Below, in pieces: positions 1 to 64,000 of a stretch of DNA of 64,000 nucleotides. Every line of letters starts with the position of its first letter. The first letter of the stretch is position 1. The notes beneath the pieces are model-generated. The model searched no databases and was not told the origin of the DNA. It was given only the letters and a program-made list of their open reading frames with translations. The position numbers and the translations under genes are program-made. The DNA is from an uncultured Bacteroidota bacterium (GTDB lineage: Bacteria > Bacteroidota > Bacteroidia > Chitinophagales > Chitinophagaceae): assembly GCA_903824665.1 (NCBI GenBank), contig CAIJXT010000030.1, positions 124,001-188,000 of the forward strand, in the 5' to 3' direction.

Positions 1-1017
1 GGCAAGAAGGGCAAACGGTTCATTCATGCTCATGGCCATATCCGTATGATGGGTGCGGTACAGCCATTTATCAGTGGTGCCATTTCCAAGACCATCAATC
101 TGCCCAACGAAGCCACTATTGATGAGATAAAAGATTGCTACTACCTCAGCTGGCAGTTGGGCCTCAAGGCCTGTGCATTGTACCGCGATGGATCTAAACT
201 CAGTCAGCCACTGAGCAACAAAAGCGATAAAAAGAAGAAGGAAGAAGTAAAAGAAGACGCAGGCGACGCCAGCCAGATCATAGACATGAGCAAGCTGACG
301 GTAAGTGAGCTCCTGGAAGAAGTAAACAAACGCGTACAGGCAAGCCCCGACACGCAGCTGAAGCGCGAGTTGAGCCGCATTGTAGAGCGCAAACAACTGC
401 CTGCTAAACGCCGTGGCTATACCATCAAGGGAAAAGTAGGCGGTCAGGCAATCTTCCTGCGTACCGGCGAATATGGAGATGGTACATTGGGCGAGATATT
501 TGTAGATATGGCCAAAGAAGGTGCTACCATGCGTAGCCTCCTCAACAGTTTTGCGATTGCCATTTCTGTAGGCCTGCAGTATGGTGTGCCGCTGGAGGAA
601 TATGTAGATAAGTTTGCGTTCTCCAGGTTCGAGCCATCTGGTATGGTAGAGCACCCCAATATCAAGAGTGCGACTTCTGTACTCGATTATATTTTTAGGT
701 TGCTGGCTTACGAATATCTCGACCGCGACGATCTGGTACATGTACCGGAGCCCAACCGCCGCACGCACCAGCAGGAGGTCGAGGCGCTGCAGCAGGAATT
801 GTCGCAGGTGCGGGTCACCGCGCCACAGTCGGTACCACCTGTGCAGAAGCCCAAGGCAGCTGTGGCACCTGCACCGGTAGCTGTGAGTGCCGAAATAAAG
901 AAACTAATGGGTACCAGTGCCGATGCGCCCGCCTGCCGCAATTGCGGCAACATTACGCTGCGCAACGGCACCTGTTACATGTGCCCCAATTGTGGTACTA
1001 CTACTGGCTGTAGCTAG
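1..1017 (+). CDS. nrdJ: Vitamin B12-dependent ribonucleotide reductase, C-terminal part (5' end outside window)
   Basis: Class II ribonucleotide reductase reduces ribonucleotides to deoxyribonucleotides with adenosylcobalamin and works without oxygen. The reading frame is open from base 1, so the catalytic barrel lies upstream and only about 338 C-terminal residues are seen. Visible parts are the end of the reductase domain (QPFISGAISKT, ALYRDGSK), a charged linker, a TSCPD-type domain (GGQAIFLRTGEYGDGTLGEIF to YVDKFAFSRFEPSG), a Pro/Ala-rich linker, and a C-terminal Cys-rich tail (CRNCG ... CYMCPNCGTTTGCS). That tail is typical of NrdJ and is thought to re-reduce the active site. A strong hairpin terminator follows, so this is the end of its transcript. 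Confidence 0.93.
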   Translation, partial: GKKGKRFIHAHGHIRMMGAVQPFISGAISKTINLPNEATIDEIKDCYYLSWQLGLKACALYRDGSKLSQPLSNKSDKKKKEEVKEDAGDASQIIDMSKLTVSELLEEVNKRVQASPDTQLKRELSRIVERKQLPAKRRGYTIKGKVGGQAIFLRTGEYGDGTLGEIFVDMAKEGATMRSLLNSFAIAISVGLQYGVPLEEYVDKFAFSRFEPSGMVEHPNIKSATSVLDYIFRLLAYEYLDRDDLVHVPEPNRRTHQQEVEALQQELSQVRVTAPQSVPPVQKPKAAVAPAPVAVSAEIKKLMGTSADAPACRNCGNITLRNGTCYMCPNCGTTTGCS

Positions 1018-1061
1018 CAGTGTGTTTTTGAAGAAACTGAAAATTGTACAGATAAATGCGC

Positions 1062-1103
1062 TCGCCCCGCCTTGATAAAACAAGCCGGGGCGACATTTTT
1101 TTG
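1062..1103 (+). terminator. Rho-independent terminator after nrdJ
   Basis: A 13-base arm (TCGCCCCGCCTTG) pairs with CAAGCCGGGGCGA, with one mismatch and a 6-base A/T loop, and is followed by CATTTTTTT. It starts 45 bases after the nrdJ stop. Confidence 0.8.
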
Positions 1104-1199
1104 GTGGGCAGGCTAAAATGCAAAAAGATATTTATGGCAATAAAGACATGCGGCAGCAATGTGTTTGAGGATATTGATATTGTAATTTCTGAATGAGTA

Positions 1200-1230
1200 T
1201 TGTTTATAGCTCTGTATTGGCCTACCTTTG
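1200..1230 (+). promoter_or_regulatory. Bacteroidota-type promoter of the DUF433 gene
   Basis: The -7 box TACCTTTG (1223-1230) is preceded by TTG at 1200-1202 with a 20-base spacer. This matches the TTTG/TAnnTTTG consensus of Bacteroidota. The predicted transcript would start about 15 bases before the ATG at 1251. Confidence 0.6.
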
Positions 1231-1250
1231 CAGCCCCAATACAGAATAGC

Positions 1251-1460
1251 ATGTGGCAGGATTTCATAGTACATAAGGAAGGGCTTTTGGGAGAAAAAGC
1301 GGTGGTGAAGGATAAAGACATAAGTGTAGACGAGGTGCTGCGCGAAATGACCCGCTGCGACACCATAGAGGATATGCTGCTGCTCTACCCCAAACTTACC
1401 AAGGATGAGGTGCTTGCCTGCATCAGCTACAGTGTCCGGCATTTCACTATAGAGCCCTAG
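1251..1460 (+). CDS. DUF433 domain protein
   Basis: A 69-residue protein covering one DUF433 module: an N-terminal beta segment (KEGLLGEKAVVKDKDISVDEVL) followed by helices ending in DEVLACISYSVRHF. DUF433 proteins are small winged-helix-like proteins, often paired with PIN-like toxins, but no such partner is adjacent here. An in-frame TTG lies 51 bases upstream, inside the predicted promoter, so the ATG at 1251 is preferred. The gene is a single transcription unit between nrdJ and the peroxiredoxin. Cellular role unknown. Confidence 0.75.
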   Translation: MWQDFIVHKEGLLGEKAVVKDKDISVDEVLREMTRCDTIEDMLLLYPKLTKDEVLACISYSVRHFTIEP

Positions 1461-1529
1461 TATCCTTTTCGAATTGGGTCCGGAACCCTCACAATTCCCG
1501 AAGATTTTTTCCATTCCTGAAATTCAACC

Positions 1530-1988
1530 ATGACATTGCAACCTGCCGACAAAGCGCCAGCCTTCAAAGCACCCGACCAGAACGGTACCGTTCATTCACT
1601 CGCAGCGTACAAAGGCAAAAAGGTAGCCCTGTATTTCTACCCGCAGGACGACACGGAAACATGTACAAAACAAGCCTGCAACCTTCGCGATAATTTCTCG
1701 CTGCTGGCAGAGCATGGTATCACCATTCTGGGAGTAAGCCCTGATGCCGAAAAGAGCCACAAAAAATTCGAACAGAAATACAGCCTGCCTTTCCCGCTGC
1801 TCGTAGACACAGATTTGAAAATAGCCAAGGCTTATGGAGTGTGGGATATGAAGAAATTTATGGGGCGAGAGTACATGGGCATTTTACGCACTACATTTCT
1901 CATTAACGAAAAAGGGAGAATCGTAAACATTATAGAACGTGTGATCTCCAAAAATCATGCACAACAGATCATAGACAACTGGATATAG
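1530..1988 (+). CDS. bcp: Thiol peroxidase, peroxiredoxin of the BCP/PrxQ family
   Basis: A 152-residue cytoplasmic peroxidase that reduces hydrogen peroxide and organic peroxides using thioredoxin. The sequence shows the peroxidatic motif YPQDDTETCTKQAC. The first Cys is catalytic, and the second, five residues later, is the usual resolving Cys of BCP proteins. The rest follows the family through GVSPDAEKSHKKFEQKY, LLVDTD and GILRTTFLIN. Length is normal for BCP. No signal peptide. It is monocistronic, about 70 bases after the DUF433 gene. Confidence 0.93.
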   Translation: MTLQPADKAPAFKAPDQNGTVHSLAAYKGKKVALYFYPQDDTETCTKQACNLRDNFSLLAEHGITILGVSPDAEKSHKKFEQKYSLPFPLLVDTDLKIAKAYGVWDMKKFMGREYMGILRTTFLINEKGRIVNIIERVISKNHAQQIIDNWI

Positions 1989-2132
1989 ATCTTGGCGGGA
2001 AGTCTGTTTTACAATCATTAAACAAATGCAATATTTTATTCGGTATTTATATGCGGGTGGTTAGCATAGTATTGTAAAATAAAATACCTCCTAAAAAGTA
2101 ATGAAATTTAATTTTTTTATTACTTTTCGGCA

Positions 2133-2846
2133 ATGAAACGTATACTCCTGGTCCTGCTCATGTTGGCTGGACTGAACACAGCAAATGCCAACAGTTTTTA
2201 TTTTGCATGGAATGGATTTGGCATGGCAAACCGGTACAATTACGATCTTGGTATGAGTTATGGTGCCTACTATTACCGGGGCATTACAAAGGGGCTCGCG
2301 CTCGGCACGCTGGAATTTTACCAGACAATGAATCTTTACTATGGCAGAGAGGTGAAGAGTATAGTAGGCTCCAGTCTGCGTACAGACATCACATACCGTT
2401 TTTTCTCACCTATGATCGTTTTGCAAACAGGGCACACAGGGCAGTCGCAGGTTTATTTTACAGGTGGGGTGGGTGAATTGCAGAGCGGTGGCGAGGCTAC
2501 CTTCAGCAAGTGGTCCAGAGTGCCTTGGTCGGGTCCCGCTGGTGTATACGACAGTACCATAGACTTTACTGAAAAGCTCAATAAATATGTGTTCAGGCTC
2601 GGGTTTGGTTTGGCGCAATATGTAAGGTTGGGGGGTAATTTTCATATGTTTGTCAATGAAGACGCGGGTTTTCTCATTCGCCCCATGGCAGACATGTCGG
2701 GGCGCGAATTTGTAGCTGTTAAGACCAATGTTGCACAGTTTTTTCAGCCTACTTACCTCTCTCTCCGTATCGGAATAGGACTCATCACACACTCTAAGAA
2801 TCAGCGCTATCCATCACGGATTTATGCAGGCAAAGCACCGCAGTAA
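2133..2846 (+). CDS. Unknown envelope protein, probable outer-membrane beta-barrel
   Basis: A 237-residue protein not assigned to a named family. It starts with a clear signal peptide (MKRILLVLLMLAGLNTANA, cleavage after ANA). The mature part is rich in alternating aromatic and small residues (YFAWNGFGMANRYNYDLGMSYGA, FRLGFGLAQYVRLGGNFHMF, YLSLRIGIGL), the pattern of a small beta-barrel. A box resembling TAnnTTTG (TACTTTTC, 2121-2128) ends 4 bases before the ATG, so the message may be leaderless. Stand-alone gene. Confidence 0.7.
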   Translation: MKRILLVLLMLAGLNTANANSFYFAWNGFGMANRYNYDLGMSYGAYYYRGITKGLALGTLEFYQTMNLYYGREVKSIVGSSLRTDITYRFFSPMIVLQTGHTGQSQVYFTGGVGELQSGGEATFSKWSRVPWSGPAGVYDSTIDFTEKLNKYVFRLGFGLAQYVRLGGNFHMFVNEDAGFLIRPMADMSGREFVAVKTNVAQFFQPTYLSLRIGIGLITHSKNQRYPSRIYAGKAPQ

Positions 2847-3199
2847 TATGTGTTGATTTGCAATCTGAGAGTCTATTTTTCTGTATAATATGCAGAAAGT
2901 CAATATGTTGTAGCCGCAGTTTCAGACCGGTTTTCTCGCCGCCTTTTTGTGCTGGTGGCCAGGCAGCACCCCCATTCAGCCTGGGCAAAAAGTAACAGGT
3001 AATATGGTATTGTGATTTTAGTGCATTTCAGGCGCCAACATCAGGTCGCAGCAAACGGTAACTCATATAATTTTCGTACCTTTCGGGCGGTATGAGCAAT
3101 CATACCCTTTTTTGTCTGTACATATGTCATTAAGTGATTGAAAATGAGTGTGTATTTTGTACCGGCAACGATATACTAAACCCGTAAAAATTAATCAGA
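2847..3199. other. Intergenic region before ruvA
   Basis: A stretch of 353 bases without a supported gene. It contains a -7-like box TACCTTTC at 3077-3084 and, immediately after it, a compact hairpin with a T-run (3089-3113). No other structure is evident. Confidence 0.5.
3089..3113 (+). terminator. Terminator-like hairpin upstream of ruvA
   Basis: A perfect 7-base stem GGTATGA/TCATACC with a GCAA tetraloop, then CTTTTTTG. It lies about 245 bases after the preceding gene and just after a possible promoter box at 3077-3084, so it could be an attenuator instead of a simple gene-end terminator. Confidence 0.5.
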
Positions 3200-3778
3200 A
3201 TGTTCGCTTTTTTAGAGGGCGGCCTTGTGTACAAATCACCATCGCTGCTTTACATGGATGTACATGGCGTGGGGTATGAGCTCAATATTACGCTGCAGAC
3301 TTACGCCAGAATACAACACCTCGACAAATGCCGCCTGTACACCCACTTGCAGGTACGGGAAGACGCATGGGTATTATATGGGTTTGCCAACGAAGATGAA
3401 CGGGTCACTTTTCGCCAGTTGCTCAATATAAGCGGCGTGGGCGCTGCCACCGCGCGTATCATTCTTTCGTCACTCACCACTGATGAGCTGGAAAGAGCAG
3501 TGTCCGGCGAAGACAGTAAAACACTTGAACGGATCAAAGGCATCGGTGGAAAAACAGCCCAAAGGATCATTCTGGAGCTGAAAGGAAAGCTGCAGAAAAG
3601 CACAAATTCATCCTCTCCATCGGCTCCGGTGCACAATACTACACAGGAAGATGCGTTAATAGCGTTGGTAAACCTCGGCATCAACAAATCTGTAGCCGAG
3701 AGTGCTATGAAAAAAATTGATAAACTATCCTCGCTTACAGTAGAGGAGATCATAAAACAGGCGCTACGGGCTTTATAA
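3200..3778 (+). CDS. ruvA: Holliday junction DNA helicase subunit RuvA
   Basis: RuvA binds the four-way Holliday junction and loads RuvB rings for branch migration. The 192-residue protein has the expected order: N-terminal OB-fold (MFAFLEGGLVYKSPSLLYMDVHGVGYELN), two helix-hairpin-helix motifs (LLNISGVGAATARIIL and LERIKGIGGKTAQRIILELKGKL), a Ser/Pro linker and the C-terminal RuvB-contacting three-helix domain (EDALIALVNLGINKSVAESAM). It lies 19 bases upstream of sprA, an arrangement recurrent in Bacteroidota. Confidence 0.97.
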   Translation: MFAFLEGGLVYKSPSLLYMDVHGVGYELNITLQTYARIQHLDKCRLYTHLQVREDAWVLYGFANEDERVTFRQLLNISGVGAATARIILSSLTTDELERAVSGEDSKTLERIKGIGGKTAQRIILELKGKLQKSTNSSSPSAPVHNTTQEDALIALVNLGINKSVAESAMKKIDKLSSLTVEEIIKQALRAL

Positions 3779-3797
3779 AACGCAAATACAATCAAAA

Positions 3798-6700
3798 TTG
3801 AAGGGGCAGGGTAAATTTGGATACAGGTTTTTGCTTTTTATAGCGTTGGTGGTGGCTATTGCCAACGCCGCCGCACGCGGATACCGTCCTTTTTATGTGC
3901 CTTTCTTCTATCCCGCCGACGATACCGTTTCTGTTGACAGTTTGAATCGGGCCGATAGCACACGCAGAGCAGACAGCATGCTGAAAGTAGAAAAGGCTGC
4001 CAAAGCGGATGCACGCAATCTGCACTTCCCCATTTACGACAAAACCGGAGACCCTATTGCAGACCAGCAGCGCCCGTCAAGCATAGACTTGCAGGACCCC
4101 AAAAATCAGCAAAAGTCTTTCGAATACGATGCGGACTCCAACCGGTATTACTACTCATCCAAAATGGGTAATGAGTACCTCCGCAATCCTACCTACCTCA
4201 CGCTGGATGAGTATATGGCATACAAGGCCAAAGAAGATGAAAATGCCTACTTCCAGCGCCGGCTCGATGGTATGTTGCAGTTCAATAAAACACCCGAGCT
4301 GCCCCAGATGTACAAAGAGGGTATTTTCGACCGCATATTCGGTAGCAGTACTATACAGGTAAAGCCCCAGGGAAATGTGGATGTTACCTTCGGCGGCAAC
4401 TGGCAGAATATCAAAAACCCAACACTGCCTATCCGGGCTCAGAAGTATGGCGTATTCGATTTCGATATGCAGATGAATATCAATCTGCTGGCAACCGTTG
4501 GGGATAAGCTGAAGCTGAATATAAGCAACAACACCAAGGCTACTTTCGATTATCAGAACATACAGAAACTCGACTACAACGGTAAGGAAGACGAGATGCT
4601 GAAGAAGATCGAGGCGGGCAATGTGAGTTTTCCGCTCAAGAGCAATCTGATCAGTGGCATTCAATCATTGTTTGGTATTAAAACCCAGCTGCAGTTTGGT
4701 AAGCTTTGGGTAACGGGTGTAGTGTCGCAGCAGAAATCGCAGCGCAAAAGCCTTACCATACAGGGCGGTTCTCAGGCACAGCAGATAGCCATCAAGGCCA
4801 ACAACTACGAGGAGAACAGGAACTTCCTGCTGGCACAATACTTCCATCGGAATTACAACAAAGCATTGAAAGACTTCCCGGTTATCAATTCGCTGGTTAC
4901 GATCAATAAAGTAGAGGTCTGGATCACTAACCGCACCGGTGCAGTATCCGGAGTGCGCGACATCCTCTGTTTTATGGACCTTGGTGAGTCTGATCCAAAC
5001 AACCCCATCATGTCCAGCGGCGGTGGCGGCATACCCGGCGGACTGCCAGACAACCGCGCCAACAGGCTCTATAATCAGTTGCAGATAAGCCCTACGGGTC
5101 GTCAGCAGAAGTCAGCTACAAACGCAGCGGTAGGTCTTGGTTTGCAGCAAGGACAGGATTTCGAACGTACCACCGCCCGTCAGCTTTCCCCTACCGAGTT
5201 TTCGTTCAATCCGCAGTTGGGTTACATCATGCTCAACACCCAGATGAATCCCGACGATGTGTTGGGTGTTGCATTCCGCTACACCTACCGTGGTAAGGTG
5301 TATCAGGTTGGTGAGTTTGCGGCAGATCTTCCTCCCGATACCACCAACCCGAAAGTGCTCTTCCTCAAATTGCTGAAGGGTACAGCTCCCCGTACAAGGC
5401 TGCCTGTTTGGAAGCTGATGATGAAGAACGTATATGCACTCGGTGGTTTCGGTGTGTCTAAAGAAAATTTTACGCTCAATATCCTGTATCAGGATCCGGG
5501 TGGTGGCGAGAAACGCTACATGCCAGAGGGACCACTTGGGGGCACTCCATTCATCAGCTTGCTCAACCTCGATCACCTTAATGCACAAAACGAGCCGCAG
5601 CCCGATGGTATTTTCGACTTTGTAGAAGGTATTACCATCAATACCCAACAGGGAAAGATTATATTCCCGGTACTCGAGCCATTCGGCAGCGATATGTTGC
5701 CTGCTGTGGCAAACGAGCCTGTACTGCAGCGCAGATATATTTATCAGGTGCTGTACGACTCCACAAAGTGGGTAGCACAGCAGTATCAGGCCAATGACCG
5801 CTACATAATGCGGGGTACTTACAAATCTTCCTCCTCATCAGACATCTTCCTGGGTGGCTTCAACATCCCGCCCGGATCCGTATCGGTAAGTGCCGGCGGT
5901 ACAAAGCTGGTAGAGAATCAGGACTACTCTATTGAGTATGGTCTGGGCAGAATCAAGATACTGAATACCGGTATCCTTAATTCCGGGGTGCCTATCAACA
6001 TACAGTACGAAGACAATGCCACCTTCGGTTTTCAGCAGCAGAACTTCATGGCCATGCGCCTGGATTACTACCAGAACAAAAACCTTACATTGGGTGGTAC
6101 GATCATGCGGTTGAAGGAACGCCCCTTTACGCAGAAGGTTACATTCGGCGATGATCCCATACAAAATACAGTTCTTGGGCTCGACGCCAACTTTCAGAAA
6201 GAAGTACCCGGGCTTACCCGTCTGGTGGACAAGCTGCCTGTTTACGCCACTACAGCACCTTCATTCCTCAATACCAATATGGAGGTAGCTGGTCTGCTGC
6301 CCGGACACCCTAAACAAATCAATGCACTGGATCCCGAAGGAGCTGTGTACATCGACGACTTTGAGGGCACCAGTAGCAGCTACGATCTTAAATTTCCGGC
6401 ACAGGCTTGGTCTCTGGCATCTACTCCTTTTGGTGCCGTCAACAGCGCTGGTCAGCAGTTGTTTACAGAGGCATCTCTTTCCAACAATCATGCCTATGGT
6501 ATGAACCGTGCCCGTCTGGCATGGTACATGCTGGAGCCAACATTGGTCAATCCCGGTTCTACCGTTCCCGACTATATCAAAAACGATTCCAATCAGCACT
6601 ATATAAGGCTGGTACAGACCAATCAGGTTTTTCCTGCCAGAAACACTGTAGTACTGCAGGGTTCACTCAATACATTCGATCTTGGCTTCTATCCCAAAGA

Positions 6701-9700
6701 TCGCGGCCCATACAACTTCGATGTTACCAACATAGACCCCGACAACGGTTCACTGCTCAATCCTGAAAGGCGCTGGGGTGGTATTACACGGTCTATCGAC
6801 AATACCGACTTTGAAGCCTCTAACGTTCAGTATGTGCAGTTCTGGGTGATGGATCCTTTCCTCAATCAGGCCAACCAGAATGGTGGGTCTTTGTACATCA
6901 ACCTTGGCAACGTATCTGAAGATGTGATGAAGGACTCCAGGCTGTTCTTTGAAAACGGGATCACGTCACCTTTCGATGCCACAAAGCTCGATACTACCGC
7001 ATGGGGATATGTACCGAAATTTGAGCAGCAGATAACGAGAGCTTTCGACAACGATAACGCCTCCCGCAAATTGCAGGATGTGGGTTATGACGGTATGGCC
7101 GATGTGAGCCTGCAGGGTCAGGAAAGTGAGCATACAGTTTTTGGCAGATTTCTTTTCGATCTGCAGCGCAAACTGAACGGCGGAGCCGGCAACCCGTCTT
7201 TCCAGGAGCGCGACGCTGACCCTGCAAATGACAATTTCCGTTTTTACCGCGACTCCTCTTTCAGCACCGGGCCAACCCCCGACAAGGTAAGTGTGCTTAC
7301 CCGCTACAAGCAATTCAATAACCCCGACGGAAACTCTCCAGTTACCGACCCCAACTCTTCCTTCGCCACATCCGGCACCGCTATCCCTGAGTCTGAGGAT
7401 ATCAACCGCGACAACACGATGAATGAGTCGGAATCCTATTTCCAGTACCGGATCAACTTTACCCGCAATATGCAGGTGGGTACCAACTACATCATCAGTG
7501 TGCAGGAGAATGCCTCAGGTGTAAAACTGCCCAATGGTAAAACTGAACCCGAAAGGTGGTACCAGTTCAAGATCCCGATTCAGAACTACGACCGCAGGGT
7601 AGGGGGTATTTCAGACTTCAGGTCTATACGTTTTCTCCGCATGTTCCTTACGGGTTGGTCAGATAGCGTCATCATGCGTTTTGCTTCGCTGGAGCTGGGT
7701 CGCAACCAGTGGCGCAATTACAACTACTCGCTCACTACACCGGGTGAAAACTTACCGCAACAAAACCAAAGTCTTACCGACTTTACCGTTACTTCTGTAA
7801 GTCTGGAAGAAAATGCAACACGTGAGCCTGTTCCGTATGCGCTGCCCCCCGGAGTCAACAGGCAGCAGAGCGCCAACCCAACCGGTGGCCAGCAGACATT
7901 GTTGCTCAACGAGCAATCGCTTTCGCTTCGCGCCTGTGCTTTGCAGGATGGTGATGCAAGGGGCGTCTTCAAAGAGGTGAATGTAGATATGCGTCAGTTC
8001 AGCTATCTCCGTATGTTTCTCCACGCCGAGGCAATGGTAGGCCAGACACCGGTAAGGAATGCCGATATCAGCGCATTCATCCGTATAGGCAGCGACTTCA
8101 CCAATAACTTCTACGAATACCGCATGCCCCTTACCATCACTCCTGCCGGTGTCAGCAGGAACAATCAGGAAGCTATCTGGCCGGCAGCAAACAATGTCAA
8201 TATCAAACTGCAGGAACTGGTAGATGCAAAGAAAGAACGCGACGCAAAGGGCTGGCCGGCACACATTCCATACGAAACCAAAGACTCCAAGGGCAATACA
8301 ATAGTTATCACCGGCAACCCTAATATCGGCGGTGGCAAAAATATCATGCTGGGTCTTGTAAACCCCAAGAAATCCAACAAGACACCCGGCGACGATGGAC
8401 TGGCGAAATGCATTGAAGTGTGGTTCGACGAAATGCGCATATCCGGCACTAACGATCAGGCAGGTTATGCCGCAGCAGGCAAGGTATCTGTGCAGCTCGC
8501 TGACTTGGGTAACGTAAATATGTCGGGAAGTATGCATACTCCCGGTTATGGCAACATAGACCAGAAAATTCAGCAGCGCTTTCAGGATCAGTACTACCAG
8601 TACAACGCATCTACCAATCTGGCATTGGGCAAAATGATGCCGCGCAAATGGGGCGTTCAGTTGCCACTCTTCGTTGGGTATACGCAGAATGTAAGCACAC
8701 CCAAATACAATCCGTTCGACCAGGATGTGCTGTTATCGCACGAACTCAGCACAGCCAATAATGCCAGGGCCAGAGATTCCATTAAGAGCGCTGCTCAGGA
8801 TTTTACATCTATCACCAGTGTCAACCTGACCAATGTCCGGATTCAGGGCGACCCCGCCAAATCCAATGCTAAGCGCATGTTGTGGAGCGTCAAGAATTTC
8901 GACTTTACCTATGCCTACAATAACCAGTTGAAACACAACCCGGTGTTGGAGATGGACAAGCTTACAACGCAGCGCTACGGTGTAGGGTACACGTATACGA
9001 TCAAATCTAAGCCCATAGAGCCGTTCAAACGTGCCATCAAGTCAAAGTCAAAATGGCTTGCGTTAGTAAAGGATTTTAATTTCAATCCCCTGCCTTCTGC
9101 CTTCAACATGCGCAATGATCTGAACCGGATAACACAGGAAACCCAGATTCGAAACATTGATGACGGAAGTGGGTACCGCATACAGCCTACATTCTTCAAA
9201 AACTTCACCTGGAACCGAACCTATACACTGCGATGGGAGCTCATGAAGTCTATTTCGCTCGACTATACCGCAACAAATATTTCGCGGGTCGATGAGCCTT
9301 ATGGTAGAATTGACTCGCGGCTGAAGCGGGATACCCTTTTTGATAACATTCGCAGACTGGGTCGCAACAACTCCTACAACCAGACGTTCAACAGTACTTA
9401 CAACGTGCCATTGTCCAAGTTGCCGCTCACAGACTGGATGAGCGCACGCGTGGGCTACTCTGCCAACTATCAGTGGACAACCGCCCCGCCTATTGCGTAT
9501 GCACTCGGTAACACTATTGGTAACACCAATACCCAAACGATTACCGGTGAGTTTAACATGTCGCAGTTGTACAACAAATCTAAATGGCTGAAAGCACTGA
9601 ACTCCAAACCCCGCCGGCCAGGCGAAAGCAGGAAAGGTGCCACGCCAGAACCCGCAGACAAAAAAGGAGTTACTAAAGATCTGCGCAAATCCAGCCCGAT

Positions 9701-11450
9701 GAAAGCTGGCAGGAAAGGTGAGGAGGAAGTAGAGGCGGTTGCAGACGATAATCCGGTAGAAGGTGCAGATGGTGATAAGAAGGGAAGTAGTAAAAAGGAT
9801 AAAAAAGACAAGGATAAAAAAGACGACAGTACTTCGGCTCCTGAAACCAAGCTCGATAAGGTAAAAGCTGCGTTCCCTAAACTGAACACTGCAAACCTGA
9901 CCGATGATCAGCTGGACTCCCTGGTACAGGTGCAGAAAGATATAGACCGCGCAAAAGCAATAGAAGAGAAGAAAAAGAAGAAGGCCGCCAAAAAGGCTGC
10001 AAGAAAAGCACGTAAAGGCAAGCCCCTGCAACTGACGCCATTCGAACACGTAATTGGTCACACCATTACTATGCTCAACAGGGTAACGGTAAATATGTCG
10101 CAGACGCAGGGTACTGTTTTGCCGGGTTATATGGATAGCACCCGATTCATGGGGGTCAACAATTATTCTGCAGCACCGGGATTCAATTTCGTTTACGGTT
10201 ACCAGCCCGATTATGCATGGATGGAAGCCCAGGCAGCTGCTGGACGTATTTCTCGCGACTCTTTGTTCAATGCGCAGTTCCAGCAGACCTATTCCCGAAA
10301 CATCAATGGTCAGGCAACATTATTGCCACACAAATCGTTCCGGGTCGATTTGACGCTTACTCAGGCATTCAGCAAGGCGCATAGCGAGTTGTTTATCGAT
10401 ACCGGTACCGGTAAGTTTGAGCATCTTACACCCTATCAGACCGGGTCGTTCAATATGACTTACATTTCCACCAGCAGCATGTTTAAAAAGACTGGTGTGA
10501 ATTCGGAAGTGTATAATGGATTCCTGGCAAACAGACTCGTAATATCGCAGCGGCTGGGTAGAAGTAACCCCTATACCAATGGGCTGCCCGATCCGTACAA
10601 TCCTGGCTATGCCAAGGGTTATGGACCTTTCTCACAAGATGTGCTGATACCTTCTTTCATCGCTGCTTATTCAGGCAAGAGTCCGCAGTCTGCAGCACTC
10701 ATAGATTACAAGCATGAGCGCGTAAGGGATAATCCTTACAAATATTTTATACCTATGCCCAATTGGCGCGTAAGCTATACAGGGCTGAGCAAGCTGCCTG
10801 TATTTGCCAAAGTAATGACCAACTTTGTTGTCAATCATGCTTATACTGGCACATTGGCAATGAATAGCTTCAACTCTTCGTTGCTGTTTGGCGATCTTTT
10901 TGGGCTGGGCTTCCCATCATTCATCGATTCCAACTCTACCAACTACATACCCTACTACCAGGTGCCCAACGTAACTATTACTCAGGCGTTCAATCCGCTT
11001 ATAGGTTTCGATGCAGCGTTCAAGAATAATCTTACCGCCAAATTCGAGATCAGAAAGTCGAAAACGCAAAGCCTCAGCCTTATCGACTACCAGGTTGGCG
11101 AGAACTCCAGCACTGAGTATGTAATAGGTGGCGGATTCAGGAAGAAAGGTGTACGCCTGCCGTTTCCGCTGTTTGGGGTGAAAAAGCTGAAGAACGAACT
11201 GATATTTAAGATGGATATCGGTATCCGCGACGATCGTACTACAAATACCTTCCTTGCCAACAATGTCAGTGTTACATCGCGTGGGCAAAAGGTGATTCGT
11301 GTGTCGCCAACAGTCAATTATGCAGTGAATGATCTGCTTACATTGTTGTTCTTCTTCGACCGGCAGCAGACCATTCCTTATGTGTCCAATGCGTTCCCGG
11401 CCACAACCACCAGGGCCGGTGTTACGCTGCGCTTCATATTTGCACAGTAG
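3798..11450 (+). CDS. sprA: SprA/Sov, outer-membrane translocon of the type IX secretion system
   Basis: A 2550-residue protein. SprA is the very large outer-membrane barrel through which type IX cargo passes, and it is needed for gliding in gliding members. The start is a TTG: the frame has no ATG between the ruvA stop and 3798, and the following residues form a signal peptide (FLLFIALVVAIANAAARG). Family features include repeated PQGNVDVTFGGNWQN- and LPVWKLMMKNVYALGG-like segments, the EGAVYIDDFEGTSSSYDL motif, and a C-terminal strand GVTLRFIFAQ ending the barrel. Residues about 1935-2080 are a Lys/Glu/Asp-rich insertion (KKDKKDKDKKDD, EEKKKKKAAKKAARKARKGK) that interrupts the barrel-forming sequence and is probably an exposed loop. 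It follows ruvA closely and is likely co-transcribed with it. Confidence 0.95.
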   Translation: MKGQGKFGYRFLLFIALVVAIANAAARGYRPFYVPFFYPADDTVSVDSLNRADSTRRADSMLKVEKAAKADARNLHFPIYDKTGDPIADQQRPSSIDLQDPKNQQKSFEYDADSNRYYYSSKMGNEYLRNPTYLTLDEYMAYKAKEDENAYFQRRLDGMLQFNKTPELPQMYKEGIFDRIFGSSTIQVKPQGNVDVTFGGNWQNIKNPTLPIRAQKYGVFDFDMQMNINLLATVGDKLKLNISNNTKATFDYQNIQKLDYNGKEDEMLKKIEAGNVSFPLKSNLISGIQSLFGIKTQLQFGKLWVTGVVSQQKSQRKSLTIQGGSQAQQIAIKANNYEENRNFLLAQYFHRNYNKALKDFPVINSLVTINKVEVWITNRTGAVSGVRDILCFMDLGESDPNNPIMSSGGGGIPGGLPDNRANRLYNQLQISPTGRQQKSATNAAVGLGLQQGQDFERTTARQLSPTEFSFNPQLGYIMLNTQMNPDDVLGVAFRYTYRGKVYQVGEFAADLPPDTTNPKVLFLKLLKGTAPRTRLPVWKLMMKNVYALGGFGVSKENFTLNILYQDPGGGEKRYMPEGPLGGTPFISLLNLDHLNAQNEPQPDGIFDFVEGITINTQQGKIIFPVLEPFGSDMLPAVANEPVLQRRYIYQVLYDSTKWVAQQYQANDRYIMRGTYKSSSSSDIFLGGFNIPPGSVSVSAGGTKLVENQDYSIEYGLGRIKILNTGILNSGVPINIQYEDNATFGFQQQNFMAMRLDYYQNKNLTLGGTIMRLKERPFTQKVTFGDDPIQNTVLGLDANFQKEVPGLTRLVDKLPVYATTAPSFLNTNMEVAGLLPGHPKQINALDPEGAVYIDDFEGTSSSYDLKFPAQAWSLASTPFGAVNSAGQQLFTEASLSNNHAYGMNRARLAWYMLEPTLVNPGSTVPDYIKNDSNQHYIRLVQTNQVFPARNTVVLQGSLNTFDLGFYPKDRGPYNFDVTNIDPDNGSLLNPERRWGGITRSIDNTDFEASNVQYVQFWVMDPFLNQANQNGGSLYINLGNVSEDVMKDSRLFFENGITSPFDATKLDTTAWGYVPKFEQQITRAFDNDNASRKLQDVGYDGMADVSLQGQESEHTVFGRFLFDLQRKLNGGAGNPSFQERDADPANDNFRFYRDSSFSTGPTPDKVSVLTRYKQFNNPDGNSPVTDPNSSFATSGTAIPESEDINRDNTMNESESYFQYRINFTRNMQVGTNYIISVQENASGVKLPNGKTEPERWYQFKIPIQNYDRRVGGISDFRSIRFLRMFLTGWSDSVIMRFASLELGRNQWRNYNYSLTTPGENLPQQNQSLTDFTVTSVSLEENATREPVPYALPPGVNRQQSANPTGGQQTLLLNEQSLSLRACALQDGDARGVFKEVNVDMRQFSYLRMFLHAEAMVGQTPVRNADISAFIRIGSDFTNNFYEYRMPLTITPAGVSRNNQEAIWPAANNVNIKLQELVDAKKERDAKGWPAHIPYETKDSKGNTIVITGNPNIGGGKNIMLGLVNPKKSNKTPGDDGLAKCIEVWFDEMRISGTNDQAGYAAAGKVSVQLADLGNVNMSGSMHTPGYGNIDQKIQQRFQDQYYQYNASTNLALGKMMPRKWGVQLPLFVGYTQNVSTPKYNPFDQDVLLSHELSTANNARARDSIKSAAQDFTSITSVNLTNVRIQGDPAKSNAKRMLWSVKNFDFTYAYNNQLKHNPVLEMDKLTTQRYGVGYTYTIKSKPIEPFKRAIKSKSKWLALVKDFNFNPLPSAFNMRNDLNRITQETQIRNIDDGSGYRIQPTFFKNFTWNRTYTLRWELMKSISLDYTATNISRVDEPYGRIDSRLKRDTLFDNIRRLGRNNSYNQTFNSTYNVPLSKLPLTDWMSARVGYSANYQWTTAPPIAYALGNTIGNTNTQTITGEFNMSQLYNKSKWLKALNSKPRRPGESRKGATPEPADKKGVTKDLRKSSPMKAGRKGEEEVEAVADDNPVEGADGDKKGSSKKDKKDKDKKDDSTSAPETKLDKVKAAFPKLNTANLTDDQLDSLVQVQKDIDRAKAIEEKKKKKAAKKAARKARKGKPLQLTPFEHVIGHTITMLNRVTVNMSQTQGTVLPGYMDSTRFMGVNNYSAAPGFNFVYGYQPDYAWMEAQAAAGRISRDSLFNAQFQQTYSRNINGQATLLPHKSFRVDLTLTQAFSKAHSELFIDTGTGKFEHLTPYQTGSFNMTYISTSSMFKKTGVNSEVYNGFLANRLVISQRLGRSNPYTNGLPDPYNPGYAKGYGPFSQDVLIPSFIAAYSGKSPQSAALIDYKHERVRDNPYKYFIPMPNWRVSYTGLSKLPVFAKVMTNFVVNHAYTGTLAMNSFNSSLLFGDLFGLGFPSFIDSNSTNYIPYYQVPNVTITQAFNPLIGFDAAFKNNLTAKFEIRKSKTQSLSLIDYQVGENSSTEYVIGGGFRKKGVRLPFPLFGVKKLKNELIFKMDIGIRDDRTTNTFLANNVSVTSRGQKVIRVSPTVNYAVNDLLTLLFFFDRQQTIPYVSNAFPATTTRAGVTLRFIFAQ

Positions 11451-11528
11451 CGGTGTTCGCTGCATTGCAGAGGTGTACTGGATGCGTCCGGTAGTTATTT
11501 ATGTACATTAGCAGTGCAAAATGCAGGT

Positions 11529-13139
11529 ATGCTCCCTAATTCAAAGTTGTTGAATGTGCTGGTTGTTCTCGGTATCGCCATTTGCCTGTTTCAGGCTTGG
11601 TTACCCGCACACTATATCACTTGCGACGGCCCCTGCCATCTGTACAATGCCCGTATTGTAAACGATATCTGGAAGGGAAACAACACCGCTGTTTACGGCC
11701 GGTTTTACGAATTGGTGTATACTACAGACCCCAACAGTTTTTCAACTTTTGCCCTCGCCGCACTACTGTACCTCTTCAATGGTGCTGTTGCCGAAAAGGT
11801 ATATCTCTCAGCATACATACTCGTTTATGTCGTCGGGTTTATCGCCTTGCTCAGAAAGCTCAGCGGTGGCAGCAGTTATTGGTTGCTGTCTGTTTTTGTC
11901 TTTGTTTTTACCTATGCACTGGCTAAGGGATTTTACAATCTCTCCTTTGGTATTGCATTCTATTTCTGGATGGTCTGGAGCTGGCTGCGTTTTCTCGATA
12001 ATCCCCGCCCGGCAATCGCTTTACTGTTCTTTCTGTGTGCAGCGCTGGCATTTTTTACCCACCTCCTTCCCTTTGTTTTTGGTGCAATAACCTGTTTTTG
12101 CCTCGTGCTGTCTTACGGCTTTTCCCGATACAACAGCAGTACGCAAAAAAGTGTTGCTGCCTATATCGTAAGGTCTAGCATTTTCTTAGTGTTACTGCTG
12201 TCACCCTTCGTGGCAATGACTGTCTGGTTTACAACCAAGGAGGGTGGGCTCAGGCTGCAGCTGTCTCCCCATCTTTACAGGCTCATAGAGCTTGTCGAGT
12301 TCAAATACATTATCAACCTCGTACCTGCCGAGCGGCTCTGGGCTGCCGTAGCAGGCATTTGCCTAACCATATTGTTCGTTGTGGTTGCCCTGAAAAATGT
12401 CCGTGGTTTCAAACTACACAGATACGACGGTTTTCTGTTCTGCCTTTTGCCCATAGCGTTCATTTATATTTTCTTCCCTGAGGACTTTATGGGGCGTGCA
12501 ATCATCATCAGCATACGCACACAGCTTTTTATATTCATTCTCGTGGTGTGTGTGCTCGCATACCGGCAGCCCGGCAGGCAGCTGGCAAATGCCGGAGCGT
12601 TGATTTTATTCGCATGTTTTGGTATGCTTACTTTATATCGCGTCAATTGTCGCCGGGTGGCAGATAGTGCATTGGCAGAACTGCTGTCTGCAACTAATCA
12701 TATCAGCCCGGGCGCTGTAGTGCTGCCACTCGATTTTTGTCCCAATGGCAAAGACAAATCAGGCAATTTAATAGCCGTGCGCAATGCCGTATTTCACCAC
12801 GCGGCTCAGTACATGGGGGTCGACAAAACGTTGATTATTCTGGATAACTATGAGGCGAATATGGGTTACTTTCCCCTGCGATGGAAAAAAGAGAAGAACC
12901 CTTATATACACCTTAGTACAGGTGCCGGTATCGAAGGCCTGCCGCCCAATGCGCGGATAGCAGCTTATGAGCAGCAAACAGGGGCAGTGGTCGATAATGT
13001 ATTGTTATGGTGCTACGACCCCGCCTATTTGTCCGACCCGGGCTTTGCGGAGTTATATAGTCATATCAGCCTGAATTACCATCAGGTGTTTGCATCGCCC
13101 GGCAGCAGGGTGTTGTTGTATGCCCGCAACCGGCCCTGA
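11529..13139 (+). CDS. Multipass membrane protein, possible GT-C-type glycosyltransferase
   Basis: A protein of 536 residues with roughly ten hydrophobic spans (LLNVLVVLGIAICLFQ, VYLSAYILVYVVGFIALL, YWLLSVFVFVFTYAL, ALLFFLCAALAFFTHLLPFVFG, SIFLVLLLSPFVAMTVWF, and others) and a soluble C-terminal domain of about 150 residues. After the first span comes ITCDGPCHLYNARIV, an Asp-containing periplasmic loop as in polyprenyl-phosphate-dependent GT-C enzymes, but no diagnostic motif was recognised and the function is not assigned. A GTG start at 11514 would add five residues; the ATG at 11529 directly precedes the first membrane span. Confidence 0.7.
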   Translation: MLPNSKLLNVLVVLGIAICLFQAWLPAHYITCDGPCHLYNARIVNDIWKGNNTAVYGRFYELVYTTDPNSFSTFALAALLYLFNGAVAEKVYLSAYILVYVVGFIALLRKLSGGSSYWLLSVFVFVFTYALAKGFYNLSFGIAFYFWMVWSWLRFLDNPRPAIALLFFLCAALAFFTHLLPFVFGAITCFCLVLSYGFSRYNSSTQKSVAAYIVRSSIFLVLLLSPFVAMTVWFTTKEGGLRLQLSPHLYRLIELVEFKYIINLVPAERLWAAVAGICLTILFVVVALKNVRGFKLHRYDGFLFCLLPIAFIYIFFPEDFMGRAIIISIRTQLFIFILVVCVLAYRQPGRQLANAGALILFACFGMLTLYRVNCRRVADSALAELLSATNHISPGAVVLPLDFCPNGKDKSGNLIAVRNAVFHHAAQYMGVDKTLIILDNYEANMGYFPLRWKKEKNPYIHLSTGAGIEGLPPNARIAAYEQQTGAVVDNVLLWCYDPAYLSDPGFAELYSHISLNYHQVFASPGSRVLLYARNRP

Positions 13140-13301
13140 CCCCAATGGTTTTTAGCTGTACACATGGTCTGGCTGCATCGTTTGCCACTGCCCAAAGCTG
13201 GTTTTCAATAATCCTTTTTGACCCTGATACTACCTGTAAGGCAATGCTTTTCCCCTTAAAATGGTGCAACTTGCCTAACTTTAACCGCTAATAGTAATAA
13301 G

Positions 13302-13688
13302 ATGGAAGAAAATAAGAGGCAAAAACAGGTCGGCAAATTGTTGCTTGAGGAGTTGAGCGACGTATTCATGCGCGAGGGGATGAACATGGTAGATGGTGGT
13401 ATGGTTTCTATCTCTAAGGTCACCGTTACCCCCGATCTGCTTGAGGCACGTGTATACCTTAGTTTCTTTAAAGTAGCTGATGCCACAGCTTTATTGCTGA
13501 AAATAAAAGAAAGAGGCTGGGAATGGCGCAAGTTGCTCGGGCAAAGGATAAAGAATCAGCTTAGGCGTGTTCCCGAACTTGTTTTTTATGCCGATGATAC
13601 CCTCGATCATGCTTTCAAGATGGATGAATTGTTCAAGAAGATCAGCGCAGAACGCGAAGCACAGCAATCCAATTCGTCAGGTAGTTAA
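13302..13688 (+). CDS. rbfA: Ribosome-binding factor A
   Basis: RbfA binds the 30S subunit and assists 16S rRNA 5'-end maturation, notably in the cold. The 128-residue protein has the KH-like fold signature: RQKQVGKLLLEELSDVFMRE at the N-terminus, MVSISKVTVTPDLLEARVYLSFF in the middle, and LRRVPELVFYADDTLDHAFKMDELF near the end. Length is normal. The stop codon overlaps the next start by one base (TAATG), so rbfA and the permease gene form an operon with translational coupling. A possible -7 box TAACTTTA lies at 13276-13283. Confidence 0.95.
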   Translation: MEENKRQKQVGKLLLEELSDVFMREGMNMVDGGMVSISKVTVTPDLLEARVYLSFFKVADATALLLKIKERGWEWRKLLGQRIKNQLRRVPELVFYADDTLDHAFKMDELFKKISAEREAQQSNSSGS

Positions 13689-14923
13689 TGAACCCCACAC
13701 TCATATGGCATCTGGCGTTAAGGTACCTCCGCGGCAAGCGATCGGGTAATGCTGTACCCATTTTGTCAAGAATAAGTATGGTTGCCATTGCCGTGAGCAG
13801 TGCAGCAATGATAGTGGTATTCTCCGTGTTCAACGGGCTTGAAGGGGTGGTTAAACAATTATATACCGGGTTTTACCCCGACATCAGAGTTACTGCGGCC
13901 AAAGGACGGTTTTTCACTGTTGATCCGGCATTGAAACAGAAGGTGGAAGCCGTAAAAGGCATTGCTGCAACCACATTGGTGATCGAAGACAATGCAATTG
14001 TAAACAATACCAATACCAAAGAGCAGAAGGTGATCATGCTCAAGGGTATCGACCGTTCCTACATGTCGGTCAACAATATCCGCGATTCTATTAGTGGTGA
14101 GGATTCGGTTTCCGCCGGAAAGCCCTACACAGCTATTGCCGGCATTAATATCCTCAATGAGCTTGGAGCAGATATCACCAACATTTTCAGTACCATAGAG
14201 TTGTACTATCCCAATCCTGCCAATAAGAACTTTAATCCCGCCAGCGGCGAGATTTTCAGACCGCTTGAGCTCCATCCGGCTGGTATGTTTCACATCTCCG
14301 AGGAGTTCGATAATAAGTATATCCTGGCGCCACTCCCATTGGTGCAGACGTTGTTTTTTCAGGAGGGAAAGTATACATCAGTGGAGTTTCGGGTCACTCC
14401 CGGTATGGAGTCAGAGGTTCAGGCTGCATTGCAGCAGTTGTTTGGCAGCAAGTTCCTCGTAGAGACCCGCTTTGAGCAGAACAAGACGATGTTTATGGTC
14501 ATGCGCTCTGAGAAGTGGGCTATTTATGCTATTCTGGTTATGGTGTTGCTTGTTGCTTCATTCAATCTGGTAGGGGCGCTCGCCATGCTCGTTATGGAAA
14601 AACAAAAAGACATCGCTATACTGAAGGCAATGGGCGCTTTGCCGGCTACTATCCGTATGGTTTTTATGCTTGAGGGGCTGCTGTGGTCTTTGTTTGGCGG
14701 CTTGGCAGGTATAGTGTTGGCTACAATAGTGTGCGTCATACAGCAGCAGTTCGGTATTGTCCGTGTGGGAGGGTCTTTTCTCATGGACGTATACCCGGTC
14801 GATATGAATATACAGGATTTTGTACTCGTTATCGTAACCATAGCCGCTGTAGGCTTACTGGCGGCACTTTATCCCGCCGCCCGTGCTACACGTGCACCGG
14901 CACCCGTGCTTAAAAGTGCATGA
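13688..14923 (+). CDS. ABC transporter permease, LolC/LolE (FtsX) family
   Basis: A 411-residue inner-membrane permease of the lipoprotein-releasing type, which extracts lipoproteins from the inner membrane for transfer to the outer membrane. Layout: N-terminal cytoplasmic helix (WHLALRYLRGKRSGNAVPILSRISM), TM1 (VAIAVSSAAMIVVFSVFNGL), a periplasmic domain of about 220 residues, then three membrane spans forming the FtsX domain (WAIYAILVMVLLVASFNLVGAL, MLEGLLWSLFGGLAGIVLATIVC, FVLVIVTIAAVGLLAALYP). The ATPase partner is not in the window. The start overlaps the rbfA stop. Whether it is a true LolC/E or another MacB-like exporter cannot be decided from sequence alone. Confidence 0.85.
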   Translation: MNPTLIWHLALRYLRGKRSGNAVPILSRISMVAIAVSSAAMIVVFSVFNGLEGVVKQLYTGFYPDIRVTAAKGRFFTVDPALKQKVEAVKGIAATTLVIEDNAIVNNTNTKEQKVIMLKGIDRSYMSVNNIRDSISGEDSVSAGKPYTAIAGINILNELGADITNIFSTIELYYPNPANKNFNPASGEIFRPLELHPAGMFHISEEFDNKYILAPLPLVQTLFFQEGKYTSVEFRVTPGMESEVQAALQQLFGSKFLVETRFEQNKTMFMVMRSEKWAIYAILVMVLLVASFNLVGALAMLVMEKQKDIAILKAMGALPATIRMVFMLEGLLWSLFGGLAGIVLATIVCVIQQQFGIVRVGGSFLMDVYPVDMNIQDFVLVIVTIAAVGLLAALYPAARATRAPAPVLKSA

Positions 14924-14952
14924 TCAGGGAGAACTAAGCACCGCCTTCAATT

Positions 14953-15945
14953 TCATTTTTTCATTTTGTGCAGTTCTTCATACAGCTCCAGGTATTGCTG
15001 TGAGATCACTCTATGGTCAAAACGAGCAGCATTTTTTATGCCTTTTGTTACTACATCTTCATAGTGTTCCCTGTTTGTCACCAGCGCTTGTATGGCTGAT
15101 CTTATTTCTTCAGGTTTGTTGGGGTCTACCAGTATCGCCGAGCCATTGCCCACTTCCAGCATAGCACCTATGTTGCTGGTCACCACAGGGCGACCCACTG
15201 CCTGAGCTTCTATGATCGGCATTCCAAACCCCTCGTAGTGCGACGCGATGAAGAGTACATCGCAGGCCACATACCGCTCCATCACCTGCTCATCGGTAAG
15301 GTTGTTGTAAATGGTATGGGCCACATTATATTCCTTCAGTCGTGCAAGCTCGTCCTGAGCAGGCCACCCAACAATGTCCAGATGAAAATTCGTGTCCCTG
15401 GCGGCTGCAATCAGATTGTCCAGGTTTTTGTGCTTGCCGGTGCCCAGCATCAGCACATGAGGCGGATTGTTGGTAGTATCTTTCGGTACATACCTGAATA
15501 CAGGCTTCACCGGGTCAGCTATCACCCTTATCCTGTGTTCCGGAAAATTAAAATAACGCTGCAGCTTAGCTTTTGTAAATTCCGATACCACCGTAACTAC
15601 CGATACATACCTCAGTGGCAATGAAAACCAGAACGTCCGGTAGATCAGGTGCTTGATTTTCGAATGTATCGGGTTTTCGAAAAAGCCAAAGTCATGTATT
15701 GTAAGGATGGTTTTTTTGCCCCGCAAACCCATCGCCAGAAAATTCACATCGCCGGTGATGTGATTGATTTCAGAAGCGTATTTGCTGGCTTGGCGCGTAT
15801 TCTGCACCCGCGAGAGCGCTCCGTCGCAATAGTGTTCGTTTATCTTTGCCTTGCCCTCCAGATCTTGTTTTACGGTCCTGAATATGCCTTCTATCGAAAC
15901 GCCCGTATTTCTCTTTTCCCTGTAAAAATGTGTTACTGTCAGCAT
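14953..15945 (-). CDS. Glycosyltransferase, GT4 (group 1) family
   Basis: A 330-residue soluble GT-B-type enzyme that transfers a sugar from a nucleotide donor, probably in surface polysaccharide or glycan synthesis. N-terminal half: LTVTHFYREKRNTGVSIEGIF, DFGFFENP, VVTVVSEFTKAKL. C-terminal donor-binding half: HVLMLGTGKHKNLDNLIAAA, ACDVLFIASHYEGFGMPIIEA and GRPVVTSNIGAMLEV. The two Glu residues of EGFGMPIIE are the E-x7-E catalytic motif of GT4. It is isolated and convergent with the LolC-type gene, 29 bases away. The acceptor is unknown. Confidence 0.88.
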   Translation of the reverse strand: MLTVTHFYREKRNTGVSIEGIFRTVKQDLEGKAKINEHYCDGALSRVQNTRQASKYASEINHITGDVNFLAMGLRGKKTILTIHDFGFFENPIHSKIKHLIYRTFWFSLPLRYVSVVTVVSEFTKAKLQRYFNFPEHRIRVIADPVKPVFRYVPKDTTNNPPHVLMLGTGKHKNLDNLIAAARDTNFHLDIVGWPAQDELARLKEYNVAHTIYNNLTDEQVMERYVACDVLFIASHYEGFGMPIIEAQAVGRPVVTSNIGAMLEVGNGSAILVDPNKPEEIRSAIQALVTNREHYEDVVTKGIKNAARFDHRVISQQYLELYEELHKMKK

Positions 15946-16154
15946 TGTACCCGTTTTGCGTTATTTCGCCTCCGGCAAATAAGTGCGGTTAAAGATAATT
16001 ATTATTTCGGCGGGTAGTAGTTGCCCGGATTTGCGGCTCAACGGTGCCGCCCAGTGCACTTGCATGGCATACTGCACAGCTTCATTTTAACATTCATCAG
16101 TAAATAGTACCACAAAATCGGTGAATTGGACTACATCTTGTTTGTAGGTTGGCG

Positions 16155-16162
16155 TAGCTTTG
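16155..16162 (+). promoter_or_regulatory. -7 promoter box of the AraC-type gene
   Basis: TAGCTTTG, matching TAnnTTTG, ends only 4 bases before the GTG start at 16167. The predicted message would be leaderless. No good TTTG -33 element was found at the usual spacing. Confidence 0.45.
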
Positions 16163-16166
16163 CAAA

Positions 16167-17084
16167 GTGAAGATAAAGGTAAAAAACACCATTCCGGTAT
16201 ATGATATCTGTGCATTGGCCGATACACGGCACCTCAATACAGATATCATTGCAGAGCAGTTTGGGCATTACCTCGATCGGCATCCCGGATTGAAATTTCC
16301 GCACAGGCATTCTTTTTACCACATGGTCTATTTTGCCGGTGGCAGCGGCACCCACAGCATCGATTTTCAGGAGTTTCCCGTCACACCCGGACAGATATAC
16401 TTCATGGCACCCGGTCAGGTGCACAGCTGGTTTTTCGATTCAAAACCCGAAGGATACATTATCAACTTCCCTGAGGCATTAATGCACTCGTTTTTAAGGG
16501 AAGGACAATACCTCGATCAGTTTTCGTTTTTTAGCGGCCATGCTGCCGATTGTGTAGTAATGCTCAGGGAAGAGCGCGATGCTGTTGTGCAGCTATTGCA
16601 GCAAATCGTCAATGAGGTTGGTGCGGGTGCTTTATTCAGTATGGATATGGTCAGGGCTGCACTGTTGACACTATTCATTCGTGTTGCCAGAGAGGCAGCG
16701 CCGGGTACATCCAGAAAAGTCGTCGCCCCGAATCAGGTATTACTGCACAATTTCAGAAAACTCGTAGAGCAGCATTACAATACACTGCGCCTCCCCAAAG
16801 ACTATGCGCAACTGTTGTATATAACTCCCAATCACCTCAACGCACTCTGCAGCGATCTTCTAGGCAAACCCGCCGGTGTTATCATACGCGATCGCATTTT
16901 GCTCGAGGCGCAACGCATGCTAGTGAGCTCTGGAGCAGATATCGCAGAGATTGCCGCCTTGCTCAATTTTAGTGACAATTCCTATTTCACCAAGTTCTTC
17001 AAAAAATATGCCGGTACCACACCCGAAAACTTCAGGTCTGCAGCCGGCGAAAAACTCAAAGACAATGTGCGCACAAAAAAGTAG
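16167..17084 (+). CDS. AraC-family transcriptional regulator
   Basis: A 305-residue regulator with an N-terminal cupin-like sensing domain (FPHRHSFYHMVYFAGGSGTHSIDF, MAPGQVHSWFF) and a C-terminal double helix-turn-helix (LPKDYAQLLYITPNHLNALCSDLLGKPAG, then IAEIAALLNFSDNSYFTKFFKKYAGTTPENFR). The second helix-turn-helix carries the AraC signature. The start is a GTG chosen because the N-terminal KIKNTIPVYDI-like sequence follows directly. Its 3' end overlaps the DUF983 gene by 20 bases. The regulated genes are not identifiable here. Confidence 0.9.
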   Translation: MKIKVKNTIPVYDICALADTRHLNTDIIAEQFGHYLDRHPGLKFPHRHSFYHMVYFAGGSGTHSIDFQEFPVTPGQIYFMAPGQVHSWFFDSKPEGYIINFPEALMHSFLREGQYLDQFSFFSGHAADCVVMLREERDAVVQLLQQIVNEVGAGALFSMDMVRAALLTLFIRVAREAAPGTSRKVVAPNQVLLHNFRKLVEQHYNTLRLPKDYAQLLYITPNHLNALCSDLLGKPAGVIIRDRILLEAQRMLVSSGADIAEIAALLNFSDNSYFTKFFKKYAGTTPENFRSAAGEKLKDNVRTKK

Positions 17085-17481
17085 CCAACGTAGTTTATTC
17101 TCGAGTATCATCAATAACAAATGCCCGCATTGTCGCCAGGGCGATCTGTTTCTGTTTTCCAATCCCTACAACCTGAAGCATACCATGCAAATGCCCGACA
17201 ACTGCCCTGTGTGTGGGCAGAAGTACGAGTTGCAGACCGGTTTTTATTTCGGTACAGGGTTCGTTAGCTACGCGCTTGCCGTAGCGCTTACTGGCTTTAC
17301 ATTCGTAGCCTGGTGGTTTACGGTAGGCATGTCCGCCAGCGACAATCGTGTGTTTGGGTGGTTGATCCTCAATGCAGTAGTGCTGGTGCTGCTCCAGCCA
17401 CTTATTCAGCGCCTCTCCCGCTCTGTGTGGATTTCCATCTTCGTCCGTTACGACGCCAAATCAAAGAAGATCAACGCCTGA
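17065..17481 (+). CDS. DUF983 membrane protein with two zinc-ribbon-like Cys pairs
   Basis: A 138-residue protein of the DUF983 family. It has two CxxC pairs, CPHCRQGD and CPVCGQKYE, in a cytoplasmic N-terminal half, then two membrane spans (FVSYALAVALTGFTFVAWWF and VFGWLILNAVVLVLLQPLI), and ends in a basic tail. The start ATG at 17065 lies within the last 20 bases of the AraC gene in another frame, which suggests coupled translation. Function unknown; metal binding by the four Cys is inferred. Confidence 0.8.
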   Translation: MCAQKSSQRSLFSSIINNKCPHCRQGDLFLFSNPYNLKHTMQMPDNCPVCGQKYELQTGFYFGTGFVSYALAVALTGFTFVAWWFTVGMSASDNRVFGWLILNAVVLVLLQPLIQRLSRSVWISIFVRYDAKSKKINA

Positions 17482-17583
17482 CCAGCTACACTTACAGCCG
17501 TTTTTTGCACACTTAAAAAATGTGTACCAAACTACATTCATGTTATTTTATTTATGGTTAAGTATCAGTATATTTAGGGTGAT

Positions 17584-19497
17584 TTGTCAACCCTGATACT
17601 GAAATATACCCACCCCCGGACAGTGGTAATCCACATTGCCACTGTCTTGTTTTGTTTTTTTACAGCCACACCTGCGCAGTCGCAGCAGCTTCCCAAAGCC
17701 GATACAGCCAGAATTATGACCATGTTGCGGGAGGCTTTTGCACAAATGCAGTCCAAGCCGCATACCGCTATCTCCCTCACCCGGCAGGCATTGGCTTTGT
17801 CAACCAGAATAGATTGGCCTACAGGTATCGTAAAATCTTACAGGGTAGGCGGCATGGCACACTTGTTTCTCGGCGACACCAAAAACGGGATGCAAAGTCT
17901 CGAAAATGCACTGGCAAAAGCAGTAGACGCTGGCCTTACACAGGATCAGGCAATTATATATTACAGCCTGGGCGGTTTGTACAATCAGACCGGCAATTTT
18001 CAGAAGGCATTTGAAAATGCAGAAAAAGCACTCAAAATTCAAATAGCGCTAGGCGATAGCATTGGTATGGCTGATTCGTATTCGTCACTCGGTGTAATCC
18101 TTAGCCAGCAAAAGCTGTATGAAAAGGCAAACTTCTATTATGTCAAGGCCATAGACCTCTACAGGATACAAAAAGACACCGCTATAGAGGCGCAGTATCT
18201 GGGTTATGTTGCCACAAACTTCATGGATATGAAAAGGTATCCCGAAGCACTCACCTATTTCAGGCAATCTCTTGGTTTGAGAAAGCTGGCCAACACCTAT
18301 ACTAATCTGGGCAATTACTTCACCGAAACCGGAAACTATGACTCCGGTATGTACTATTTCAAACTGGCCATTCCCACCTATATTGCCGATAGCTGCATGC
18401 TGGATCTGGCCAAGAGTTACGAAAATATAGCAGCTATAGAGACCATCAGGGGCAATCTTTCCAGTGCCAAGCAATTACTTATTCGTGCGCTTGATATTAC
18501 GAGATCACTATCCAGTACGCGTAATATTGGTGTGATGGAGGAAGCTTTGTCTGGCGTATACGCGCAGATGAAAGACTACAAAAATGCATACTTCCACCAC
18601 CTCGAGGCCACAAAGTACCTCGACTCTGTGCTCAACGAAGAGACAGCTGCAAAGATGGCCGAATATACCACCCGTTTTGAGGTGAAGGAAGTGGAAGCGC
18701 ACAACCGTACACTGCAGAAGGAAAATGAATTGCAGCGATTGAAGCTCCAGCGCGATAACATCTTTATGTATGGCGCTGCAGGTATTGCGGTATTGCTGCT
18801 TATATCCGGCATGCTGTATTTCAGGCAGAATAAGCTACGCGCTGCTCAGGAGCGCTCAGATCTGGAGCAGAAGCAATTGCGCGCCCAGATGAATCCCCAT
18901 TTCATTTTCAACTGTCTCAATTCTATACAGCACTTTGTAGTGGCCGGCGATGTCCGGAATGCCAACCGATACCTCACCGGCTTTGCGCAGCTCATGCGCC
19001 AGACACTCGAGCATTCAAAGGCAGGCACCATCACTTTGCGCAAAGAGCTGGCATACCTGCACAACTATCTGGAGCTTGAATTGGTGCGTTTTGAGAACAA
19101 GTTCACTGCAGATGTCGTATGCAGCAACGATGTAGATCCCGATGCCATCGAGATCCCAGCCATGGTCGTACAGCCATTTATAGAGAATGCCATCAGGCAT
19201 GGGTTGTGTTATTTAGATGCATCACCAGGTAGGTTGCAGGTCAGGTTCTACAAAAAGGACAGTTTCCTGTACTGTGATGTTGATGATAATGGCATTGGCA
19301 GGGAGCAGTCGCAAAAACTCAAAGAACGGAACCACATCACCTACGAATCACATGGTATGGAGCTCACACGCCGCCGGTTGGAGCTGGTCAGCAGGAGCAG
19401 TGGCAAAGATTACACCATAACTATCGTCGATAAAAAAAATGAGTCTGGCTCGCCCTCCGGCACATTGGTCACTATCAAATTCCCTTATACCTCATGA
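17584..19497 (+). CDS. TPR sensor histidine kinase of the LytS/YehU type
   Basis: A 637-residue sensor. Order: signal peptide (VVIHIATVLFCFFTATPAQSQ), a periplasmic region of about 340 residues made of tetratricopeptide repeats (for example YYSLGGLYNQTGNFQKAFENAEKAL), a coiled coil, one membrane span (residues about 393-412), then the His_kinase module with QMNPHFIFNCLNS (His439 is the likely phosphorylated residue) and an HATPase with N box FIENAIRHG and G box DDNGIGR. The start is TTG at 17584; a later ATG at 17716 would lose the signal peptide. TATATTTA at 17569-17576 could be its -7 box. The stop overlaps the LytTR regulator start (ATGA). Confidence 0.9.
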   Translation: MSTLILKYTHPRTVVIHIATVLFCFFTATPAQSQQLPKADTARIMTMLREAFAQMQSKPHTAISLTRQALALSTRIDWPTGIVKSYRVGGMAHLFLGDTKNGMQSLENALAKAVDAGLTQDQAIIYYSLGGLYNQTGNFQKAFENAEKALKIQIALGDSIGMADSYSSLGVILSQQKLYEKANFYYVKAIDLYRIQKDTAIEAQYLGYVATNFMDMKRYPEALTYFRQSLGLRKLANTYTNLGNYFTETGNYDSGMYYFKLAIPTYIADSCMLDLAKSYENIAAIETIRGNLSSAKQLLIRALDITRSLSSTRNIGVMEEALSGVYAQMKDYKNAYFHHLEATKYLDSVLNEETAAKMAEYTTRFEVKEVEAHNRTLQKENELQRLKLQRDNIFMYGAAGIAVLLLISGMLYFRQNKLRAAQERSDLEQKQLRAQMNPHFIFNCLNSIQHFVVAGDVRNANRYLTGFAQLMRQTLEHSKAGTITLRKELAYLHNYLELELVRFENKFTADVVCSNDVDPDAIEIPAMVVQPFIENAIRHGLCYLDASPGRLQVRFYKKDSFLYCDVDDNGIGREQSQKLKERNHITYESHGMELTRRRLELVSRSSGKDYTITIVDKKNESGSPSGTLVTIKFPYTS

Positions 19498-20255
19498 TTT
19501 CTGCCCTAATTGTCGACGATGAACAAAAGAACACAGAGATGCTTGCAGCATTGCTGCGCACCTACTGCCCGCAGGTAACAGTAGCGGGTGTTGCGGCCAG
19601 TGCGGCAGAAGGCAAAGAGCAGATAGAAAAGCTGCAGCCTCAATTGATCTTTCTGGATATAGAGATGCCCTATGGCAGTGGGTTCGACCTGCTGCGCTCA
19701 ATACCTGAAATCACAGCTCAGGTCATTTTCGTTACCGCTTTCGATCAATATGCCCTCATCGCTTTCCGATATGCTGCTGTAGACTACTTGCTGAAGCCGG
19801 TAAACATCGAACAATTGCAAGAGGCTGTTGCCAGGGCAGAGCAGCTCATCAACAGCAAAGTGCTCGAAAACAACTACAAGCTGCTACTGAGCAACCTAGA
19901 CGAGAAAGATACTACGCTTCAGGAAATTGCCCTGAACGATAAGGGCAGCCAGTACCGTGTACGTTTCGCCGATATCAAATACATCATTGCCGATGGCAGC
20001 TACACACACATTCACACGGTATCACGCGTTTTTGTCACTACTAAAAACCTCAAAGACTATGAGGATATTCTACCTGCAGAAGTCTTTTGCAGAATTCATC
20101 ATGGGCACATCGTCAATACACACCATATCGAAAAAGTAAAAAAGGGCAGGGGGGGTACAGTTTTTATGTCAGACAAAATGCCATTGGAGGTTGCCGTCCG
20201 CCGCAAAGATCATTTCATGAAAGTCTTCAAAAATTGCTCAGAAAGAAAAAAATAA
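19494..20255 (+). CDS. LytTR-family response regulator
   Basis: A 253-residue regulator. The receiver domain shows ALIVDDE, the phosphoacceptor Asp55 in LIFLDIEMP, FVTAF and the Lys of LLKPV. The LytTR DNA-binding domain follows (IKYIIADGSYTHIHT, FCRIHHGHIVNTHHIEKV, MPLEVAVRRKDHF). The start overlaps the kinase stop by 4 bases, so the two are a cognate pair. The small lipoprotein downstream may be a target, but this is inference from position only. Confidence 0.95.
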   Translation: MISALIVDDEQKNTEMLAALLRTYCPQVTVAGVAASAAEGKEQIEKLQPQLIFLDIEMPYGSGFDLLRSIPEITAQVIFVTAFDQYALIAFRYAAVDYLLKPVNIEQLQEAVARAEQLINSKVLENNYKLLLSNLDEKDTTLQEIALNDKGSQYRVRFADIKYIIADGSYTHIHTVSRVFVTTKNLKDYEDILPAEVFCRIHHGHIVNTHHIEKVKKGRGGTVFMSDKMPLEVAVRRKDHFMKVFKNCSERKK

Positions 20256-20329
20256 GCACACTTACAAAATACATGTGAATACTATTGGATTAGTATATAT
20301 ATTGTTGCGAAAACAAAAATATACATATT

Positions 20330-20764
20330 ATGACAATCAATTACCGCAATTATGCCTGTCAATTCGTGGCAATGCTATCACTTACAGTCCTTTCGGCAGG
20401 TTTTGCCGGCTGCACCAAAGAAAAAGATGAAAACCATGCTGCCAAATTTAATGGTACCTGGAGTGGTACCGCATCATGCAGTGGCAGCAGCCCCAGCTCA
20501 GGTCAGCTCGTATTCACAGCTACCGACAATAAAACAGTCACTACAAATTACAGTGCAGGTACAGGCTCCTGTGTTCAGGGCAAGGTACTTACAGGTACTG
20601 CAAACGGCAACAACGTTACATTCAATACAATTACAGTTACAGACGGCTGTGGTTTATCCTATAGTGTTAGTGCTACAGGTACGCTCGTTGGCAGTACACT
20701 CACCTTTACACTTAGCGTAAACGGTGCAGCCAATGGAACCTGCACATTTAGCGGAACTAAATAA
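20330..20764 (+). CDS. Small lipoprotein, Thr/Ser/Gly-rich
   Basis: A 144-residue predicted lipoprotein: hydrophobic leader followed by lipobox FAGC, with Cys27 as the lipidated residue. The mature part (FNGTWSGTASCSGSSPSSGQ ... GTLVGSTLTFTLSVNGAANG) is strongly beta, with alternating Thr and hydrophobic residues, resembling small lipocalin-like or META-like lipoproteins, and has four further Cys. No named family is recognised. It sits 74 bases after the LytTR regulator and is followed by a hairpin terminator. Confidence 0.75.
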   Translation: MTINYRNYACQFVAMLSLTVLSAGFAGCTKEKDENHAAKFNGTWSGTASCSGSSPSSGQLVFTATDNKTVTTNYSAGTGSCVQGKVLTGTANGNNVTFNTITVTDGCGLSYSVSATGTLVGSTLTFTLSVNGAANGTCTFSGTK

Positions 20765-20792
20765 ACCCTATATTTTCAGATAATAAATGGTG

Positions 20793-20822
20793 AGCTGCCT
20801 TCTTCCGGAGGCGGCTTTTTTC
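20793..20822 (+). terminator. Rho-independent terminator after the small lipoprotein gene
   Basis: GCTGCC pairs with GGCGGC (one G-T pair) around a loop of about 10 bases, followed directly by a T7 run. Confidence 0.65.
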
Positions 20823-20858
20823 GTGTAGGTAACCAAGGGATTTTTCACGCTGTTTTCG

Positions 20859-20866
20859 TACATTCG
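20859..20866 (+). promoter_or_regulatory. Possible -7 box of clpS
   Basis: TACATTCG, one base from TAnnTTTG, ends 4 bases before the clpS ATG. The same 4-base spacing occurs at several other genes in this window. Confidence 0.4.
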
Positions 20867-20870
20867 CAGT

Positions 20871-21170
20871 ATGATTTCCGGAGTATATAATTCCGCAACA
20901 AAGTGGCAAACGGATGCAAACGAAGCTACCGATGTGCTCGAGCAGGAGCTGCACAACCTGATCGTATGGAACGATGATGTCAATACTTTCGACTGGGTGA
21001 TAGAGTCACTAGTAGATGTGTGCGGTCACGATACCATCCAGGCCGAACAATGTGCGCTTATTGTCCACCACAAGGGCAAGTGTGGCGTGAAAAAGGGCAG
21101 CTTCAGCGAACTTCGCCCACAGGCCGAGGCTCTCATAGATCGTGGCATTCAGGCTACTATCGACTACTGA
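20871..21170 (+). CDS. clpS: ATP-dependent Clp protease adaptor ClpS
   Basis: ClpS delivers proteins with N-degron residues to the ClpAP/ClpCP protease. The 99-residue protein has a flexible N-terminal part and the conserved core LHNLIVWNDDVNTFDWVIESL, in which the NDD..T segment lines the N-end residue pocket, followed by the HDTIQAEQCALIVHHKGKC helix region. Length and order are normal. It is transcribed on its own; the DPP IV gene follows after about 130 bases. Confidence 0.93.
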   Translation: MISGVYNSATKWQTDANEATDVLEQELHNLIVWNDDVNTFDWVIESLVDVCGHDTIQAEQCALIVHHKGKCGVKKGSFSELRPQAEALIDRGIQATIDY

Positions 21171-21298
21171 TCTGTTCCAAACAGTCCCGGTTACAACCAC
21201 ACCAGATTTACCCCTCAATATACCCCCCGCCGTACCCTCGGCATCATGCCTGCTTTTTCCGGATAACAATGTATTTTTACCGATCTCAACTTCATGTC

Positions 21299-23479
21299 AT
21301 GCGTACATCCCTGGGCCTTTTTGTGGCTTTACTGTTATTCAACACCTTTACCTATGCTCAGACCGGCAGCAAACTCATAACCCTCGAAGACATATGGAAG
21401 AACGGCACCTTCCGGATGAAGGGCGTAGCGGGCTTTAACGCCATGAAAGACGGTAAGGTATATACCCAGATAGATCAGGATGGTCAGCACCAGTATATTC
21501 GGGTCTACGACCTTGCCACCGGAAAACAGGATCGTACATTGTTCGATAATGCGGTCCATAAGTTTGGCGGTGCGGAGCTGAATATCGAGTCATATGCCTT
21601 TAGCGACGACGAGAAAAAGATGTTACTCATCACTGAGGGCGAGCATATTTATCGCCATTCAGAGCTACAGCGCGTTTTTGTTTTCGATATCGCCTCAGGC
21701 AGCATCAAACTGCTCGACTACGACAAAGTACTTCATGCTACATTTTCGCCCGATGGCACCAAAGTGGCCTTTGTAAAGCACAACAATCTCTACTATAAAG
21801 ACCTGACCAAAGATGTGGTAGTACCTGTCACTGGCGACGGTGCCAAAAACAGGATCATCAACGGCAACTGTGACTGGGTTTACGAAGAGGAGTTTTCCTT
21901 CACCCGTGCTTTCGACTGGTCTAAGGATGGCCGCTACCTTGCTTATTACCGCTTCGACGAGAGCCTGGTACCAGAGTATACAATGGCAAAATATACTGGC
22001 CTGTATCCCGAGCAGTATACTTACAAATACCCTAAGGCAGGTGAGCGGAATTCGCTGGTACAGATCAGAATATATGATGTGCAGCAGAAAAAATCGGTTA
22101 CTGCCAATGTGGGCAAAGAAACAGACCAGTACATACCCCGTATCAAGTGGACTGACAATGCAACGCAGTTGTGCATTTACCGCCTCAACCGCCACCAGAA
22201 CGAGCTGGAACTCCTCCTCGCCGATGCCGCCGATGGCAACACAACTGTGATCTATACCGACAAAAACAAAAGTTATGTGGAGATCGACGACCACGTCACC
22301 TTCCTCCCTGGTGGTCAGTCTATGATCATCGCCAGCGAGCGCAATGGCTACAACCATCTGTATAATTGTGACTGGAAAACAAAGAAGATCACCGACCTCA
22401 CCCCCGGCAATTTCGATGTAGAGGGCATCACAGGTATTGATGTTGCACGTAGTCTGTTGTACTATACTGCAGCTGAGTCGTCACCGCTGCAGCGCAACCT
22501 TTATGTGGTAGACTTCGCGGGCAAAAACAAAAAGAACCTCACACCCGAAACCGGCACCCACAGCATCACCCCATGCGAGGGCAACAATTATTTTCTCGAC
22601 AAGTATTCTGCGCTCAACAAGGTACCGGTATACATGCTGCGCAATGCCAAAGGCGAGGTCGTACGCACCTTAGAAGATAACAAGGCATTTGAAGCCAAGC
22701 TAAAGGAGTATGCCATGGGCAATGTGCGCCTGATGACCATAAGGGGAACAGATGAGAATCTGAATGCCTGGATGATCACACCTCCCGGTTTCGATAGCAC
22801 CAAAAAATACCCTGTGCTCATGTTCCAGTACAGTGGTCCTGGCTCACAGCAGGTTGCCGACAAGTTCCCGTTGGGCAACTACTTCTGGCACCAGATGCTG
22901 GCTCAGAAAGGCTACATCATTGTATGTGCCGATGGTACAGGCACTGGTTTCAGAGGCGAGGCGTTCCGCAAAAAGACATATCTGCAACTGGGCCGGTACG
23001 AGAGCGACGACCAGATCGCCGTGGCGCGCAATCTGGCAAATCTGTCCTATGTCGATAAAGACCGCATAGGCATTTGGGGATGGAGTTATGGCGGCTTCAT
23101 GAGTGCTACCTGCATCATGAAGGGTAATGATGTGTTCAAAACCGCAATTGCTGTAGCCCCAGTTACCAACTGGCGCTATTACGACAATGTATACACCGAG
23201 CGCTACATGCGCACACCGCAGGAAAACCCTACCGGATACGATGAAAATGCACCTGAAAAAATGGTAGATAAACTGAAGGGCAAATTCCTGCTCGTTCATG
23301 GCACTGCCGATGACAATGTACATTTTCAGAACTCGGCAATGTTCACCACCGCACTCATCAGGGCCAACAAGCAATTCGATAACGAATACTACCCCGACAA
23401 GGCACACGGTATATCAGGCGGCAACACCAGCCTGCACCTGTACACCAAAATGACCAATTTTATCCTCGGGAATCTGTAG
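21299..23479 (+). CDS. Dipeptidyl peptidase IV, S9B family
   Basis: A periplasmic serine peptidase removing N-terminal X-Pro or X-Ala dipeptides. The 726-residue protein has a signal peptide (SLGLFVALLLFNTFTYAQ), an N-terminal beta-propeller containing the Glu motif DWVYEEEF that holds the substrate amino terminus, and a C-terminal alpha/beta hydrolase with the catalytic triad Ser596 (GWSYGGF), Asp about 671 (HGTADDNVH) and His703 (KAHGIS). The ATG at 21299 puts the signal peptide at the N-terminus. An in-frame ATG at 21269 would add ten residues, and the frame extends further upstream without homology. Convergent with mnmA, 14 bases apart. Confidence 0.93.
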   Translation: MRTSLGLFVALLLFNTFTYAQTGSKLITLEDIWKNGTFRMKGVAGFNAMKDGKVYTQIDQDGQHQYIRVYDLATGKQDRTLFDNAVHKFGGAELNIESYAFSDDEKKMLLITEGEHIYRHSELQRVFVFDIASGSIKLLDYDKVLHATFSPDGTKVAFVKHNNLYYKDLTKDVVVPVTGDGAKNRIINGNCDWVYEEEFSFTRAFDWSKDGRYLAYYRFDESLVPEYTMAKYTGLYPEQYTYKYPKAGERNSLVQIRIYDVQQKKSVTANVGKETDQYIPRIKWTDNATQLCIYRLNRHQNELELLLADAADGNTTVIYTDKNKSYVEIDDHVTFLPGGQSMIIASERNGYNHLYNCDWKTKKITDLTPGNFDVEGITGIDVARSLLYYTAAESSPLQRNLYVVDFAGKNKKNLTPETGTHSITPCEGNNYFLDKYSALNKVPVYMLRNAKGEVVRTLEDNKAFEAKLKEYAMGNVRLMTIRGTDENLNAWMITPPGFDSTKKYPVLMFQYSGPGSQQVADKFPLGNYFWHQMLAQKGYIIVCADGTGTGFRGEAFRKKTYLQLGRYESDDQIAVARNLANLSYVDKDRIGIWGWSYGGFMSATCIMKGNDVFKTAIAVAPVTNWRYYDNVYTERYMRTPQENPTGYDENAPEKMVDKLKGKFLLVHGTADDNVHFQNSAMFTTALIRANKQFDNEYYPDKAHGISGGNTSLHLYTKMTNFILGNL

Positions 23480-23493
23480 GTACCTGCAAATAG

Positions 23494-24588
23494 TTAGCGT
23501 TGTATAATGCCTCCGGCTATTACATCGTCACCTTCATAAAACACTGCCGACTGCCCCGGTGCTATACTGTTTACCGCATGCGCAAAGGCTACGTGCACAC
23601 CGCCATCTATGGGGGTCAGTACACTTTCCATACCCGCGTCGCGGTAGCGTATTTTGGTTACTGCTTCCATGCCTTCTGGTATGGTGTCATACTTTACCAT
23701 ATTCAGTCCGCGCACGGTCATTTCGCTTTTCTGCAGTTCATGCACCTCGCCCAGTACTACAGTATTGGTTTCGGGTATGATGTTGGTTACAAACATGGGC
23801 TTGCCCAGAGCTATTTCCAGCCCCTTGCGTTGCCCTATGGTATAAAACGGATAACCACTGTGCTTGCCTATTTTCTTGCCGTCAGCCAGCACAAAGTCCC
23901 CCCCCTGCACCCGCTCTTCCAGACCGCTTACATTGCGCTTCAGAAAGCCGCGGTAATCGTTATCCGGCACAAAACAGATCTCGTAGCTTTCTGCTTTCTT
24001 GGCCAGGTCTTTGTAGCCCATGTCAAAGGCCATCTGCCTTACCTCTGTTTTCAGCAGGTCGCCCAGCGGGTATATGCTCCGCCCCAGGCAGTCCTGCCCC
24101 AGGCCCCACAGCACATAGCTCTGGTCTTTCGTCAGGTCTTTTGCCTTCGACAGTACATTGCGGTTGTTTTCTTCCCTTACCTTCACATAGTGTCCTGTAG
24201 CTATAAAGTCACAGTCCAGCGCGTTGGCCCGCTTCAGCAATGCCGACCACTTTATATGTGTATTGCACAGCACACACGGGTTGGGGGTGCGGCCGGCTAT
24301 ATATTCTTCCACAAAGTTATTAACCACATAGTCGCCAAATTCTTCACGTATATCCAGTACATAGTGCGGAAAACCATGTTCCACTGCCGCCAGTCGTGCG
24401 TCGTTAAACGAATCCAGATTGCAGCAGCCCGTTTCCTTCTTGCCCGCTCCTCCGCCAGATGTGGCGTAGTCCCAGGTTTTCATTGTTATCCCCACTACTT
24501 CATAGCCCTGGTGGTGTAGCATCAGCGCACTCACGGTACTGTCTATACCGCCGCTCATAGCCACCAATACTTTACCCATTTTACTCAT
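23494..24588 (-). CDS. mnmA: tRNA-specific 2-thiouridylase MnmA
   Basis: MnmA thiolates U34 of the Lys, Glu and Gln tRNAs (s2U), using ATP and a sulfur relay. The 364-residue protein has the PP-loop VLVAMSGGIDSTVSAL, the catalytic Cys in NPCVLCNTHIKW, the second Cys in YEICFVPDNDYRGF, and the C-terminal beta-barrel domains (HSGYPFYTIGQRKGLEIALGKP). Two starts are possible (MSKMGK or MGK). A TAACTTTG box ends 7 bases before the first ATG. Its presence fits with the tRNA-Lys(TTT) gene 10 kb away, a substrate of this enzyme. Confidence 0.96.
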   Translation of the reverse strand: MSKMGKVLVAMSGGIDSTVSALMLHHQGYEVVGITMKTWDYATSGGGAGKKETGCCNLDSFNDARLAAVEHGFPHYVLDIREEFGDYVVNNFVEEYIAGRTPNPCVLCNTHIKWSALLKRANALDCDFIATGHYVKVREENNRNVLSKAKDLTKDQSYVLWGLGQDCLGRSIYPLGDLLKTEVRQMAFDMGYKDLAKKAESYEICFVPDNDYRGFLKRNVSGLEERVQGGDFVLADGKKIGKHSGYPFYTIGQRKGLEIALGKPMFVTNIIPETNTVVLGEVHELQKSEMTVRGLNMVKYDTIPEGMEAVTKIRYRDAGMESVLTPIDGGVHVAFAHAVNSIAPGQSAVFYEGDDVIAGGIIQR

Positions 24589-24595
24589 AAGATTG

Positions 24596-24603
24596 CAAAG
24601 TTA
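24596..24603 (-). promoter_or_regulatory. -7 promoter box of mnmA
   Basis: TAACTTTG on the minus strand, a full match to TAnnTTTG, ends 7 bases before the mnmA start codon. A very short leader is predicted. Confidence 0.5.
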
Positions 24604-24678
24604 CGTATATCTCCACATATCACTTTTCCCCTGCTGTTATACACCTATAGATGGAGCCTAGCAAATAACAAAACACTT

Positions 24679-25019
24679 GATGTGCAAAATGGCAGTCGAC
24701 CAATTAGCGATGATGCTCCATTTGCTATAGGAAAGTTTTATTTTACGTGTGAAATAGAACTTTTATTGTACTGCTCTTCTAGGTTGAAGAAATGAGTTTT
24801 TCGACTCGAAAAAATTAAAGAATGATCTTTGGAAAACACTTAAGCAATGGGACCAAGCAAAAGTTGGGCTTTCATTGGTTTTTCGATTGACAAAAAAAGA
24901 ACAATAATCTGGCTTTGTCTCAAGTTTCCTTGAACTTCCTGGACCCGTTCGTTACGGTATATGCTGATAGTACAAACTCAAAACCATTCAATAAGCTATC
25001 CAAGGACGTAGAGTTTTGA
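24679..25019 (+). pseudogene. Decayed coding remnant in an A+T-rich insert
   Basis: No intact gene is present, but protein-like segments follow each other in shifting frames. The first (from 24679) contains GSRPISDDAPFAIGKF and ends at 24795. The second, one frame over, contains LKNDLWKTLKQWDQAKVGLS and ends at the stop at 24907. A third contains FVSSFLELPGPVRYG, and a fourth NSKPFNKLSKDVEF ends at about 25019. The order and composition suggest one gene broken by at least three frameshifts. No family was recognised. The base composition is visibly richer in A+T than the flanking mnmA and aroB genes. Confidence 0.35.
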
Positions 25020-25041
25020 TAAACAAATGGCACTGATTAAA

Positions 25042-25554
25042 TTAATCAGCACCACCAAGAGAAGTCAATATTAGCTTTCCTTGCACTATTTTGAAGTTGT
25101 ACCAAATAATGTGTTCACACAATGAAGATTGGTCTAGTTCATCGTCTAAGTCCTTTCGGGTCATTATATAATTGGGGTTTGCCTCCATCTTAAATGCAAA
25201 CGTTACGCTGTCAGCTGCAACGAAAATGGAGAAACTTTCCATACAGGGTTTTTCTTTTTTACTATTTCGGCCTGAAATGCTGTCAGATGTATTCAATCCG
25301 TTGATATCAATGTGTTCAAAAAATCCTTTACAGTTGGTCACAACATCATTTGTTTCGAAATAGTGATCCCTAAGAATCTGTTTTGGAATAAAGGTGTTTA
25401 TGCTATTTGAATTTCCGGAGTATATGGCATTCTTGAATTTATCTAGTGCCAACACCAAATCCCTTCTTTCCTGTTTAGTAACGGTCTTATTGACGGCGTT
25501 TTTGCAGCCCATACTAACCAACAGAAAAACACATATCATGGCTCTATGGCGCAT
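25042..25554 (-). CDS. Unknown lipoprotein
   Basis: A 170-residue protein of no recognised family. The N-terminus is a lipoprotein signal (ICVFLLVSMGC, Cys17 as acceptor). The mature part is mixed alpha/beta with a lysine-rich helix (KQERRDLVLALDKFKNAIYS) and ends in YNFKIVQGKLILTSLGG, a pattern seen in small NTF2-like or DUF-type lipoproteins. It lies alone in a stretch that is A+T-richer than its neighbours, next to a decayed gene, and was probably gained by transfer. Confidence 0.65.
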   Translation of the reverse strand: MRHRAMICVFLLVSMGCKNAVNKTVTKQERRDLVLALDKFKNAIYSGNSNSINTFIPKQILRDHYFETNDVVTNCKGFFEHIDINGLNTSDSISGRNSKKEKPCMESFSIFVAADSVTFAFKMEANPNYIMTRKDLDDELDQSSLCEHIIWYNFKIVQGKLILTSLGGAD

Positions 25555-25702
25555 AAGAATCGTTCGGTTGAATTTTTGTTTTAATGAATTCCTAAAACTA
25601 ACAAAAAATGCTACTCACCGTATATCTCTGACCGCACAGCTGCGGTAATCTCTTGCCCACTGTTTCTGCACCCTCTCTTTCATCTGTTCGGTGATTAACG
25701 CT

Positions 25703-25710
25703 TACCTTTA
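25703..25710 (+). promoter_or_regulatory. Possible -7 box of aroB
   Basis: TACCTTTA, one base from TAnnTTTG, ends 17 bases before the aroB ATG. Confidence 0.4.
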
Positions 25711-25727
25711 GCCGGTCAACATATTTT

Positions 25728-26762
25728 ATGCTGCAGCAGGTTGTTTTCGGGTCGGCAACGGTCAATTACTATTTTCAGAGCACGGTGCAGGCATTGTCGC
25801 AGTGGTACCCCACTGCGCAAACCATTTTTATTACAGACCAGCACATCGCAGCATTATATCCGCAAGTATTCCTGGGTAGGAAAACACTTGTGGTACCCGC
25901 CGGCGAGCAGAGCAAAACCATGGAGACCATTGCATCCCTGTCTGCACAGTTATTGCAAATGCAGGCCGGGCGCGATACTATCTTTGTCGGCATCGGCGGT
26001 GGTGTCATCACCGATATCACCGGCTTTCTTGCCTCCGTTTACAAGCGGGGCGTTCGTTTCGGATTTGTTCCCACCTCGCTCCTGGCCATGGTCGATGCAG
26101 CTGTGGGTGGCAAAAACGGTGTGAATCTCGATGTTCATAAGAATATCATCGGCACCATACGGCAGCCCGATTTTATCTTGTTCGATACCAGCTTCCTGGC
26201 CACACTCCCCCGGTCCGAGTGGAGCAACGGTTTCGCCGAGATCATAAAATATGCCTGCATTTTCGATGAGGCCTTGTTTGCCCAACTGGCAGGTACTGAT
26301 CTCTCCGCATTTCAGCACGATTTCGGCGCAGCAAGTCAGGTCATAGCGCGTTGTGTGGCATGGAAAAACCAGACCGTACAGGCCGATGAGCATGAACATG
26401 GCCAGCGCAAGCTCCTCAACTTTGGCCATACCGTTGCCCATGCTATCGAGAACACCGAGGCGATAGCCCATGGCCAGGCAGTAAGCATAGGCATGGTCGT
26501 GGCTTGTGGTATTTCTGCCCATGTTTCTGGTCTCGATCCCACAGTTGCCGGACAGCTGAAAGCATTGTTGCAGCAATACGGCCTGCCCGCTGGCAGAGCG
26601 TTGAATGCAGATCGGGTTATGGAAGTGCTCATAAATGACAAGAAGCGTAAAGGCGATGATATCGACTATATAGTACTCGAAAAAATAGGCAGGGCCGCTG
26701 TAATGCCGCTGCCCCTTTCATTGATAGACCGGGAAATACGCAATTATGATAGCAACCATTGA
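25728..26762 (+). CDS. aroB: 3-dehydroquinate synthase
   Basis: AroB converts DAHP to 3-dehydroquinate, the second step of the shikimate pathway, using NAD and a divalent metal. The 344-residue protein has the NAD-binding Gly-rich segment TIFVGIGGGVITDITGFLASVYKRG, the PTSLLAMVDAAVGGKNGVN motif, EIIKYACIFD with the metal-ligand Glu, and the His ligands in LLNFGHTVAHAIE and HGQAVSIGMV. It overlaps aroA by 17 bases, so the genes are co-transcribed. Confidence 0.96.
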   Translation: MLQQVVFGSATVNYYFQSTVQALSQWYPTAQTIFITDQHIAALYPQVFLGRKTLVVPAGEQSKTMETIASLSAQLLQMQAGRDTIFVGIGGGVITDITGFLASVYKRGVRFGFVPTSLLAMVDAAVGGKNGVNLDVHKNIIGTIRQPDFILFDTSFLATLPRSEWSNGFAEIIKYACIFDEALFAQLAGTDLSAFQHDFGAASQVIARCVAWKNQTVQADEHEHGQRKLLNFGHTVAHAIENTEAIAHGQAVSIGMVVACGISAHVSGLDPTVAGQLKALLQQYGLPAGRALNADRVMEVLINDKKRKGDDIDYIVLEKIGRAAVMPLPLSLIDREIRNYDSNH

Positions 26763-28029
26763 GCCCGGTAGGGTGTCTGGCACTATTGTTGCCCCGCCCT
26801 CCAAAAGCCTTACCCAGCGCGCCCTTGCAGCCGCATTGCTGCACCGGGGTACTACGCATATTTACAATGCCGGCTACGCTGCCGACGAGCAGGCAGCCCT
26901 GCACATCATTCAGCAGTTGGGTGCCGTTTGTACAGAAACAAAGGTAGATGACCAGTTGCGCCATATCACTGTAGTCAGCAGTGGCGTGCACCCCATAGCA
27001 GATAGTATATACTGCGGTGAAAGCGGGCTCGCTGCAAGGTTGTTTACCCCATTGGCGGCATTAAGCAGCAAGCCGGTTAAGGTAAGCGGTGCAGGGTCTT
27101 TACTGTCCAGACCCATCGGCGGGCTCGCCGATATATTACCTGCACTGGGTGTTACCCTTACTGGTTTCAACGGGTTTCTGCCCTATACCGTTTGTGGCCC
27201 ACTGCAGGCAGCTACTGCAGTGATGCATGCCTCGGGTAGCTCGCAGTTGCTGAGTGGTGTGTTGTTTGCATTGGCTGCCAGTGCACACACATCGGTGACG
27301 CTCGATGTGACCGGGTTGGAAAGTAAGCCATACATAGACCTCACACAGCATATTCTGGCTCATTTTGGTATGCCGGTTACTCACACAGACTATAAACAGT
27401 TTACAATAGATCCTTCCGTTTTTAAGCACACTGACCCGGTAGAGATAGCTATTGAGGGCGACTGGAGCAGTGCATCCTGCCTGCTCGTTGCTGGTGCTAT
27501 AGCTGGCGAAATGACGGTCTCCAATCTGAATACAGCATCGCTGCAGGCCGACAGGGCAATACTGGATGTGCTGCAGATGGCAGGTGCCAATATCGGTGTC
27601 GCTGGCAATACTGTAACAGTAGGGCGCTCATCATTAAAGGCATTCGAATTCGATGCCTCCGATAGGCCCGATCTTTTCCCGGCGCTGGCTGTGTTGGCTG
27701 CTTTTTGCAGGGGCGAGAGTCGTATTGCTGGTGTACATAGGTTGTTTCACAAAGAAAGCAACAGGGTCGAGAGCATCACCGAGTTGTTGTGGAGCTTTGG
27801 GATACCATTTTCGGTGGAGGAGGACGCCCTTTGCGTGGTGGGTGGCGAACGGCTGAATGGTACCGTGATCGATGCTTACAACGATCATCGCATTGTTATG
27901 GCAGCAGCCATCTGCGCCTTACGTGCCAGAAGCCGCACAGACATACCCGGTGCCGAAGCCGTCAATAAATCTTTCCCCGGTTTTTTTGATGGCATTATTA
28001 GTTGTGGTGTACGGTGTGCCCTCAGCTAG
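26746..28029 (+). CDS. aroA: 3-phosphoshikimate 1-carboxyvinyltransferase (EPSP synthase)
   Basis: AroA joins phosphoenolpyruvate to shikimate 3-phosphate, the sixth step of the pathway. The 427-residue protein shows the N-terminal PSKSLTQRALAAALL with the substrate-binding Lys, CGESGLAARLFTPLAAL (the equivalent of the PEP-binding GNAGTAMR loop, clearly diverged from the enterobacterial form), SQLLSGVLFALAAS, EGDWSSASCLLVAGA with the catalytic Asp, and YNDHRIVMAAAICALRA. It overlaps aroB and is followed by aroC. The altered PEP loop may affect glyphosate response, but that cannot be judged from sequence. Confidence 0.95.
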   Translation: MIATIEPGRVSGTIVAPPSKSLTQRALAAALLHRGTTHIYNAGYAADEQAALHIIQQLGAVCTETKVDDQLRHITVVSSGVHPIADSIYCGESGLAARLFTPLAALSSKPVKVSGAGSLLSRPIGGLADILPALGVTLTGFNGFLPYTVCGPLQAATAVMHASGSSQLLSGVLFALAASAHTSVTLDVTGLESKPYIDLTQHILAHFGMPVTHTDYKQFTIDPSVFKHTDPVEIAIEGDWSSASCLLVAGAIAGEMTVSNLNTASLQADRAILDVLQMAGANIGVAGNTVTVGRSSLKAFEFDASDRPDLFPALAVLAAFCRGESRIAGVHRLFHKESNRVESITELLWSFGIPFSVEEDALCVVGGERLNGTVIDAYNDHRIVMAAAICALRARSRTDIPGAEAVNKSFPGFFDGIISCGVRCALS

Positions 28030-28051
28030 TTACACCAACCTGCCAAACTTG

Positions 28052-28059
28052 TATCTTTG
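28052..28059 (+). promoter_or_regulatory. -7 promoter box of aroC
   Basis: TATCTTTG, a full match to TAnnTTTG, lies between aroA and aroC and ends 10 bases before the aroC ATG. aroC may therefore have its own promoter inside the cluster. No clear -33 TTTG was found. Confidence 0.45.
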
Positions 28060-28069
28060 TACCTGTATC

Positions 28070-29044
28070 ATGAACACATTTGGCAATATTTTCCGTACCG
28101 GTATTTTTGGCGAGTCGCATGGCCATTGGATAGGCATCACAATCGACGGATGCCCCGCAGGTGTGCCGCTCACAGCAGAAGATATGTTGCCCGACCTCGA
28201 ACGTAGAAAACCCGGCAGTGCCGGTACTACCCCCAGGTCTGAGGCCGACAAGCCGGTCATTGTGAGTGGTGTTTTCAACGGCTACACCACAGGTGCACCT
28301 ATCACTATTGTTTTCGAAAACACCAACACCCGTTCTGCCGACTACGATGCCATAAAAGACACGCCGCGACCCGGTCATGCCGATTTTGTGTTGCACAAAA
28401 AATTCGACGGCCATAACGACCACAGGGGAGGTGGCCACTCGTCTGGCAGGCTCACAGTGGCGCTTGTAGCCGCAGGTGTGGTAGCCAAAAAGCTGCTGGC
28501 GGGAGTTCAGATAGATGCAGTACTTACGCAGGCTGGCGGCAACACAGACATAGAAGCCGCTATTGCCAAAGCTATTGCCGATCAGGACAGTATAGGCGGC
28601 ATAGTTTCCTGTACAGTACGTGGGGTGCCGGTAGGGTGGGGCGAGCCTTTTTTCAGTTCGGTAGAGTCGGTCATCAGCCACGCTGTTTTTGCTGTTCCCG
28701 CTATCAAAGCCATTGAGTTTGGAGCCGGTTTCGCGGCAGCTACCATGACAGGCAGCACCCACAACGACGCCATTCTAAACCGTGAAGGCACAACCGGGAC
28801 CAATAATGCCGGCGGCATCAATGGCGGTATCACTAACGGCAACGACCTCGTTTTTAGGGTAGCCGTAAAACCAACCAGCAGCACCCCGAAGACCCAGCAC
28901 ACTTGGAACCACACTACACAGTCTGTAGCTCCTTTCGAGGTGAAGGGCAGGCATGACCTGTGTATTGCGCTCAGGGTACCGGTAGTTATCGAGGCAGTTA
29001 CAGCCATAGCATTGGCCGACCTGAGTTTGCACATTCGCAAGTAA
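28070..29044 (+). CDS. aroC: Chorismate synthase
   Basis: AroC makes chorismate from EPSP and needs reduced FMN. The 324-residue protein has GNIFRTGIFGESHGHWIG at the start, RPGHADFVLHKKFDGHNDHRGGGHSSGR in the FMN-binding region, PAIKAIEFGAGFAAATMTGS, NAGGINGGITNGNDLVFRVAVKP, and the C-terminal KGRHDLCIALRVPVVIEA. It is shorter than the common length of about 350-360 residues but keeps all landmark motifs, so the difference lies in loops. The ATG at 28070 is chosen because family homology starts there. It is 40 bases after aroA. Confidence 0.94.
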   Translation: MNTFGNIFRTGIFGESHGHWIGITIDGCPAGVPLTAEDMLPDLERRKPGSAGTTPRSEADKPVIVSGVFNGYTTGAPITIVFENTNTRSADYDAIKDTPRPGHADFVLHKKFDGHNDHRGGGHSSGRLTVALVAAGVVAKKLLAGVQIDAVLTQAGGNTDIEAAIAKAIADQDSIGGIVSCTVRGVPVGWGEPFFSSVESVISHAVFAVPAIKAIEFGAGFAAATMTGSTHNDAILNREGTTGTNNAGGINGGITNGNDLVFRVAVKPTSSTPKTQHTWNHTTQSVAPFEVKGRHDLCIALRVPVVIEAVTAIALADLSLHIRK

Positions 29045-29146
29045 TACCTGATGAGTACAAGCTGGTTTTTTATAGCATCATTAACGCTGGTATGTGCATT
29101 AAGTAACTAAGTAGGCGTACTTTTACAAACTGTACAATAATATATA

Positions 29147-30238
29147 ATGAAGAAAATTATTCTTTTAGGGTGTGTTACCATGTTGTCCGTTTCGGGTTTC
29201 AGTCAGAAGGTGATGCACGGGCACAGTGTTAAGCAATCAGTACCGGCAACTGCGGCCAGGACTACTGGCGCTGGCGATACGCTCGTACTTACTAATATTG
29301 CTCCGGCAAATACAACCCGGGTTTTGTATACCCATGCCGCTCCCGGTAGTGGTTACACATCGGGCATGAACAGCTTTAACGACAAGGGCTTTGCCGAGCG
29401 TTACTATTTCAGTGCCGCCGATAGCAGTGTAAGGATAATAGGTGTACTGGCGCAGTTTGGTGGTACGGTTACTGCAGGTTCTACAAAAACAATCACACTC
29501 AGAGCATGGAGCCAGGGCAGCCCCACCATGATCACAGCGCGGCACTACTACCAGGGTTTTCCTGCCAAGCTGATAGATAGTATTGTTGTTCCGGTAACAC
29601 AGCTCGGTATCGGGCCATCAGCAGATACACTGAAACAGTTCATGTTTGCAGCACCATCTGCCGCACTCTCCGATCCGTTTTTTGTAGGGTTTACCTGCAA
29701 TTACAACTATACCACACTTGCAGGAGATACGGTTGCGCTTGCCATAACTACAGATGGCAGCCGAACGGCTGCTGACACGATGCTCAGGTACAACCGCGGC
29801 ACCGCCGGCGATACAGTATCAGTAGACACTTTGCACAGTGTACAGAATGCTACGCTCTGGACAGACAACATCTGGCGCGACAACTATTCGCAGAATGACT
29901 CGTTGTACAACAATCTGGCCATTTTCCCGATCGTTATCATCGGCAACCCAACCGGTGTCGGCGTTACACACAGTGGTCTCACACTTTCCGGTGCATGGCC
30001 CAACCCTGCCAATACCAGCGTTGCTGTTGCTTTTGCGATTGATAGAATAGCTGATGTGCAGGTATCACTTATAGATATGAGTGGTCGTATCGTGCATACA
30101 GAAAGTATAAAACACCTGAATGCCGGTCCCCATAGTGTACAAATTGCTACAGCAAACCTGCCTTCCGGAGCATACACCTATCTCGTGCGCACGGCATCTG
30201 GTACCGGAATTGCCGGACGCCTCCTCATAGAGCGTTAA
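29147..30238 (+). CDS. Secreted protein with type IX sorting domain
   Basis: A 363-residue protein. A signal peptide (KKIILLGCVTMLSVSGFSQ) precedes an unassigned beta-rich region of about 260 residues. The last 80 residues are a type A type IX C-terminal sorting domain: WPNPANTSVAVAF, VSLIDMSGRIVHTE, LPSGAYTYLVRTASG, ending GRLLIER. Such proteins pass through SprA and are attached to the cell surface or released. This gives internal support for a working type IX system in the organism. TACTTTTA at 29118-29125 may be the -7 box. Function of the cargo part unknown. Confidence 0.85.
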   Translation: MKKIILLGCVTMLSVSGFSQKVMHGHSVKQSVPATAARTTGAGDTLVLTNIAPANTTRVLYTHAAPGSGYTSGMNSFNDKGFAERYYFSAADSSVRIIGVLAQFGGTVTAGSTKTITLRAWSQGSPTMITARHYYQGFPAKLIDSIVVPVTQLGIGPSADTLKQFMFAAPSAALSDPFFVGFTCNYNYTTLAGDTVALAITTDGSRTAADTMLRYNRGTAGDTVSVDTLHSVQNATLWTDNIWRDNYSQNDSLYNNLAIFPIVIIGNPTGVGVTHSGLTLSGAWPNPANTSVAVAFAIDRIADVQVSLIDMSGRIVHTESIKHLNAGPHSVQIATANLPSGAYTYLVRTASGTGIAGRLLIER

Positions 30239-30288
30239 GTATGCCGGGCGTTAATGCTAATAATTTTCCTTTTTCCGCAATTACTCAT

Positions 30289-30296
30289 TACTTTTG
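30289..30296 (+). promoter_or_regulatory. -7 promoter box of the DUF6580 gene
   Basis: TACTTTTG, a full match to TAnnTTTG, ends 17 bases before the ATG at 30314. Confidence 0.5.
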
Positions 30297-30313
30297 CGAT
30301 AACAAGAAAAAAT

Positions 30314-30874
30314 ATGAATAAGAATAATACCAATACTATTATAGCCATATTTCTGGTGCTTATTGCAGCCACAGCGCGGGTAGGCAGTGCCAGCCTGCAG
30401 TTACCTAACTTTGTACCGATTGCTGCTATCAGTCTGTTCAGTGGTGCAATTCTTAAAGAAAAGCGCGCATTGGCCTTCCTAATACCCCTGCTGGGGCAGT
30501 TTCTGGCCGATGTGTATTTTCAGTTCTTCACGTTTGTTCCCGGTTTCTATTGGGCTGTCGACCAGTTGTTTACCTATGGCGCAATTGCTGCCGCAGCCGG
30601 GCTTGGTCTTACCATGAAGCAGCAAAAACCAATGAGCATTCTTGGTTATACCCTTGGTGCTTCAGGCATATTTTTCGTTGTGTCTAACTTTGGTTACTTT
30701 GCTCACGGTTGGAACGGCTACACCTTCCAGGGTTTGGTGAAAACCTATATCGACGCAATCCCTTTCTATAAAAATTCCTTCATTGCAGATATGGCCGGCA
30801 GCATACTTTTGTTCGGTACCTATATTTTGTTCCTGCACGATGCTGCTACCAAAACACAGGATGTAAAAGCATAG
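30314..30874 (+). CDS. DUF6580-type integral membrane protein
   Basis: A 186-residue protein with about five membrane spans (TIIAIFLVLIAATARVGSA, FVPIAAISLFSGAIL, ALAFLIPLLGQFLADVYF, YGAIAAAAGLGLTM, IADMAGSILLFGTYILFL). The pattern PNFVPIAAISLFSGA ... PLLGQFLADVYFQF ... SNFGYFAHGW is that of the DUF6580 family, which resembles substrate-binding (S) components of ECF vitamin transporters. No energy-coupling partner is nearby, so transport is inference only. An in-frame ATG 60 bases upstream lies inside the promoter and is rejected. Confidence 0.75.
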   Translation: MNKNNTNTIIAIFLVLIAATARVGSASLQLPNFVPIAAISLFSGAILKEKRALAFLIPLLGQFLADVYFQFFTFVPGFYWAVDQLFTYGAIAAAAGLGLTMKQQKPMSILGYTLGASGIFFVVSNFGYFAHGWNGYTFQGLVKTYIDAIPFYKNSFIADMAGSILLFGTYILFLHDAATKTQDVKA

Positions 30875-30892
30875 CAGAAAAACATTTTTACC

Positions 30893-30928
30893 AAAGAAAA
30901 AGCTCCGCGAAAACGGAGCTTTTTCTTT
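30893..30928. terminator. Bidirectional terminator between DUF6580 gene and recQ
   Basis: A perfect 15-base inverted repeat (30893-30907 with 30914-30928; GC-rich core AGCTCCG/CGGAGCT) with a 6-base loop and A/T flanks on both sides. It serves both convergent genes. Confidence 0.9.
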
Positions 30929-30962
30929 GTAAGGCAATTGATGAAACTATAGTTTTTGCAGG

Positions 30963-33131
30963 TTAACGCTGCAGCCGCTTGTAGTACTCCAGCACCATAC
31001 GGATCTCTCCATAGCTATAGTCGTCACTCAGCAGGTCTTTAATAGGTTTTGATGCTGTGTATTGTCCTGTGATCTTTACGGTGTCCAGTATGGTGCGCAG
31101 CTTTTCAGGAGATACCACCTTGGCAATATCCAGATCTCCCGCTGCAACAAAGGCAGCCAGGTGGCTTTCAATCGTAGACAGGGCGAGCCCCCGTTCACTG
31201 GCAATATCCGCCATATTCATGCCATCATTCAGCATATTCAGCGTTATGTCCATAGTGCTGCCTGTAGCGGGTTTTCCGGTTTTTTCTTTGCGTACCGATT
31301 TAGCCTTTTTAAAGTGCATACGCGACTCCACATTGTTAGCCGCAACGTATTTGCTGATAGCATCGAGAAATCTGCCGCCATACTTGCCTACTTTGTAGTC
31401 ACCAAATCCCGATATCTGCTTCATGTCGTCGAAGGAACGCGGTAAGAACGTCGCCAGCTCTGCCAATGCGTTGTCGGCAACAATAGCATAAGCCGGTACA
31501 TTTTCAGCATTTGCAAACTGCAGTCTTATGGCCTTCAACTGTTCGAAGAGTGTTTGGTCATAATCGGGTTCTTTTTGTATCGCCGATTGCTGTTCAGGCT
31601 TTTTCAGCACCAGTTTCAGTTGTGCCTCACCCCGCAATATCTTCCACCCTTTATCCGTCATTTGCAGCGTGGCATACTGGTCGTCGGTTTTGCGCAGGTA
31701 CTTGCCGTTCAGCAGTTGTTGTGCCATCCATAGCCACTCCTCTTTCTTCAGGTTTTTACCTATGCCATAGGTCTTCAGTTCTTTATGTGCTGGGTTTATC
31801 TTTTCACTCGCCGATCCCCTCAGAAAATCAACCAGATAATGTGCCCCGAAACGCTCGCCCGTCCGCACCACCGCCGACAGTAGCTTCTGCGCGTCCATCG
31901 TCGCATCCTTCTCTTCGAGCGAGCTCAGGCAGTAATCGCAGCTACCGCAGTAAGCCGGAAACTGTTCACCAAAATACTGCATCAGGTATTGCCTGCGGCA
32001 CCCTTCGTTTTCAGCGTACTCCTGCATCAGCTGCAGCTTCCGCAGCGATATTGCCGACTGTTGCGGATTATCATCTACCTGCGCAAAACGCCGCAGTTTC
32101 ATGATGTCTCCATAGCTGTAAAACAGTATCGCATCGCTCTTCAGTCCATCACGCCCCGCCCGCCCGGTCTCCTGATAATAGCCCTCTATGTTTTTACTCA
32201 CATCATGGTGTATCACATACCGCACGTTCGACTTGTCAATACCCATCCCAAACGCGATCGTTGCCACAATCACACGGCACTCGTCTTTCTGAAAGGCCTC
32301 TTGTACGCGGCTTCGCTCAGTGTTATCCATGCCCGCATGGTAGTACGCCGCTCGTATGCCATGCTCATGCAGCTTGCCCGTTATTTCTTCGGTCGAAGCG
32401 CGCGAGAGTGCATACACGATTCCGCAATCATCCTTGTGTTTTTTTATGTAGTCTATGATATGCCCCAGCGCATTCTTCTTGGGCACCACATGGTAATGTA
32501 TGTTTGGCCTGTTAAAGCTCGAAAGAAACAATTTATGATCGCGCAGTGCCAGCCTTTCGGCTATATCCTTTTGGGTTACAGCATCAGCGCTTGCTGTTAG
32601 TGCTATAACCGGTACCGCCGGGAATTCTTTTTTCAGTACTGCCAGTTTCAGATATTCAGGCCGGAAGTCGTGCCCCCACGACGATATACAGTGCGCCTCA
32701 TCGATCGCGAATAGCGACGGTTGCAGTGCCCTGAGAAAGTCGAAGAACAAACTGCTGTTGGTAGGTATGCGCTCGGGGGCTATGTACAGCAGTTTTATCT
32801 GCCCGTTCTGTGCCTCTTTGATCACTCGTTGTTGTTCTTCTGCCGACTGCGATGAATTGAGAAAAGCTGCCTGTATACCATTGGCCAGCAATGCATCTAC
32901 CTGATCCTTCATCAGCGCTATCAGTGGCGATACCACAATTGTAATTCCGGGCAGCAGCATCGCCGGCAGCTGAAAACATATCGATTTACCGCCACCGGTA
33001 GGCATTATAGCCAGTGTGTCATTTCCGTCCAGCACATTTTGAATAATAGCGAGTTGTGTGTGCCGGAAATCATTGTAGCCAAAAAAATGGCTGAGGGCTT
33101 TGTGCAGTTGTTCTGTCGTGTATTTGTTCAT
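30963..33131 (-). CDS. recQ: ATP-dependent DNA helicase RecQ
   Basis: A 3'-5' helicase in recombination and fork repair. The 722-residue protein has all RecQ parts: motif 0 (FGYNDFRHTQ), Walker A (MPTGGGKSICFQLPAM), DEAH box (AIDEAHCISSWGHDFRPEY), the motif VI region (YYQETGRAGRDG), a zinc-binding RQC module with Cys (CRRQYLMQYF ... YCGSCDYC), a winged helix, and an HRDC domain (LFEQLKAIRLQFANAENVPAY). After HRDC comes an extra helix-turn-helix-like C-terminal part of about 120 residues (TLNMLNDGMNMADIASERGLALSTIESHL), as in RecQs of this phylum. The likely -7 box is TAAATTTG at 33163-33170. Confidence 0.96.
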   Translation of the reverse strand: MNKYTTEQLHKALSHFFGYNDFRHTQLAIIQNVLDGNDTLAIMPTGGGKSICFQLPAMLLPGITIVVSPLIALMKDQVDALLANGIQAAFLNSSQSAEEQQRVIKEAQNGQIKLLYIAPERIPTNSSLFFDFLRALQPSLFAIDEAHCISSWGHDFRPEYLKLAVLKKEFPAVPVIALTASADAVTQKDIAERLALRDHKLFLSSFNRPNIHYHVVPKKNALGHIIDYIKKHKDDCGIVYALSRASTEEITGKLHEHGIRAAYYHAGMDNTERSRVQEAFQKDECRVIVATIAFGMGIDKSNVRYVIHHDVSKNIEGYYQETGRAGRDGLKSDAILFYSYGDIMKLRRFAQVDDNPQQSAISLRKLQLMQEYAENEGCRRQYLMQYFGEQFPAYCGSCDYCLSSLEEKDATMDAQKLLSAVVRTGERFGAHYLVDFLRGSASEKINPAHKELKTYGIGKNLKKEEWLWMAQQLLNGKYLRKTDDQYATLQMTDKGWKILRGEAQLKLVLKKPEQQSAIQKEPDYDQTLFEQLKAIRLQFANAENVPAYAIVADNALAELATFLPRSFDDMKQISGFGDYKVGKYGGRFLDAISKYVAANNVESRMHFKKAKSVRKEKTGKPATGSTMDITLNMLNDGMNMADIASERGLALSTIESHLAAFVAAGDLDIAKVVSPEKLRTILDTVKITGQYTASKPIKDLLSDDYSYGEIRMVLEYYKRLQR

Positions 33132-33162
33132 CTGTCTGTCTTTTGTCCGCTTGCAAGATATG

Positions 33163-33170
33163 CAAATTTA
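33163..33170 (-). promoter_or_regulatory. -7 promoter box of recQ
   Basis: TAAATTTG on the minus strand, a full match to TAnnTTTG, 31 bases before the recQ ATG. Confidence 0.45.
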
Positions 33171-33251
33171 TTCATGTTAGTATAATTCGGAAAATGAATT
33201 TGGATGGTCGGTCTGTTCTGCTGGCTGGCTGGGAGATTGTCCGGCCTGTAA

Positions 33252-33282
33252 TTGGCTATATGCATTCACACTCCTATTTTTG
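33252..33282 (+). promoter_or_regulatory. Promoter of the methyltransferase gene
   Basis: TTGG at 33252-33255, a 19-base spacer, and TATTTTTG at 33275-33282, which ends 21 bases before the ATG. A good fit to the Bacteroidota consensus. Confidence 0.6.
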
Positions 33283-33303
33283 ACCTGACAATTTACCCCA
33301 TAC

Positions 33304-33939
33304 ATGCAGGCAAAAAACGCAGTCCGCGAAGTATTCAACAACAATGCCGAAGAATACCAGGCCCGGTTCATGAATATAGACATGTACCACCAGTCGCTCA
33401 GCCTTTTTGCCGCGCAGATACCTCACGATAACGCCCATATTCTCGACATTGCCTGCGGACCGGGAAACATCACGCAATACCTGCTGCAACTGCGGCCTGC
33501 CTTCAGTATCCTCGGCATTGACATAGCCCCCCGAATGCTTGCACTCGCCGCTGCCAACAACCCCACAGCCGAATTCAAAGAGATGGATTGCGGCGATATC
33601 CGCTCACTGCCCGGCTCATTCAGTGGTATTGTATGTGGCTTTTGCCTGCCCTATTTGGCACACAATGCCGTGGTCAAACTGATCAGTGATGCCCATAGCA
33701 TGCTGCACCCCGGTGGCGCATTCTACCTGAGCACTATGGTGGAGAACGCCCACAACCAGTCCGGATTGCGGCGTTCATCGTCAGGATTGTACGAGCTCTT
33801 TCTGCACTATTATCCCGAGGGTATACTCACAGACCTGATAACCCATCAGGGCTTTACCATCATCCATACCGGGCACGAAACCTATACCGCTGCCGATGGC
33901 ACAATCACTACCGATATTATGATAGTTGCAGTGAAATAG
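33304..33939 (+). CDS. Class I SAM-dependent methyltransferase
   Basis: A 211-residue soluble protein with the Rossmann-type methyltransferase motifs: motif I ILDIACGPGNITQYLLQ, the acidic residue after strand 2 (ILGIDIAPRMLALA), MDCGDIRSLPGSF at motif II, and CGFCLPYL at the post-motif. The substrate cannot be told; ubiquinone-type and small-molecule methyltransferases share this layout. It is divergent from recQ and has its own promoter. Confidence 0.85.
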   Translation: MQAKNAVREVFNNNAEEYQARFMNIDMYHQSLSLFAAQIPHDNAHILDIACGPGNITQYLLQLRPAFSILGIDIAPRMLALAAANNPTAEFKEMDCGDIRSLPGSFSGIVCGFCLPYLAHNAVVKLISDAHSMLHPGGAFYLSTMVENAHNQSGLRRSSSGLYELFLHYYPEGILTDLITHQGFTIIHTGHETYTAADGTITTDIMIVAVK

Positions 33940-33999
33940 CCCTGCACCTGCACACATTCTTGAATTGTATGTCTCCGGCCATACCACACCAATCTTCAG

Positions 34000-34007
34000 T
34001 AAATTTG
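34000..34007 (+). promoter_or_regulatory. -7 promoter box of the DUF6157 gene
   Basis: TAAATTTG, a full match to TAnnTTTG, ends 16 bases before the ATG. Confidence 0.45.
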
Positions 34008-34023
34008 CTCCCAAAAGCAGCAT

Positions 34024-34437
34024 ATGAAGGTGCATACCACAAATTATACAAACGCGTTCATCATGGTCGCCGACGACTGCCCGGCGGTCACCGCAGAGGT
34101 GCCGCCTATTAAGGGAACCACAAAAACAGCGGCCAATTTACAGTTTGAGCAAATAATCGAAAATCCCTACAAATTCACATCCGACGATGTGCTCTTCCGT
34201 GTTTATGCCCATAAAAACGAGCTACGCAAAGCCGATCTGGAGGAAGCCAGAACCGTTTTTTTCTCCAAAGGGCAGCCCTGCATGAGGGCATCGCCACTCA
34301 CCAAGCGCTACGGCTGGGGTGTTCATGCCGATAAAGACGGCAAAATAGCCCTGTATGCCCGCGAAACACCCGAATACAAGCAGTTTTCAGAAGATAAAAA
34401 GCTCGAAGTGGTCAAGGCTATGAAGTCCGCCAGATAG
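34024..34437 (+). CDS. DUF6157 family protein
   Basis: A 137-residue cytoplasmic protein. The pattern KVHTTNYTNAFIMVADDCP ... VPPIKGTTKTAANLQFEQII, NPYKFTSDDVLFRVYAHKN, FFSKGQPCMRASPLTKRYGWG and a C-terminal YKQF..DKKLEVVKAM matches DUF6157, a widespread family of unknown function. The C-terminal half is the most conserved. Stand-alone gene followed by a hairpin terminator. Confidence 0.8.
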   Translation: MKVHTTNYTNAFIMVADDCPAVTAEVPPIKGTTKTAANLQFEQIIENPYKFTSDDVLFRVYAHKNELRKADLEEARTVFFSKGQPCMRASPLTKRYGWGVHADKDGKIALYARETPEYKQFSEDKKLEVVKAMKSAR

Positions 34438-34438
34438 C

Positions 34439-34477
34439 GCCGGCACACGGTTCCAGCTATTGTGTCGGCTTATTTTT
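34439..34477 (+). terminator. Terminator after the DUF6157 gene
   Basis: GCCGGCACA pairs with TGTGTCGGC (one G-T pair) over a 13-base loop, then TTATTTTTGG. It starts 2 bases after the stop. Confidence 0.6.
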
Positions 34478-34508
34478 GGCATATTCTTTATTTTTCTTTC
34501 TAAAAATG

Positions 34509-34539
34509 TTTTGTGGGAAAAAGTATATGCTTATCTTTG
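34509..34539 (+). promoter_or_regulatory. Promoter of tRNA-Lys
   Basis: TTTTGTGG with TTG at 34511-34513, an 18-base spacer, and TATCTTTG at 34532-34539. This is one of the best matches to the Bacteroidota consensus in the window. It lies 48 bases before the tRNA. Confidence 0.7.
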
Positions 34540-34587
34540 CACACCAATTCGGAAAACGGGTCGGGATTTTTAGTTCTTTTAAAGTAT

Positions 34588-34660
34588 GATTTCGTAGCTC
34601 AGTTGGTAGAGCAATACACTTTTAATGTATGGGTCTTGGGTTCGAGTCCCAACGAAGTCA
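34588..34660 (+). tRNA. tRNA-Lys (anticodon TTT)
   Basis: A complete cloverleaf: acceptor arms GATTTCG/CGAAGTC (one G-T pair), D arm GCTC/GAGC with loop AGTTGGTA, anticodon arm ATACA/TGTAT with loop CTTTTAA (anticodon TTT), variable GGGTC, T arm TTGGG/CCCAA with loop TTCGAGT, discriminator A. CCA is not encoded. A terminator follows 7 bases later. The last part of this gene and the terminator are repeated twice downstream. Confidence 0.97.
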
Positions 34661-34694
34661 CTTTTTGAAAAGCCTCGCACACGCGGGGCTTTTT
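34631..34694 (+). repeat. 64-bp tRNA 3'-end/terminator repeat, copy A (in tRNA-Lys)
   Basis: Covers the variable loop, T arm and 3' acceptor strand of tRNA-Lys plus its terminator. It is identical over 64 bases to copy C (35135-35198) and differs by one base from copy B (35003-35066). Confidence 0.9.
34668..34694 (+). terminator. Terminator of tRNA-Lys
   Basis: AAAAGCCTCGC, a short loop, then GCGGGGCTTTTT: an 8-base stem with one G-T pair and a T run. The same hairpin is copied at 35040-35066 and 35172-35198. Confidence 0.8.
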
Positions 34695-34714
34695 GTTTTG
34701 TTGAAAGCACTACT

Positions 34715-34966
34715 ATGGGGTTTGTATACATACTGTATTCGGTTAAACTCAACAAATATTACGTCGGGGCTTGCACTAATCTGGAACGGCGAATTCGCGA
34801 ACACAATATTGGCCATTCCAAGTTCACTTCCTTAGGAGTCCCTTGGGAATTGAAATACAATGCGCGGTTTGATACACTTGCAGATGCTAAAAAGCGCGAG
34901 TTGGAAATAAAAAGCAAAAAATCGAGAATTTATATCGAGCGGCTCATAGAAAGCGCTCATAAATAA
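34715..34966 (+). CDS. GIY-YIG nuclease family protein
   Basis: An 83-residue single-domain GIY-YIG protein. It shows VYILYS (GIY strand), KYYVGACTNLERRIREHN (YIG strand followed by the catalytic Arg region) and GHSKFTSLG. The C-terminal WELKYNARF..LADAKKRELEIKSKKS holds the helix with the conserved Glu (KRELEIK). It is of the small UPF0213/YhbQ-like size. The gene sits 20 bases after the tRNA-Lys terminator, between the tRNA and two copies of its 3' half. This suggests it travels with, or helped create, those repeats. The ATG at 34715 is chosen; the frame further upstream runs through the tRNA. Confidence 0.85.
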   Translation: MGFVYILYSVKLNKYYVGACTNLERRIREHNIGHSKFTSLGVPWELKYNARFDTLADAKKRELEIKSKKSRIYIERLIESAHK

Positions 34967-34967
34967 C

Positions 34968-35032
34968 GCTCTGTTGGTAGAGCATCCCGCTTTTTTGCGG
35001 GAGGGTCTTGGGTTCGAGTCCCAACGAAGTCA
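34968..35032 (+). pseudogene. tRNA-Lys-like pseudogene B, lacking the 5' acceptor strand
   Basis: D arm GCTC TGTTGGTA GAGC, an anticodon stem TCCCG/CGGGA with an 8-base loop CTTTTTTG, then variable GGGTC, T arm and 3' acceptor CGAAGTCA identical to tRNA-Lys. The 5' acceptor strand is absent: the bases before the D arm are the end of the GIY-YIG gene. It cannot fold as a normal tRNA. Confidence 0.75.
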
Positions 35033-35066
35033 CTTTTTGAAAAGCCTCGCACATGCGGGGCTTTTT
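34977..35066 (+). repeat. 90-bp tRNA-derived direct repeat, copy B
   Basis: Runs from GTAGAGC through the anticodon-like hairpin, T arm, 3' acceptor and terminator. It matches copy C (35109-35198) over 90 bases with one mismatch; the offset is 132 bases. Confidence 0.9.
35040..35066 (+). terminator. Terminator copy within repeat B
   Basis: Same hairpin as the tRNA-Lys terminator with one base change in the loop (ACAT instead of ACAC). Confidence 0.7.
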
Positions 35067-35099
35067 CGATCATTGAATGTTTGAGATTGGGTTCCTGGC

Positions 35100-35164
35100 G
35101 CTCGGTCTGTAGAGCATCCCGCTTTTTTGCGGGAGGGTCTTGGGTTCGAGTCCCAACGAAGTCA
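35100..35164 (+). pseudogene. tRNA-Lys-like pseudogene C, lacking the 5' acceptor strand
   Basis: D-arm-like GCTC GGTCTGTA GAGC, then the same 8-base-loop anticodon hairpin, variable loop, T arm and 3' acceptor as copy B. No 5' acceptor strand can pair with CGAAGTC. Confidence 0.72.
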
Positions 35165-35198
35165 CTTTTTGAAAAGCCTCGCACACGCGGGGCTTTTT
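35109..35198 (+). repeat. 90-bp tRNA-derived direct repeat, copy C
   Basis: Partner of copy B. Its last 64 bases are identical to the end of tRNA-Lys plus terminator. Confidence 0.9.
35172..35198 (+). terminator. Terminator copy within repeat C
   Basis: Identical to the tRNA-Lys terminator hairpin and T run. Confidence 0.7.
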
Positions 35199-35240
35199 CA
35201 TTTTAAGTATTTCCAGCAGTAGTGCAGTTACCGGCACTAT

Positions 35241-35767
35241 CTATTTCGTCGTCTGGCTCCCCATTTTTTTACCCAGTGCCTCATAGGCAAGGTCGTCCGG
35301 TTCCCACAACTCTACTTTGTTACCTTCCATATCCAGAATGTGAACAAATTTCCCATATTCCACTGATTCAATGGTATCTACGATGGTCACACCATTCTTC
35401 CTGAGGTCTGCAACAAGTGCAGTGAGGTCAGCAACCCTGTAGTTGATCATATAGTCTTTCACCGATGGTGCGAAGTATTTTGTAGTCTCTTTAAACGGGC
35501 TCCACTGCGTAAACCCCTTTCGTGTCGTATCCTCACCCTGCCGCCATTCAAAAACCGCACCATAGGCGTTCGTAATCAGGCCCAGGTTCGTTCGGTACCA
35601 TTCCCTCATTTTGCCGGGGTCTTTGCACTTAAAGAATATACCCCTATACCCGTCACCCGCTTTGGTGTTTGCGCCTTCGGTGCCTGTTGCACAAGGGCGG
35701 TCTTAAACGCGTAACCCGATAGGAATGATGCAGCGATCATGATCACAGTAAAGGCTGTTTTCTTCAT
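35241..35767 (-). pseudogene. VOC (glyoxalase/dioxygenase) family gene broken by a one-base frameshift
   Basis: Two frames together encode one VOC protein. The upstream part starts at 35767 with KKTAFTVIMIAASFLSGYAF, a signal or anchor, and runs to KRVTGIG. The downstream part continues as IFFKCKDPGKMREWYRTNLG, then VFEWRQGED, YMINYRVADL, and FVHILDMEGNKVELWEP, the C-terminal VOC strand with its metal-ligand Glu. The break is at a run of four G on the coding strand (35640-35645); a fifth G restores the frame and gives the usual GIGGIFFKC, for 175 residues in all. Either a recent mutation or a sequencing error. In the database this may appear only as a 122-residue fragment. Confidence 0.8.
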
Positions 35768-35881
35768 ATTTTTTGTTTTAACGTTCAGGCAGATATCACT
35801 TTCGCCGGTGTCCGCACACACCAAGGTACGCCGCAACCCCGATGTTTGTATAACATCGTCAGGGCATCCGCTATAGGTCGC

Positions 35882-38311
35882 TTAAAAATTAAAGAGCAGC
35901 TTCACATTGATCAGCCGCGAGGTGAGCCGGTTGGGCACAGCATACATATTGCCCGAGCTCTGGTCTTGTATCCACGTGTAAGAGAGCGTGTTCTGTATAC
36001 TCAGCAGGTTAAAGACCTCAAGGCTGCCCCAAATGCTTTTCAGATTATTGAAGAAGCTGTTGGCATGATACTCCCGCTTGTCCCCATCCAGCAGCAGCGC
36101 AGAGAACCCTATGTCCACACGCTTATAGTCGGGTATGCGCAGTATGTTTTGGTACAGGTGTCCGCGGGGAGGTCCCACTGGCAGCCCGCTCGAGTACAGC
36201 AGGTTGATGTGTGCCTTGAAGTTTTTGTTCTTGGGCAGGTAATCTTCAAAGTACATACCCAGCATAAAGCGCTGATCGGTAGGCATCGGGAAGTAGTTAT
36301 CGTACCCGGCTATAGATGGGCTATCTGTTATTTTCTGTTCGGCTTTTAGTATTCCTATGCTTATCCACGATGTCGCATCCTGCACCAGATCGCCATACAG
36401 TCTTACTTCGCCCCCATACACATGCCCTATGGCATCGTTCTTGCCCGTATAGCGTATCCGCACATTGTCGTAGCGATACGGATCCATGTCCCATAGCTCT
36501 TTGTAGTAGGTCTCGCCGGTCACCTTGAATGGCCGGTTAAACATCTTGAAGTTATAATCTGTACCCAGCACTGCCTGCACCGATTTTTGTGCCCTCAGCT
36601 GTTTGTTGATGCCACCTGTAGGGTCGCGCATTTCACGGTAGAAGGGCGGCTGCACATACTTGCCCGCCGAGAATTTGATCACGATATCACGTTTGTCTGA
36701 TCGCGGCTTGTACGATAGCTGCACCCGCGGGCTTACGATAAACTCATTGTTCAGAAAGCTATGGTTAAAACGCACACCCGCCGTAGCCGTCAGCCTGCCA
36801 GAGTCAAAGCGTATATAGTCTTGTATAAACCCGCTGGCACGCATATAGTTAAACGAAGCCGAAGAGTGAAAAAAGCTCGCTATAGGCAAGTCGAAGGCAG
36901 AGTAGGGTTGTGAGAATGCGGCAGAGTCGCGGCGCTCCCACTCATGCAGCTGGTCGGTGATCCCGGTGGCAGTCACATTACCGCCAAACTGTATCAGGTT
37001 GTTCTTGGCCTCATACGTACCCCTGAAGCCCATATCACCTACATTCACATTCAGGTAGTTGCGGGCAAAGTTCTGTATGCCGCCCGCGCCCAGGTAGGTT
37101 TTTATCTGCCCGAAGTCGCGCTTGCTCATATCGGTCTGCAGCTCGCCCAGCAGGTAGGCGCCACTTATATCGTAGGTTTCATACTCGTTCGTGCTGAAAG
37201 CCGATCCCAGAAATTTCAAACGTAGTTTAGAGCCTTCCTTATGGTACGTGGTCGATATCCCTCCGAACCGCGAATCAAACTGATCAAACTCACCACCCTG
37301 ATAATACACATTCAGCAGAAACGCCTGATTCAGCACCCCAAAGCTCGATGATGAGGTCTCCGGGAAAAACGTGAATCTATTCCGTGCATAGTTACCTATC
37401 GCCTCCAGCTCCCAGCTTTTACCCAGCTTGTAGTTGATGAGTGCCTGAATGTCTGTGAATGACGGATTGTAAATGCCCTTCGTTGGCTGCGAGCGCAACA
37501 CATATTGGTTGCTTTTCTGCCGTGCACCCACCAGGTACGTCAGCCGCTGGTTCTTTGAGGCCCCCTCCAGGTGCATACTCGCCCCCAGCAGGCTCGTCGT
37601 TACCGATCCCGCAAACTCTTTCGGCCGTTTGTAGTTCACATCCAGCACACTGCTCATCTTGTCACCATACTTCGCCTGAAAACCACCTACCGAGAAGTTC
37701 ACATTTGATACCAGATCAGAGTTGATGAAGCTGAGCCCTTCCTGCTGCCCTGTACGCACCAGAAACGGGCGGTAGATCTCAAAGTCATTTACATACACCA
37801 GGTTCTCGTCAAAGTTGCCACCACGTACACTGTATTGCGATGTCAGCTCATTGTTCGATCCCACAGCCAGTTTTATCATGCCTTCCACACCACCTATTAT
37901 GCTGGGCATGTACACAGCCTTGCTCACATCCAGATACACCGATCCCGCCTCACCACGTTTGCGCTGGTCTTTCACGGTGAATTCTACAAGCTGGGTAGAT
38001 TTCTTAGGTGTCATCTGCACATCTATCGTGCGCGTAGCCCCGGCGGCCAGTAGTACCTGCCGCCTGATCACATCGTGCCCTGCCGAGTAAAAAACCACCG
38101 AAACATTTTTCCCACCCGGCACCTCCAGCCAGTAGTAGCCCTTTTTGTCGGTGTAGGTACCCATGCCGGTCTCTTCGTCGGCCACCAGCGCCTGTTCTAC
38201 AGCTTTGTTGCGGTCGTCTTTCACTATCCCCGTCACCACAGCCATTTGTGCATAGGTGCCCGTGGCCATCAACAACAAAACAAAAAACCAGACGAATCTT
38301 TGATGGAGCAT
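35882..38311 (-). CDS. TonB-dependent outer-membrane receptor
   Basis: An 809-residue barrel protein. It has a signal peptide (FVWFFVLLLMATGTYAQ), an N-terminal carboxypeptidase-regulatory-like domain of about 90 residues (VTGIVKDDRNKAVEQALV ... GTYTDKKGYYWLEVPGGKNVSVVF), a plug domain (QYSVRGGNFDENLVYVNDFEIYRP) and a C-terminal barrel ending LINVKLLFNF. Family members import large or scarce nutrients with energy from TonB. No SusD partner is adjacent, so it is not a classic polysaccharide-utilisation pair. Substrate unknown. Confidence 0.92.
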   Translation of the reverse strand: MLHQRFVWFFVLLLMATGTYAQMAVVTGIVKDDRNKAVEQALVADEETGMGTYTDKKGYYWLEVPGGKNVSVVFYSAGHDVIRRQVLLAAGATRTIDVQMTPKKSTQLVEFTVKDQRKRGEAGSVYLDVSKAVYMPSIIGGVEGMIKLAVGSNNELTSQYSVRGGNFDENLVYVNDFEIYRPFLVRTGQQEGLSFINSDLVSNVNFSVGGFQAKYGDKMSSVLDVNYKRPKEFAGSVTTSLLGASMHLEGASKNQRLTYLVGARQKSNQYVLRSQPTKGIYNPSFTDIQALINYKLGKSWELEAIGNYARNRFTFFPETSSSSFGVLNQAFLLNVYYQGGEFDQFDSRFGGISTTYHKEGSKLRLKFLGSAFSTNEYETYDISGAYLLGELQTDMSKRDFGQIKTYLGAGGIQNFARNYLNVNVGDMGFRGTYEAKNNLIQFGGNVTATGITDQLHEWERRDSAAFSQPYSAFDLPIASFFHSSASFNYMRASGFIQDYIRFDSGRLTATAGVRFNHSFLNNEFIVSPRVQLSYKPRSDKRDIVIKFSAGKYVQPPFYREMRDPTGGINKQLRAQKSVQAVLGTDYNFKMFNRPFKVTGETYYKELWDMDPYRYDNVRIRYTGKNDAIGHVYGGEVRLYGDLVQDATSWISIGILKAEQKITDSPSIAGYDNYFPMPTDQRFMLGMYFEDYLPKNKNFKAHINLLYSSGLPVGPPRGHLYQNILRIPDYKRVDIGFSALLLDGDKREYHANSFFNNLKSIWGSLEVFNLLSIQNTLSYTWIQDQSSGNMYAVPNRLTSRLINVKLLFNF

Positions 38312-38339
38312 AAACCTCTTTAACGTATTGAATGTAGAA

Positions 38340-38993
38340 TTATTTTCCGGTCTGCTTCAATCTTTTTATCGCGTCCGTCGGGTCTGCGGCAGAGAATACC
38401 GTATTGCCTGCCACCAGCACATCCGCGCCTGCGGCTATTATCTCAGCCGCGTTGTCCAGCGTCACACCACCATCTATTTCTATCAGCGTGTTCGTGCCGG
38501 CCAGTGTTATCAGCTCTTTCGCCCTGCGTATCTTGCCGTAGGTCAGTGGCAGAAATTGCTGCCCGCCAAATCCCGGATTAATGCTCATCACCAGCAGCAG
38601 GTCTATATCCTGCAGCAGATCCGCAACTGCATCCACCGGTGTATGTGGGTTTATCGCCAGCCCCGCCTTCATACCCAGTGCGCGGATAGAAGTGAGCGTG
38701 CGGTGCAGGTGATACCCCGTTTCATAGTGTACCGTCAGGTAGTCTGCACCTGCTTTCTTGAAATCCGCCAGATAGCGCTCTGGTTCTTCCACCATCAGGT
38801 GCACATCAAAGGTCTTCGTCGATGCCTTGCGCATTTGCGCTATTATCGGCATGCCGTAGCTGATGTTGGGTACAAAACGCCCATCCATCACATCCAGATG
38901 AAACCAGTCTGCGGCACTGTTATTGATCATTTCTATTTCGGCGCCAAGCTTCAGAAAGTCGGCCGAAAGCATGGATGGAGCGATAATTGGCAT
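38340..38993 (-). CDS. rpe: Ribulose-phosphate 3-epimerase
   Basis: Interconverts ribulose 5-phosphate and xylulose 5-phosphate in the pentose phosphate pathway. The 217-residue TIM-barrel protein shows IIAPSMLSADFLKLG, WFHLDVMDGRFVPNISYG with metal-binding His and catalytic Asp, DVHLMVEEPERYL, the second metal site MSINPGFGGQQF, and IEIDGGVTLDNAAEI ending the phosphate site. It lies 28 bases upstream of the TonB-receptor gene on the same strand and may be co-transcribed with it. Confidence 0.96.
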   Translation of the reverse strand: MPIIAPSMLSADFLKLGAEIEMINNSAADWFHLDVMDGRFVPNISYGMPIIAQMRKASTKTFDVHLMVEEPERYLADFKKAGADYLTVHYETGYHLHRTLTSIRALGMKAGLAINPHTPVDAVADLLQDIDLLLVMSINPGFGGQQFLPLTYGKIRRAKELITLAGTNTLIEIDGGVTLDNAAEIIAAGADVLVAGNTVFSAADPTDAIKRLKQTGK

Positions 38994-39082
38994 TGTCTTG
39001 ATATTTGAATCTTATTTTTTGAAATTGAACTTACCGGCCCACCCGGCTTCATTTTTTCAGCACTTCCGTACTATTTAGCCAC

Positions 39083-40105
39083 TTATTTACGCAGTCGCTT
39101 CAGCGCTATTCTCGGCGCTTCATACGTGCTGTCCAGTCCCAGGGCAGTATTGTAGTCGGCTACTGCGTTTCTTATACTATCCATGATCTCGCTGCATATA
39201 CCACGGTTGTAGTACGCCGACGGGTTGGTCGGGTCTGTTTTTATCGCCAGGTCATAGTGGCGCCACGCCTTGGCCGTCGAGTCTTCCTGCATCAGCACAT
39301 ACCCCAGGTTAAAGTAAGCATTCGTATAGCCCCGGTCTTTCAGTATACACCTCCTGTATTCTGTTTTAGCCTTTGCATAGTCCTTCATTTCCTGAAAATA
39401 CACCCCCCGTGCAAAGATCGGGAAAACGTCCGTCGTGTCCATCGCGTAGGCATTATCCAGGTACTTTATGGCTATTGCGTCTTTCTTGGCACTGTGCAGT
39501 ATCCCCAGTTGTATCACCGCATCCCTGTAGTCTGGCGACACCTGCACACTGGTCTGAAAGTTCGATATCGCCTTAGCAGTGTCCTTCATGTCCTTGTAGA
39601 TCATCCCTTTCAGAAAGTAGGCCTCCGGGTCATACACATTCTTGCGCAGCACCAGATTGATCTCTGCAAACGCCCTTGGGTAGTCCTGTATGTACAGAAA
39701 CAGTTTCGCTATTTTCAGGTGTGCTTTCCGGTCATCCGGCTTTTTGTTCAGGGCTTTTTGTATCCACTCTATCGAGCCTGTGATGTCTTTATTCTCAAAC
39801 AGCAGATCACCTACCGCGCTATAGTACTCCGCCTTATTCGTATCCAGCGATGCCGCCTTTTTAAAATCCCTCAGCGCCAGCGTGTCTTCACGCGCCTTCA
39901 GCAGCAGCCGGCCACGCTCATAGTACAGTGTGGCATCTTCCGGTGTTTTTCCTATCTCATCAGTTATGGTTTTCAGCGCCGGGTCCTGAGTATAGACGGG
40001 GTTCATATCCGTAGCCGCGTTTTGTTTGCCCTTGTTTTCACTACAGGCACCCAGCAGCAGCACACCGGCTATAAATGGAAAGTACTTTATCCATAGGCTT
40101 TTCAT
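39083..40105 (-). CDS. TPR-repeat lipoprotein
   Basis: A 340-residue lipoprotein: signal LWIKYFPFIAGVLLLGAC with the acceptor Cys21, a short linker, then about eight tetratricopeptide repeats (for example ATLYYERGRLLLKAREDTLA, AYFNLGYVLMQEDSTAKAWR, SAYYNRGICSEIMDSIRNAV) to the C-terminus. It is probably an envelope scaffold for protein-protein contacts; partner unknown. A TAATTTTG box ends 4 bases before the ATG, suggesting a leaderless message. Upstream of rpe on the same strand. Confidence 0.85.
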   Translation of the reverse strand: MKSLWIKYFPFIAGVLLLGACSENKGKQNAATDMNPVYTQDPALKTITDEIGKTPEDATLYYERGRLLLKAREDTLALRDFKKAASLDTNKAEYYSAVGDLLFENKDITGSIEWIQKALNKKPDDRKAHLKIAKLFLYIQDYPRAFAEINLVLRKNVYDPEAYFLKGMIYKDMKDTAKAISNFQTSVQVSPDYRDAVIQLGILHSAKKDAIAIKYLDNAYAMDTTDVFPIFARGVYFQEMKDYAKAKTEYRRCILKDRGYTNAYFNLGYVLMQEDSTAKAWRHYDLAIKTDPTNPSAYYNRGICSEIMDSIRNAVADYNTALGLDSTYEAPRIALKRLRK

Positions 40106-40109
40106 CAGG

Positions 40110-40117
40110 CAAAATTA
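40110..40117 (-). promoter_or_regulatory. -7 promoter box of the TPR lipoprotein gene
   Basis: TAATTTTG on the minus strand, a full match to TAnnTTTG, ends exactly 4 bases before the start codon. Confidence 0.5.
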
Positions 40118-40395
40118 TTAAAAAAGTACGATGCGGGCGGCACAAATCCCCAGCCACCCAACACCCCCACATAATGCCACTGATATTATGCTCGCCAGCC
40201 CACCACACACCACCGATACGCATTGAGCGCTCGCCCCGATTTTTCATCCTATCGTGTGAACATATTTGCTGCATCGAATCCACTCGCCCCGACTTTTGCA
40301 ACTAATGGGCACATTTTGAGCGTTTTTCCTCAATTGTGCCCATTTTTCCATGATTTTGCTGTTTATAACTTTACTTACAGACAACATAAAGCATC
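40118..40395. other. Intergenic region between divergent genes
   Basis: No gene is supported. It contains two similar short segments with CTCGCCCCGA (about 40229 and 40283) and a perfect 10-base inverted repeat, AATGGGCACA (40304-40313) and TGTGCCCATT (40335-40344), that could be an operator or a weak terminator. Confidence 0.5.
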
Positions 40396-40425
40396 TTTGC
40401 TTTTACATAAATAGCCATAAATTTG
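40396..40425 (+). promoter_or_regulatory. Promoter of the outer-membrane protein gene
   Basis: TTTG at 40396-40399, an 18-base spacer, and TAAATTTG at 40418-40425, which ends 12 bases before the ATG at 40438. Full match to both consensus elements. Confidence 0.65.
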
Positions 40426-40437
40426 CGCATTTTTTTT

Positions 40438-41202
40438 ATGAGGTATATTCTAGCTGTTTTCTTTTGTTTCTGTCAATACACATGTTATGCGGTAAGGCCG
40501 TTTATAACAGATGATGCTCGGATTGTTGGATGGAGATTGGCTCAATATGAGACATGGCTGCGATTTGATAAACACGCATGGCAACATTGGAACATGGCAG
40601 CTTATGGACCTTCAAAAAAATTGGAACTCGCATTGGGCTTTGTACATGGTGTGCAGATTCACACAAACGACGAAAAGGACTATTCGTATGCAATCCCTCT
40701 CGTACAGGCGAAATATCTGATTAAAGAATATACTCCAAATAAACTTCCGGGAATCGCTGTGGTGGCTGGTTCATTTCTACCCGGAGGCAATGGTTCGTTC
40801 AAAGCCCCTGGTTATGGTGGCTTTGCATATGTTGCAATTACCCAATGTTTTGGCAAAACGGAAAACGTTTTAATTCATGCAAATGTTGGAGCTAATCATG
40901 TGAAGTATCCGACATTCGAGCATAATGTAGTAACATGGGGAATAGGAACGCAAATCAAGACTATTGGAGGATTGCATTTAATAGGCGAAGTTTTCTCTGG
41001 CGATCCTTACGTGCCGGGGTCAGGCATGTCGTTTCAAACCGGGTTCAGACACATTGTCAACAATTATGTTCAACTTGATCTGACGATCGGGCAAGGGTTA
41101 TCTGGTACCCATATTCTACCTTTGTGGTACGGCGGAGGAGTGCGGCTCGTGACTGATTACTTTGAAAAACGTAAATCAAGAAATCACCACAAACATTTAT
41201 AA
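40438..41202 (+). CDS. Outer-membrane beta-barrel protein, phenol-degradation MetA-like
   Basis: A 254-residue protein with a signal peptide (RYILAVFFCFCQYTCYA) and then RPFITDDARIVGWRLAQYETWL, an opening typical of the MetA-pathway (PF13557-like) outer-membrane family. Strands follow through KKLELALGFVHGVQ, GIAVVAGSFLPGG, HLIGEVFSGDP and FRHIVNNYVQLDLTIGQGL. Such proteins are thought to be small transport or channel barrels. The frame allows a TTG 15 bases upstream, which would fall inside the promoter. It is the first gene of the accessory segment and already A+T-richer. Confidence 0.75.
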   Translation: MRYILAVFFCFCQYTCYAVRPFITDDARIVGWRLAQYETWLRFDKHAWQHWNMAAYGPSKKLELALGFVHGVQIHTNDEKDYSYAIPLVQAKYLIKEYTPNKLPGIAVVAGSFLPGGNGSFKAPGYGGFAYVAITQCFGKTENVLIHANVGANHVKYPTFEHNVVTWGIGTQIKTIGGLHLIGEVFSGDPYVPGSGMSFQTGFRHIVNNYVQLDLTIGQGLSGTHILPLWYGGGVRLVTDYFEKRKSRNHHKHL

Positions 41203-41251
41203 CGCACGATTTATTTGCTTTCTTTTGATCATAAGAACTTGCAATCTTGAA

Positions 41252-41734
41252 CTATTTTTGAGAAATCTTTAATTGCTCTATCTCCCTTTGTAAATGAACC
41301 AGAGTTGTTTGAATAGACAATAATATATCAGCTTCTTTTTTTTCATTGTTGATTTCGTCTTTTGTTTCTTCTTGAATTTCATCAACATCCTCTTGAATTT
41401 CATCAACATCTTTTTGTATTTCCTCAATATCTTCTCCTATCTCCTCAATATCTTCTCCTATCTCCTCAATGTCTTCTTGTATGATCTCAATATTCTGATT
41501 GTTCATATTTATTGACATTTGAATAAATATGGATAGGTATATGGCCTCAAGTGAAACGATTGTTGTCAGCACCAATAACATCCTTTCAAAACTGACGAAA
41601 CCCATGTAAGGAATTGCAAATGACATTACAAACAAAATAGTATGCAGCACAACTGAAGTAGAAGAACCAACCCACTTCGTAATGTTGGAGGCTCCTTTCT
41701 CCATCATAATTTTTTGCCTCTCTTTGATTCCCAT
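41252..41734 (-). CDS. Membrane protein with acidic heptad-repeat coiled coil, DUF1003-like membrane part
   Basis: A 160-residue protein. Two membrane spans (VVLHTILFVMSFAIPYMGFV and LLVLTTIVSLEAIYLSIFIQMS) resemble the DUF1003 membrane segment (LEAIxLSIF). They are followed by about six seven-residue repeats, IGEDIEE/IQKDVDE/IQEDVDE, then a second helix (ILLSIQTTLVHLQREIEQLK). The repeats are strongly acidic, with Ile at every heptad start, and should form a cytoplasmic coiled coil. At DNA level the region 41360-41490 is a 21-base tandem repeat, so copy number may vary. Function unknown. Confidence 0.65.
   Translation of the reverse strand: MGIKERQKIMMEKGASNITKWVGSSTSVVLHTILFVMSFAIPYMGFVSFERMLLVLTTIVSLEAIYLSIFIQMSINMNNQNIEIIQEDIEEIGEDIEEIGEDIEEIQKDVDEIQEDVDEIQEETKDEINNEKKEADILLSIQTTLVHLQREIEQLKISQK
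41360..41490. repeat. 21-bp tandem repeat inside the coiled-coil gene
   Basis: About six units of 21 bases based on TCCTCAATATCTTCTCCTATC; the two central units are identical. It encodes the heptads of the gene at 41252-41734. Confidence 0.75.
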
Positions 41735-41818
41735 GTTGTCATTTTACGCCATAAAATTAGGCGAATTCGCGAGGGAACTCAAAATAAATCCGCAAATCGC
41801 TTTTTGTGAAAATAAAAT

Positions 41819-41838
41819 GGTTCGAAAGTTGTCCAGTC
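41819..41838 (+). repeat. 20-bp direct repeat, copy 1
   Basis: GGTTCGAAAGTTGTCCAGTC, identical to 41938-41957. Confidence 0.8.
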
Positions 41839-41937
41839 AACTCCATCCATGTTTTGAGCAGCATTTCCCACCTTTTGTAATAAGTTACTCAATTAGATCT
41901 AATAGTGCTTTCAAAGCAACTAAATCCCTTATGAAAA

Positions 41938-41957
41938 GGTTCGAAAGTTGTCCAGTC
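41938..41957 (+). repeat. 20-bp direct repeat, copy 2
   Basis: Identical to copy 1, 119 bases away. Its 3' part continues as GTCCAGTCGCCCCGACAA, found again with one change at 45666-45683. Confidence 0.8.
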
Positions 41958-41970
41958 GCCCCGACAAAAG

Positions 41971-42001
41971 AAAAAACCAGGGCCCTTCGCCTTGGTTTTT
42001 T
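41971..42001. terminator. Bidirectional terminator-like hairpin
   Basis: AAAAACCAGGGC pairs with GCCTTGGTTTTT (one G-T pair) over a 5-base loop. No gene ends nearby on the plus strand, so it may be left from a lost gene. Confidence 0.55.
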
Positions 42002-42386
42002 CTTTTCCCTCCGCTCCCGCTCTCTTTCCCGCTCTATTATTGCTCGTTTGTTCACTTTTTTAATAGTTTGTTCACAATTTTTCACGCATTTTAGATCTAA
42101 TCCACTCAAGTCTTTTAATATGAACCTTATTGGACATTTATCGAACCATTTTCTCGAAAATCTACAATTGTTGGTCGTATAAATTTTTGAGTATCATTAG
42201 CTGACAATGGCATTGGTAGACTTATTGTACTCCATATTAAGAATTACACGACAAATCCGGGTCAGAAAAGATTGTTAGTTCTTAACTTCAACAGAGTATT
42301 ATTTGTACCAGGCCGGACAATCAATGAATTCCCTGCCTTCACAAATAAATGTTCGTCATAGCTCATTTTATAAAGACAGGACGCAA

Positions 42387-43526
42387 ATGAAAGAAACGAC
42401 AATACCAATATGGCTACTTCTTTTTTTGTTTTCTGCAAACCCAACCATCGGGCAGCAAACAAAAATTGATGTTGCAATTCATTTCAGGGTAGACACCTCG
42501 AAAAAAGAGATAAAAGAAGTTGCAGGGCTGTGGGCAAATTATTTGAATTCCAAACCTGACAGTTTATATGACAACCCCTATTGGAATAATGCCGAGAAAA
42601 TTAAATACAAGAGCTTTGACTTTTCTACACCCTACTTGTACCAATTACCATCAAAACAGCTTCTTAACTATTATAAGCCTACTATTTTATCAATTGAGAA
42701 AGAGGGTGAATATTACGGGATCAGAACGCTGTTTTCAGCCAACGGTCTTGACGGAGAATACCAGAGATCAAACCCCTGGTGCATTACAAAACTATACGCT
42801 CTAAAAGAAAACGGCGAATGGAGACTTAAAAATGCACTACCGGTAATTACAGAAAAATGGAACAAGAAAACAATTGGAAAAATAACCTTCATTTATCCAC
42901 AACATCACCAATTCAACAATCACCTTGCTACAAAAGCAGATCAATTCTGCAACGAATTATCCAAAGAATTTAAATTTCCGGAATGGAAACCCTTTGAATT
43001 TTATATCACGGAAAGTGGAGATGAGATGGGCAAGCTCTTAAATTTTGACTTCTATGCTGCCGGTTATACAACCGGGATCGGGATGAATGATGAGCGGATA
43101 CTCTTAGGCGGGACAGGTTCGGAATATTATCCTCATGAATTTGTTCATTTGGTGGTTCCGAAATTTAACCGACCTGGCCTGATTGAAGAAGGCTTTGCGA
43201 CCTGGAAAGGTGGACAGGGCGGCGGAAAAACGTTTGAAGAGAGTGCTGAACTACTGGCAAGTGAATTGTCTAAAAACGATACCGTAACTTTCTCAGATAT
43301 TTTAAACAAAAAGTGGGGCTGGCTATATGCTTCGTTTTATACAACAGGTGCAGTTTTTTGCAAAGCAGCTTATGATAAAGGGGGAATAAACCTTGTTAAA
43401 AAACTATTGGAAACACCCAATGACGATGAAAAATTAGTAGAAACCATTTGCAGCTTGTTTGAAATTAAAGGAAAGGATATAAAGGCTTTTTGGAGAAGTG
43501 AAGTGCTGAAATTTAAGCGCAAATAG
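42387..43526 (+). CDS. Secreted metallopeptidase-like protein (peptidase MA-like, gluzincin type)
   Basis: A 379-residue protein. It has a signal peptide (IPIWLLLFLFSANPTIGQQ), an N-terminal domain of about 170 residues without recognised family, and a C-terminal zinc-peptidase-like domain with HEFVH (His250, Glu251, His254) and, 13 residues on, IEEGFATW, whose Glu is the expected third zinc ligand of gluzincins in the peptidase MA family. All three ligands and the catalytic Glu are present, so activity is plausible; the substrate is unknown. The frame extends 84 bases further upstream, but the ATG at 42387 opens the signal peptide. Confidence 0.75.
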   Translation: MKETTIPIWLLLFLFSANPTIGQQTKIDVAIHFRVDTSKKEIKEVAGLWANYLNSKPDSLYDNPYWNNAEKIKYKSFDFSTPYLYQLPSKQLLNYYKPTILSIEKEGEYYGIRTLFSANGLDGEYQRSNPWCITKLYALKENGEWRLKNALPVITEKWNKKTIGKITFIYPQHHQFNNHLATKADQFCNELSKEFKFPEWKPFEFYITESGDEMGKLLNFDFYAAGYTTGIGMNDERILLGGTGSEYYPHEFVHLVVPKFNRPGLIEEGFATWKGGQGGGKTFEESAELLASELSKNDTVTFSDILNKKWGWLYASFYTTGAVFCKAAYDKGGINLVKKLLETPNDDEKLVETICSLFEIKGKDIKAFWRSEVLKFKRK

Positions 43527-43616
43527 TGTGTTGGCAGGAAGAGAATTTTTGTCGCCAATCTGGAGATTGACAGCCGCCGTTAAATAGTCGGGATACTACG
43601 CCAGGCTATGACTACA

Positions 43617-43633
43617 CCAAACAATTTTTATTA
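43617..43633 (+). repeat. Direct repeat flanking a small ORF, left copy
   Basis: CCAAACAATTTTTATTA, identical in 17 bases to 43988-44004. Both copies are preceded by CAGGCTA within 15 bases and followed by a related CTAC.CC.AGCGGG segment, so the repeat is about 45 bases in a degenerate form. Confidence 0.7.
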
Positions 43634-43726
43634 AAGGCTACTCCAAGCGGGGTCACCCGGGGGGCGAAGACCCGCCGGCGACGGAAGATCGGTTTATCTT
43701 CGCCATTTCTTTATCTTCATGCTCCT

Positions 43727-43939
43727 ATGCGCAACACCACCAAACTGAAACATATATTGCAGCTATACACTGTAGCCCTCGATATGAATGAAGATGGACA
43801 AATGCATCTTATGATCTTTGATAGAAAGGATAATTCTTCAGAAGAGTTTATTAATAAGTCTTATTCTGTCGTGATAGAAAAGGCATTCAGGTATATGATA
43901 AAAAAATTACCCCCTCGTAGTATAAAGCTTCATGAATAA
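43727..43939 (+). CDS. Small protein of unknown function between direct repeats
   Basis: A 70-residue predicted protein: KHILQLYTVALDMNEDGQMH, LMIFDRKDNSSEEF, SYSVVIEKAFRYMIKKL, with an amphipathic alpha/beta pattern and an acidic N-terminal half. No family was recognised. Possible -7 boxes TATCTTCG (43695-43702) and TATCTTCA (about 43711) lie just upstream, and an 8-base inverted repeat GGCGAAGA/TCTTCGCC (43663-43670, 43697-43704) overlaps the first. Flanked by direct repeats, so it may be a small mobile cassette. Real coding is likely but unproven. Confidence 0.5.
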   Translation: MRNTTKLKHILQLYTVALDMNEDGQMHLMIFDRKDNSSEEFINKSYSVVIEKAFRYMIKKLPPRSIKLHE

Positions 43940-43987
43940 TTCAGGCCCCGAACCACATTCCCCTGGCAGGAGACTCAGCAGGCTACC

Positions 43988-44004
43988 CCAAACAATTTTT
44001 ATTA
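43988..44004 (+). repeat. Direct repeat flanking a small ORF, right copy
   Basis: Identical in 17 bases to 43617-43633; the offset is 371 bases. Confidence 0.7.
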
Positions 44005-44134
44005 CAGACTACGCCTAGCGGGTTTTAGAAAAACTCGGAATTACTCCGAAGAATTGGGTATAATTACGCACAACTCCGAATATTGTGCCTGAATATTTCC
44101 ACTTTTTTGCTCAAGTTACGATAGATATTATCAA

Positions 44135-44142
44135 TATATTTG
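44135..44142 (+). promoter_or_regulatory. -7 promoter box of the DUF4062 gene
   Basis: TATATTTG, a full match to TAnnTTTG, ends 21 bases before the ATG. Confidence 0.5.
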
Positions 44143-44163
44143 TCATCCCAAAAATATATAACA

Positions 44164-45360
44164 ATGGCAACACCAAGATTATTTGTAAGTTCCACATGCT
44201 ATGACTTACAAGAAATTAGATTCCAACTAAGAAACTTTATCAGAGATTTTGGATATGATGCGGTTATGAGTGAATTCGATGATATTTTTTATAGTTATGA
44301 ATCACATGTTCAGGATTCGTGTCTTGAGGAAATAGCTAAATGTCAATTGTTCATTTTAGTAGTTGGGAACAATTATGGAAGTTTTTACCATCAAGATAAA
44401 CAAGAGAATAAAATTCCCGATAGTGTAACGCTAAAGGAGTTCCGTAAAGCATTGGAAGTAAAAGTTCACAAGCACATATTCATTAATAAATACGTTGATT
44501 ATGATTATAAGAATTATAAAAGAGCGTTGGATAAGATAACATTAAAATATTTCCAGGAGAACAACGTTTCAGATGATCAAGTAGAAATTGCAAGATCAGA
44601 CATAAAAAAGAAATTTGATACAACATACCATTTTCCGTTTGAGTCATATAAGTACGTCTTCTATTTTCTAGATATCATACACGAATTGAAAGAGAATAAT
44701 GCAATTAATCCATTTGAATCCTTTGCCGATATAAAAGATACTTTAAGAAAACAATGGGCGGGATTTATGTATGAATCGTTGACTCGAAAAGATAAAATTG
44801 TTAGTAATGTAATCCAACCGTTAGAAGCTAAAATCGATAGAATTGAAAAAAGCTTAGTCAAACTTATTGATAGCAAAACCGAAACCAATGACAATAGAAT
44901 TACTTTTGATATTTCAACATTAATACGAGAGGAAAATACAGAAACTCTTGAAGCAGCTCAGGATAAAATACATCAATTACTATACAGTATAAGATGCTTT
45001 TTCTTTTATGATGAAAACGGTGAAGAAAACTCTGGTCAAAGAGTTTGGTTTAATAAAAATTTCACAAATGAAACATCTAAAAATTGGCTTGAATCGTTAA
45101 GAGCATTAGTTCAGAGTTTCAAGCTATCGAAGAATATCAATGCGGAAACTGTTTTTAAAGGCTATTCCCTCAGTAAGTATCATAATTGGTATCATGAGAT
45201 TCCATATAAAGCACTATTTGAGCTTTATAGCTTGTACAATTCACTAAAAGATGAAGATAAGAATGGACTTGTTAATGCTGTTACTCAAGAATTGAATAAG
45301 AATTATGAAAAACCAGCAAAGTCGATTGTTTCGGAGCCTGTGGATGACTTGCCCTTTTGA
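44164..45360 (+). CDS. Stand-alone DUF4062 (TIR-like) protein
   Basis: A 398-residue protein. The N-terminal 110 residues are a DUF4062 domain: PRLFVSSTCYDLQEIRFQLRNF, FGYDAVMSEFDDIFYSYESHVQDSCLEEIAKCQLFILVVGNNYGS, VTLKEFRKALE. DUF4062 is related to TIR domains and usually heads STAND-type NTPases of defence or signalling systems. Here no NTPase follows; the remaining 290 residues are mostly helical with a short coiled coil (VIQPLEAKIDRIEKSLVKL) and an unassigned C-terminal domain (IRCFFFYDENGEENSGQRVWF). Codon use is strongly A/T-ending, unlike the backbone genes. A TTG 24 bases upstream is possible, but the ATG at 44164 begins the domain. Confidence 0.8.
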   Translation: MATPRLFVSSTCYDLQEIRFQLRNFIRDFGYDAVMSEFDDIFYSYESHVQDSCLEEIAKCQLFILVVGNNYGSFYHQDKQENKIPDSVTLKEFRKALEVKVHKHIFINKYVDYDYKNYKRALDKITLKYFQENNVSDDQVEIARSDIKKKFDTTYHFPFESYKYVFYFLDIIHELKENNAINPFESFADIKDTLRKQWAGFMYESLTRKDKIVSNVIQPLEAKIDRIEKSLVKLIDSKTETNDNRITFDISTLIREENTETLEAAQDKIHQLLYSIRCFFFYDENGEENSGQRVWFNKNFTNETSKNWLESLRALVQSFKLSKNINAETVFKGYSLSKYHNWYHEIPYKALFELYSLYNSLKDEDKNGLVNAVTQELNKNYEKPAKSIVSEPVDDLPF

Positions 45361-45395
45361 GTTATTGGAATGAGCTTTAATTGTTTGAAAGTTTC

Positions 45396-45595
45396 CCACT
45401 GGCGCGAGTTTGTCGCATAGCTTAGCGCGAGAGGTAACTCGTGCCTCACACAATTTACCCAGTTTGCAATTGGAAGTTTTTCCATTTCACTTGTCCCACA
45501 GGCGCGAGTTTGTAGCACAGCTTTGCGCGCGAGCTAAATCGTGCCTCACACAATTTACCCAGTTTGCAATTGGCAGTTTTTCCATTTTACTTGTT
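45396..45595. repeat. Two tandem 100-bp repeats, each with a palindromic core
   Basis: Two units with an exact 100-base period (45396-45495 and 45496-45595). Each starts CCCACTGGCGCGAGTT or CCCACAGGCGCGAGTT, contains the inverted pair GGCGCGAGTT ... AACTCGTGCC (45401-45410 with 45436-45445; the second unit, 45501-45510 with 45536-45545, has one change), and then shares CACACAATTTACCCAGTTTG. Related cores occur at 46325-46370 and 47778-47822. Confidence 0.85.
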
Positions 45596-45720
45596 CCTCA
45601 TACTTCCCCCAATCATCTCAAAAAGTATTTGTAAGGCAAGTCCCTGACAAAAAAGTCCAACACCCGTCCAGTCACCCCGACAATCATCGATCTGTTCTAA
45701 TAAGACTGGTTTGAATTATT

Positions 45721-46062
45721 TTAGCTAATGTTCAAAACGCATGCTAATGCATTCCGTATTTCATGCATTGTGTCAACACCTACACTTCCCAAACGCTTTA
45801 CCAGGCGCTCTTCCGCCACAGATCGGATTTGGAAACAATCTGCCGACGATGCTTTGCTTAATTTATTGTCTTTGTCAGGGGAGATCTTCACCATCCATGG
45901 CGCAATGTCATACCGGTCTTTCCAATCGGTTAGAGGCACAATAATTTTCAGAGGTAGCTTTCCAAGTATATTGTCGTTAACTATGATTGCCGGACGTGTT
46001 TTCTTAATTTCGGCCCCTACTGTTGGATCTAGGTTAATTAACCACACTTCACCTTGCTTCAT
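45721..46062 (-). CDS. MazF/PemK-type toxin
   Basis: A 113-residue endoribonuclease-type toxin. Family features: MKQGEVWLINLDPTVGAEIKKTRPAIIVN, where the Arg-Pro of TRPAIIV is conserved, IIVPLTDW, and SSADCFQIRSV followed by a C-terminal helix. It cleaves mRNA in known members when its antitoxin is lost. The frame allows five extra residues, but the MKQG start fits the family. Its start lies within the antitoxin gene (14-base overlap), the usual coupled order antitoxin then toxin. Confidence 0.88.
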   Translation of the reverse strand: MKQGEVWLINLDPTVGAEIKKTRPAIIVNDNILGKLPLKIIVPLTDWKDRYDIAPWMVKISPDKDNKLSKASSADCFQIRSVAEERLVKRLGSVGVDTMHEIRNALACVLNIS

Positions 46063-46258
46063 AGAAAGATGCCGCATCTAATTTGGTGAAAGCAATCAGT
46101 TCGGTATTGGTTTTATATTCATCGTAAAGCGAGTGGACAGCATTTTCCAGGGCGTTTTCTTTCTCCTGCCTTATTGCTTTAAGCGTTTTTTCAACGAGCA
46201 ACAATTTTTCCGTTAGCGGCAGCTTATTAATCTCTCTTATTATAGCCGTTGTTGTCAT
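46049..46258 (-). CDS. Antitoxin of the MazF-type toxin
   Basis: A 69-residue protein directly upstream of and overlapping the toxin. The N-terminal part, IIREINKLPLTEKLLLVEKTLKAI, resembles the addiction-module helix found in Bacteroidota and cyanobacterial antitoxins. The C-terminal part (NAVHSLYDEYKTNTELIAFTKL) would wrap the toxin. A TATTTTTG box (46263-46270) ends 4 bases before the ATG, so the message may be leaderless. Type II antitoxins normally repress their own promoter. Confidence 0.8.
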   Translation of the reverse strand: MTTTAIIREINKLPLTEKLLLVEKTLKAIRQEKENALENAVHSLYDEYKTNTELIAFTKLDAASFYEAR

Positions 46259-46262
46259 TAAA

Positions 46263-46270
46263 CAAAAATA
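46263..46270 (-). promoter_or_regulatory. -7 promoter box of the toxin-antitoxin operon
   Basis: TATTTTTG on the minus strand, a full match to TAnnTTTG, ends 4 bases before the antitoxin start. Confidence 0.5.
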
Positions 46271-46324
46271 AGTAATTCGGCAAACACTTTCGAATTTTGT
46301 CCGGTTAAACTTCGGTCTCCCACT

Positions 46325-46370
46325 GGCGCGAGTTTTGTAGCCTAGCTTTGCACGAGAGGTAACTCGTGCC
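46325..46370. repeat. Dispersed palindromic repeat, copy 3
   Basis: GGCGCGAGTT ... AACTCGTGCC with an inner segment TAGCTTTGCACGAGAGG, matching the core of the 45396-45595 repeats. It lies between the toxin-antitoxin promoter and the transporter gene. Confidence 0.8.
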
Positions 46371-46482
46371 TCCGGATAGGCTCACTCTAACATTAATACG
46401 GTACTTTTAATACGCATTAGCAGGTGACAGATTTTCCCCTCACCTTCGTGGTCCTTTTGCAGCCTTTCAACTATGAAAAACA

Positions 46483-47754
46483 ATGAACAAAAAGAAAACA
46501 TTTTTTTCTAAGATACGTACCGGCTGGAAGAAACTCGGACCTGGCCTCGTTACAGGTGCTAGCGATGATGACCCATCAGGCATTGCAACTTATTCTCAGG
46601 CAGGTGCCGCTTACGGCCTACTAACCTTATGGACGTCTATAGTCGCTTTTCCCCTCATGGCTTCTATTCAGCAGATGTGTGCCAGAATCGGTTTAGTAAC
46701 ATCTCAGGGTCTGACCGGAACACTTAAAAAACACTATCCAAGGCCTATTTTATATCTTATGCTATTGTTTAGCTTCCCTGCAATTGTAATGAATATAGGC
46801 GCTGACATTGCCGGCATGGGCGCTGTGGGCAATCTGTTATTTCCGGCCATCGATGGTAACTATTTTAGTGTTGCATTTACACTTATCCTGTTAGGCTTAA
46901 TGATCTACTTACCCTATCAAAAAATTGCATCTGTCTTAAAATATTTGTGTATCGTGATGTTGGTCTATTTTGTAGTCCCGTTTTTGTACAAACAGGATAT
47001 TGCCGAAATTTTAAAAGCTACATTTATTCCAACAATCAAGCTGGATAAAAAATTTGTAGCTATCATAGTGGGCATACTCGGTACTACCATTTCACCATAT
47101 CTTTTCTTTTGGCAAACATCGGTAGAGGTTGAAGAAATGAAAAGTAAAAAGACACACCTAATAGTAAATAAAAAAATTATACATGAGGTAAACAAAGATG
47201 TAGATTTTGGAATGACTGTTTCCGGTTTTGTTATGTATTTTATCATCCTTACTACCGGCACTGTTCTATTCAAAGGCGGCATCCATCAAATCGACACTGT
47301 CGAACAAGCTGCAATGGCATTAAAGCCATTAGCTGGCAATCTGGCATATCTTCTTTTTGCTGTAGGAGTTATCGGTACCGGACTTATAGCAATTCCGGTT
47401 CTAAGCGGCTCCATTTCCTACATTATTACCGAAACATTTGGCTGGGAACAAGGTCTTGACAAAAAGTTTCATGAAGCCAAGGCGTTTTATGTCATCATTG
47501 CAATTTCACTGCTACTTGGTTTGTCATTAAACTACATCGGAATTACACCAATCCAATCATTAATTTATACCGCCATTCTATATGGGCTTACCGCCCCTGT
47601 CTTGATAGCAATAATACTACACATCTCAAACAACAGAACAATAATGGGCGACAATGTGAATGGAATAACAACCAATATTCTTGGCTTTGCCGCTTTAATT
47701 ATTATGACGGTTGCCGCTGTAGCATTGATTTATTTGCAATTCTTCAACAAGTAA
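46483..47754 (+). CDS. NRAMP-family divalent metal transporter with altered metal-site motifs
   Basis: A 423-residue protein with about 11 membrane spans and the NRAMP layout. TM1 carries TGASDDDPSGIATYSQAG in place of the classical DPGN (Asp30 kept, Asn replaced by Gly33). TM6 carries TTISPYLFFWQ (residues about 201-211) where classical members have a MPH motif, so the metal-binding Met is missing. This set of motifs marks a distinct NRAMP branch whose ion is not settled; manganese/iron or magnesium are all possible. Isolated gene between two copies of the palindromic repeat. Confidence 0.85.
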   Translation: MNKKKTFFSKIRTGWKKLGPGLVTGASDDDPSGIATYSQAGAAYGLLTLWTSIVAFPLMASIQQMCARIGLVTSQGLTGTLKKHYPRPILYLMLLFSFPAIVMNIGADIAGMGAVGNLLFPAIDGNYFSVAFTLILLGLMIYLPYQKIASVLKYLCIVMLVYFVVPFLYKQDIAEILKATFIPTIKLDKKFVAIIVGILGTTISPYLFFWQTSVEVEEMKSKKTHLIVNKKIIHEVNKDVDFGMTVSGFVMYFIILTTGTVLFKGGIHQIDTVEQAAMALKPLAGNLAYLLFAVGVIGTGLIAIPVLSGSISYIITETFGWEQGLDKKFHEAKAFYVIIAISLLLGLSLNYIGITPIQSLIYTAILYGLTAPVLIAIILHISNNRTIMGDNVNGITTNILGFAALIIMTVAAVALIYLQFFNK

Positions 47755-47777
47755 ACCTCTCGACCCTAGCACGCACT

Positions 47778-47822
47778 GGCGCGAGGTTGTCGCATAGCTT
47801 TGCGCGAGAGCTAACTCGTGCC
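47778..47822. repeat. Dispersed palindromic repeat, copy 4
   Basis: GGCGCGAGGTT ... AACTCGTGCC followed by CACACAAATTGGCCTGTTTGCAACTGG-like sequence. It shares with the tandem copies both the palindrome and the flanking CACACAATT..C.GTTTGCAA.TGG. Confidence 0.8.
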
Positions 47823-48988
47823 TCACACAAATTGGCCTGTTTGCAACTGGCGTTTATTCCATAGTGCTTCCTGCTATTCCGCAGGGCATCCGGAAGTAAT
47901 CATAAAACGCTGTCTCCGACACCATTCAACCGTACAACGCTCAAATGCCGTGTGTTGCCAGTTCACCGACCAAAAACCTCACATTATAGCACAGTGGCCA
48001 ATAATCCTTTGCCAAAACAACACCAACCTCGAACAGCACCCTGGCCGATAGTAGCTACAAAGCACAGCCTATGATGGCACCTTTTGATGTCGTAGATGTG
48101 GATCCGGAAATTCAAAAGACATCACCCATTGATTAGCCATGCACAGTCGTTTATTAGCAGCTCCGCATAAGCAGCAAACCAGTGCCACACAGCCCCGAAG
48201 GAAACCTGCGTCTTGCCATCCCTTTGCCTTTGGAGCGATAGGGCAAAGTATTAATACTCGGGTTTTGTCATGTTGATCAAGCGCATAGCTGCGTGGGTGG
48301 CCGCGCAGAGAAACATCTATACATACCATAGGTACAATCTATACCTCTCGACCCGAGCACTGCGCTCATTCAAGTAAACTCCATTGGCTACCGCCCGTCT
48401 TGCATCGCCCGGTCACAGAGAGAGATCTTTTACAAAAATTCCAAACCATTTTTCGCCTCAAACCCGCGCCCACAGCGGCAACTATTTTTTATGATATACC
48501 GTTTCTGTAGTGTCATATGCAGCTGGCGGTTGTATCACAAAACCCCTATTTGTCCATCCCCATCCCCCTCCCGACCTTTATGGCCAAACACCTAAAACCG
48601 GGCTCCATGAATCAGCAAAAAAACAGCAGCCATGCAATCGCTATACTCCCGATCTCAACACACAAAGCCCGGAAACAACACCAACGAGGCAGCATACCCT
48701 TAACCCCGGGAATGGGAAAGAAGTGCGCAAAAAATGCGCAAAAAGTAAAAACAAAATAATTCGTAAAGGATAGATAATCAACACAATAATCCAAAATTGA
48801 CCAAAAATGAAAATTTCACAAAAAAGTGCGCAAAAACACAAAACCACAGCCTTTTCACTCCACCCCTAACAGTAATTGCTGCCCAATCTTTACCCGGCAT
48901 TTTCAAAACCGGATATTTTATTAATTTTAGCCTGAGCCATTGCGCTTGTTTGTGAAAATATTCAATATAAAGGCCAAAACGAATCAGA
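47823..48988. other. Long gene-free stretch
   Basis: No convincing gene in about 1.2 kb. Contains a second copy of CTCTCGACCC.AGCAC (about 47757 and 48346) and, in an A-rich part, three copies of TGCGCAAAAA (about 48724, 48735, 48827). Open frames at 48069-48329 (minus) and 48510-48773 (plus) lack start signals or recognisable domains and are not called. Confidence 0.5.
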
Positions 48989-49129
48989 ATGAAACGCAGT
49001 TTTACAATTATCAGGGTCGCAGCACTGGTCATATTGCTCAGCCAGCTTGTAGCGTGCGCAAAACATTACCATACCGACAACAAGCGCGCACAGGGGCATA
49101 AATACCGTGGTGCCGGCCGTGCCTGGTAG
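48989..49129 (+). CDS. Very small lipoprotein
   Basis: A 46-residue predicted lipoprotein: MKRSFTIIRVAALVILLSQLVAC with lipobox LVAC (Cys23), then a short basic tail (KHYHTDNKRAQGHKYRGAGRAW) rich in Lys, Arg, His and Tyr. Small lipoproteins with such tails are common in Bacteroidota and often missed. It ends 12 bases before the next gene, so the two are probably co-transcribed. Function unknown. Confidence 0.55.
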   Translation: MKRSFTIIRVAALVILLSQLVACAKHYHTDNKRAQGHKYRGAGRAW

Positions 49130-49141
49130 TTGGTTTGTTTT

Positions 49142-49774
49142 ATGTCTACCGGGGAAATGTTTTTACTTCTTGCAAAGCGCATTTGCCTTGTGTTTGCACT
49201 CTTTGCATTTCCTGCCGCAGGTGGGCTGGTGTCGGCGCGCACCGCAAAAGTTGTTGATACGCTGCGGGCCGCACCAGATTCGGCACGTATCAGGCTAACA
49301 TACCAGCAGAGCGATCATATCTCTTTGGTAGCCGGCTACAATTACACGGGTATCAGAGGCCTTGCCGAGTTAGGTCTGGCGTTCAACAGGAATGTGTTCA
49401 ACGGTCGTCATCCGGCATCCCTCGCATTAGCTGTTTCTACTGAGTTCTGGAAAGATGCGCGTGGTGTCATCATAGCCCCTAAAGTCAGCTGCTGGACCGC
49501 CGGTGGTGTTGCATTCGGAGTCAACTTTCTTTACTATACAGATCGGTACCAGGCATCCCTCCGTTTTCGGCCAGAGCTGGGTTTCGGTTTAGATATGTTC
49601 AAACTCGCCTATGGATACAATCTGGCTATAACCAACCGGCTGTTTGAGGGTGTTGGTACGCATTGCATTTCACTCGTTGTGCTCCTGGGCCTCAAAAAAT
49701 TCAACGAAACCACAACGTTCGAAACGTTGGGAGGTAAAGAAGAAAAAGCACAATCAGGAAAGAAAGGCAGGTAA
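49142..49774 (+). CDS. Unknown envelope protein, probable beta-barrel
   Basis: A 210-residue protein with a signal-like N-terminus (MFLLLAKRICLVFALFAFPAAGG) followed by strands typical of a small outer-membrane barrel (QQSDHISLVAGYNYTGIRGLAELGLAF, ASLALAVSTEFW, VAFGVNFLYYT, ASLRFRPELGFGLDMFKLAYGYNLAI) and a charged tail. No named family is recognised. A TTG 12 bases upstream could also serve. Follows the tiny lipoprotein gene. Confidence 0.65.
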   Translation: MSTGEMFLLLAKRICLVFALFAFPAAGGLVSARTAKVVDTLRAAPDSARIRLTYQQSDHISLVAGYNYTGIRGLAELGLAFNRNVFNGRHPASLALAVSTEFWKDARGVIIAPKVSCWTAGGVAFGVNFLYYTDRYQASLRFRPELGFGLDMFKLAYGYNLAITNRLFEGVGTHCISLVVLLGLKKFNETTTFETLGGKEEKAQSGKKGR

Positions 49775-50152
49775 CGAACAGGTGTGGACGTTTGGTTGGG
49801 ACCTCTTTTAGTGACGCACTGCCACTTTGTTTCGGGCAGCGATTTTTCGGTTTGCCAGATTTTTTGCAATCATTTTTATAGATATCAGTAGTACAGCAAG
49901 CATAGTGTCTGGTTTATTTTTGTCTGCCCACCGGTTGTCTCCCTGCCATCGGCAAATCCCTGGAAAGGGATTCGCCTGCAGGGGCCTATCAACTTCTTTA
50001 TACTGGTGTAGCAGTGTATTCGTTTTGTCTGGTGCAAGTTTACGACCCTGTAGAGGAAACATACTTTATTGGTTAGTGAAAACCGATTCTCAGATAGTGA
50101 ACACCATTTCGGGGCTTTACTAACCGTAAGTAGGGTTTCACTAACCAGCCCC
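49775..50152. other. Intergenic region upstream of the beta-propeller sensor kinase
   Basis: No gene is supported. The 3' part holds an inverted repeat and related half-sites (50071-50146), listed separately. Confidence 0.5.
50071..50146. promoter_or_regulatory. Inverted repeat, possible operator before the sensor-kinase promoter
   Basis: GGTTAGTGAAAACC (50071-50084) and GGGTTTCACTAACC (50133-50146) are inverted copies of GGTTAGTGAAACC. Two further half-sites lie between them: TAGTGAACACC (about 50094) and TTTACTAACC (50115-50124). The right arm ends about 27 bases before the -7 box. A binding site for the LytTR regulator encoded downstream is a reasonable guess. Confidence 0.45.
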
Positions 50153-50180
50153 TTGCACCCCGGCTAAATTTTTACCTTTG
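50153..50180 (+). promoter_or_regulatory. Promoter of the beta-propeller sensor-kinase gene
   Basis: TTG at 50153-50155, a 17-base spacer, and TACCTTTG at 50173-50180. It ends 5 bases before the ATG at 50186, so a leaderless or near-leaderless message is predicted. Confidence 0.6.
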
Positions 50181-50185
50181 TCAGG

Positions 50186-53071
50186 ATGAGGTATTTCCGG
50201 CATTGTTTGATCACCTGCGGCATGATGCTATTGTGCCTCCATGCCTATTGCCAGGATCCCTATTACACGGTCATCAACAAGGCCAATGGCTTGCCCTCCA
50301 ATTCAATCTACAGCTTATTCCAGGATAGCAAAGGTTTCATCTGGATCGCCAGCGACGAAGGGCTCACACGTTATGATGGATTCGAATTCAAAACGTATAT
50401 CAGCAGTCATCAGACCTCAGCTGCCGGAAATAGTATAAAAGAAGATAAGTATGGCAGGATCTGGTACAAGAATTTTGATGGGTTTCTATACTACATAGAG
50501 CACGACAGCTTGAAGTCGCTGAAACAGAATACCACTATAGGCAACGCAGAGTATGCGATTATCGACGACAGGATATTAGTAGTGCAGTATGGCGGAATAG
50601 ACATTTTCGACCTGCAAACCCTGAAAGTGATAAGAACCGTACTCTTTGAACAGTATTATGTCATCAGTCAGACACAAAGTCACGGCCATTTTTATTCAGC
50701 GAAGAAGGATACGCTTTTGGAGTTTTCGGTTGATGGTAGTGTAAAGAAAATATTTGTGCCACTGGAGGGTAGTATCACAGGTTCGAAAAACGGTATCATT
50801 CTTTTGACCTCTGATAGTGGAGAGCACAAATGTTACGAGATCATTGGCAATGAAGTGCAACTGAAATTCAGAATTCCGGACGTGAATTTTATACATGGGT
50901 TTGCTTATTGTGGTGACCTTCACTGGGTTTTTACACCGGCGTCTACCTGGGTTTACAATGCGGAAGGGATCTGTCTCAACCAGGGAAAACCTTATTTCTC
51001 AGGCAAAAGAAGTTCTTGCGTGATGAAAGACCGGGAGGGCAATATCTGGCTGGGAACGATCAACGATGGCATCTTGCTTATCCCTGATTTTCGCACGAAA
51101 CTTATTACAACTCCCGGATGCATACCCAATACACTCACCAAATCCGACGGGCTTATTTTTATTGGGTCAAAGGATCATGGGGTTTTTGCCTACGATGTAC
51201 CAACAAATACCTTGAATTTCAAATTTTCCGAGCCCGTATCTCACGAAACAAAGGGCGTGGTGGTAGATACGGCAAACAAAAAGTACCTGGTGTTATCCCG
51301 GTTGTTTATCATTACAGATGATAAATTCAAAATTCAGAAAACGTATACCTATCCGGTAAAAGAAGCAGTCGTTGTTGACCGGAAATACTGTGCAATGGCA
51401 TCAAGTGGTTTTACCCGGCTTCTGAAGATTAGCGATGTTGGGCAAAGTCCATGGGACAGCATGTTTAACGCCCGGAGAACGGAAATCGAACCAACAGTCT
51501 CAAAACTGATAGATGCTGTAAGAAGCAGGACATTAGCGTACAATGCGGTCTCTGGTACAATTTATACAGCGTCAAATAAAGGACTGCAGGGTATTACGCC
51601 GCATGGGGTGTTTGATCTGATGCAGGACGGCAACGCATTGTATGTACGCAGATTGGTAAGTATGGGGAGTATGGTTTATGCACTTACCCAGCAATCAGCA
51701 GTGCTGGCAATAGATCGGCACAACAAAATTGTCACAATCACAATAGCCAATGAAGGTGAAAAATTTCTGAATATCAGGAAGGCCAGCAATAGTTTGTATC
51801 TCGTTACTGGTACAGGTATCAGGGTGCTCGACACCAATACGTCAACTTTTAAGGCCATTGGGTTACATCCCGGTATACGTGGCGAGGAGATCAATGATTT
51901 TACCGAGCTGGACGATAAAATGATCTTTGCATCAGACAGAGGCTTAGTGATTGTCGATAAGTTCGCAACCCCTGCAGATACCGTAGCCCCGGGTTTTGTT
52001 GTCAATTCAATACTTGTCAATGGCAACAAGGTGCCTGTTGAGCGCCTCAGGCAACTGTCTTATAAAGAAAAGGATATCGAAATCGCCTATTCCATACTCT
52101 CATTCAGCGCTAATGTTTTCCAATACCTGCACTACAGGATCAATGACGGCAAATGGCAGCGGGCACCTGCCGCAACACGAACACTGAAACTGGTTTCACT
52201 ATCGCCCGGCGATTACCAGATATCGTTCAGGCTTATGTCTACTGATGGCAGGGTGTACGACCAGCCTGAAATCAGATTTACGATCAGGCGCCCGTTCTGG
52301 ACACAGTGGTGGTTTTGGGGAGCATGGTTTATCGCGCTTTCCGCAGGTGGCTATGCCTACTACAAATGGCAGACCACCATCCTGAAACGGCAGAATGCAC
52401 TGGTTGTAGAAAAGGTAGAGTTGGAGAAAAACCTGCGTAGTTCCATGCTCACGTCCATTCGTGCCCAGATGAACCCGCACTTTTTTTACAACGCGCTCAA
52501 TACCATCCAGTCATTCATTTTCTCAGACGAGAAGCGTAATGCATCTACCTATCTCGTGAAGTTGTCAAAGCTCACCAGGTTGATTTTGGAAATGTCTGCA
52601 AAGGAGGCTATCTCGCTCGATGAGGAGGTTGAGGCACTGAAGCTCTATCTGGAGCTGGAAAAAATGCGGTTTCAACAAGACTTTGAGTATGAAATAAAGA
52701 TAGGGTCCGGAGTAGATACCGATCTCCTGAAGATACCCTCGATGATCGTGCAACCCTATGTCGAGAATGCCATAAAACACGGCCTGTTGCACAAAAAGGG
52801 CTTCAAAACACTCTCCATAGAGTTTATCAGAATCAATGGAAATCTGTGCATTACCATCGATGACAATGGTATAGGCAGGGCGAAAGCAAGTGAATTGAAT
52901 CAGGCAAAGAAAGAACATCACAATTCGTTTGCTACAGAGGCAAACAGCAAGCGTATAGAACTGTTGAACAAGGAGCGCGACACCAGCATAGGTGTTTTTT
53001 ATATCGACAAGCAGGATGATACTGGAGAGCCCGCAGGCACTACAGTGATCATTTCAATACCACTAATTTAA
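50186..53071 (+). CDS. Beta-propeller sensor histidine kinase of the LytS type
   Basis: A 961-residue sensor. Order: signal peptide (CLITCGMMLLCLHAYCQ); periplasmic two-component-regulator propeller with repeats such as GLPSNSIYSLFQDSKGFIWIASDEGLTRYDG and DREGNIWLGTINDGI; a Y_Y_Y-type domain (IEIAYSILSFSANVFQYLHYRIND to PGDYQISFRLMSTDGRV); a membrane span at residues about 703-722; then the His_kinase module with QMNPHFFYNALNTIQSF (His765) and an HATPase with ENAIKHGL and DDNGIGRA. Unlike classical hybrid propeller sensors it has no receiver or HTH of its own. The LytTR gene follows after 3 bases. Confidence 0.93.
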   Translation: MRYFRHCLITCGMMLLCLHAYCQDPYYTVINKANGLPSNSIYSLFQDSKGFIWIASDEGLTRYDGFEFKTYISSHQTSAAGNSIKEDKYGRIWYKNFDGFLYYIEHDSLKSLKQNTTIGNAEYAIIDDRILVVQYGGIDIFDLQTLKVIRTVLFEQYYVISQTQSHGHFYSAKKDTLLEFSVDGSVKKIFVPLEGSITGSKNGIILLTSDSGEHKCYEIIGNEVQLKFRIPDVNFIHGFAYCGDLHWVFTPASTWVYNAEGICLNQGKPYFSGKRSSCVMKDREGNIWLGTINDGILLIPDFRTKLITTPGCIPNTLTKSDGLIFIGSKDHGVFAYDVPTNTLNFKFSEPVSHETKGVVVDTANKKYLVLSRLFIITDDKFKIQKTYTYPVKEAVVVDRKYCAMASSGFTRLLKISDVGQSPWDSMFNARRTEIEPTVSKLIDAVRSRTLAYNAVSGTIYTASNKGLQGITPHGVFDLMQDGNALYVRRLVSMGSMVYALTQQSAVLAIDRHNKIVTITIANEGEKFLNIRKASNSLYLVTGTGIRVLDTNTSTFKAIGLHPGIRGEEINDFTELDDKMIFASDRGLVIVDKFATPADTVAPGFVVNSILVNGNKVPVERLRQLSYKEKDIEIAYSILSFSANVFQYLHYRINDGKWQRAPAATRTLKLVSLSPGDYQISFRLMSTDGRVYDQPEIRFTIRRPFWTQWWFWGAWFIALSAGGYAYYKWQTTILKRQNALVVEKVELEKNLRSSMLTSIRAQMNPHFFYNALNTIQSFIFSDEKRNASTYLVKLSKLTRLILEMSAKEAISLDEEVEALKLYLELEKMRFQQDFEYEIKIGSGVDTDLLKIPSMIVQPYVENAIKHGLLHKKGFKTLSIEFIRINGNLCITIDDNGIGRAKASELNQAKKEHHNSFATEANSKRIELLNKERDTSIGVFYIDKQDDTGEPAGTTVIISIPLI

Positions 53072-53074
53072 CGA

Positions 53075-53830
53075 ATGATGAAAGCGATAATAATAGACGA
53101 CGAGGCAAGGGCAAGAAGCCTGCTGGGCAAGATGCTCAAGGAGTATTGTCCGGATGTGGAAGTAGTAGCCGACTGTGCCGACCTGCCTGCAGGTGTGAAG
53201 GCAATCAGAAAGCTGAAGCCTGAAATCGTTTTTCTCGATATAGAAATGCCAGGTTACAGTGGTCTGGATCTGCTCGATTTTTTTGACGAACAAGAGATAA
53301 ATTTTTCAATCATTTTCGTCACAGCCTACAACAACTATGCCATCAAGGCATTCAAGTTATCAGCAGTTGATTATCTTCTCAAGCCAGTAGAACCTGATGA
53401 TCTGGAACAAGCCATTGAAAGGCTCAAGAGAAGGAATAGCAAAGAGCGCAATGGCAGCCTTTCGGTGCTGAAGGAAAATCTGAAGGAAGATGGCCTGGAT
53501 AAGATAGCCGTGCCGGATGCACATTCTATCAGGTTCCTGAAGCTGGATGAGATTTTGTATTTCAAAGCAGACAACACCTATACTGAAATTTTCTTTGCAG
53601 ACAGCAGCAAACTCACCATCAGCCGCACCCTGAAAAACATTGAAGATACGCTCAACGGAACACCCGATTTTTTCAGGTGCCATAAGTCATATATCGTCAA
53701 CTTGAAGTACCTGACAGACTATGTAAAATCAGATGGAGGTTACCTTGTCATCAGGGGTAAGCATCAGGTACCATTGTCTCCCGACAAAGTGCAGGAATTG
53801 CTCAGCCAGTCGGCATTTGTGAAAAGGTAG
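53075..53830 (+). CDS. LytTR-family response regulator
   Basis: A 251-residue regulator and probable partner of the preceding sensor kinase. Receiver: AIIIDDEARAR, phosphoacceptor Asp in IVFLDIEMPGYSG, FVTAYNNYAIKAF, Lys in DYLLKPV. LytTR domain: ILYFKADNTYTEIFF, TLKNIEDTLNGTPDFFRCHKSYIVNL, KHQVPLSPDKVQELL. Two adjacent ATGs (53075, 53078) are possible starts. Convergent with the next gene, 5 bases apart. Confidence 0.95.
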   Translation: MMKAIIIDDEARARSLLGKMLKEYCPDVEVVADCADLPAGVKAIRKLKPEIVFLDIEMPGYSGLDLLDFFDEQEINFSIIFVTAYNNYAIKAFKLSAVDYLLKPVEPDDLEQAIERLKRRNSKERNGSLSVLKENLKEDGLDKIAVPDAHSIRFLKLDEILYFKADNTYTEIFFADSSKLTISRTLKNIEDTLNGTPDFFRCHKSYIVNLKYLTDYVKSDGGYLVIRGKHQVPLSPDKVQELLSQSAFVKR

Positions 53831-53835
53831 ACCGA

Positions 53836-54450
53836 TTATCGGTTTTTGTTGATGATCTCAGAAAGGTCATGCTCTACGCTCCTCGAAACAGTTTCGTTTA
53901 TGCGGCCCGCTGCATTTCCATTTTCATCAATTAAAACGATGGTTGGCAGGTGTGAAATATCATATTTTTTGGCCAGTTTTTTTGCCGTGTGTGTTTTGGT
54001 TTTTTTCTTGCGGTCCATGCCGACCAGCATCAGGTTATCGTACGTAATATTGAGTCCGTCGAGAGTCTTGTACAACTTCGGTATCATATCATGCGAGTCG
54101 CCGCACCATGTACCCAGAAACACCAGAATTTTATAGTAGGTTAGGTGTTTTTTAAGGTATAGTAGTGCGTCCTTATCCGGGTGGTATTCATCTATGCCTT
54201 TTGCCAGCCAGGAGAATGTGGGCTCTTTGACCATATCTTCATAGGTAAATATGCCTTTGTATACCAATCTGCCGTTTTGGGGGTCCTCACTTACTTCAAA
54301 ATCACTGCCGTTTGTTGGCAGCATTTGCTGCAATGTGTCGGCTGGAGTCACGGGTGTCGCTATGTGTTTCACCATTGGTATCTGTGCCATAACTTTATTG
54401 TTGGAAAACGAGCAGAGCATAGCTGCCAGGGCTGTTGTCAGTAGTTTCAT
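53836..54450 (-). CDS. Secreted thioredoxin-like protein
   Basis: A 204-residue protein with a signal peptide (KLLTTALAAMLCSFSNNKVMAQ), an unassigned N-terminal part of about 90 residues, and a thioredoxin fold with ILVFLGTWCGDSHDMIPKL, then LPTIVLIDENGNAAGRI with the cis-Pro. The active-site motif is WCGDS, with the second Cys replaced by Ser, so classic disulfide exchange is unlikely; a monothiol or binding role is more probable. A start 27 bases upstream is possible, but the ATG at 54450 opens the signal peptide. Confidence 0.82.
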   Translation of the reverse strand: MKLLTTALAAMLCSFSNNKVMAQIPMVKHIATPVTPADTLQQMLPTNGSDFEVSEDPQNGRLVYKGIFTYEDMVKEPTFSWLAKGIDEYHPDKDALLYLKKHLTYYKILVFLGTWCGDSHDMIPKLYKTLDGLNITYDNLMLVGMDRKKKTKTHTAKKLAKKYDISHLPTIVLIDENGNAAGRINETVSRSVEHDLSEIINKNR

Positions 54451-54512
54451 AGTTGTAGTTGCCTTATGCTGTAACAATCACATTGGCCTTGTCACAGCGC
54501 TATGTCGGGCCA

Positions 54513-55295
54513 TTATTCAGCATTTGTACCTAGCTGATCTCTGAGAATGATCAGCTTACTCCGCAGCAGTTGCAGCGAGGTGCGCAGGTCTACTGTTGTT
54601 ACATCTCTTTTGTTCTGTGTTTTCAGCTTTGCCTTGGCTCCTGAAAGGGTAAAACCTCTTCCTTTCACCAGATAATAGATAGCGCGCAGTTCTTTCACCT
54701 GGTCTGTTGTATAGAGGCGGTCACCTTTACGGTTGGTGCGCACTTTCAGGTTGAATTCATTTGTCCAGAAGCGGATATGAGATGTATTCACTTTAAAAAA
54801 ACCTGCAACCTCTCCGATCCCATAATATTGTTTGCTTCCCTGCCAGTCTTCCGGTATGATGTCGGCCGGTGGGTCCTCACTGCGGTCACGTACTTTTGCT
54901 GGTTTTTTAGGGGTTTCTTTTGGTTCTTGGGCTGCTATTTCCGGGGCAGTATCAGATGTGTCGTAGTGTATTTCACCGGGTTGCTGGTCGGTGTTTTCTT
55001 CAGTTACCACGTGGCCCAGCATCGTATAAACTACCTCTGGTACAGGGGCTATCTCAACGGGTATTTCAGTTGCAATCTTTGTGTCTTCTATTACCGCTTC
55101 CGGTGGCACATTCGCTGCTGTTTCAAAAAGCGAGGGTGCTTCTTCCTGCAGGGCAGCCGCATCTTCAAGGTGCATGCCAGGCTGTTCATCTGTCATGGGC
55201 TCCTCTTCATTCTTTTTGGCACGCATCCTCGTCACCGGCTTTTGCGGTTCCGGAACGATCTCTTCTCCAAACAGTGTAACTATGCGGGTGCTCAT
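54513..55295 (-). CDS. MerR-family transcriptional regulator with long acidic N-terminal extension
   Basis: A 260-residue protein. Residues about 1-150 are low-complexity, acidic and Pro/Glu-rich (EEEPMTDEQPGMHLEDAAAL, EIAAQEPKETPKKPAKVRDR). The MerR helix-turn-helix and wing follow (YYGIGEVAGFFKVNTSHIRFWTNEF, RTNRKGDRLYTTDQVKELRAIYYLVKGRGFTLSGAKAKL), then a short helix. MerR proteins twist promoters with long spacers; effector and target are unknown. Proteins of this form, with the HTH at the C-terminal side, are common in Bacteroidota. Confidence 0.88.
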   Translation of the reverse strand: MSTRIVTLFGEEIVPEPQKPVTRMRAKKNEEEPMTDEQPGMHLEDAAALQEEAPSLFETAANVPPEAVIEDTKIATEIPVEIAPVPEVVYTMLGHVVTEENTDQQPGEIHYDTSDTAPEIAAQEPKETPKKPAKVRDRSEDPPADIIPEDWQGSKQYYGIGEVAGFFKVNTSHIRFWTNEFNLKVRTNRKGDRLYTTDQVKELRAIYYLVKGRGFTLSGAKAKLKTQNKRDVTTVDLRTSLQLLRSKLIILRDQLGTNAE

Positions 55296-55329
55296 CAGAA
55301 AGCATTACTGGTAAAACAAGGTGTGTTGG

Positions 55330-55911
55330 CTATTTAACCGGAGCCGGCGCGGTTTGTACCTTCTTCATCGTCTGAATCTCTTTGGCTCTCTCGGCCTCCT
55401 CTTTTTTCGATTGCTCCAGTTTTTTATTCGCCTCGGCATTCTTCATCTCTATCTTCTTCAATTCTGCTTCTTTCTGCCTTATAGCTACTTCGTGCGAAAT
55501 CACATGTTCCAGATCGTCCAGGTAGTCCTTAATGTTCCCGGCTATTTCATCATCGTTTTGTGTCGTTACAAAATTGTCATACCCCTTCGAAACTGCAATA
55601 TATATCGTCGTTTTGCCCCCCTTGCTTTTTACTTTATAATAAAAGTCGCATTTGTTTTCGCTGATTTTACGCCATGAAATACCACGGTAGATCATGAACT
55701 TCTTTTTGCGCGTGCTGCGCTTCAGGTTTGCTTTTGCCAGCGACCTTTCAATGGTTTCTATTGTTACATCCTTTGCAAATGGTAACGTAGTGCTGAAACA
55801 CCAAACTTTGGTTTTGCCCATTTTTTCATTTCCTTCCTTAATTGTACCACCATGACCAAAGGTGAAAAACGGAACAAGAAGTGCAATAAAAAGTATCTTC
55901 ATTAACTGCAT
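55330..55911 (-). CDS. Unknown exported protein with C-terminal coiled coil
   Basis: A 193-residue protein. N-terminal signal (KILFIALLVPFFTFGHG), a basic alpha/beta domain (TIERSLAKANLKRSTRKKKFMIY, CDFYYKVKSKGGKTTIYIAV, GYDNFVTTQNDDEIAGNIKDYL), then a continuous helix rich in Lys/Glu (RQKEAELKKIEMKNAEANKK) and a Pro/Ala tail. No named family is recognised. It lies 34 bases upstream of the MerR gene on the same strand and is probably in the same transcript. Confidence 0.75.
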   Translation of the reverse strand: MQLMKILFIALLVPFFTFGHGGTIKEGNEKMGKTKVWCFSTTLPFAKDVTIETIERSLAKANLKRSTRKKKFMIYRGISWRKISENKCDFYYKVKSKGGKTTIYIAVSKGYDNFVTTQNDDEIAGNIKDYLDDLEHVISHEVAIRQKEAELKKIEMKNAEANKKLEQSKKEEAERAKEIQTMKKVQTAPAPVK

Positions 55912-56086
55912 AGTGTATGTTTTTGCCTGCCGGCATTATTAAATATTGGTTTCGAACGATAAAATTACAACTTTATAATTATCCATTACTACAAGCGGTA
56001 AATATCCGGCTCTGATTACTGGTTTTAGTGTTATCCCTTACTAACATGTGCCTATACCTGAAAAATCCTAGTATATTGCATGCCTC

Positions 56087-57400
56087 ATGAATGCATTTGA
56101 GATTAGAGGTGGCCGCAGACTGAGCGGCTCAATAACGCCGCAGGGTGCCAAGAATGAGGCGCTGCAGGTGCTTTGCGCCGCATTGCTCACTGATCAGCTG
56201 GTGACACTCAGCAACGTGCCGGACATTGCCGATGTCAATGCCCTCATAGAGCTGATGAGCGATATGGGTGTGAAAATCGGCAGACCTTCACCCAATACGG
56301 TAACGCTTGTTGCCGACAACATAGATCCCGACTATTTCAATACCCATGCCTTCAGGCAGAAATCCGGAAAACTCAGGGGCACTGTTATGTTGGCGGGGCC
56401 GTTATTGGCCAGGTTCCGGAAAGCTTATATTCCCCAACCCGGTGGAGACAAGATTGGCCGTCGCAGGCTTGATACACATATCCGGGGCTTCGAAAAGTTA
56501 GGCGTGGCTTTCAGCTATGACGTTGATAATCAGTTATTCACGATGTCTGCACCTAAACTTATCGGAGCACATTTGCTACTCGAAGAGCCATCAGTAACAG
56601 GAACGGCCAATATGGTGATGGCAGCATCGCTAGCCGAGGGCACAACTACCATTTACAACGCAGCTTGTGAACCCTATGTACAGCAGCTTTGCCTCATGCT
56701 CAATAGTATGGGTGCTCGGATCAGCGGCATAAGCTCTAATCTGCTCACTATAGAGGGCGTCTCGAAGCTAAACGGATGTACGCACCGCCTGCTGGCCGAT
56801 ATGATTGAGGTGGGATCCTTCATTGGTCTTGCCGCCATGACACAAAGTGAACTGACCATAAAAAATGTGGATGCACGGCAACTGGGGCTCATTCCTGATG
56901 TTTTCCGTAGATTAGGTATCGAACTGCATTTGCAGGGCGACGACTTACACGTCCCGGCACAGGATCACTACAAGGTTCAAAAGTTTATAGATGGGTCTAT
57001 TCTCACAGTGTATGATCACCCATGGCCCGGCTTTACCCCTGATTTGCTCAGTATCATACTTGTGGTAGCTACCCAGGCCGAGGGTACTGTAATGGTGCAC
57101 CAGAAGATGTTTGAAAGCAGACTGTTCTTTGTTGATAAGCTTATCGAAATGGGAGCGCAGATCGTCTTATGCGACCCGCACAGAGCGGTAGTAATCGGCT
57201 TAGATCGGGAAGTTGCCCTGCGTGGCATCAACATGGTTTCACCGGATATAAGAGCCGGCGTGGCGCTGTTGATTGCCGCACTCTCTGCTAAAGGAAAAAG
57301 CACGATACAGAATATTCACCAGATCGATCGCGGTTACGAACGGATTGATGAAAGGCTGAATGCACTCGGCGCAGATATCCGCAGGGTATTGGTAACCTGA
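56087..57400 (+). CDS. murA: UDP-N-acetylglucosamine 1-carboxyvinyltransferase MurA (Asp in the catalytic loop)
   Basis: The first committed step of peptidoglycan synthesis, transfer of enolpyruvate to UDP-GlcNAc. The 437-residue protein shows ITPQGAKNEALQVLCAALL (Lys22 and Asn23 bind substrate), KLRGTVMLAGPLLARF, the loop PQPGGDKIGRRRLDTH, TGTANMVMAASLAEG, and C-terminal SPDIRAGVALLIAAL. In the loop, the Cys that fosfomycin alkylates in Escherichia coli (Cys115) is replaced by Asp121. Members with Asp are active but insensitive to fosfomycin. Stand-alone gene. Confidence 0.96.
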   Translation: MNAFEIRGGRRLSGSITPQGAKNEALQVLCAALLTDQLVTLSNVPDIADVNALIELMSDMGVKIGRPSPNTVTLVADNIDPDYFNTHAFRQKSGKLRGTVMLAGPLLARFRKAYIPQPGGDKIGRRRLDTHIRGFEKLGVAFSYDVDNQLFTMSAPKLIGAHLLLEEPSVTGTANMVMAASLAEGTTTIYNAACEPYVQQLCLMLNSMGARISGISSNLLTIEGVSKLNGCTHRLLADMIEVGSFIGLAAMTQSELTIKNVDARQLGLIPDVFRRLGIELHLQGDDLHVPAQDHYKVQKFIDGSILTVYDHPWPGFTPDLLSIILVVATQAEGTVMVHQKMFESRLFFVDKLIEMGAQIVLCDPHRAVVIGLDREVALRGINMVSPDIRAGVALLIAALSAKGKSTIQNIHQIDRGYERIDERLNALGADIRRVLVT

Positions 57401-58040
57401 TATGTTCCGTACTTACTTCCAGAACCCAATGATCAGCACATCCGTTTGTTCAACAGCAGCTTTATGTTTACATGATAATCTGTTGAAATTTGTAAATATG
57501 ATGAATATGCTGCTTTTTACTAACAAAATTCTAAATTCTTACGCCTTTATTGTGAGGCCAGGTTGTAAATCGCAAAGGTCCGAAAAATACTTGCTATAGT
57601 CTGTTTACACAAATGGTAGTAGTCCGGTTTCTGAGTTGCTCAGAGTGGAGTGTCGTATCGTCAGGGTAGTAGAAGCATGTATTATAAATCATGTATTTAT
57701 TGTTTAATATTTGCTGTCTTGCAATAGGGTAGAGTGTTGTTATTTTGTAAAATTTAATTTGAATGGAGTAAGGTGTTAGTAAAGGGTATTTTACCCACAA
57801 TGCATTACAATTATTGTGTGTTCGTTATGATTTTTAGAAAAAAATAACGTACTTTTCGGACTGCATACTATTTTTAGTATGTTTACTCTCCGTTTCGTGA
57901 ATTTTTTTAGATTCATTATGGGGATATAGTGTATTGTTTGAGAACGAATATTGAGTAGTAGATAGTAGCAAAAAGGATTGACAGGAACGCATGTGCATAG
58001 CATGCGAATAGGCAAAAATAATTTTTATAAAAACGGTAGT
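57401..58040. other. A+T-rich upstream region of the giant surface-protein gene
   Basis: 640 bases without a supported gene. Contains a -7-like box TACTTTTC at 57850-57857 and, directly after it, a perfect 7-base hairpin CATACTA-TTTT-TAGTATG (57864-57881). If the box is used, the giant gene has a leader of about 180 bases starting with that hairpin. Confidence 0.45.
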
Positions 58041-61000
58041 ATGAATAATTTCTTACGAGCGCAATTGAGGCATTTTTCAATAAACTCTATCTATAACACG
58101 ATAAGGCCGGGTGTGGGTTTGGTATGTGGAATGGTAGCGCTTTTAGCAATGTTGGCACCAGGTGATGCAACAGCTGCGATCGGTTTTTCCGGTGGTGCTG
58201 TATCACCTGCCACACAGCAGGTATGTAGCGGCAGCACGGGCACTTTCACATTCAATCCTACAACGTGTTCTCTAGGTGCTGGTCCAGACTGGAGCGGAAC
58301 TTATTCTGTCGACTCGTCGTCCGATGGTATTACTTGGTTTGTAGCGTCGGGTGCATCTACAGGTGTCATTACAGCTGCTTCACCTACAGTCGTTTACACA
58401 ACGCCTGTTCTTACTACTGCTACTCCGGGTTGTATCACAGTTCATTACAGAGTTAGCGTTACTGGTATTGTTGCACATTGTCTCGGACTCCCTGATTTCT
58501 TTTCAGGCCCTGTTGATGTAAATATTTGTCCGCTCCCTGCTCCCATTGGTGGTAATGCTCCGATTTGTTTTGGCAATGTACTCTCGCTAACAAATGCTAC
58601 AGCTGGTGGTACCTGGTCTAGCGGAGGCCCTGCGATCACAGTTATTAACCCTACTCTTGGCGACGTCACACCTTCATCATTGGCGGGTGGCGTAGCTACT
58701 ATTTCCTACACAGCATTGGGTTGCTCCAGAACAGTTGTAGTAACTGCAAATCCTACGCCAAACCCCATCACTGGTGCAGCCAGTGTTTGTCAGGGCAGCA
58801 CTACGCTCCTTGTCAGTGGCCCGGCAGGTGGCACCTGGACAAGCAGTTCTGCTGATGCAACTGTCGATGCACTTGGCGTTGTAACCGGTGTTACTGCGGG
58901 CGGCACAGCCACAATAAGTTATGCGCTTGCTCCTGGTGGTTGCTTTCAGGTAAAGACGATATCTGTGAATCCTATACCGACAGCTATTACAGGTGGTCTT
59001 GCAATTTGTGTTACCGGTACCACTTCACTAAACAGTACTCCGGCAGGTGGTAACTGGATCAGCGGCGCTCCGGGCACAGCTACTGTTAACATTACTTCCG
59101 GATTGGTAACTGGCGTTTCAGTCGGTATTGCCAACATCACTTATGCATTGCCTGTAACGGGTTGCAGAGCTGTTACTACAGTAACGGTAAACTCTACGCC
59201 GGCGGCAATTACTGGTTCATTTAATGTTTGTCAGGGCGATACAGTAACATTGAGTTCTGCGTCAGCGGGTGGTGCCTGGTCTACCAGCGATGCCCTCATC
59301 GCATCAGTACCCAATGTGACTGTCGGTGATGTGGTTGGTGAGGCAAGCGGCACAGCTACAATTACGTATTCTCTAGGCTCGTGCTTTGCTACAGCAGTGG
59401 TAACCGTTAACCCAACACCTACTCCAATAGCCGGGTCGCATGTAGTTTGTCTCGGACAGACTACAGTGCTCACAAGCAGCCCATCTGGCGGCACATGGTC
59501 CAGCAGCATACCTGCTAATGGTTCAGTGAGTTCATCGGGTACAGTAACAGGCCTTACTCTAGGTACAACAATTATTACCTACGGTCTCCCCGGAGCCTGT
59601 ATAGATACTCATCTGATCAGTGTAGAACCACTACCTCTGCCCATAACCGGTACGCTGGCAATTTGTGTTGGTAGCTGCGCCACACTTTTGAGTGGTACCG
59701 CAGGCGGAACATGGGCGATCAGCAATACAGCTATCGACACCATCGGTCTCACGTCAGGATCTTTGTGCGGTGTTTCTGGTGGATCTGATATCGTTACTTA
59801 TACACTGCCTACCGGTTGTCAGGTTACAACCGTTGTAACCATCAACCCATTGCCCGATTCTATTACGGGACCAGCAGGTGTGTGTGCAGGATTCACTATC
59901 ACACTCGTTAGCGGACCTTCAGGCGGCACATGGACCAGTTCAATACCTCCAATCGGTTCAATAGACCCGGTGTCAGGTGTGTTTACAGGTCTGTCGTTGG
60001 GTGGTGGCACTACACAGGTCAATTACACTTTGCCTACGGGTTGTGTTATGACAAGGGACATAAGTGTTTACCCTAACCCAACAGCGATAGGCGGCACGCT
60101 TACTGTTTGTTTTGGGTCCACTACAGTGCTCAATAACTTTACACCCGGTGGTCCGGGTACATGGTCAAGCAGCCACCCACTGATTGCACCAATAAATCCG
60201 ACGTCCGGAGTAGTAACCGGACTTGGCGTTGGTACTGCTACAATTACTTATACAATGCCAACTGGTTGTATTACAACCGCAATAGTTACTGTTAATCCTT
60301 TGCCTGCTGCGATAGGCGGCTACCCAAGGACATGTCTCGGTTTCTGTACACCGTTGGTCAATACCACTTCTGGCGGCTCATGGACCAGTTTTGACCCAAC
60401 TATTGCCACAGTCAATCCGAGTACAGGTCTCCTTTGCGGTATTTCACTCGGCACTACTTTTATTACTTATACCATCCCTACCGGCTGTTACACGATTACT
60501 ATAGCTACAGTTGATGCTGTGCCTCCGCCGCCAACTGGCGACTCCAGCATCTGCGTTGGTGAAACATCAGTAATATCTCATATTATTCCCGGAGGTACCT
60601 GGACCAGCAGCGATACGGTTACTGCCAGAGTGTTTGTCGGAACTGGCCTTGTAACAGGTGTTACAGCGGGTACAGCTTATATTACTTACACCTTACCAAC
60701 AGGATGTACTGCAGTAACATTGATTACCGTTAATCCAAACCCTCCGGCAACAACAGGTACATTGTATATGTGCGAAGGGAATAGTACCACATTAACAAAC
60801 GTATTCCCCGGTGGAGCATGGTCGAGCAGTAATACTGGTATTGCTACAGTGGGCACATCTGGTGTGGTGACGGGCATTGGTGCCGGTCTTGCCACGATCA
60901 GCTATACACTGCCTTCTGGCTGTGCTGCCACTGTTCAGGTAACAGTTTATCCGCTGCCAGCCATTATCGGTTCAGTACTGGTTTGTCCCGGTATCGCGCA

Positions 61001-64000
61001 GACACTTATTGGTGCACCATCCGGTGGTCTCTGGACAAGTTCAGTGCCATCTGTTGCCACGATCGGTTCATTGTCAGGTACTGTTATGGGTATCACCACA
61101 GGCACATCGGTTATAACATATACGTTGGCTACAACATGCCGTACAACTGCAATTGTAACTGTGCAGCCATTGCCATCACTCATAGTAGGCCCATCACAGG
61201 TGTGCGTCAACTCTACAATTGCACTGTTCAATTTTACTCCTCCGGGTGGTATTTGGTCCAGCAGCAATACTGCAATAGCCTCAATCGGCACCAATGGAGT
61301 CGTGACAGGTATCAGCGCGGGTGTGGTACTTATAACTTTTACCGCAACCAGTACAGGCTGTATTGTTACCAAGTCTATAACTGTTAATCCATTACCTGCG
61401 CCTATCTCTGGTCCTACCGTTGTCTGCGCAGGATCTACCATCACACTTACCACTGCATCTACAGGCGGCACCTGGAGTAGCAGCGGCCTGCATGCAAGTG
61501 TTGGATCACTTTCAGGAATTGTTACAGGTATCAGTTCAGGTGCTGAGGTAATTACGTATACTTTACCCACCGGCTGTATAGCAACATATACAATTTCTGT
61601 AGACCCGCTGCCCGGAGCAATACTGGGCGGTCTGTTGGTTTGTCACGGATACACTATAGTACTCACCAACGATACTGCCGGCGGTGTATGGAGTATAGCC
61701 CCAGCTACAGTAGCAACTATCAGTGCTACAGGTGTAGTTACTGCTGTTGCTCCTGGTACTGCAACGGTAACTTACACTATGCCACTTACGGGTTGTTTTG
61801 TTACCGCTGTTGTTACCGTGAATCCACTACCGGCTCCAATCACCGGCTTGCTCAACTTGTGCGTAAATGACTCAACTACGTTGCATGACACTACTTCTGG
61901 TGGAACTTGGTCCAGCGAGAATATTTACATCGCTGTTATCGACGATACTACTGGTCTTCTCGCAACAGTTTCTGCAGGAACCGTAACTATCACTTATACA
62001 ATTTCTTCCACAGGTTGTTATACAACGGCAATTGTAACCATCAACCCAACACCACAGCCTATTACAGGACCATTGCAGGTGTGTGTCAATGACAGCGTAA
62101 CGCTGAGCAATGTCACTACCGGCGGCTCATGGAGCAGCAGTAATCCGGCTGTAGCAGTCATAGGCTCCGCAACGGGTGTTGTCAGAGGTATTTTGCCGGG
62201 CACATCAGTTATTACTTATACATTACCTTCAAGTTGTCCGCGTGTAGTTGTAGTTACAGTCAATCCGCTCCCGGCTACCATTTCCGGTGCATTGTCCATA
62301 TGTCAGGGCGACACAACTACGCTCACCAGTGCCACGCCCGGAGGAACGTGGGCCAGCAGCGCACCACTAACCGCGTTTATATTTATGCCTTCGGGTGTGA
62401 TGATTGGTATAGCGACCGGAACAGCTACCATAACGTACAAGTTGCCAACAGGTTGTTTCACCGCGTCAACAGTGATTGTCAATCCCATACCTCTTTCATC
62501 TTTAATCTCGGGTAGTAGGCAGGTCTGCGTTAATGCTACCACTACTTTATCGTACCCCGCAGCTGGTGGCACATGGTCTAGTGCACATCCGCTGATCGCC
62601 ACCATTACGCCGTCAGGGGGCGTTGTAACTGGTATTGCTCCTGGTACGGCTCGTATTACTTATACACTGCCCACCGGCTGTGATACATTCATAACAGTAA
62701 CGGTAAACCCGATACCATCAGCGATTACTGGTGTCGCCCAGGTTTGTGTAAACAGCACTACTACACTTAGTACAATTACTACCGGCGGCACCTGGAGCAG
62801 CAGTAACCTCGCAATTGGTTCTATCAATTCCAGTGGTGTGTTTACCGGTATCGCACAGGGCACCAGTACGGTGTCTTATATATTGCCAACCGGTTGCTTT
62901 ATTACCAGAATCGTGACGGTAAATCCGCTGCCCGGTCCTATTGTTGGGGTCGCTGTCATCTGTAATGGTTCCAGCACTATATTGTCATCAACACCTACTG
63001 GTGGTGGATGGAGTACTGGCAATCCGTTTGTAGCATCTGTATCTGCATTTTCAACAGGTTTTGATTCTGCTGTTGTAACCGGACTCAATGTAGGTACTGC
63101 ACGCATAACCTACACATTACCTACAGGATGTATTTCAACGATTGTAGTTACTGTTCAACCAATGCCGACTACTGTTTTAGGACCTGATTCTGTATGCGTC
63201 GGATCTACAATAACACTCACAAGCGGACCAACCGCCGGTGTTTGGATAAGTGGAAATGCTGCAGTGGGTACTGTCGATGCATTGACAGGTGTTTACACCG
63301 GAATCAGTGTTGGGGTTGATACTATTACTTTCACTATTACCTACCCACCAATTGGCTGTTCTGTAACACACGTTATTACTGTTAATCCGGTACCAACAGC
63401 AATTTTTGGCGATACCAGCGTCTGTGTTGGTTTCACAATTACTGCGATCGATACTACAGCTGGTGGAACATGGAGTATCAGCGATGGTACGATAGCTTCA
63501 ATTAACCCTGTTACTGGTGTAATTACTGGTATCGCAGAGGGGTCTGCAACCATCACCTACACATTACCTACTACTTGTTTTGTGGTTCGCAGAATTCACG
63601 TAAGGCCGATACCTAATATCGGTGTGACAAATAGCAATCCTACCGTGATTTGTAAATACGCATCAGTCACACTCACCGCATCGGGTGCAGGTCCGGGTGG
63701 CAATTATTTCTGGACGCCGCCTACGGGGCTGTCCGGAACATCAGGCCCGGTAGTTACTGCAAGTCCTACAATCACAACTACATACACTGTTATCGGAACC
63801 ACACAATATGGTTGTCCGGATACGGCTTTTGTAACGGTATTTGTTGACTCATTACTTAATGGTATCATCATAACAGGGCAGGATAGTATCTGTAAAGGTG
63901 ATTGTACATTGCTGATCGCCAATGGCAGAGAAGGTACTTACTTCAACTGGAAGCCTTCTGTAGGACTGTCCTGCACTATTTGCGACACAGTTACAGCTTG
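58041..64000 (+). CDS. Giant Ig-like-repeat surface protein, probable type IX cargo (3' end outside window)
   Basis: The frame is open from the ATG at 58041 to the last base, giving at least 1986 residues. It starts with a basic N-terminal stretch and a hydrophobic export signal (LVCGMVALLAMLAPGDATA), then a unique domain to about residue 155. About 23 Ig-like (BID_2/Big_2-type) repeats of 72-80 residues follow, each with VCxGxTTTL, GGTWSSS, IATV, GVVTG, GTATITYTLPTGC and VTVNPLP elements. From about residue 1855 two PKD-like modules follow (YFWTPPTGLSGTSG, YFNWKPSVGLSCTIC). Repeats are followed in relatives by a gliding or type IX sorting domain, which would lie beyond the window. Probably an adhesin or surface filament. 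Confidence 0.88.
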   Translation, partial: MNNFLRAQLRHFSINSIYNTIRPGVGLVCGMVALLAMLAPGDATAAIGFSGGAVSPATQQVCSGSTGTFTFNPTTCSLGAGPDWSGTYSVDSSSDGITWFVASGASTGVITAASPTVVYTTPVLTTATPGCITVHYRVSVTGIVAHCLGLPDFFSGPVDVNICPLPAPIGGNAPICFGNVLSLTNATAGGTWSSGGPAITVINPTLGDVTPSSLAGGVATISYTALGCSRTVVVTANPTPNPITGAASVCQGSTTLLVSGPAGGTWTSSSADATVDALGVVTGVTAGGTATISYALAPGGCFQVKTISVNPIPTAITGGLAICVTGTTSLNSTPAGGNWISGAPGTATVNITSGLVTGVSVGIANITYALPVTGCRAVTTVTVNSTPAAITGSFNVCQGDTVTLSSASAGGAWSTSDALIASVPNVTVGDVVGEASGTATITYSLGSCFATAVVTVNPTPTPIAGSHVVCLGQTTVLTSSPSGGTWSSSIPANGSVSSSGTVTGLTLGTTIITYGLPGACIDTHLISVEPLPLPITGTLAICVGSCATLLSGTAGGTWAISNTAIDTIGLTSGSLCGVSGGSDIVTYTLPTGCQVTTVVTINPLPDSITGPAGVCAGFTITLVSGPSGGTWTSSIPPIGSIDPVSGVFTGLSLGGGTTQVNYTLPTGCVMTRDISVYPNPTAIGGTLTVCFGSTTVLNNFTPGGPGTWSSSHPLIAPINPTSGVVTGLGVGTATITYTMPTGCITTAIVTVNPLPAAIGGYPRTCLGFCTPLVNTTSGGSWTSFDPTIATVNPSTGLLCGISLGTTFITYTIPTGCYTITIATVDAVPPPPTGDSSICVGETSVISHIIPGGTWTSSDTVTARVFVGTGLVTGVTAGTAYITYTLPTGCTAVTLITVNPNPPATTGTLYMCEGNSTTLTNVFPGGAWSSSNTGIATVGTSGVVTGIGAGLATISYTLPSGCAATVQVTVYPLPAIIGSVLVCPGIAQTLIGAPSGGLWTSSVPSVATIGSLSGTVMGITTGTSVITYTLATTCRTTAIVTVQPLPSLIVGPSQVCVNSTIALFNFTPPGGIWSSSNTAIASIGTNGVVTGISAGVVLITFTATSTGCIVTKSITVNPLPAPISGPTVVCAGSTITLTTASTGGTWSSSGLHASVGSLSGIVTGISSGAEVITYTLPTGCIATYTISVDPLPGAILGGLLVCHGYTIVLTNDTAGGVWSIAPATVATISATGVVTAVAPGTATVTYTMPLTGCFVTAVVTVNPLPAPITGLLNLCVNDSTTLHDTTSGGTWSSENIYIAVIDDTTGLLATVSAGTVTITYTISSTGCYTTAIVTINPTPQPITGPLQVCVNDSVTLSNVTTGGSWSSSNPAVAVIGSATGVVRGILPGTSVITYTLPSSCPRVVVVTVNPLPATISGALSICQGDTTTLTSATPGGTWASSAPLTAFIFMPSGVMIGIATGTATITYKLPTGCFTASTVIVNPIPLSSLISGSRQVCVNATTTLSYPAAGGTWSSAHPLIATITPSGGVVTGIAPGTARITYTLPTGCDTFITVTVNPIPSAITGVAQVCVNSTTTLSTITTGGTWSSSNLAIGSINSSGVFTGIAQGTSTVSYILPTGCFITRIVTVNPLPGPIVGVAVICNGSSTILSSTPTGGGWSTGNPFVASVSAFSTGFDSAVVTGLNVGTARITYTLPTGCISTIVVTVQPMPTTVLGPDSVCVGSTITLTSGPTAGVWISGNAAVGTVDALTGVYTGISVGVDTITFTITYPPIGCSVTHVITVNPVPTAIFGDTSVCVGFTITAIDTTAGGTWSISDGTIASINPVTGVITGIAEGSATITYTLPTTCFVVRRIHVRPIPNIGVTNSNPTVICKYASVTLTASGAGPGGNYFWTPPTGLSGTSGPVVTASPTITTTYTVIGTTQYGCPDTAFVTVFVDSLLNGIIITGQDSICKGDCTLLIANGREGTYFNWKPSVGLSCTICDTVTA
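58506..63620 (+). repeat. About 23 tandem Ig-like repeat units
   Basis: Protein-level repeat period of about 73-78 residues (220-235 bases), degenerate at DNA level. Counted from the GG.W cores. Nearly every unit has two Cys, one in the VC opening and one in the TGC near the end. Copies 6 and 9 (about 59650 and 60310) carry a second Cys pair (GSCA/SLCG and GFCT/LLCG). Confidence 0.85.

Follow-up and report, generated by a model that had tools for sequence, protein, structure and literature searches.

Genomic islands that integrate at tRNA genes by means of tyrosine recombinases carry the 3' part of the tRNA as direct repeats and retain the function of the tRNA, and in the IS200/IS605 and REP-RAYT systems hairpins at the ends are recognised by the enzyme. 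Among GIY-YIG proteins, SLX1 and I-TevI act on DNA. According to the accessible part of one paper (PMC13096335), SegB of phage T6 has its cleavage sites inside tRNA genes, and the tandem amplification of a unit made up of tRNA-Tyr and segB depends on it; in this unit the 5' end of the tRNA shares microhomology with the 3' end of segB; a table excerpted from another paper (PMC2988022) places segB between tRNA genes. The accessible part of a 2006 survey of the GIY-YIG superfamily (PMC1564403) mentions tRNA three times, none of them in connection with chromosomal units such as those considered here. Among the matches listed from the open literature, which consisted of titles and the beginnings of abstracts and had most subscription papers outside it, chromosomal tRNA-nuclease units of this kind were not described.

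We analysed a stretch of 64,000 nucleotides (hereafter the window), in which a sequence-only reading had picked out a tRNA-Lys gene followed by a small GIY-YIG gene and partial copies of the tRNA. We propose, with a probability of roughly 0.6, that a small selfish element of the homing type, widespread as a parasite of tRNA genes and bringing a spare tRNA with it, has one of its copies at this locus.

The tRNA-Lys locus and its nuclease

The positions that had been read from the sequence for the repeat, the tRNA, and the GIY-YIG gene proved right when ARAGORN, a repeat finder, and Pfam were applied (Table 1). A single repeat family was returned, with copies at 34595-34695, 34967-35067, and 35099-35199, the latter two being 96% identical, and ARAGORN called a second, defective tRNA at 35089-35165. 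These repeats are not a matter of chance, because a 104-nt query taken from the first copy gave three matches in the 4.7-Mb genome, all of them at this locus (E ≤ 3e-27). When applied to the tRNA places found in the genome, ARAGORN recognised a single Lys(TTT), which is that of the window, as well as one Lys(CTT) and a single Asn(GTT). Compared with the full anatomy described below, the window shows just the downstream half, together with one extra remnant that has no nuclease gene. In a comparison of window positions 33304-36400 with the related locus L083, common methyltransferase and TonB-type genes were found in the flanks, and the segment that carries tRNA-Lys and its promoter region was inverted in the window genome.

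Table 1. Parts of the tRNA-Lys locus, in positions of the window
Feature	Position	Strand	Basis
Intact tRNA-Lys, anticodon TTT	34588..34661	+	ARAGORN; Rfam tRNA 71.2 bits
Intrinsic-terminator-like hairpin and T run, 3' of tRNA-Lys	34668..34694	+	Sequence reading; repeated behind both remnants
GIY-YIG nuclease gene, 83 aa, start 53 nt past tRNA	34715..34966	+	PF01541, E 2e-12 (Pfam)
tRNA-Lys remnant 1: D-arm part, hairpin for anticodon arm, T-arm, acceptor 3' strand	34967..35033	+	29.5 bits as tRNA
Hairpin H1, TCCCGC-TTTTTT-GCGGGA, at anticodon-arm place of remnant 1	34985..35002	+	Same hairpin type in relatives
Terminator copy 2	35040..35066	+	Sequence reading, repeat finder
tRNA-Lys remnant 2, without nuclease gene ahead	35099..35165	+	ARAGORN, repeat finder
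Hairpin H2, equal to H1	35117..35134	+	Sequence identity
Terminator copy 3	35172..35198	+	Sequence reading, repeat finder

The window protein is a GIY-YIG nuclease by its Pfam match, by its conserved Tyr, Arg, His, and Glu residues, and by a confident structural model: Y16, G18, R26, H30, and E62 are kept in 99-100% of 202 proteins, and the AlphaFold2 model has a mean pLDDT of 88.4. Purifying selection was evident, with pN below pS in 203/203 close pairs, which are non-independent and include copies within arrays, and over the 50 pairs whose dS was finite the median dN/dS was 0.11. The nearest solved sequences by profile are UPF0213 proteins (BH0048, E 3.9e-13), which we take to be the YhbQ-like small GIY-YIG proteins, then SLX1, and then I-TevI. 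A group I intron endonuclease was rejected as an identification, since the TIGR01453 score of 27.2 bits falls short of the curated cut-off, 56.05, and the intact tRNA is uninterrupted. A tRNA-integrating genomic island was likewise rejected: the longest open reading frame (ORF) between 34588 and 35198 is a 113-aa frame that contains the nuclease, the other frames there being 50-75 aa, so that none is of a length to encode a recombinase.

A tree of 115 nucleases (11/112 inner branches strongly supported; the "Stop" label of locus L018 replaced by Lys) required 35 changes of tRNA type, versus 74.4 with shuffled labels, and 0/200 shuffles gave a number as low. By this clustering the nucleases form target-site-specific lineages, as is expected of homing endonucleases, and Lys-type nucleases were found alike in Chitinophagaceae, Cyclobacteriaceae, and Saprospiraceae. 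On the same clustering we reject the idea of elements that mainly jump among the tRNAs inside one genome. The 3' remnant was compared with the tRNA of its own locus and with tRNAs of the same type elsewhere, and it matched its own tRNA better in 61 cases, equally well in 31, and worse in 10 (n = 102). Taken together, the clustering by tRNA type and the own-tRNA match make the nuclease and hairpin look like an old, target-specific part of the element, and the tRNA parts look local.

Occurrence beside tRNA genes and in close relatives

Relatives of the nuclease were found by protein search in 91 of 147 genomes of the family and by profile search in 197 of 296 genomes of the phylum, the tRNA context of the latter being checked in a minority. 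The family sample consisted of 109 loci among the matches listed (30 + 80, less L048, which duplicates L030), the weakest matches being left out. Adjacency counts were confined to ORFs of 45 bits or more with enough flanking sequence, which removed 3/132 ORFs from the family sample, where at least 200 nt upstream was needed, and 9/223 from the union described below. In the resulting 129 ORFs of the family sample, the 3' end of a same-strand tRNA lay within 150 nt upstream in 80 (median 37), 18 stood in tandem behind another nuclease gene, 11 stood directly before an intact tRNA, and 20 did neither; a tRNA on the opposite strand was found within 150 nt in 0/129. The non-redundant union of the family sample, the named genomes, and the phylum loci, with repeats removed, comprised 214 ORFs, and 138 of these were located behind a tRNA, 28 in tandem, and 12 before a tRNA. 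A tRNA, a tandem copy, or a following tRNA thus adjoins 178/214 testable relatives, and a hand calculation based on 39 tRNA matches in 4.7 Mb put chance adjacency below 1 in 1000. Conserved tRNA-free surroundings of the nuclease, which the sequence-only reading had named as a finding that would speak against it, are absent for most copies, with 36/214 ORFs lacking an adjoining tRNA.

About 20 anticodons are used as hosts; the ARAGORN count of 22 is slightly too high, because some of its calls are misread hairpin remnants. Such remnants were called tRNA-Stop in L018, Leu in L017 and L129, and Cys in L135 and L137, and the automatic tRNA annotation of carrier genomes will hold false tRNAs of this origin. 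Among the carriers with a name are Algoriphagus, Litoribacter, Pinibacter, Saprospiraceae, and Flavobacteriaceae. Single contigs labelled Woesebacteria, Cloacimonadota, and unnamed bacterium (L152, L162, and L163) repeat the layout on tRNA-Ala and tRNA-Asp, which suggests either spread beyond Bacteroidota or mis-binning of those contigs. At another locus (L232, G451:C1:2944094-2947333), five near-identical units of the tRNA-Asp type, 315 bases each, stand in tandem, and this array suggests a recent amplification.

The genome of the window holds five GIY-YIG genes. One of them (L002) repeats the layout of the window on another tRNA, in the order tRNA-Asn, terminator, GIY-YIG gene, and tRNA-Asn copy, with TCCCGC-ATTT-GCGGGA in the anticodon region of the copy; the three besides this one and the window copy have no tRNA within their loci of ~3 kb. 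A small GIY-YIG gene of the same genome (L001, G000:C19:9190-12408) was seen by eye to lie amid many repeats of ~50 bases, with no tRNA in the stretch, and is possibly a second association of a nuclease with repeats. Elsewhere (L304, G000:C15:173080-173300), a defective tRNA with the four-base anticodon gggg lies ~2 kb from an intact tRNA-Pro(GGG) on the same contig and is perhaps another remnant.

In the genus of the window, 20 regions were obtained from 18/20 other genomes, and 3/20 of them contained no tRNA. The 17 tRNA-Lys loci comprised 11 that were empty, including one with 56 nt of DNA behind the tRNA (L174) and one not retrieved via its TonB neighbour (L184); 5 that were filled, including one cut by a contig end and one decayed; and 1 relic with the upstream remnant alone. 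Present and absent alleles therefore coexist in close relatives, as with homing elements, gain and loss not being separable in this set. Outside these 17 loci, G160 was filled (L110), and G165 had an upstream remnant with no nuclease gene in the stretch (L262). On the nuclease tree, the window copy falls into a group (support 91) whose six other members include at least three from its genus (L107, L108, and L110) and one, L013, from another genus. A fourth genus member, L109, falls outside that group on a branch that is not resolved, and the elements of the genus form no clean group. Such a grouping fits residence with loss as well as transfer.

Structure of the tRNA remnants

The 3' part of the locus's own tRNA recurs downstream of the nuclease gene in 110/131 loci at a score of at least 14 (shuffle maximum 12), and 21/131 have no detectable copy. 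The adjacency counts, these 110 loci, and the 11/17 empty loci of the genus largely agree with the expectation of the sequence-only reading that the nuclease lies beside tRNA tails and that empty sites exist. A perfect hairpin with a stem of at least 6 lies within 60 nt before the 3' copy in 92/110 loci, compared with 26/110 for the intact tRNA and 2/110 for shuffled sequences. Sixty of the downstream hairpins are of the TCCCG type, whereas different palindromes occur at some loci of the Met, Phe, and Leu types. The 5' part of the tRNA was found ahead of the intact tRNA in 50/135 loci, a hairpin of this type in 44/135, and both in 34. Places were de-duplicated in the 3'-copy, adjacency-union, and 5'-remnant counts, and the other-palindrome, upstream-hairpin, confinement, and covariation sets partly share places; in the upstream-hairpin set, the hairpins of L030, L058, and L145 do not read as tRNA remnants. 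Given the 5' remnant upstream, it looks as if the intact tRNA came in with the insert. Just 11/108 downstream remnants also keep the initial 12 nt of the tRNA, so that few of them could form a complete tRNA fold.

The anticodon of tRNA-Lys is at 34, and its anticodon arm hence spans 27-43. Upstream tRNA-Lys remnants end at nt 26 (8/8) and downstream remnants resume at nt 44 (16/16, strict alignment); in tRNA-Lys, the hairpin substitutes for just the anticodon arm. Boundaries in other tRNAs, numbered from each tRNA's own first base in strictly aligned loci alone and for groups that are mostly small, are near the Lys pattern in Ala (27 and 42-45), Arg (27 and 45), and Val (28 and 46-47) and are mixed in Met. 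Other positions of the hairpin, or the removal of another stretch, were seen in Asp, Pro, Asn, Ser, and part of the Leu and Met loci. The stop codon of the nuclease gene was often seen, by eye, inside the D-arm or hairpin of the remnant. The full anatomy is that of a split tRNA gene, divided typically at the anticodon arm, with one hairpin per junction and with the intact tRNA and the nuclease gene nested in it.

These structures change part of what had been read from the window. The copies had been described as a tRNA 3' half plus terminator: the terminator and the 3' part are there, but D-arm sequence is also kept and the anticodon arm is swapped for a hairpin, which rules out 3' halves only. 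Nor are the repeats simply rebuilt tRNA 3' ends, as had been supposed; they are hairpin-bearing remnants, and a 5' remnant stands upstream in the 50/135 loci given above. The broader idea of a minimal tRNA-linked selfish unit gains from its recurrence, its patchiness, its tRNA-derived direct repeats, and the lack of room for a recombinase, and loses its simple rebuilt 3' ends.

The sixth pair of the hairpin stem is intact in 56/58 distinct hairpins (shuffle mean 38.6, maximum 47) and the seventh in 47/53 (shuffle mean 34.0, maximum 41); the eighth gave no signal, at 14/25 (shuffle mean 10.3, maximum 16). The hairpin belongs to the element; its stem is maintained while its sequence varies. The motif TCCCGA...TCGGGA was found 219 times within 400 nt of nuclease genes (241 kb) versus 21 times in the other 380 kb, and 20 of these 21 distant sites themselves read as tRNA remnants; the reversed control occurred once near the genes and 0 times elsewhere, and the counts include some loci twice. 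A longer pattern, TAGAGCATCCCG...CGGGAGG, was present in 12/60 genomes of the family, with 0 for the reversed control. A general dispersed repeat was rejected as the nature of the hairpin, because the TCCCGA and TCCCGC types are nearly confined to these loci in the same 241 + 380 kb; for the CCTGCC and TCCGCC palindromes the check covered that same DNA alone. Hairpin-bearing tRNA-Lys remnants, in arrays or singly, were also observed in stretches that contain no nuclease gene (L255, L256, L257, L258, and L262), and L255 has three full-length hairpin-bearing tRNA-Lys copies in tandem.

Explanations and comparison with described systems

That the nuclease cuts tRNA genes and that the element moves is what we infer from the sequences. 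If the window locus is a copy of a homing-type selfish element, its nuclease would cut a tRNA gene at or near the place of the hairpin, and the break would be repaired by ends-in recombination with element DNA that already carries the hairpin for the broken stretch. Of the histories that could lead to the observed anatomy, this is the simplest: the target tRNA would be split, with a hairpin at each junction and an intact tRNA nested, in the order 5' part-hairpin, intact tRNA, terminator, nuclease, and hairpin-3' part. The nested tRNA would keep the cell alive, and its transcription may serve the nuclease too; the repeats could then permit tandem amplification, collapse, and loss. Several observations count against this explanation. 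The intact tRNA has a normal anticodon arm, and how a carrier escapes cutting itself is not obvious, although low read-through past the terminator may help it to tolerate that arm. The 36/214 ORFs without an adjoining tRNA, the 21/131 loci without a 3' copy, the divergent hairpin places in several tRNA types, and the tree grouping of the window copy, which suits loss from a resident element equally well, also count against it, as does the result that no copy matched in viral contigs, plasmids, or phages when the window protein was the query, a search that covered close relatives.

The loci might instead be hairpin-bounded transposons, with the GIY-YIG protein as transposase, the hairpins as its recognised ends, and the tRNA as a mere target. 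We consider this unlikely, because the flanking repeats hold tens of tRNA bases, unlike a short target duplication, and TCCCGA-type hairpins are rare away from tRNA remnants in the DNA examined, even though the same hairpin type occurs upstream and downstream and solo hairpin remnants exist without the gene. The unit's one gene-like ORF is GIY-YIG, and the scan of that ORF gave no Y1 HUH transposase of the IS200/IS605 or RAYT kind. More doubtful again is a passive product, in which recombination is frequent at tRNA genes, the GIY-YIG protein serves as a repair enzyme of the host, and unequal crossing-over gives rise to the remnants. A foreign hairpin that is conserved and has its set place in each of several tRNAs would not come from simple duplication; just 20/129 ORFs of the family sample lie away from tRNAs, and the nuclease tree clusters per tRNA type. 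On the other side stand the tandem arrays of near-identical units, the remnants without a nuclease gene, and the empty sites, which could be losses. The sequence-only reading had itself considered simple tandem duplication as a source of nuclease-less repeats that would undermine it: such repeats do exist, but duplication leaves their hairpin unexplained.

The least probable account, in our judgement, is an RNA addiction system like the type III toxin-antitoxin systems, in which the nuclease would be an RNase restrained by hairpin-bearing tRNA-like RNAs that serve as a decoy and in some loci stand in tandem before the terminator and nuclease gene. Several loci do have the order repeats, terminator, and nuclease gene, the hairpin pairs covary, and full-length hairpin-bearing tRNA-like copies exist. 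However, few downstream remnants would be able to form a complete tRNA, the first 12 nt being kept in just 11/108; in 21/131 loci the 3' copy is absent or escapes detection, and upstream remnants occur in just 50/135. The nearest solved sequences are UPF0213, SLX1, and I-TevI, and in place of a ToxN-like RNase fold with RNA repeats upstream, the unit gave a GIY-YIG match and that minority of upstream remnants.

Beyond the single locus, we regard it as possible, at somewhat less than even odds, that the homing-type selfish element of the window belongs to a phylum-wide cut-and-rescue family, whose nuclease cuts essential tRNA genes, as a rule at their anticodon arm, and which leaves a hairpin on both sides and supplies a working spare tRNA. 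If so, cells taking up the element would live, and tRNA genes would become its permanent home. With a nuclease gene of ~250 bases on many kinds of tRNA, it would be among the smallest cellular selfish elements and a natural case in which a nuclease comes together with a spare copy of an essential gene. Such a family would account for many of the small GIY-YIG genes and unusual tRNA annotations of Bacteroidota and would make the gain, loss, and duplication of tRNA genes directly testable.

In behaviour, the nearest known system is phage SegB, a free-standing GIY-YIG homing endonuclease of T-even phages. As far as the accessible parts of the SegB papers go, both have a nuclease gene adjoining tRNA genes and a tandem unit of tRNA and nuclease, and here too the 3' end of the nuclease gene is often fused to tRNA sequence; those parts describe SegB as phage-borne and mention no hairpin-bearing tRNA remnants for it. 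In contrast, the elements described here are chromosomal, encode a protein of ~80 aa behind the terminator of the host tRNA, and occur on about 20 tRNA types, and the window protein matched no phage record. Of the solved structures, those that a sequence profile places nearest are UPF0213 proteins, which the PDB files as hypothetical proteins.

tRNA-integrating islands with tyrosine recombinases resemble the unit in their direct repeats of the tRNA 3' part and in the tRNA function that is kept, whereas the unit has no ORF of recombinase length and its repeat has a hairpin for the anticodon arm. IS200/IS605 and REP-RAYT elements, like the unit, have terminal hairpins and hairpin copies that stand alone, but their enzyme has another fold, and the hairpins here lie inside tRNA sequence. 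ToxIN-like type III toxin-antitoxin systems are similar in the repeats, terminator, and small nuclease gene of some loci and differ in that the repeats here are mostly incomplete tRNA copies and the enzyme has a GIY-YIG fold. We file the window unit with the free-standing nuclease elements and know of no counterpart to a hairpin-split tRNA with a spare copy.
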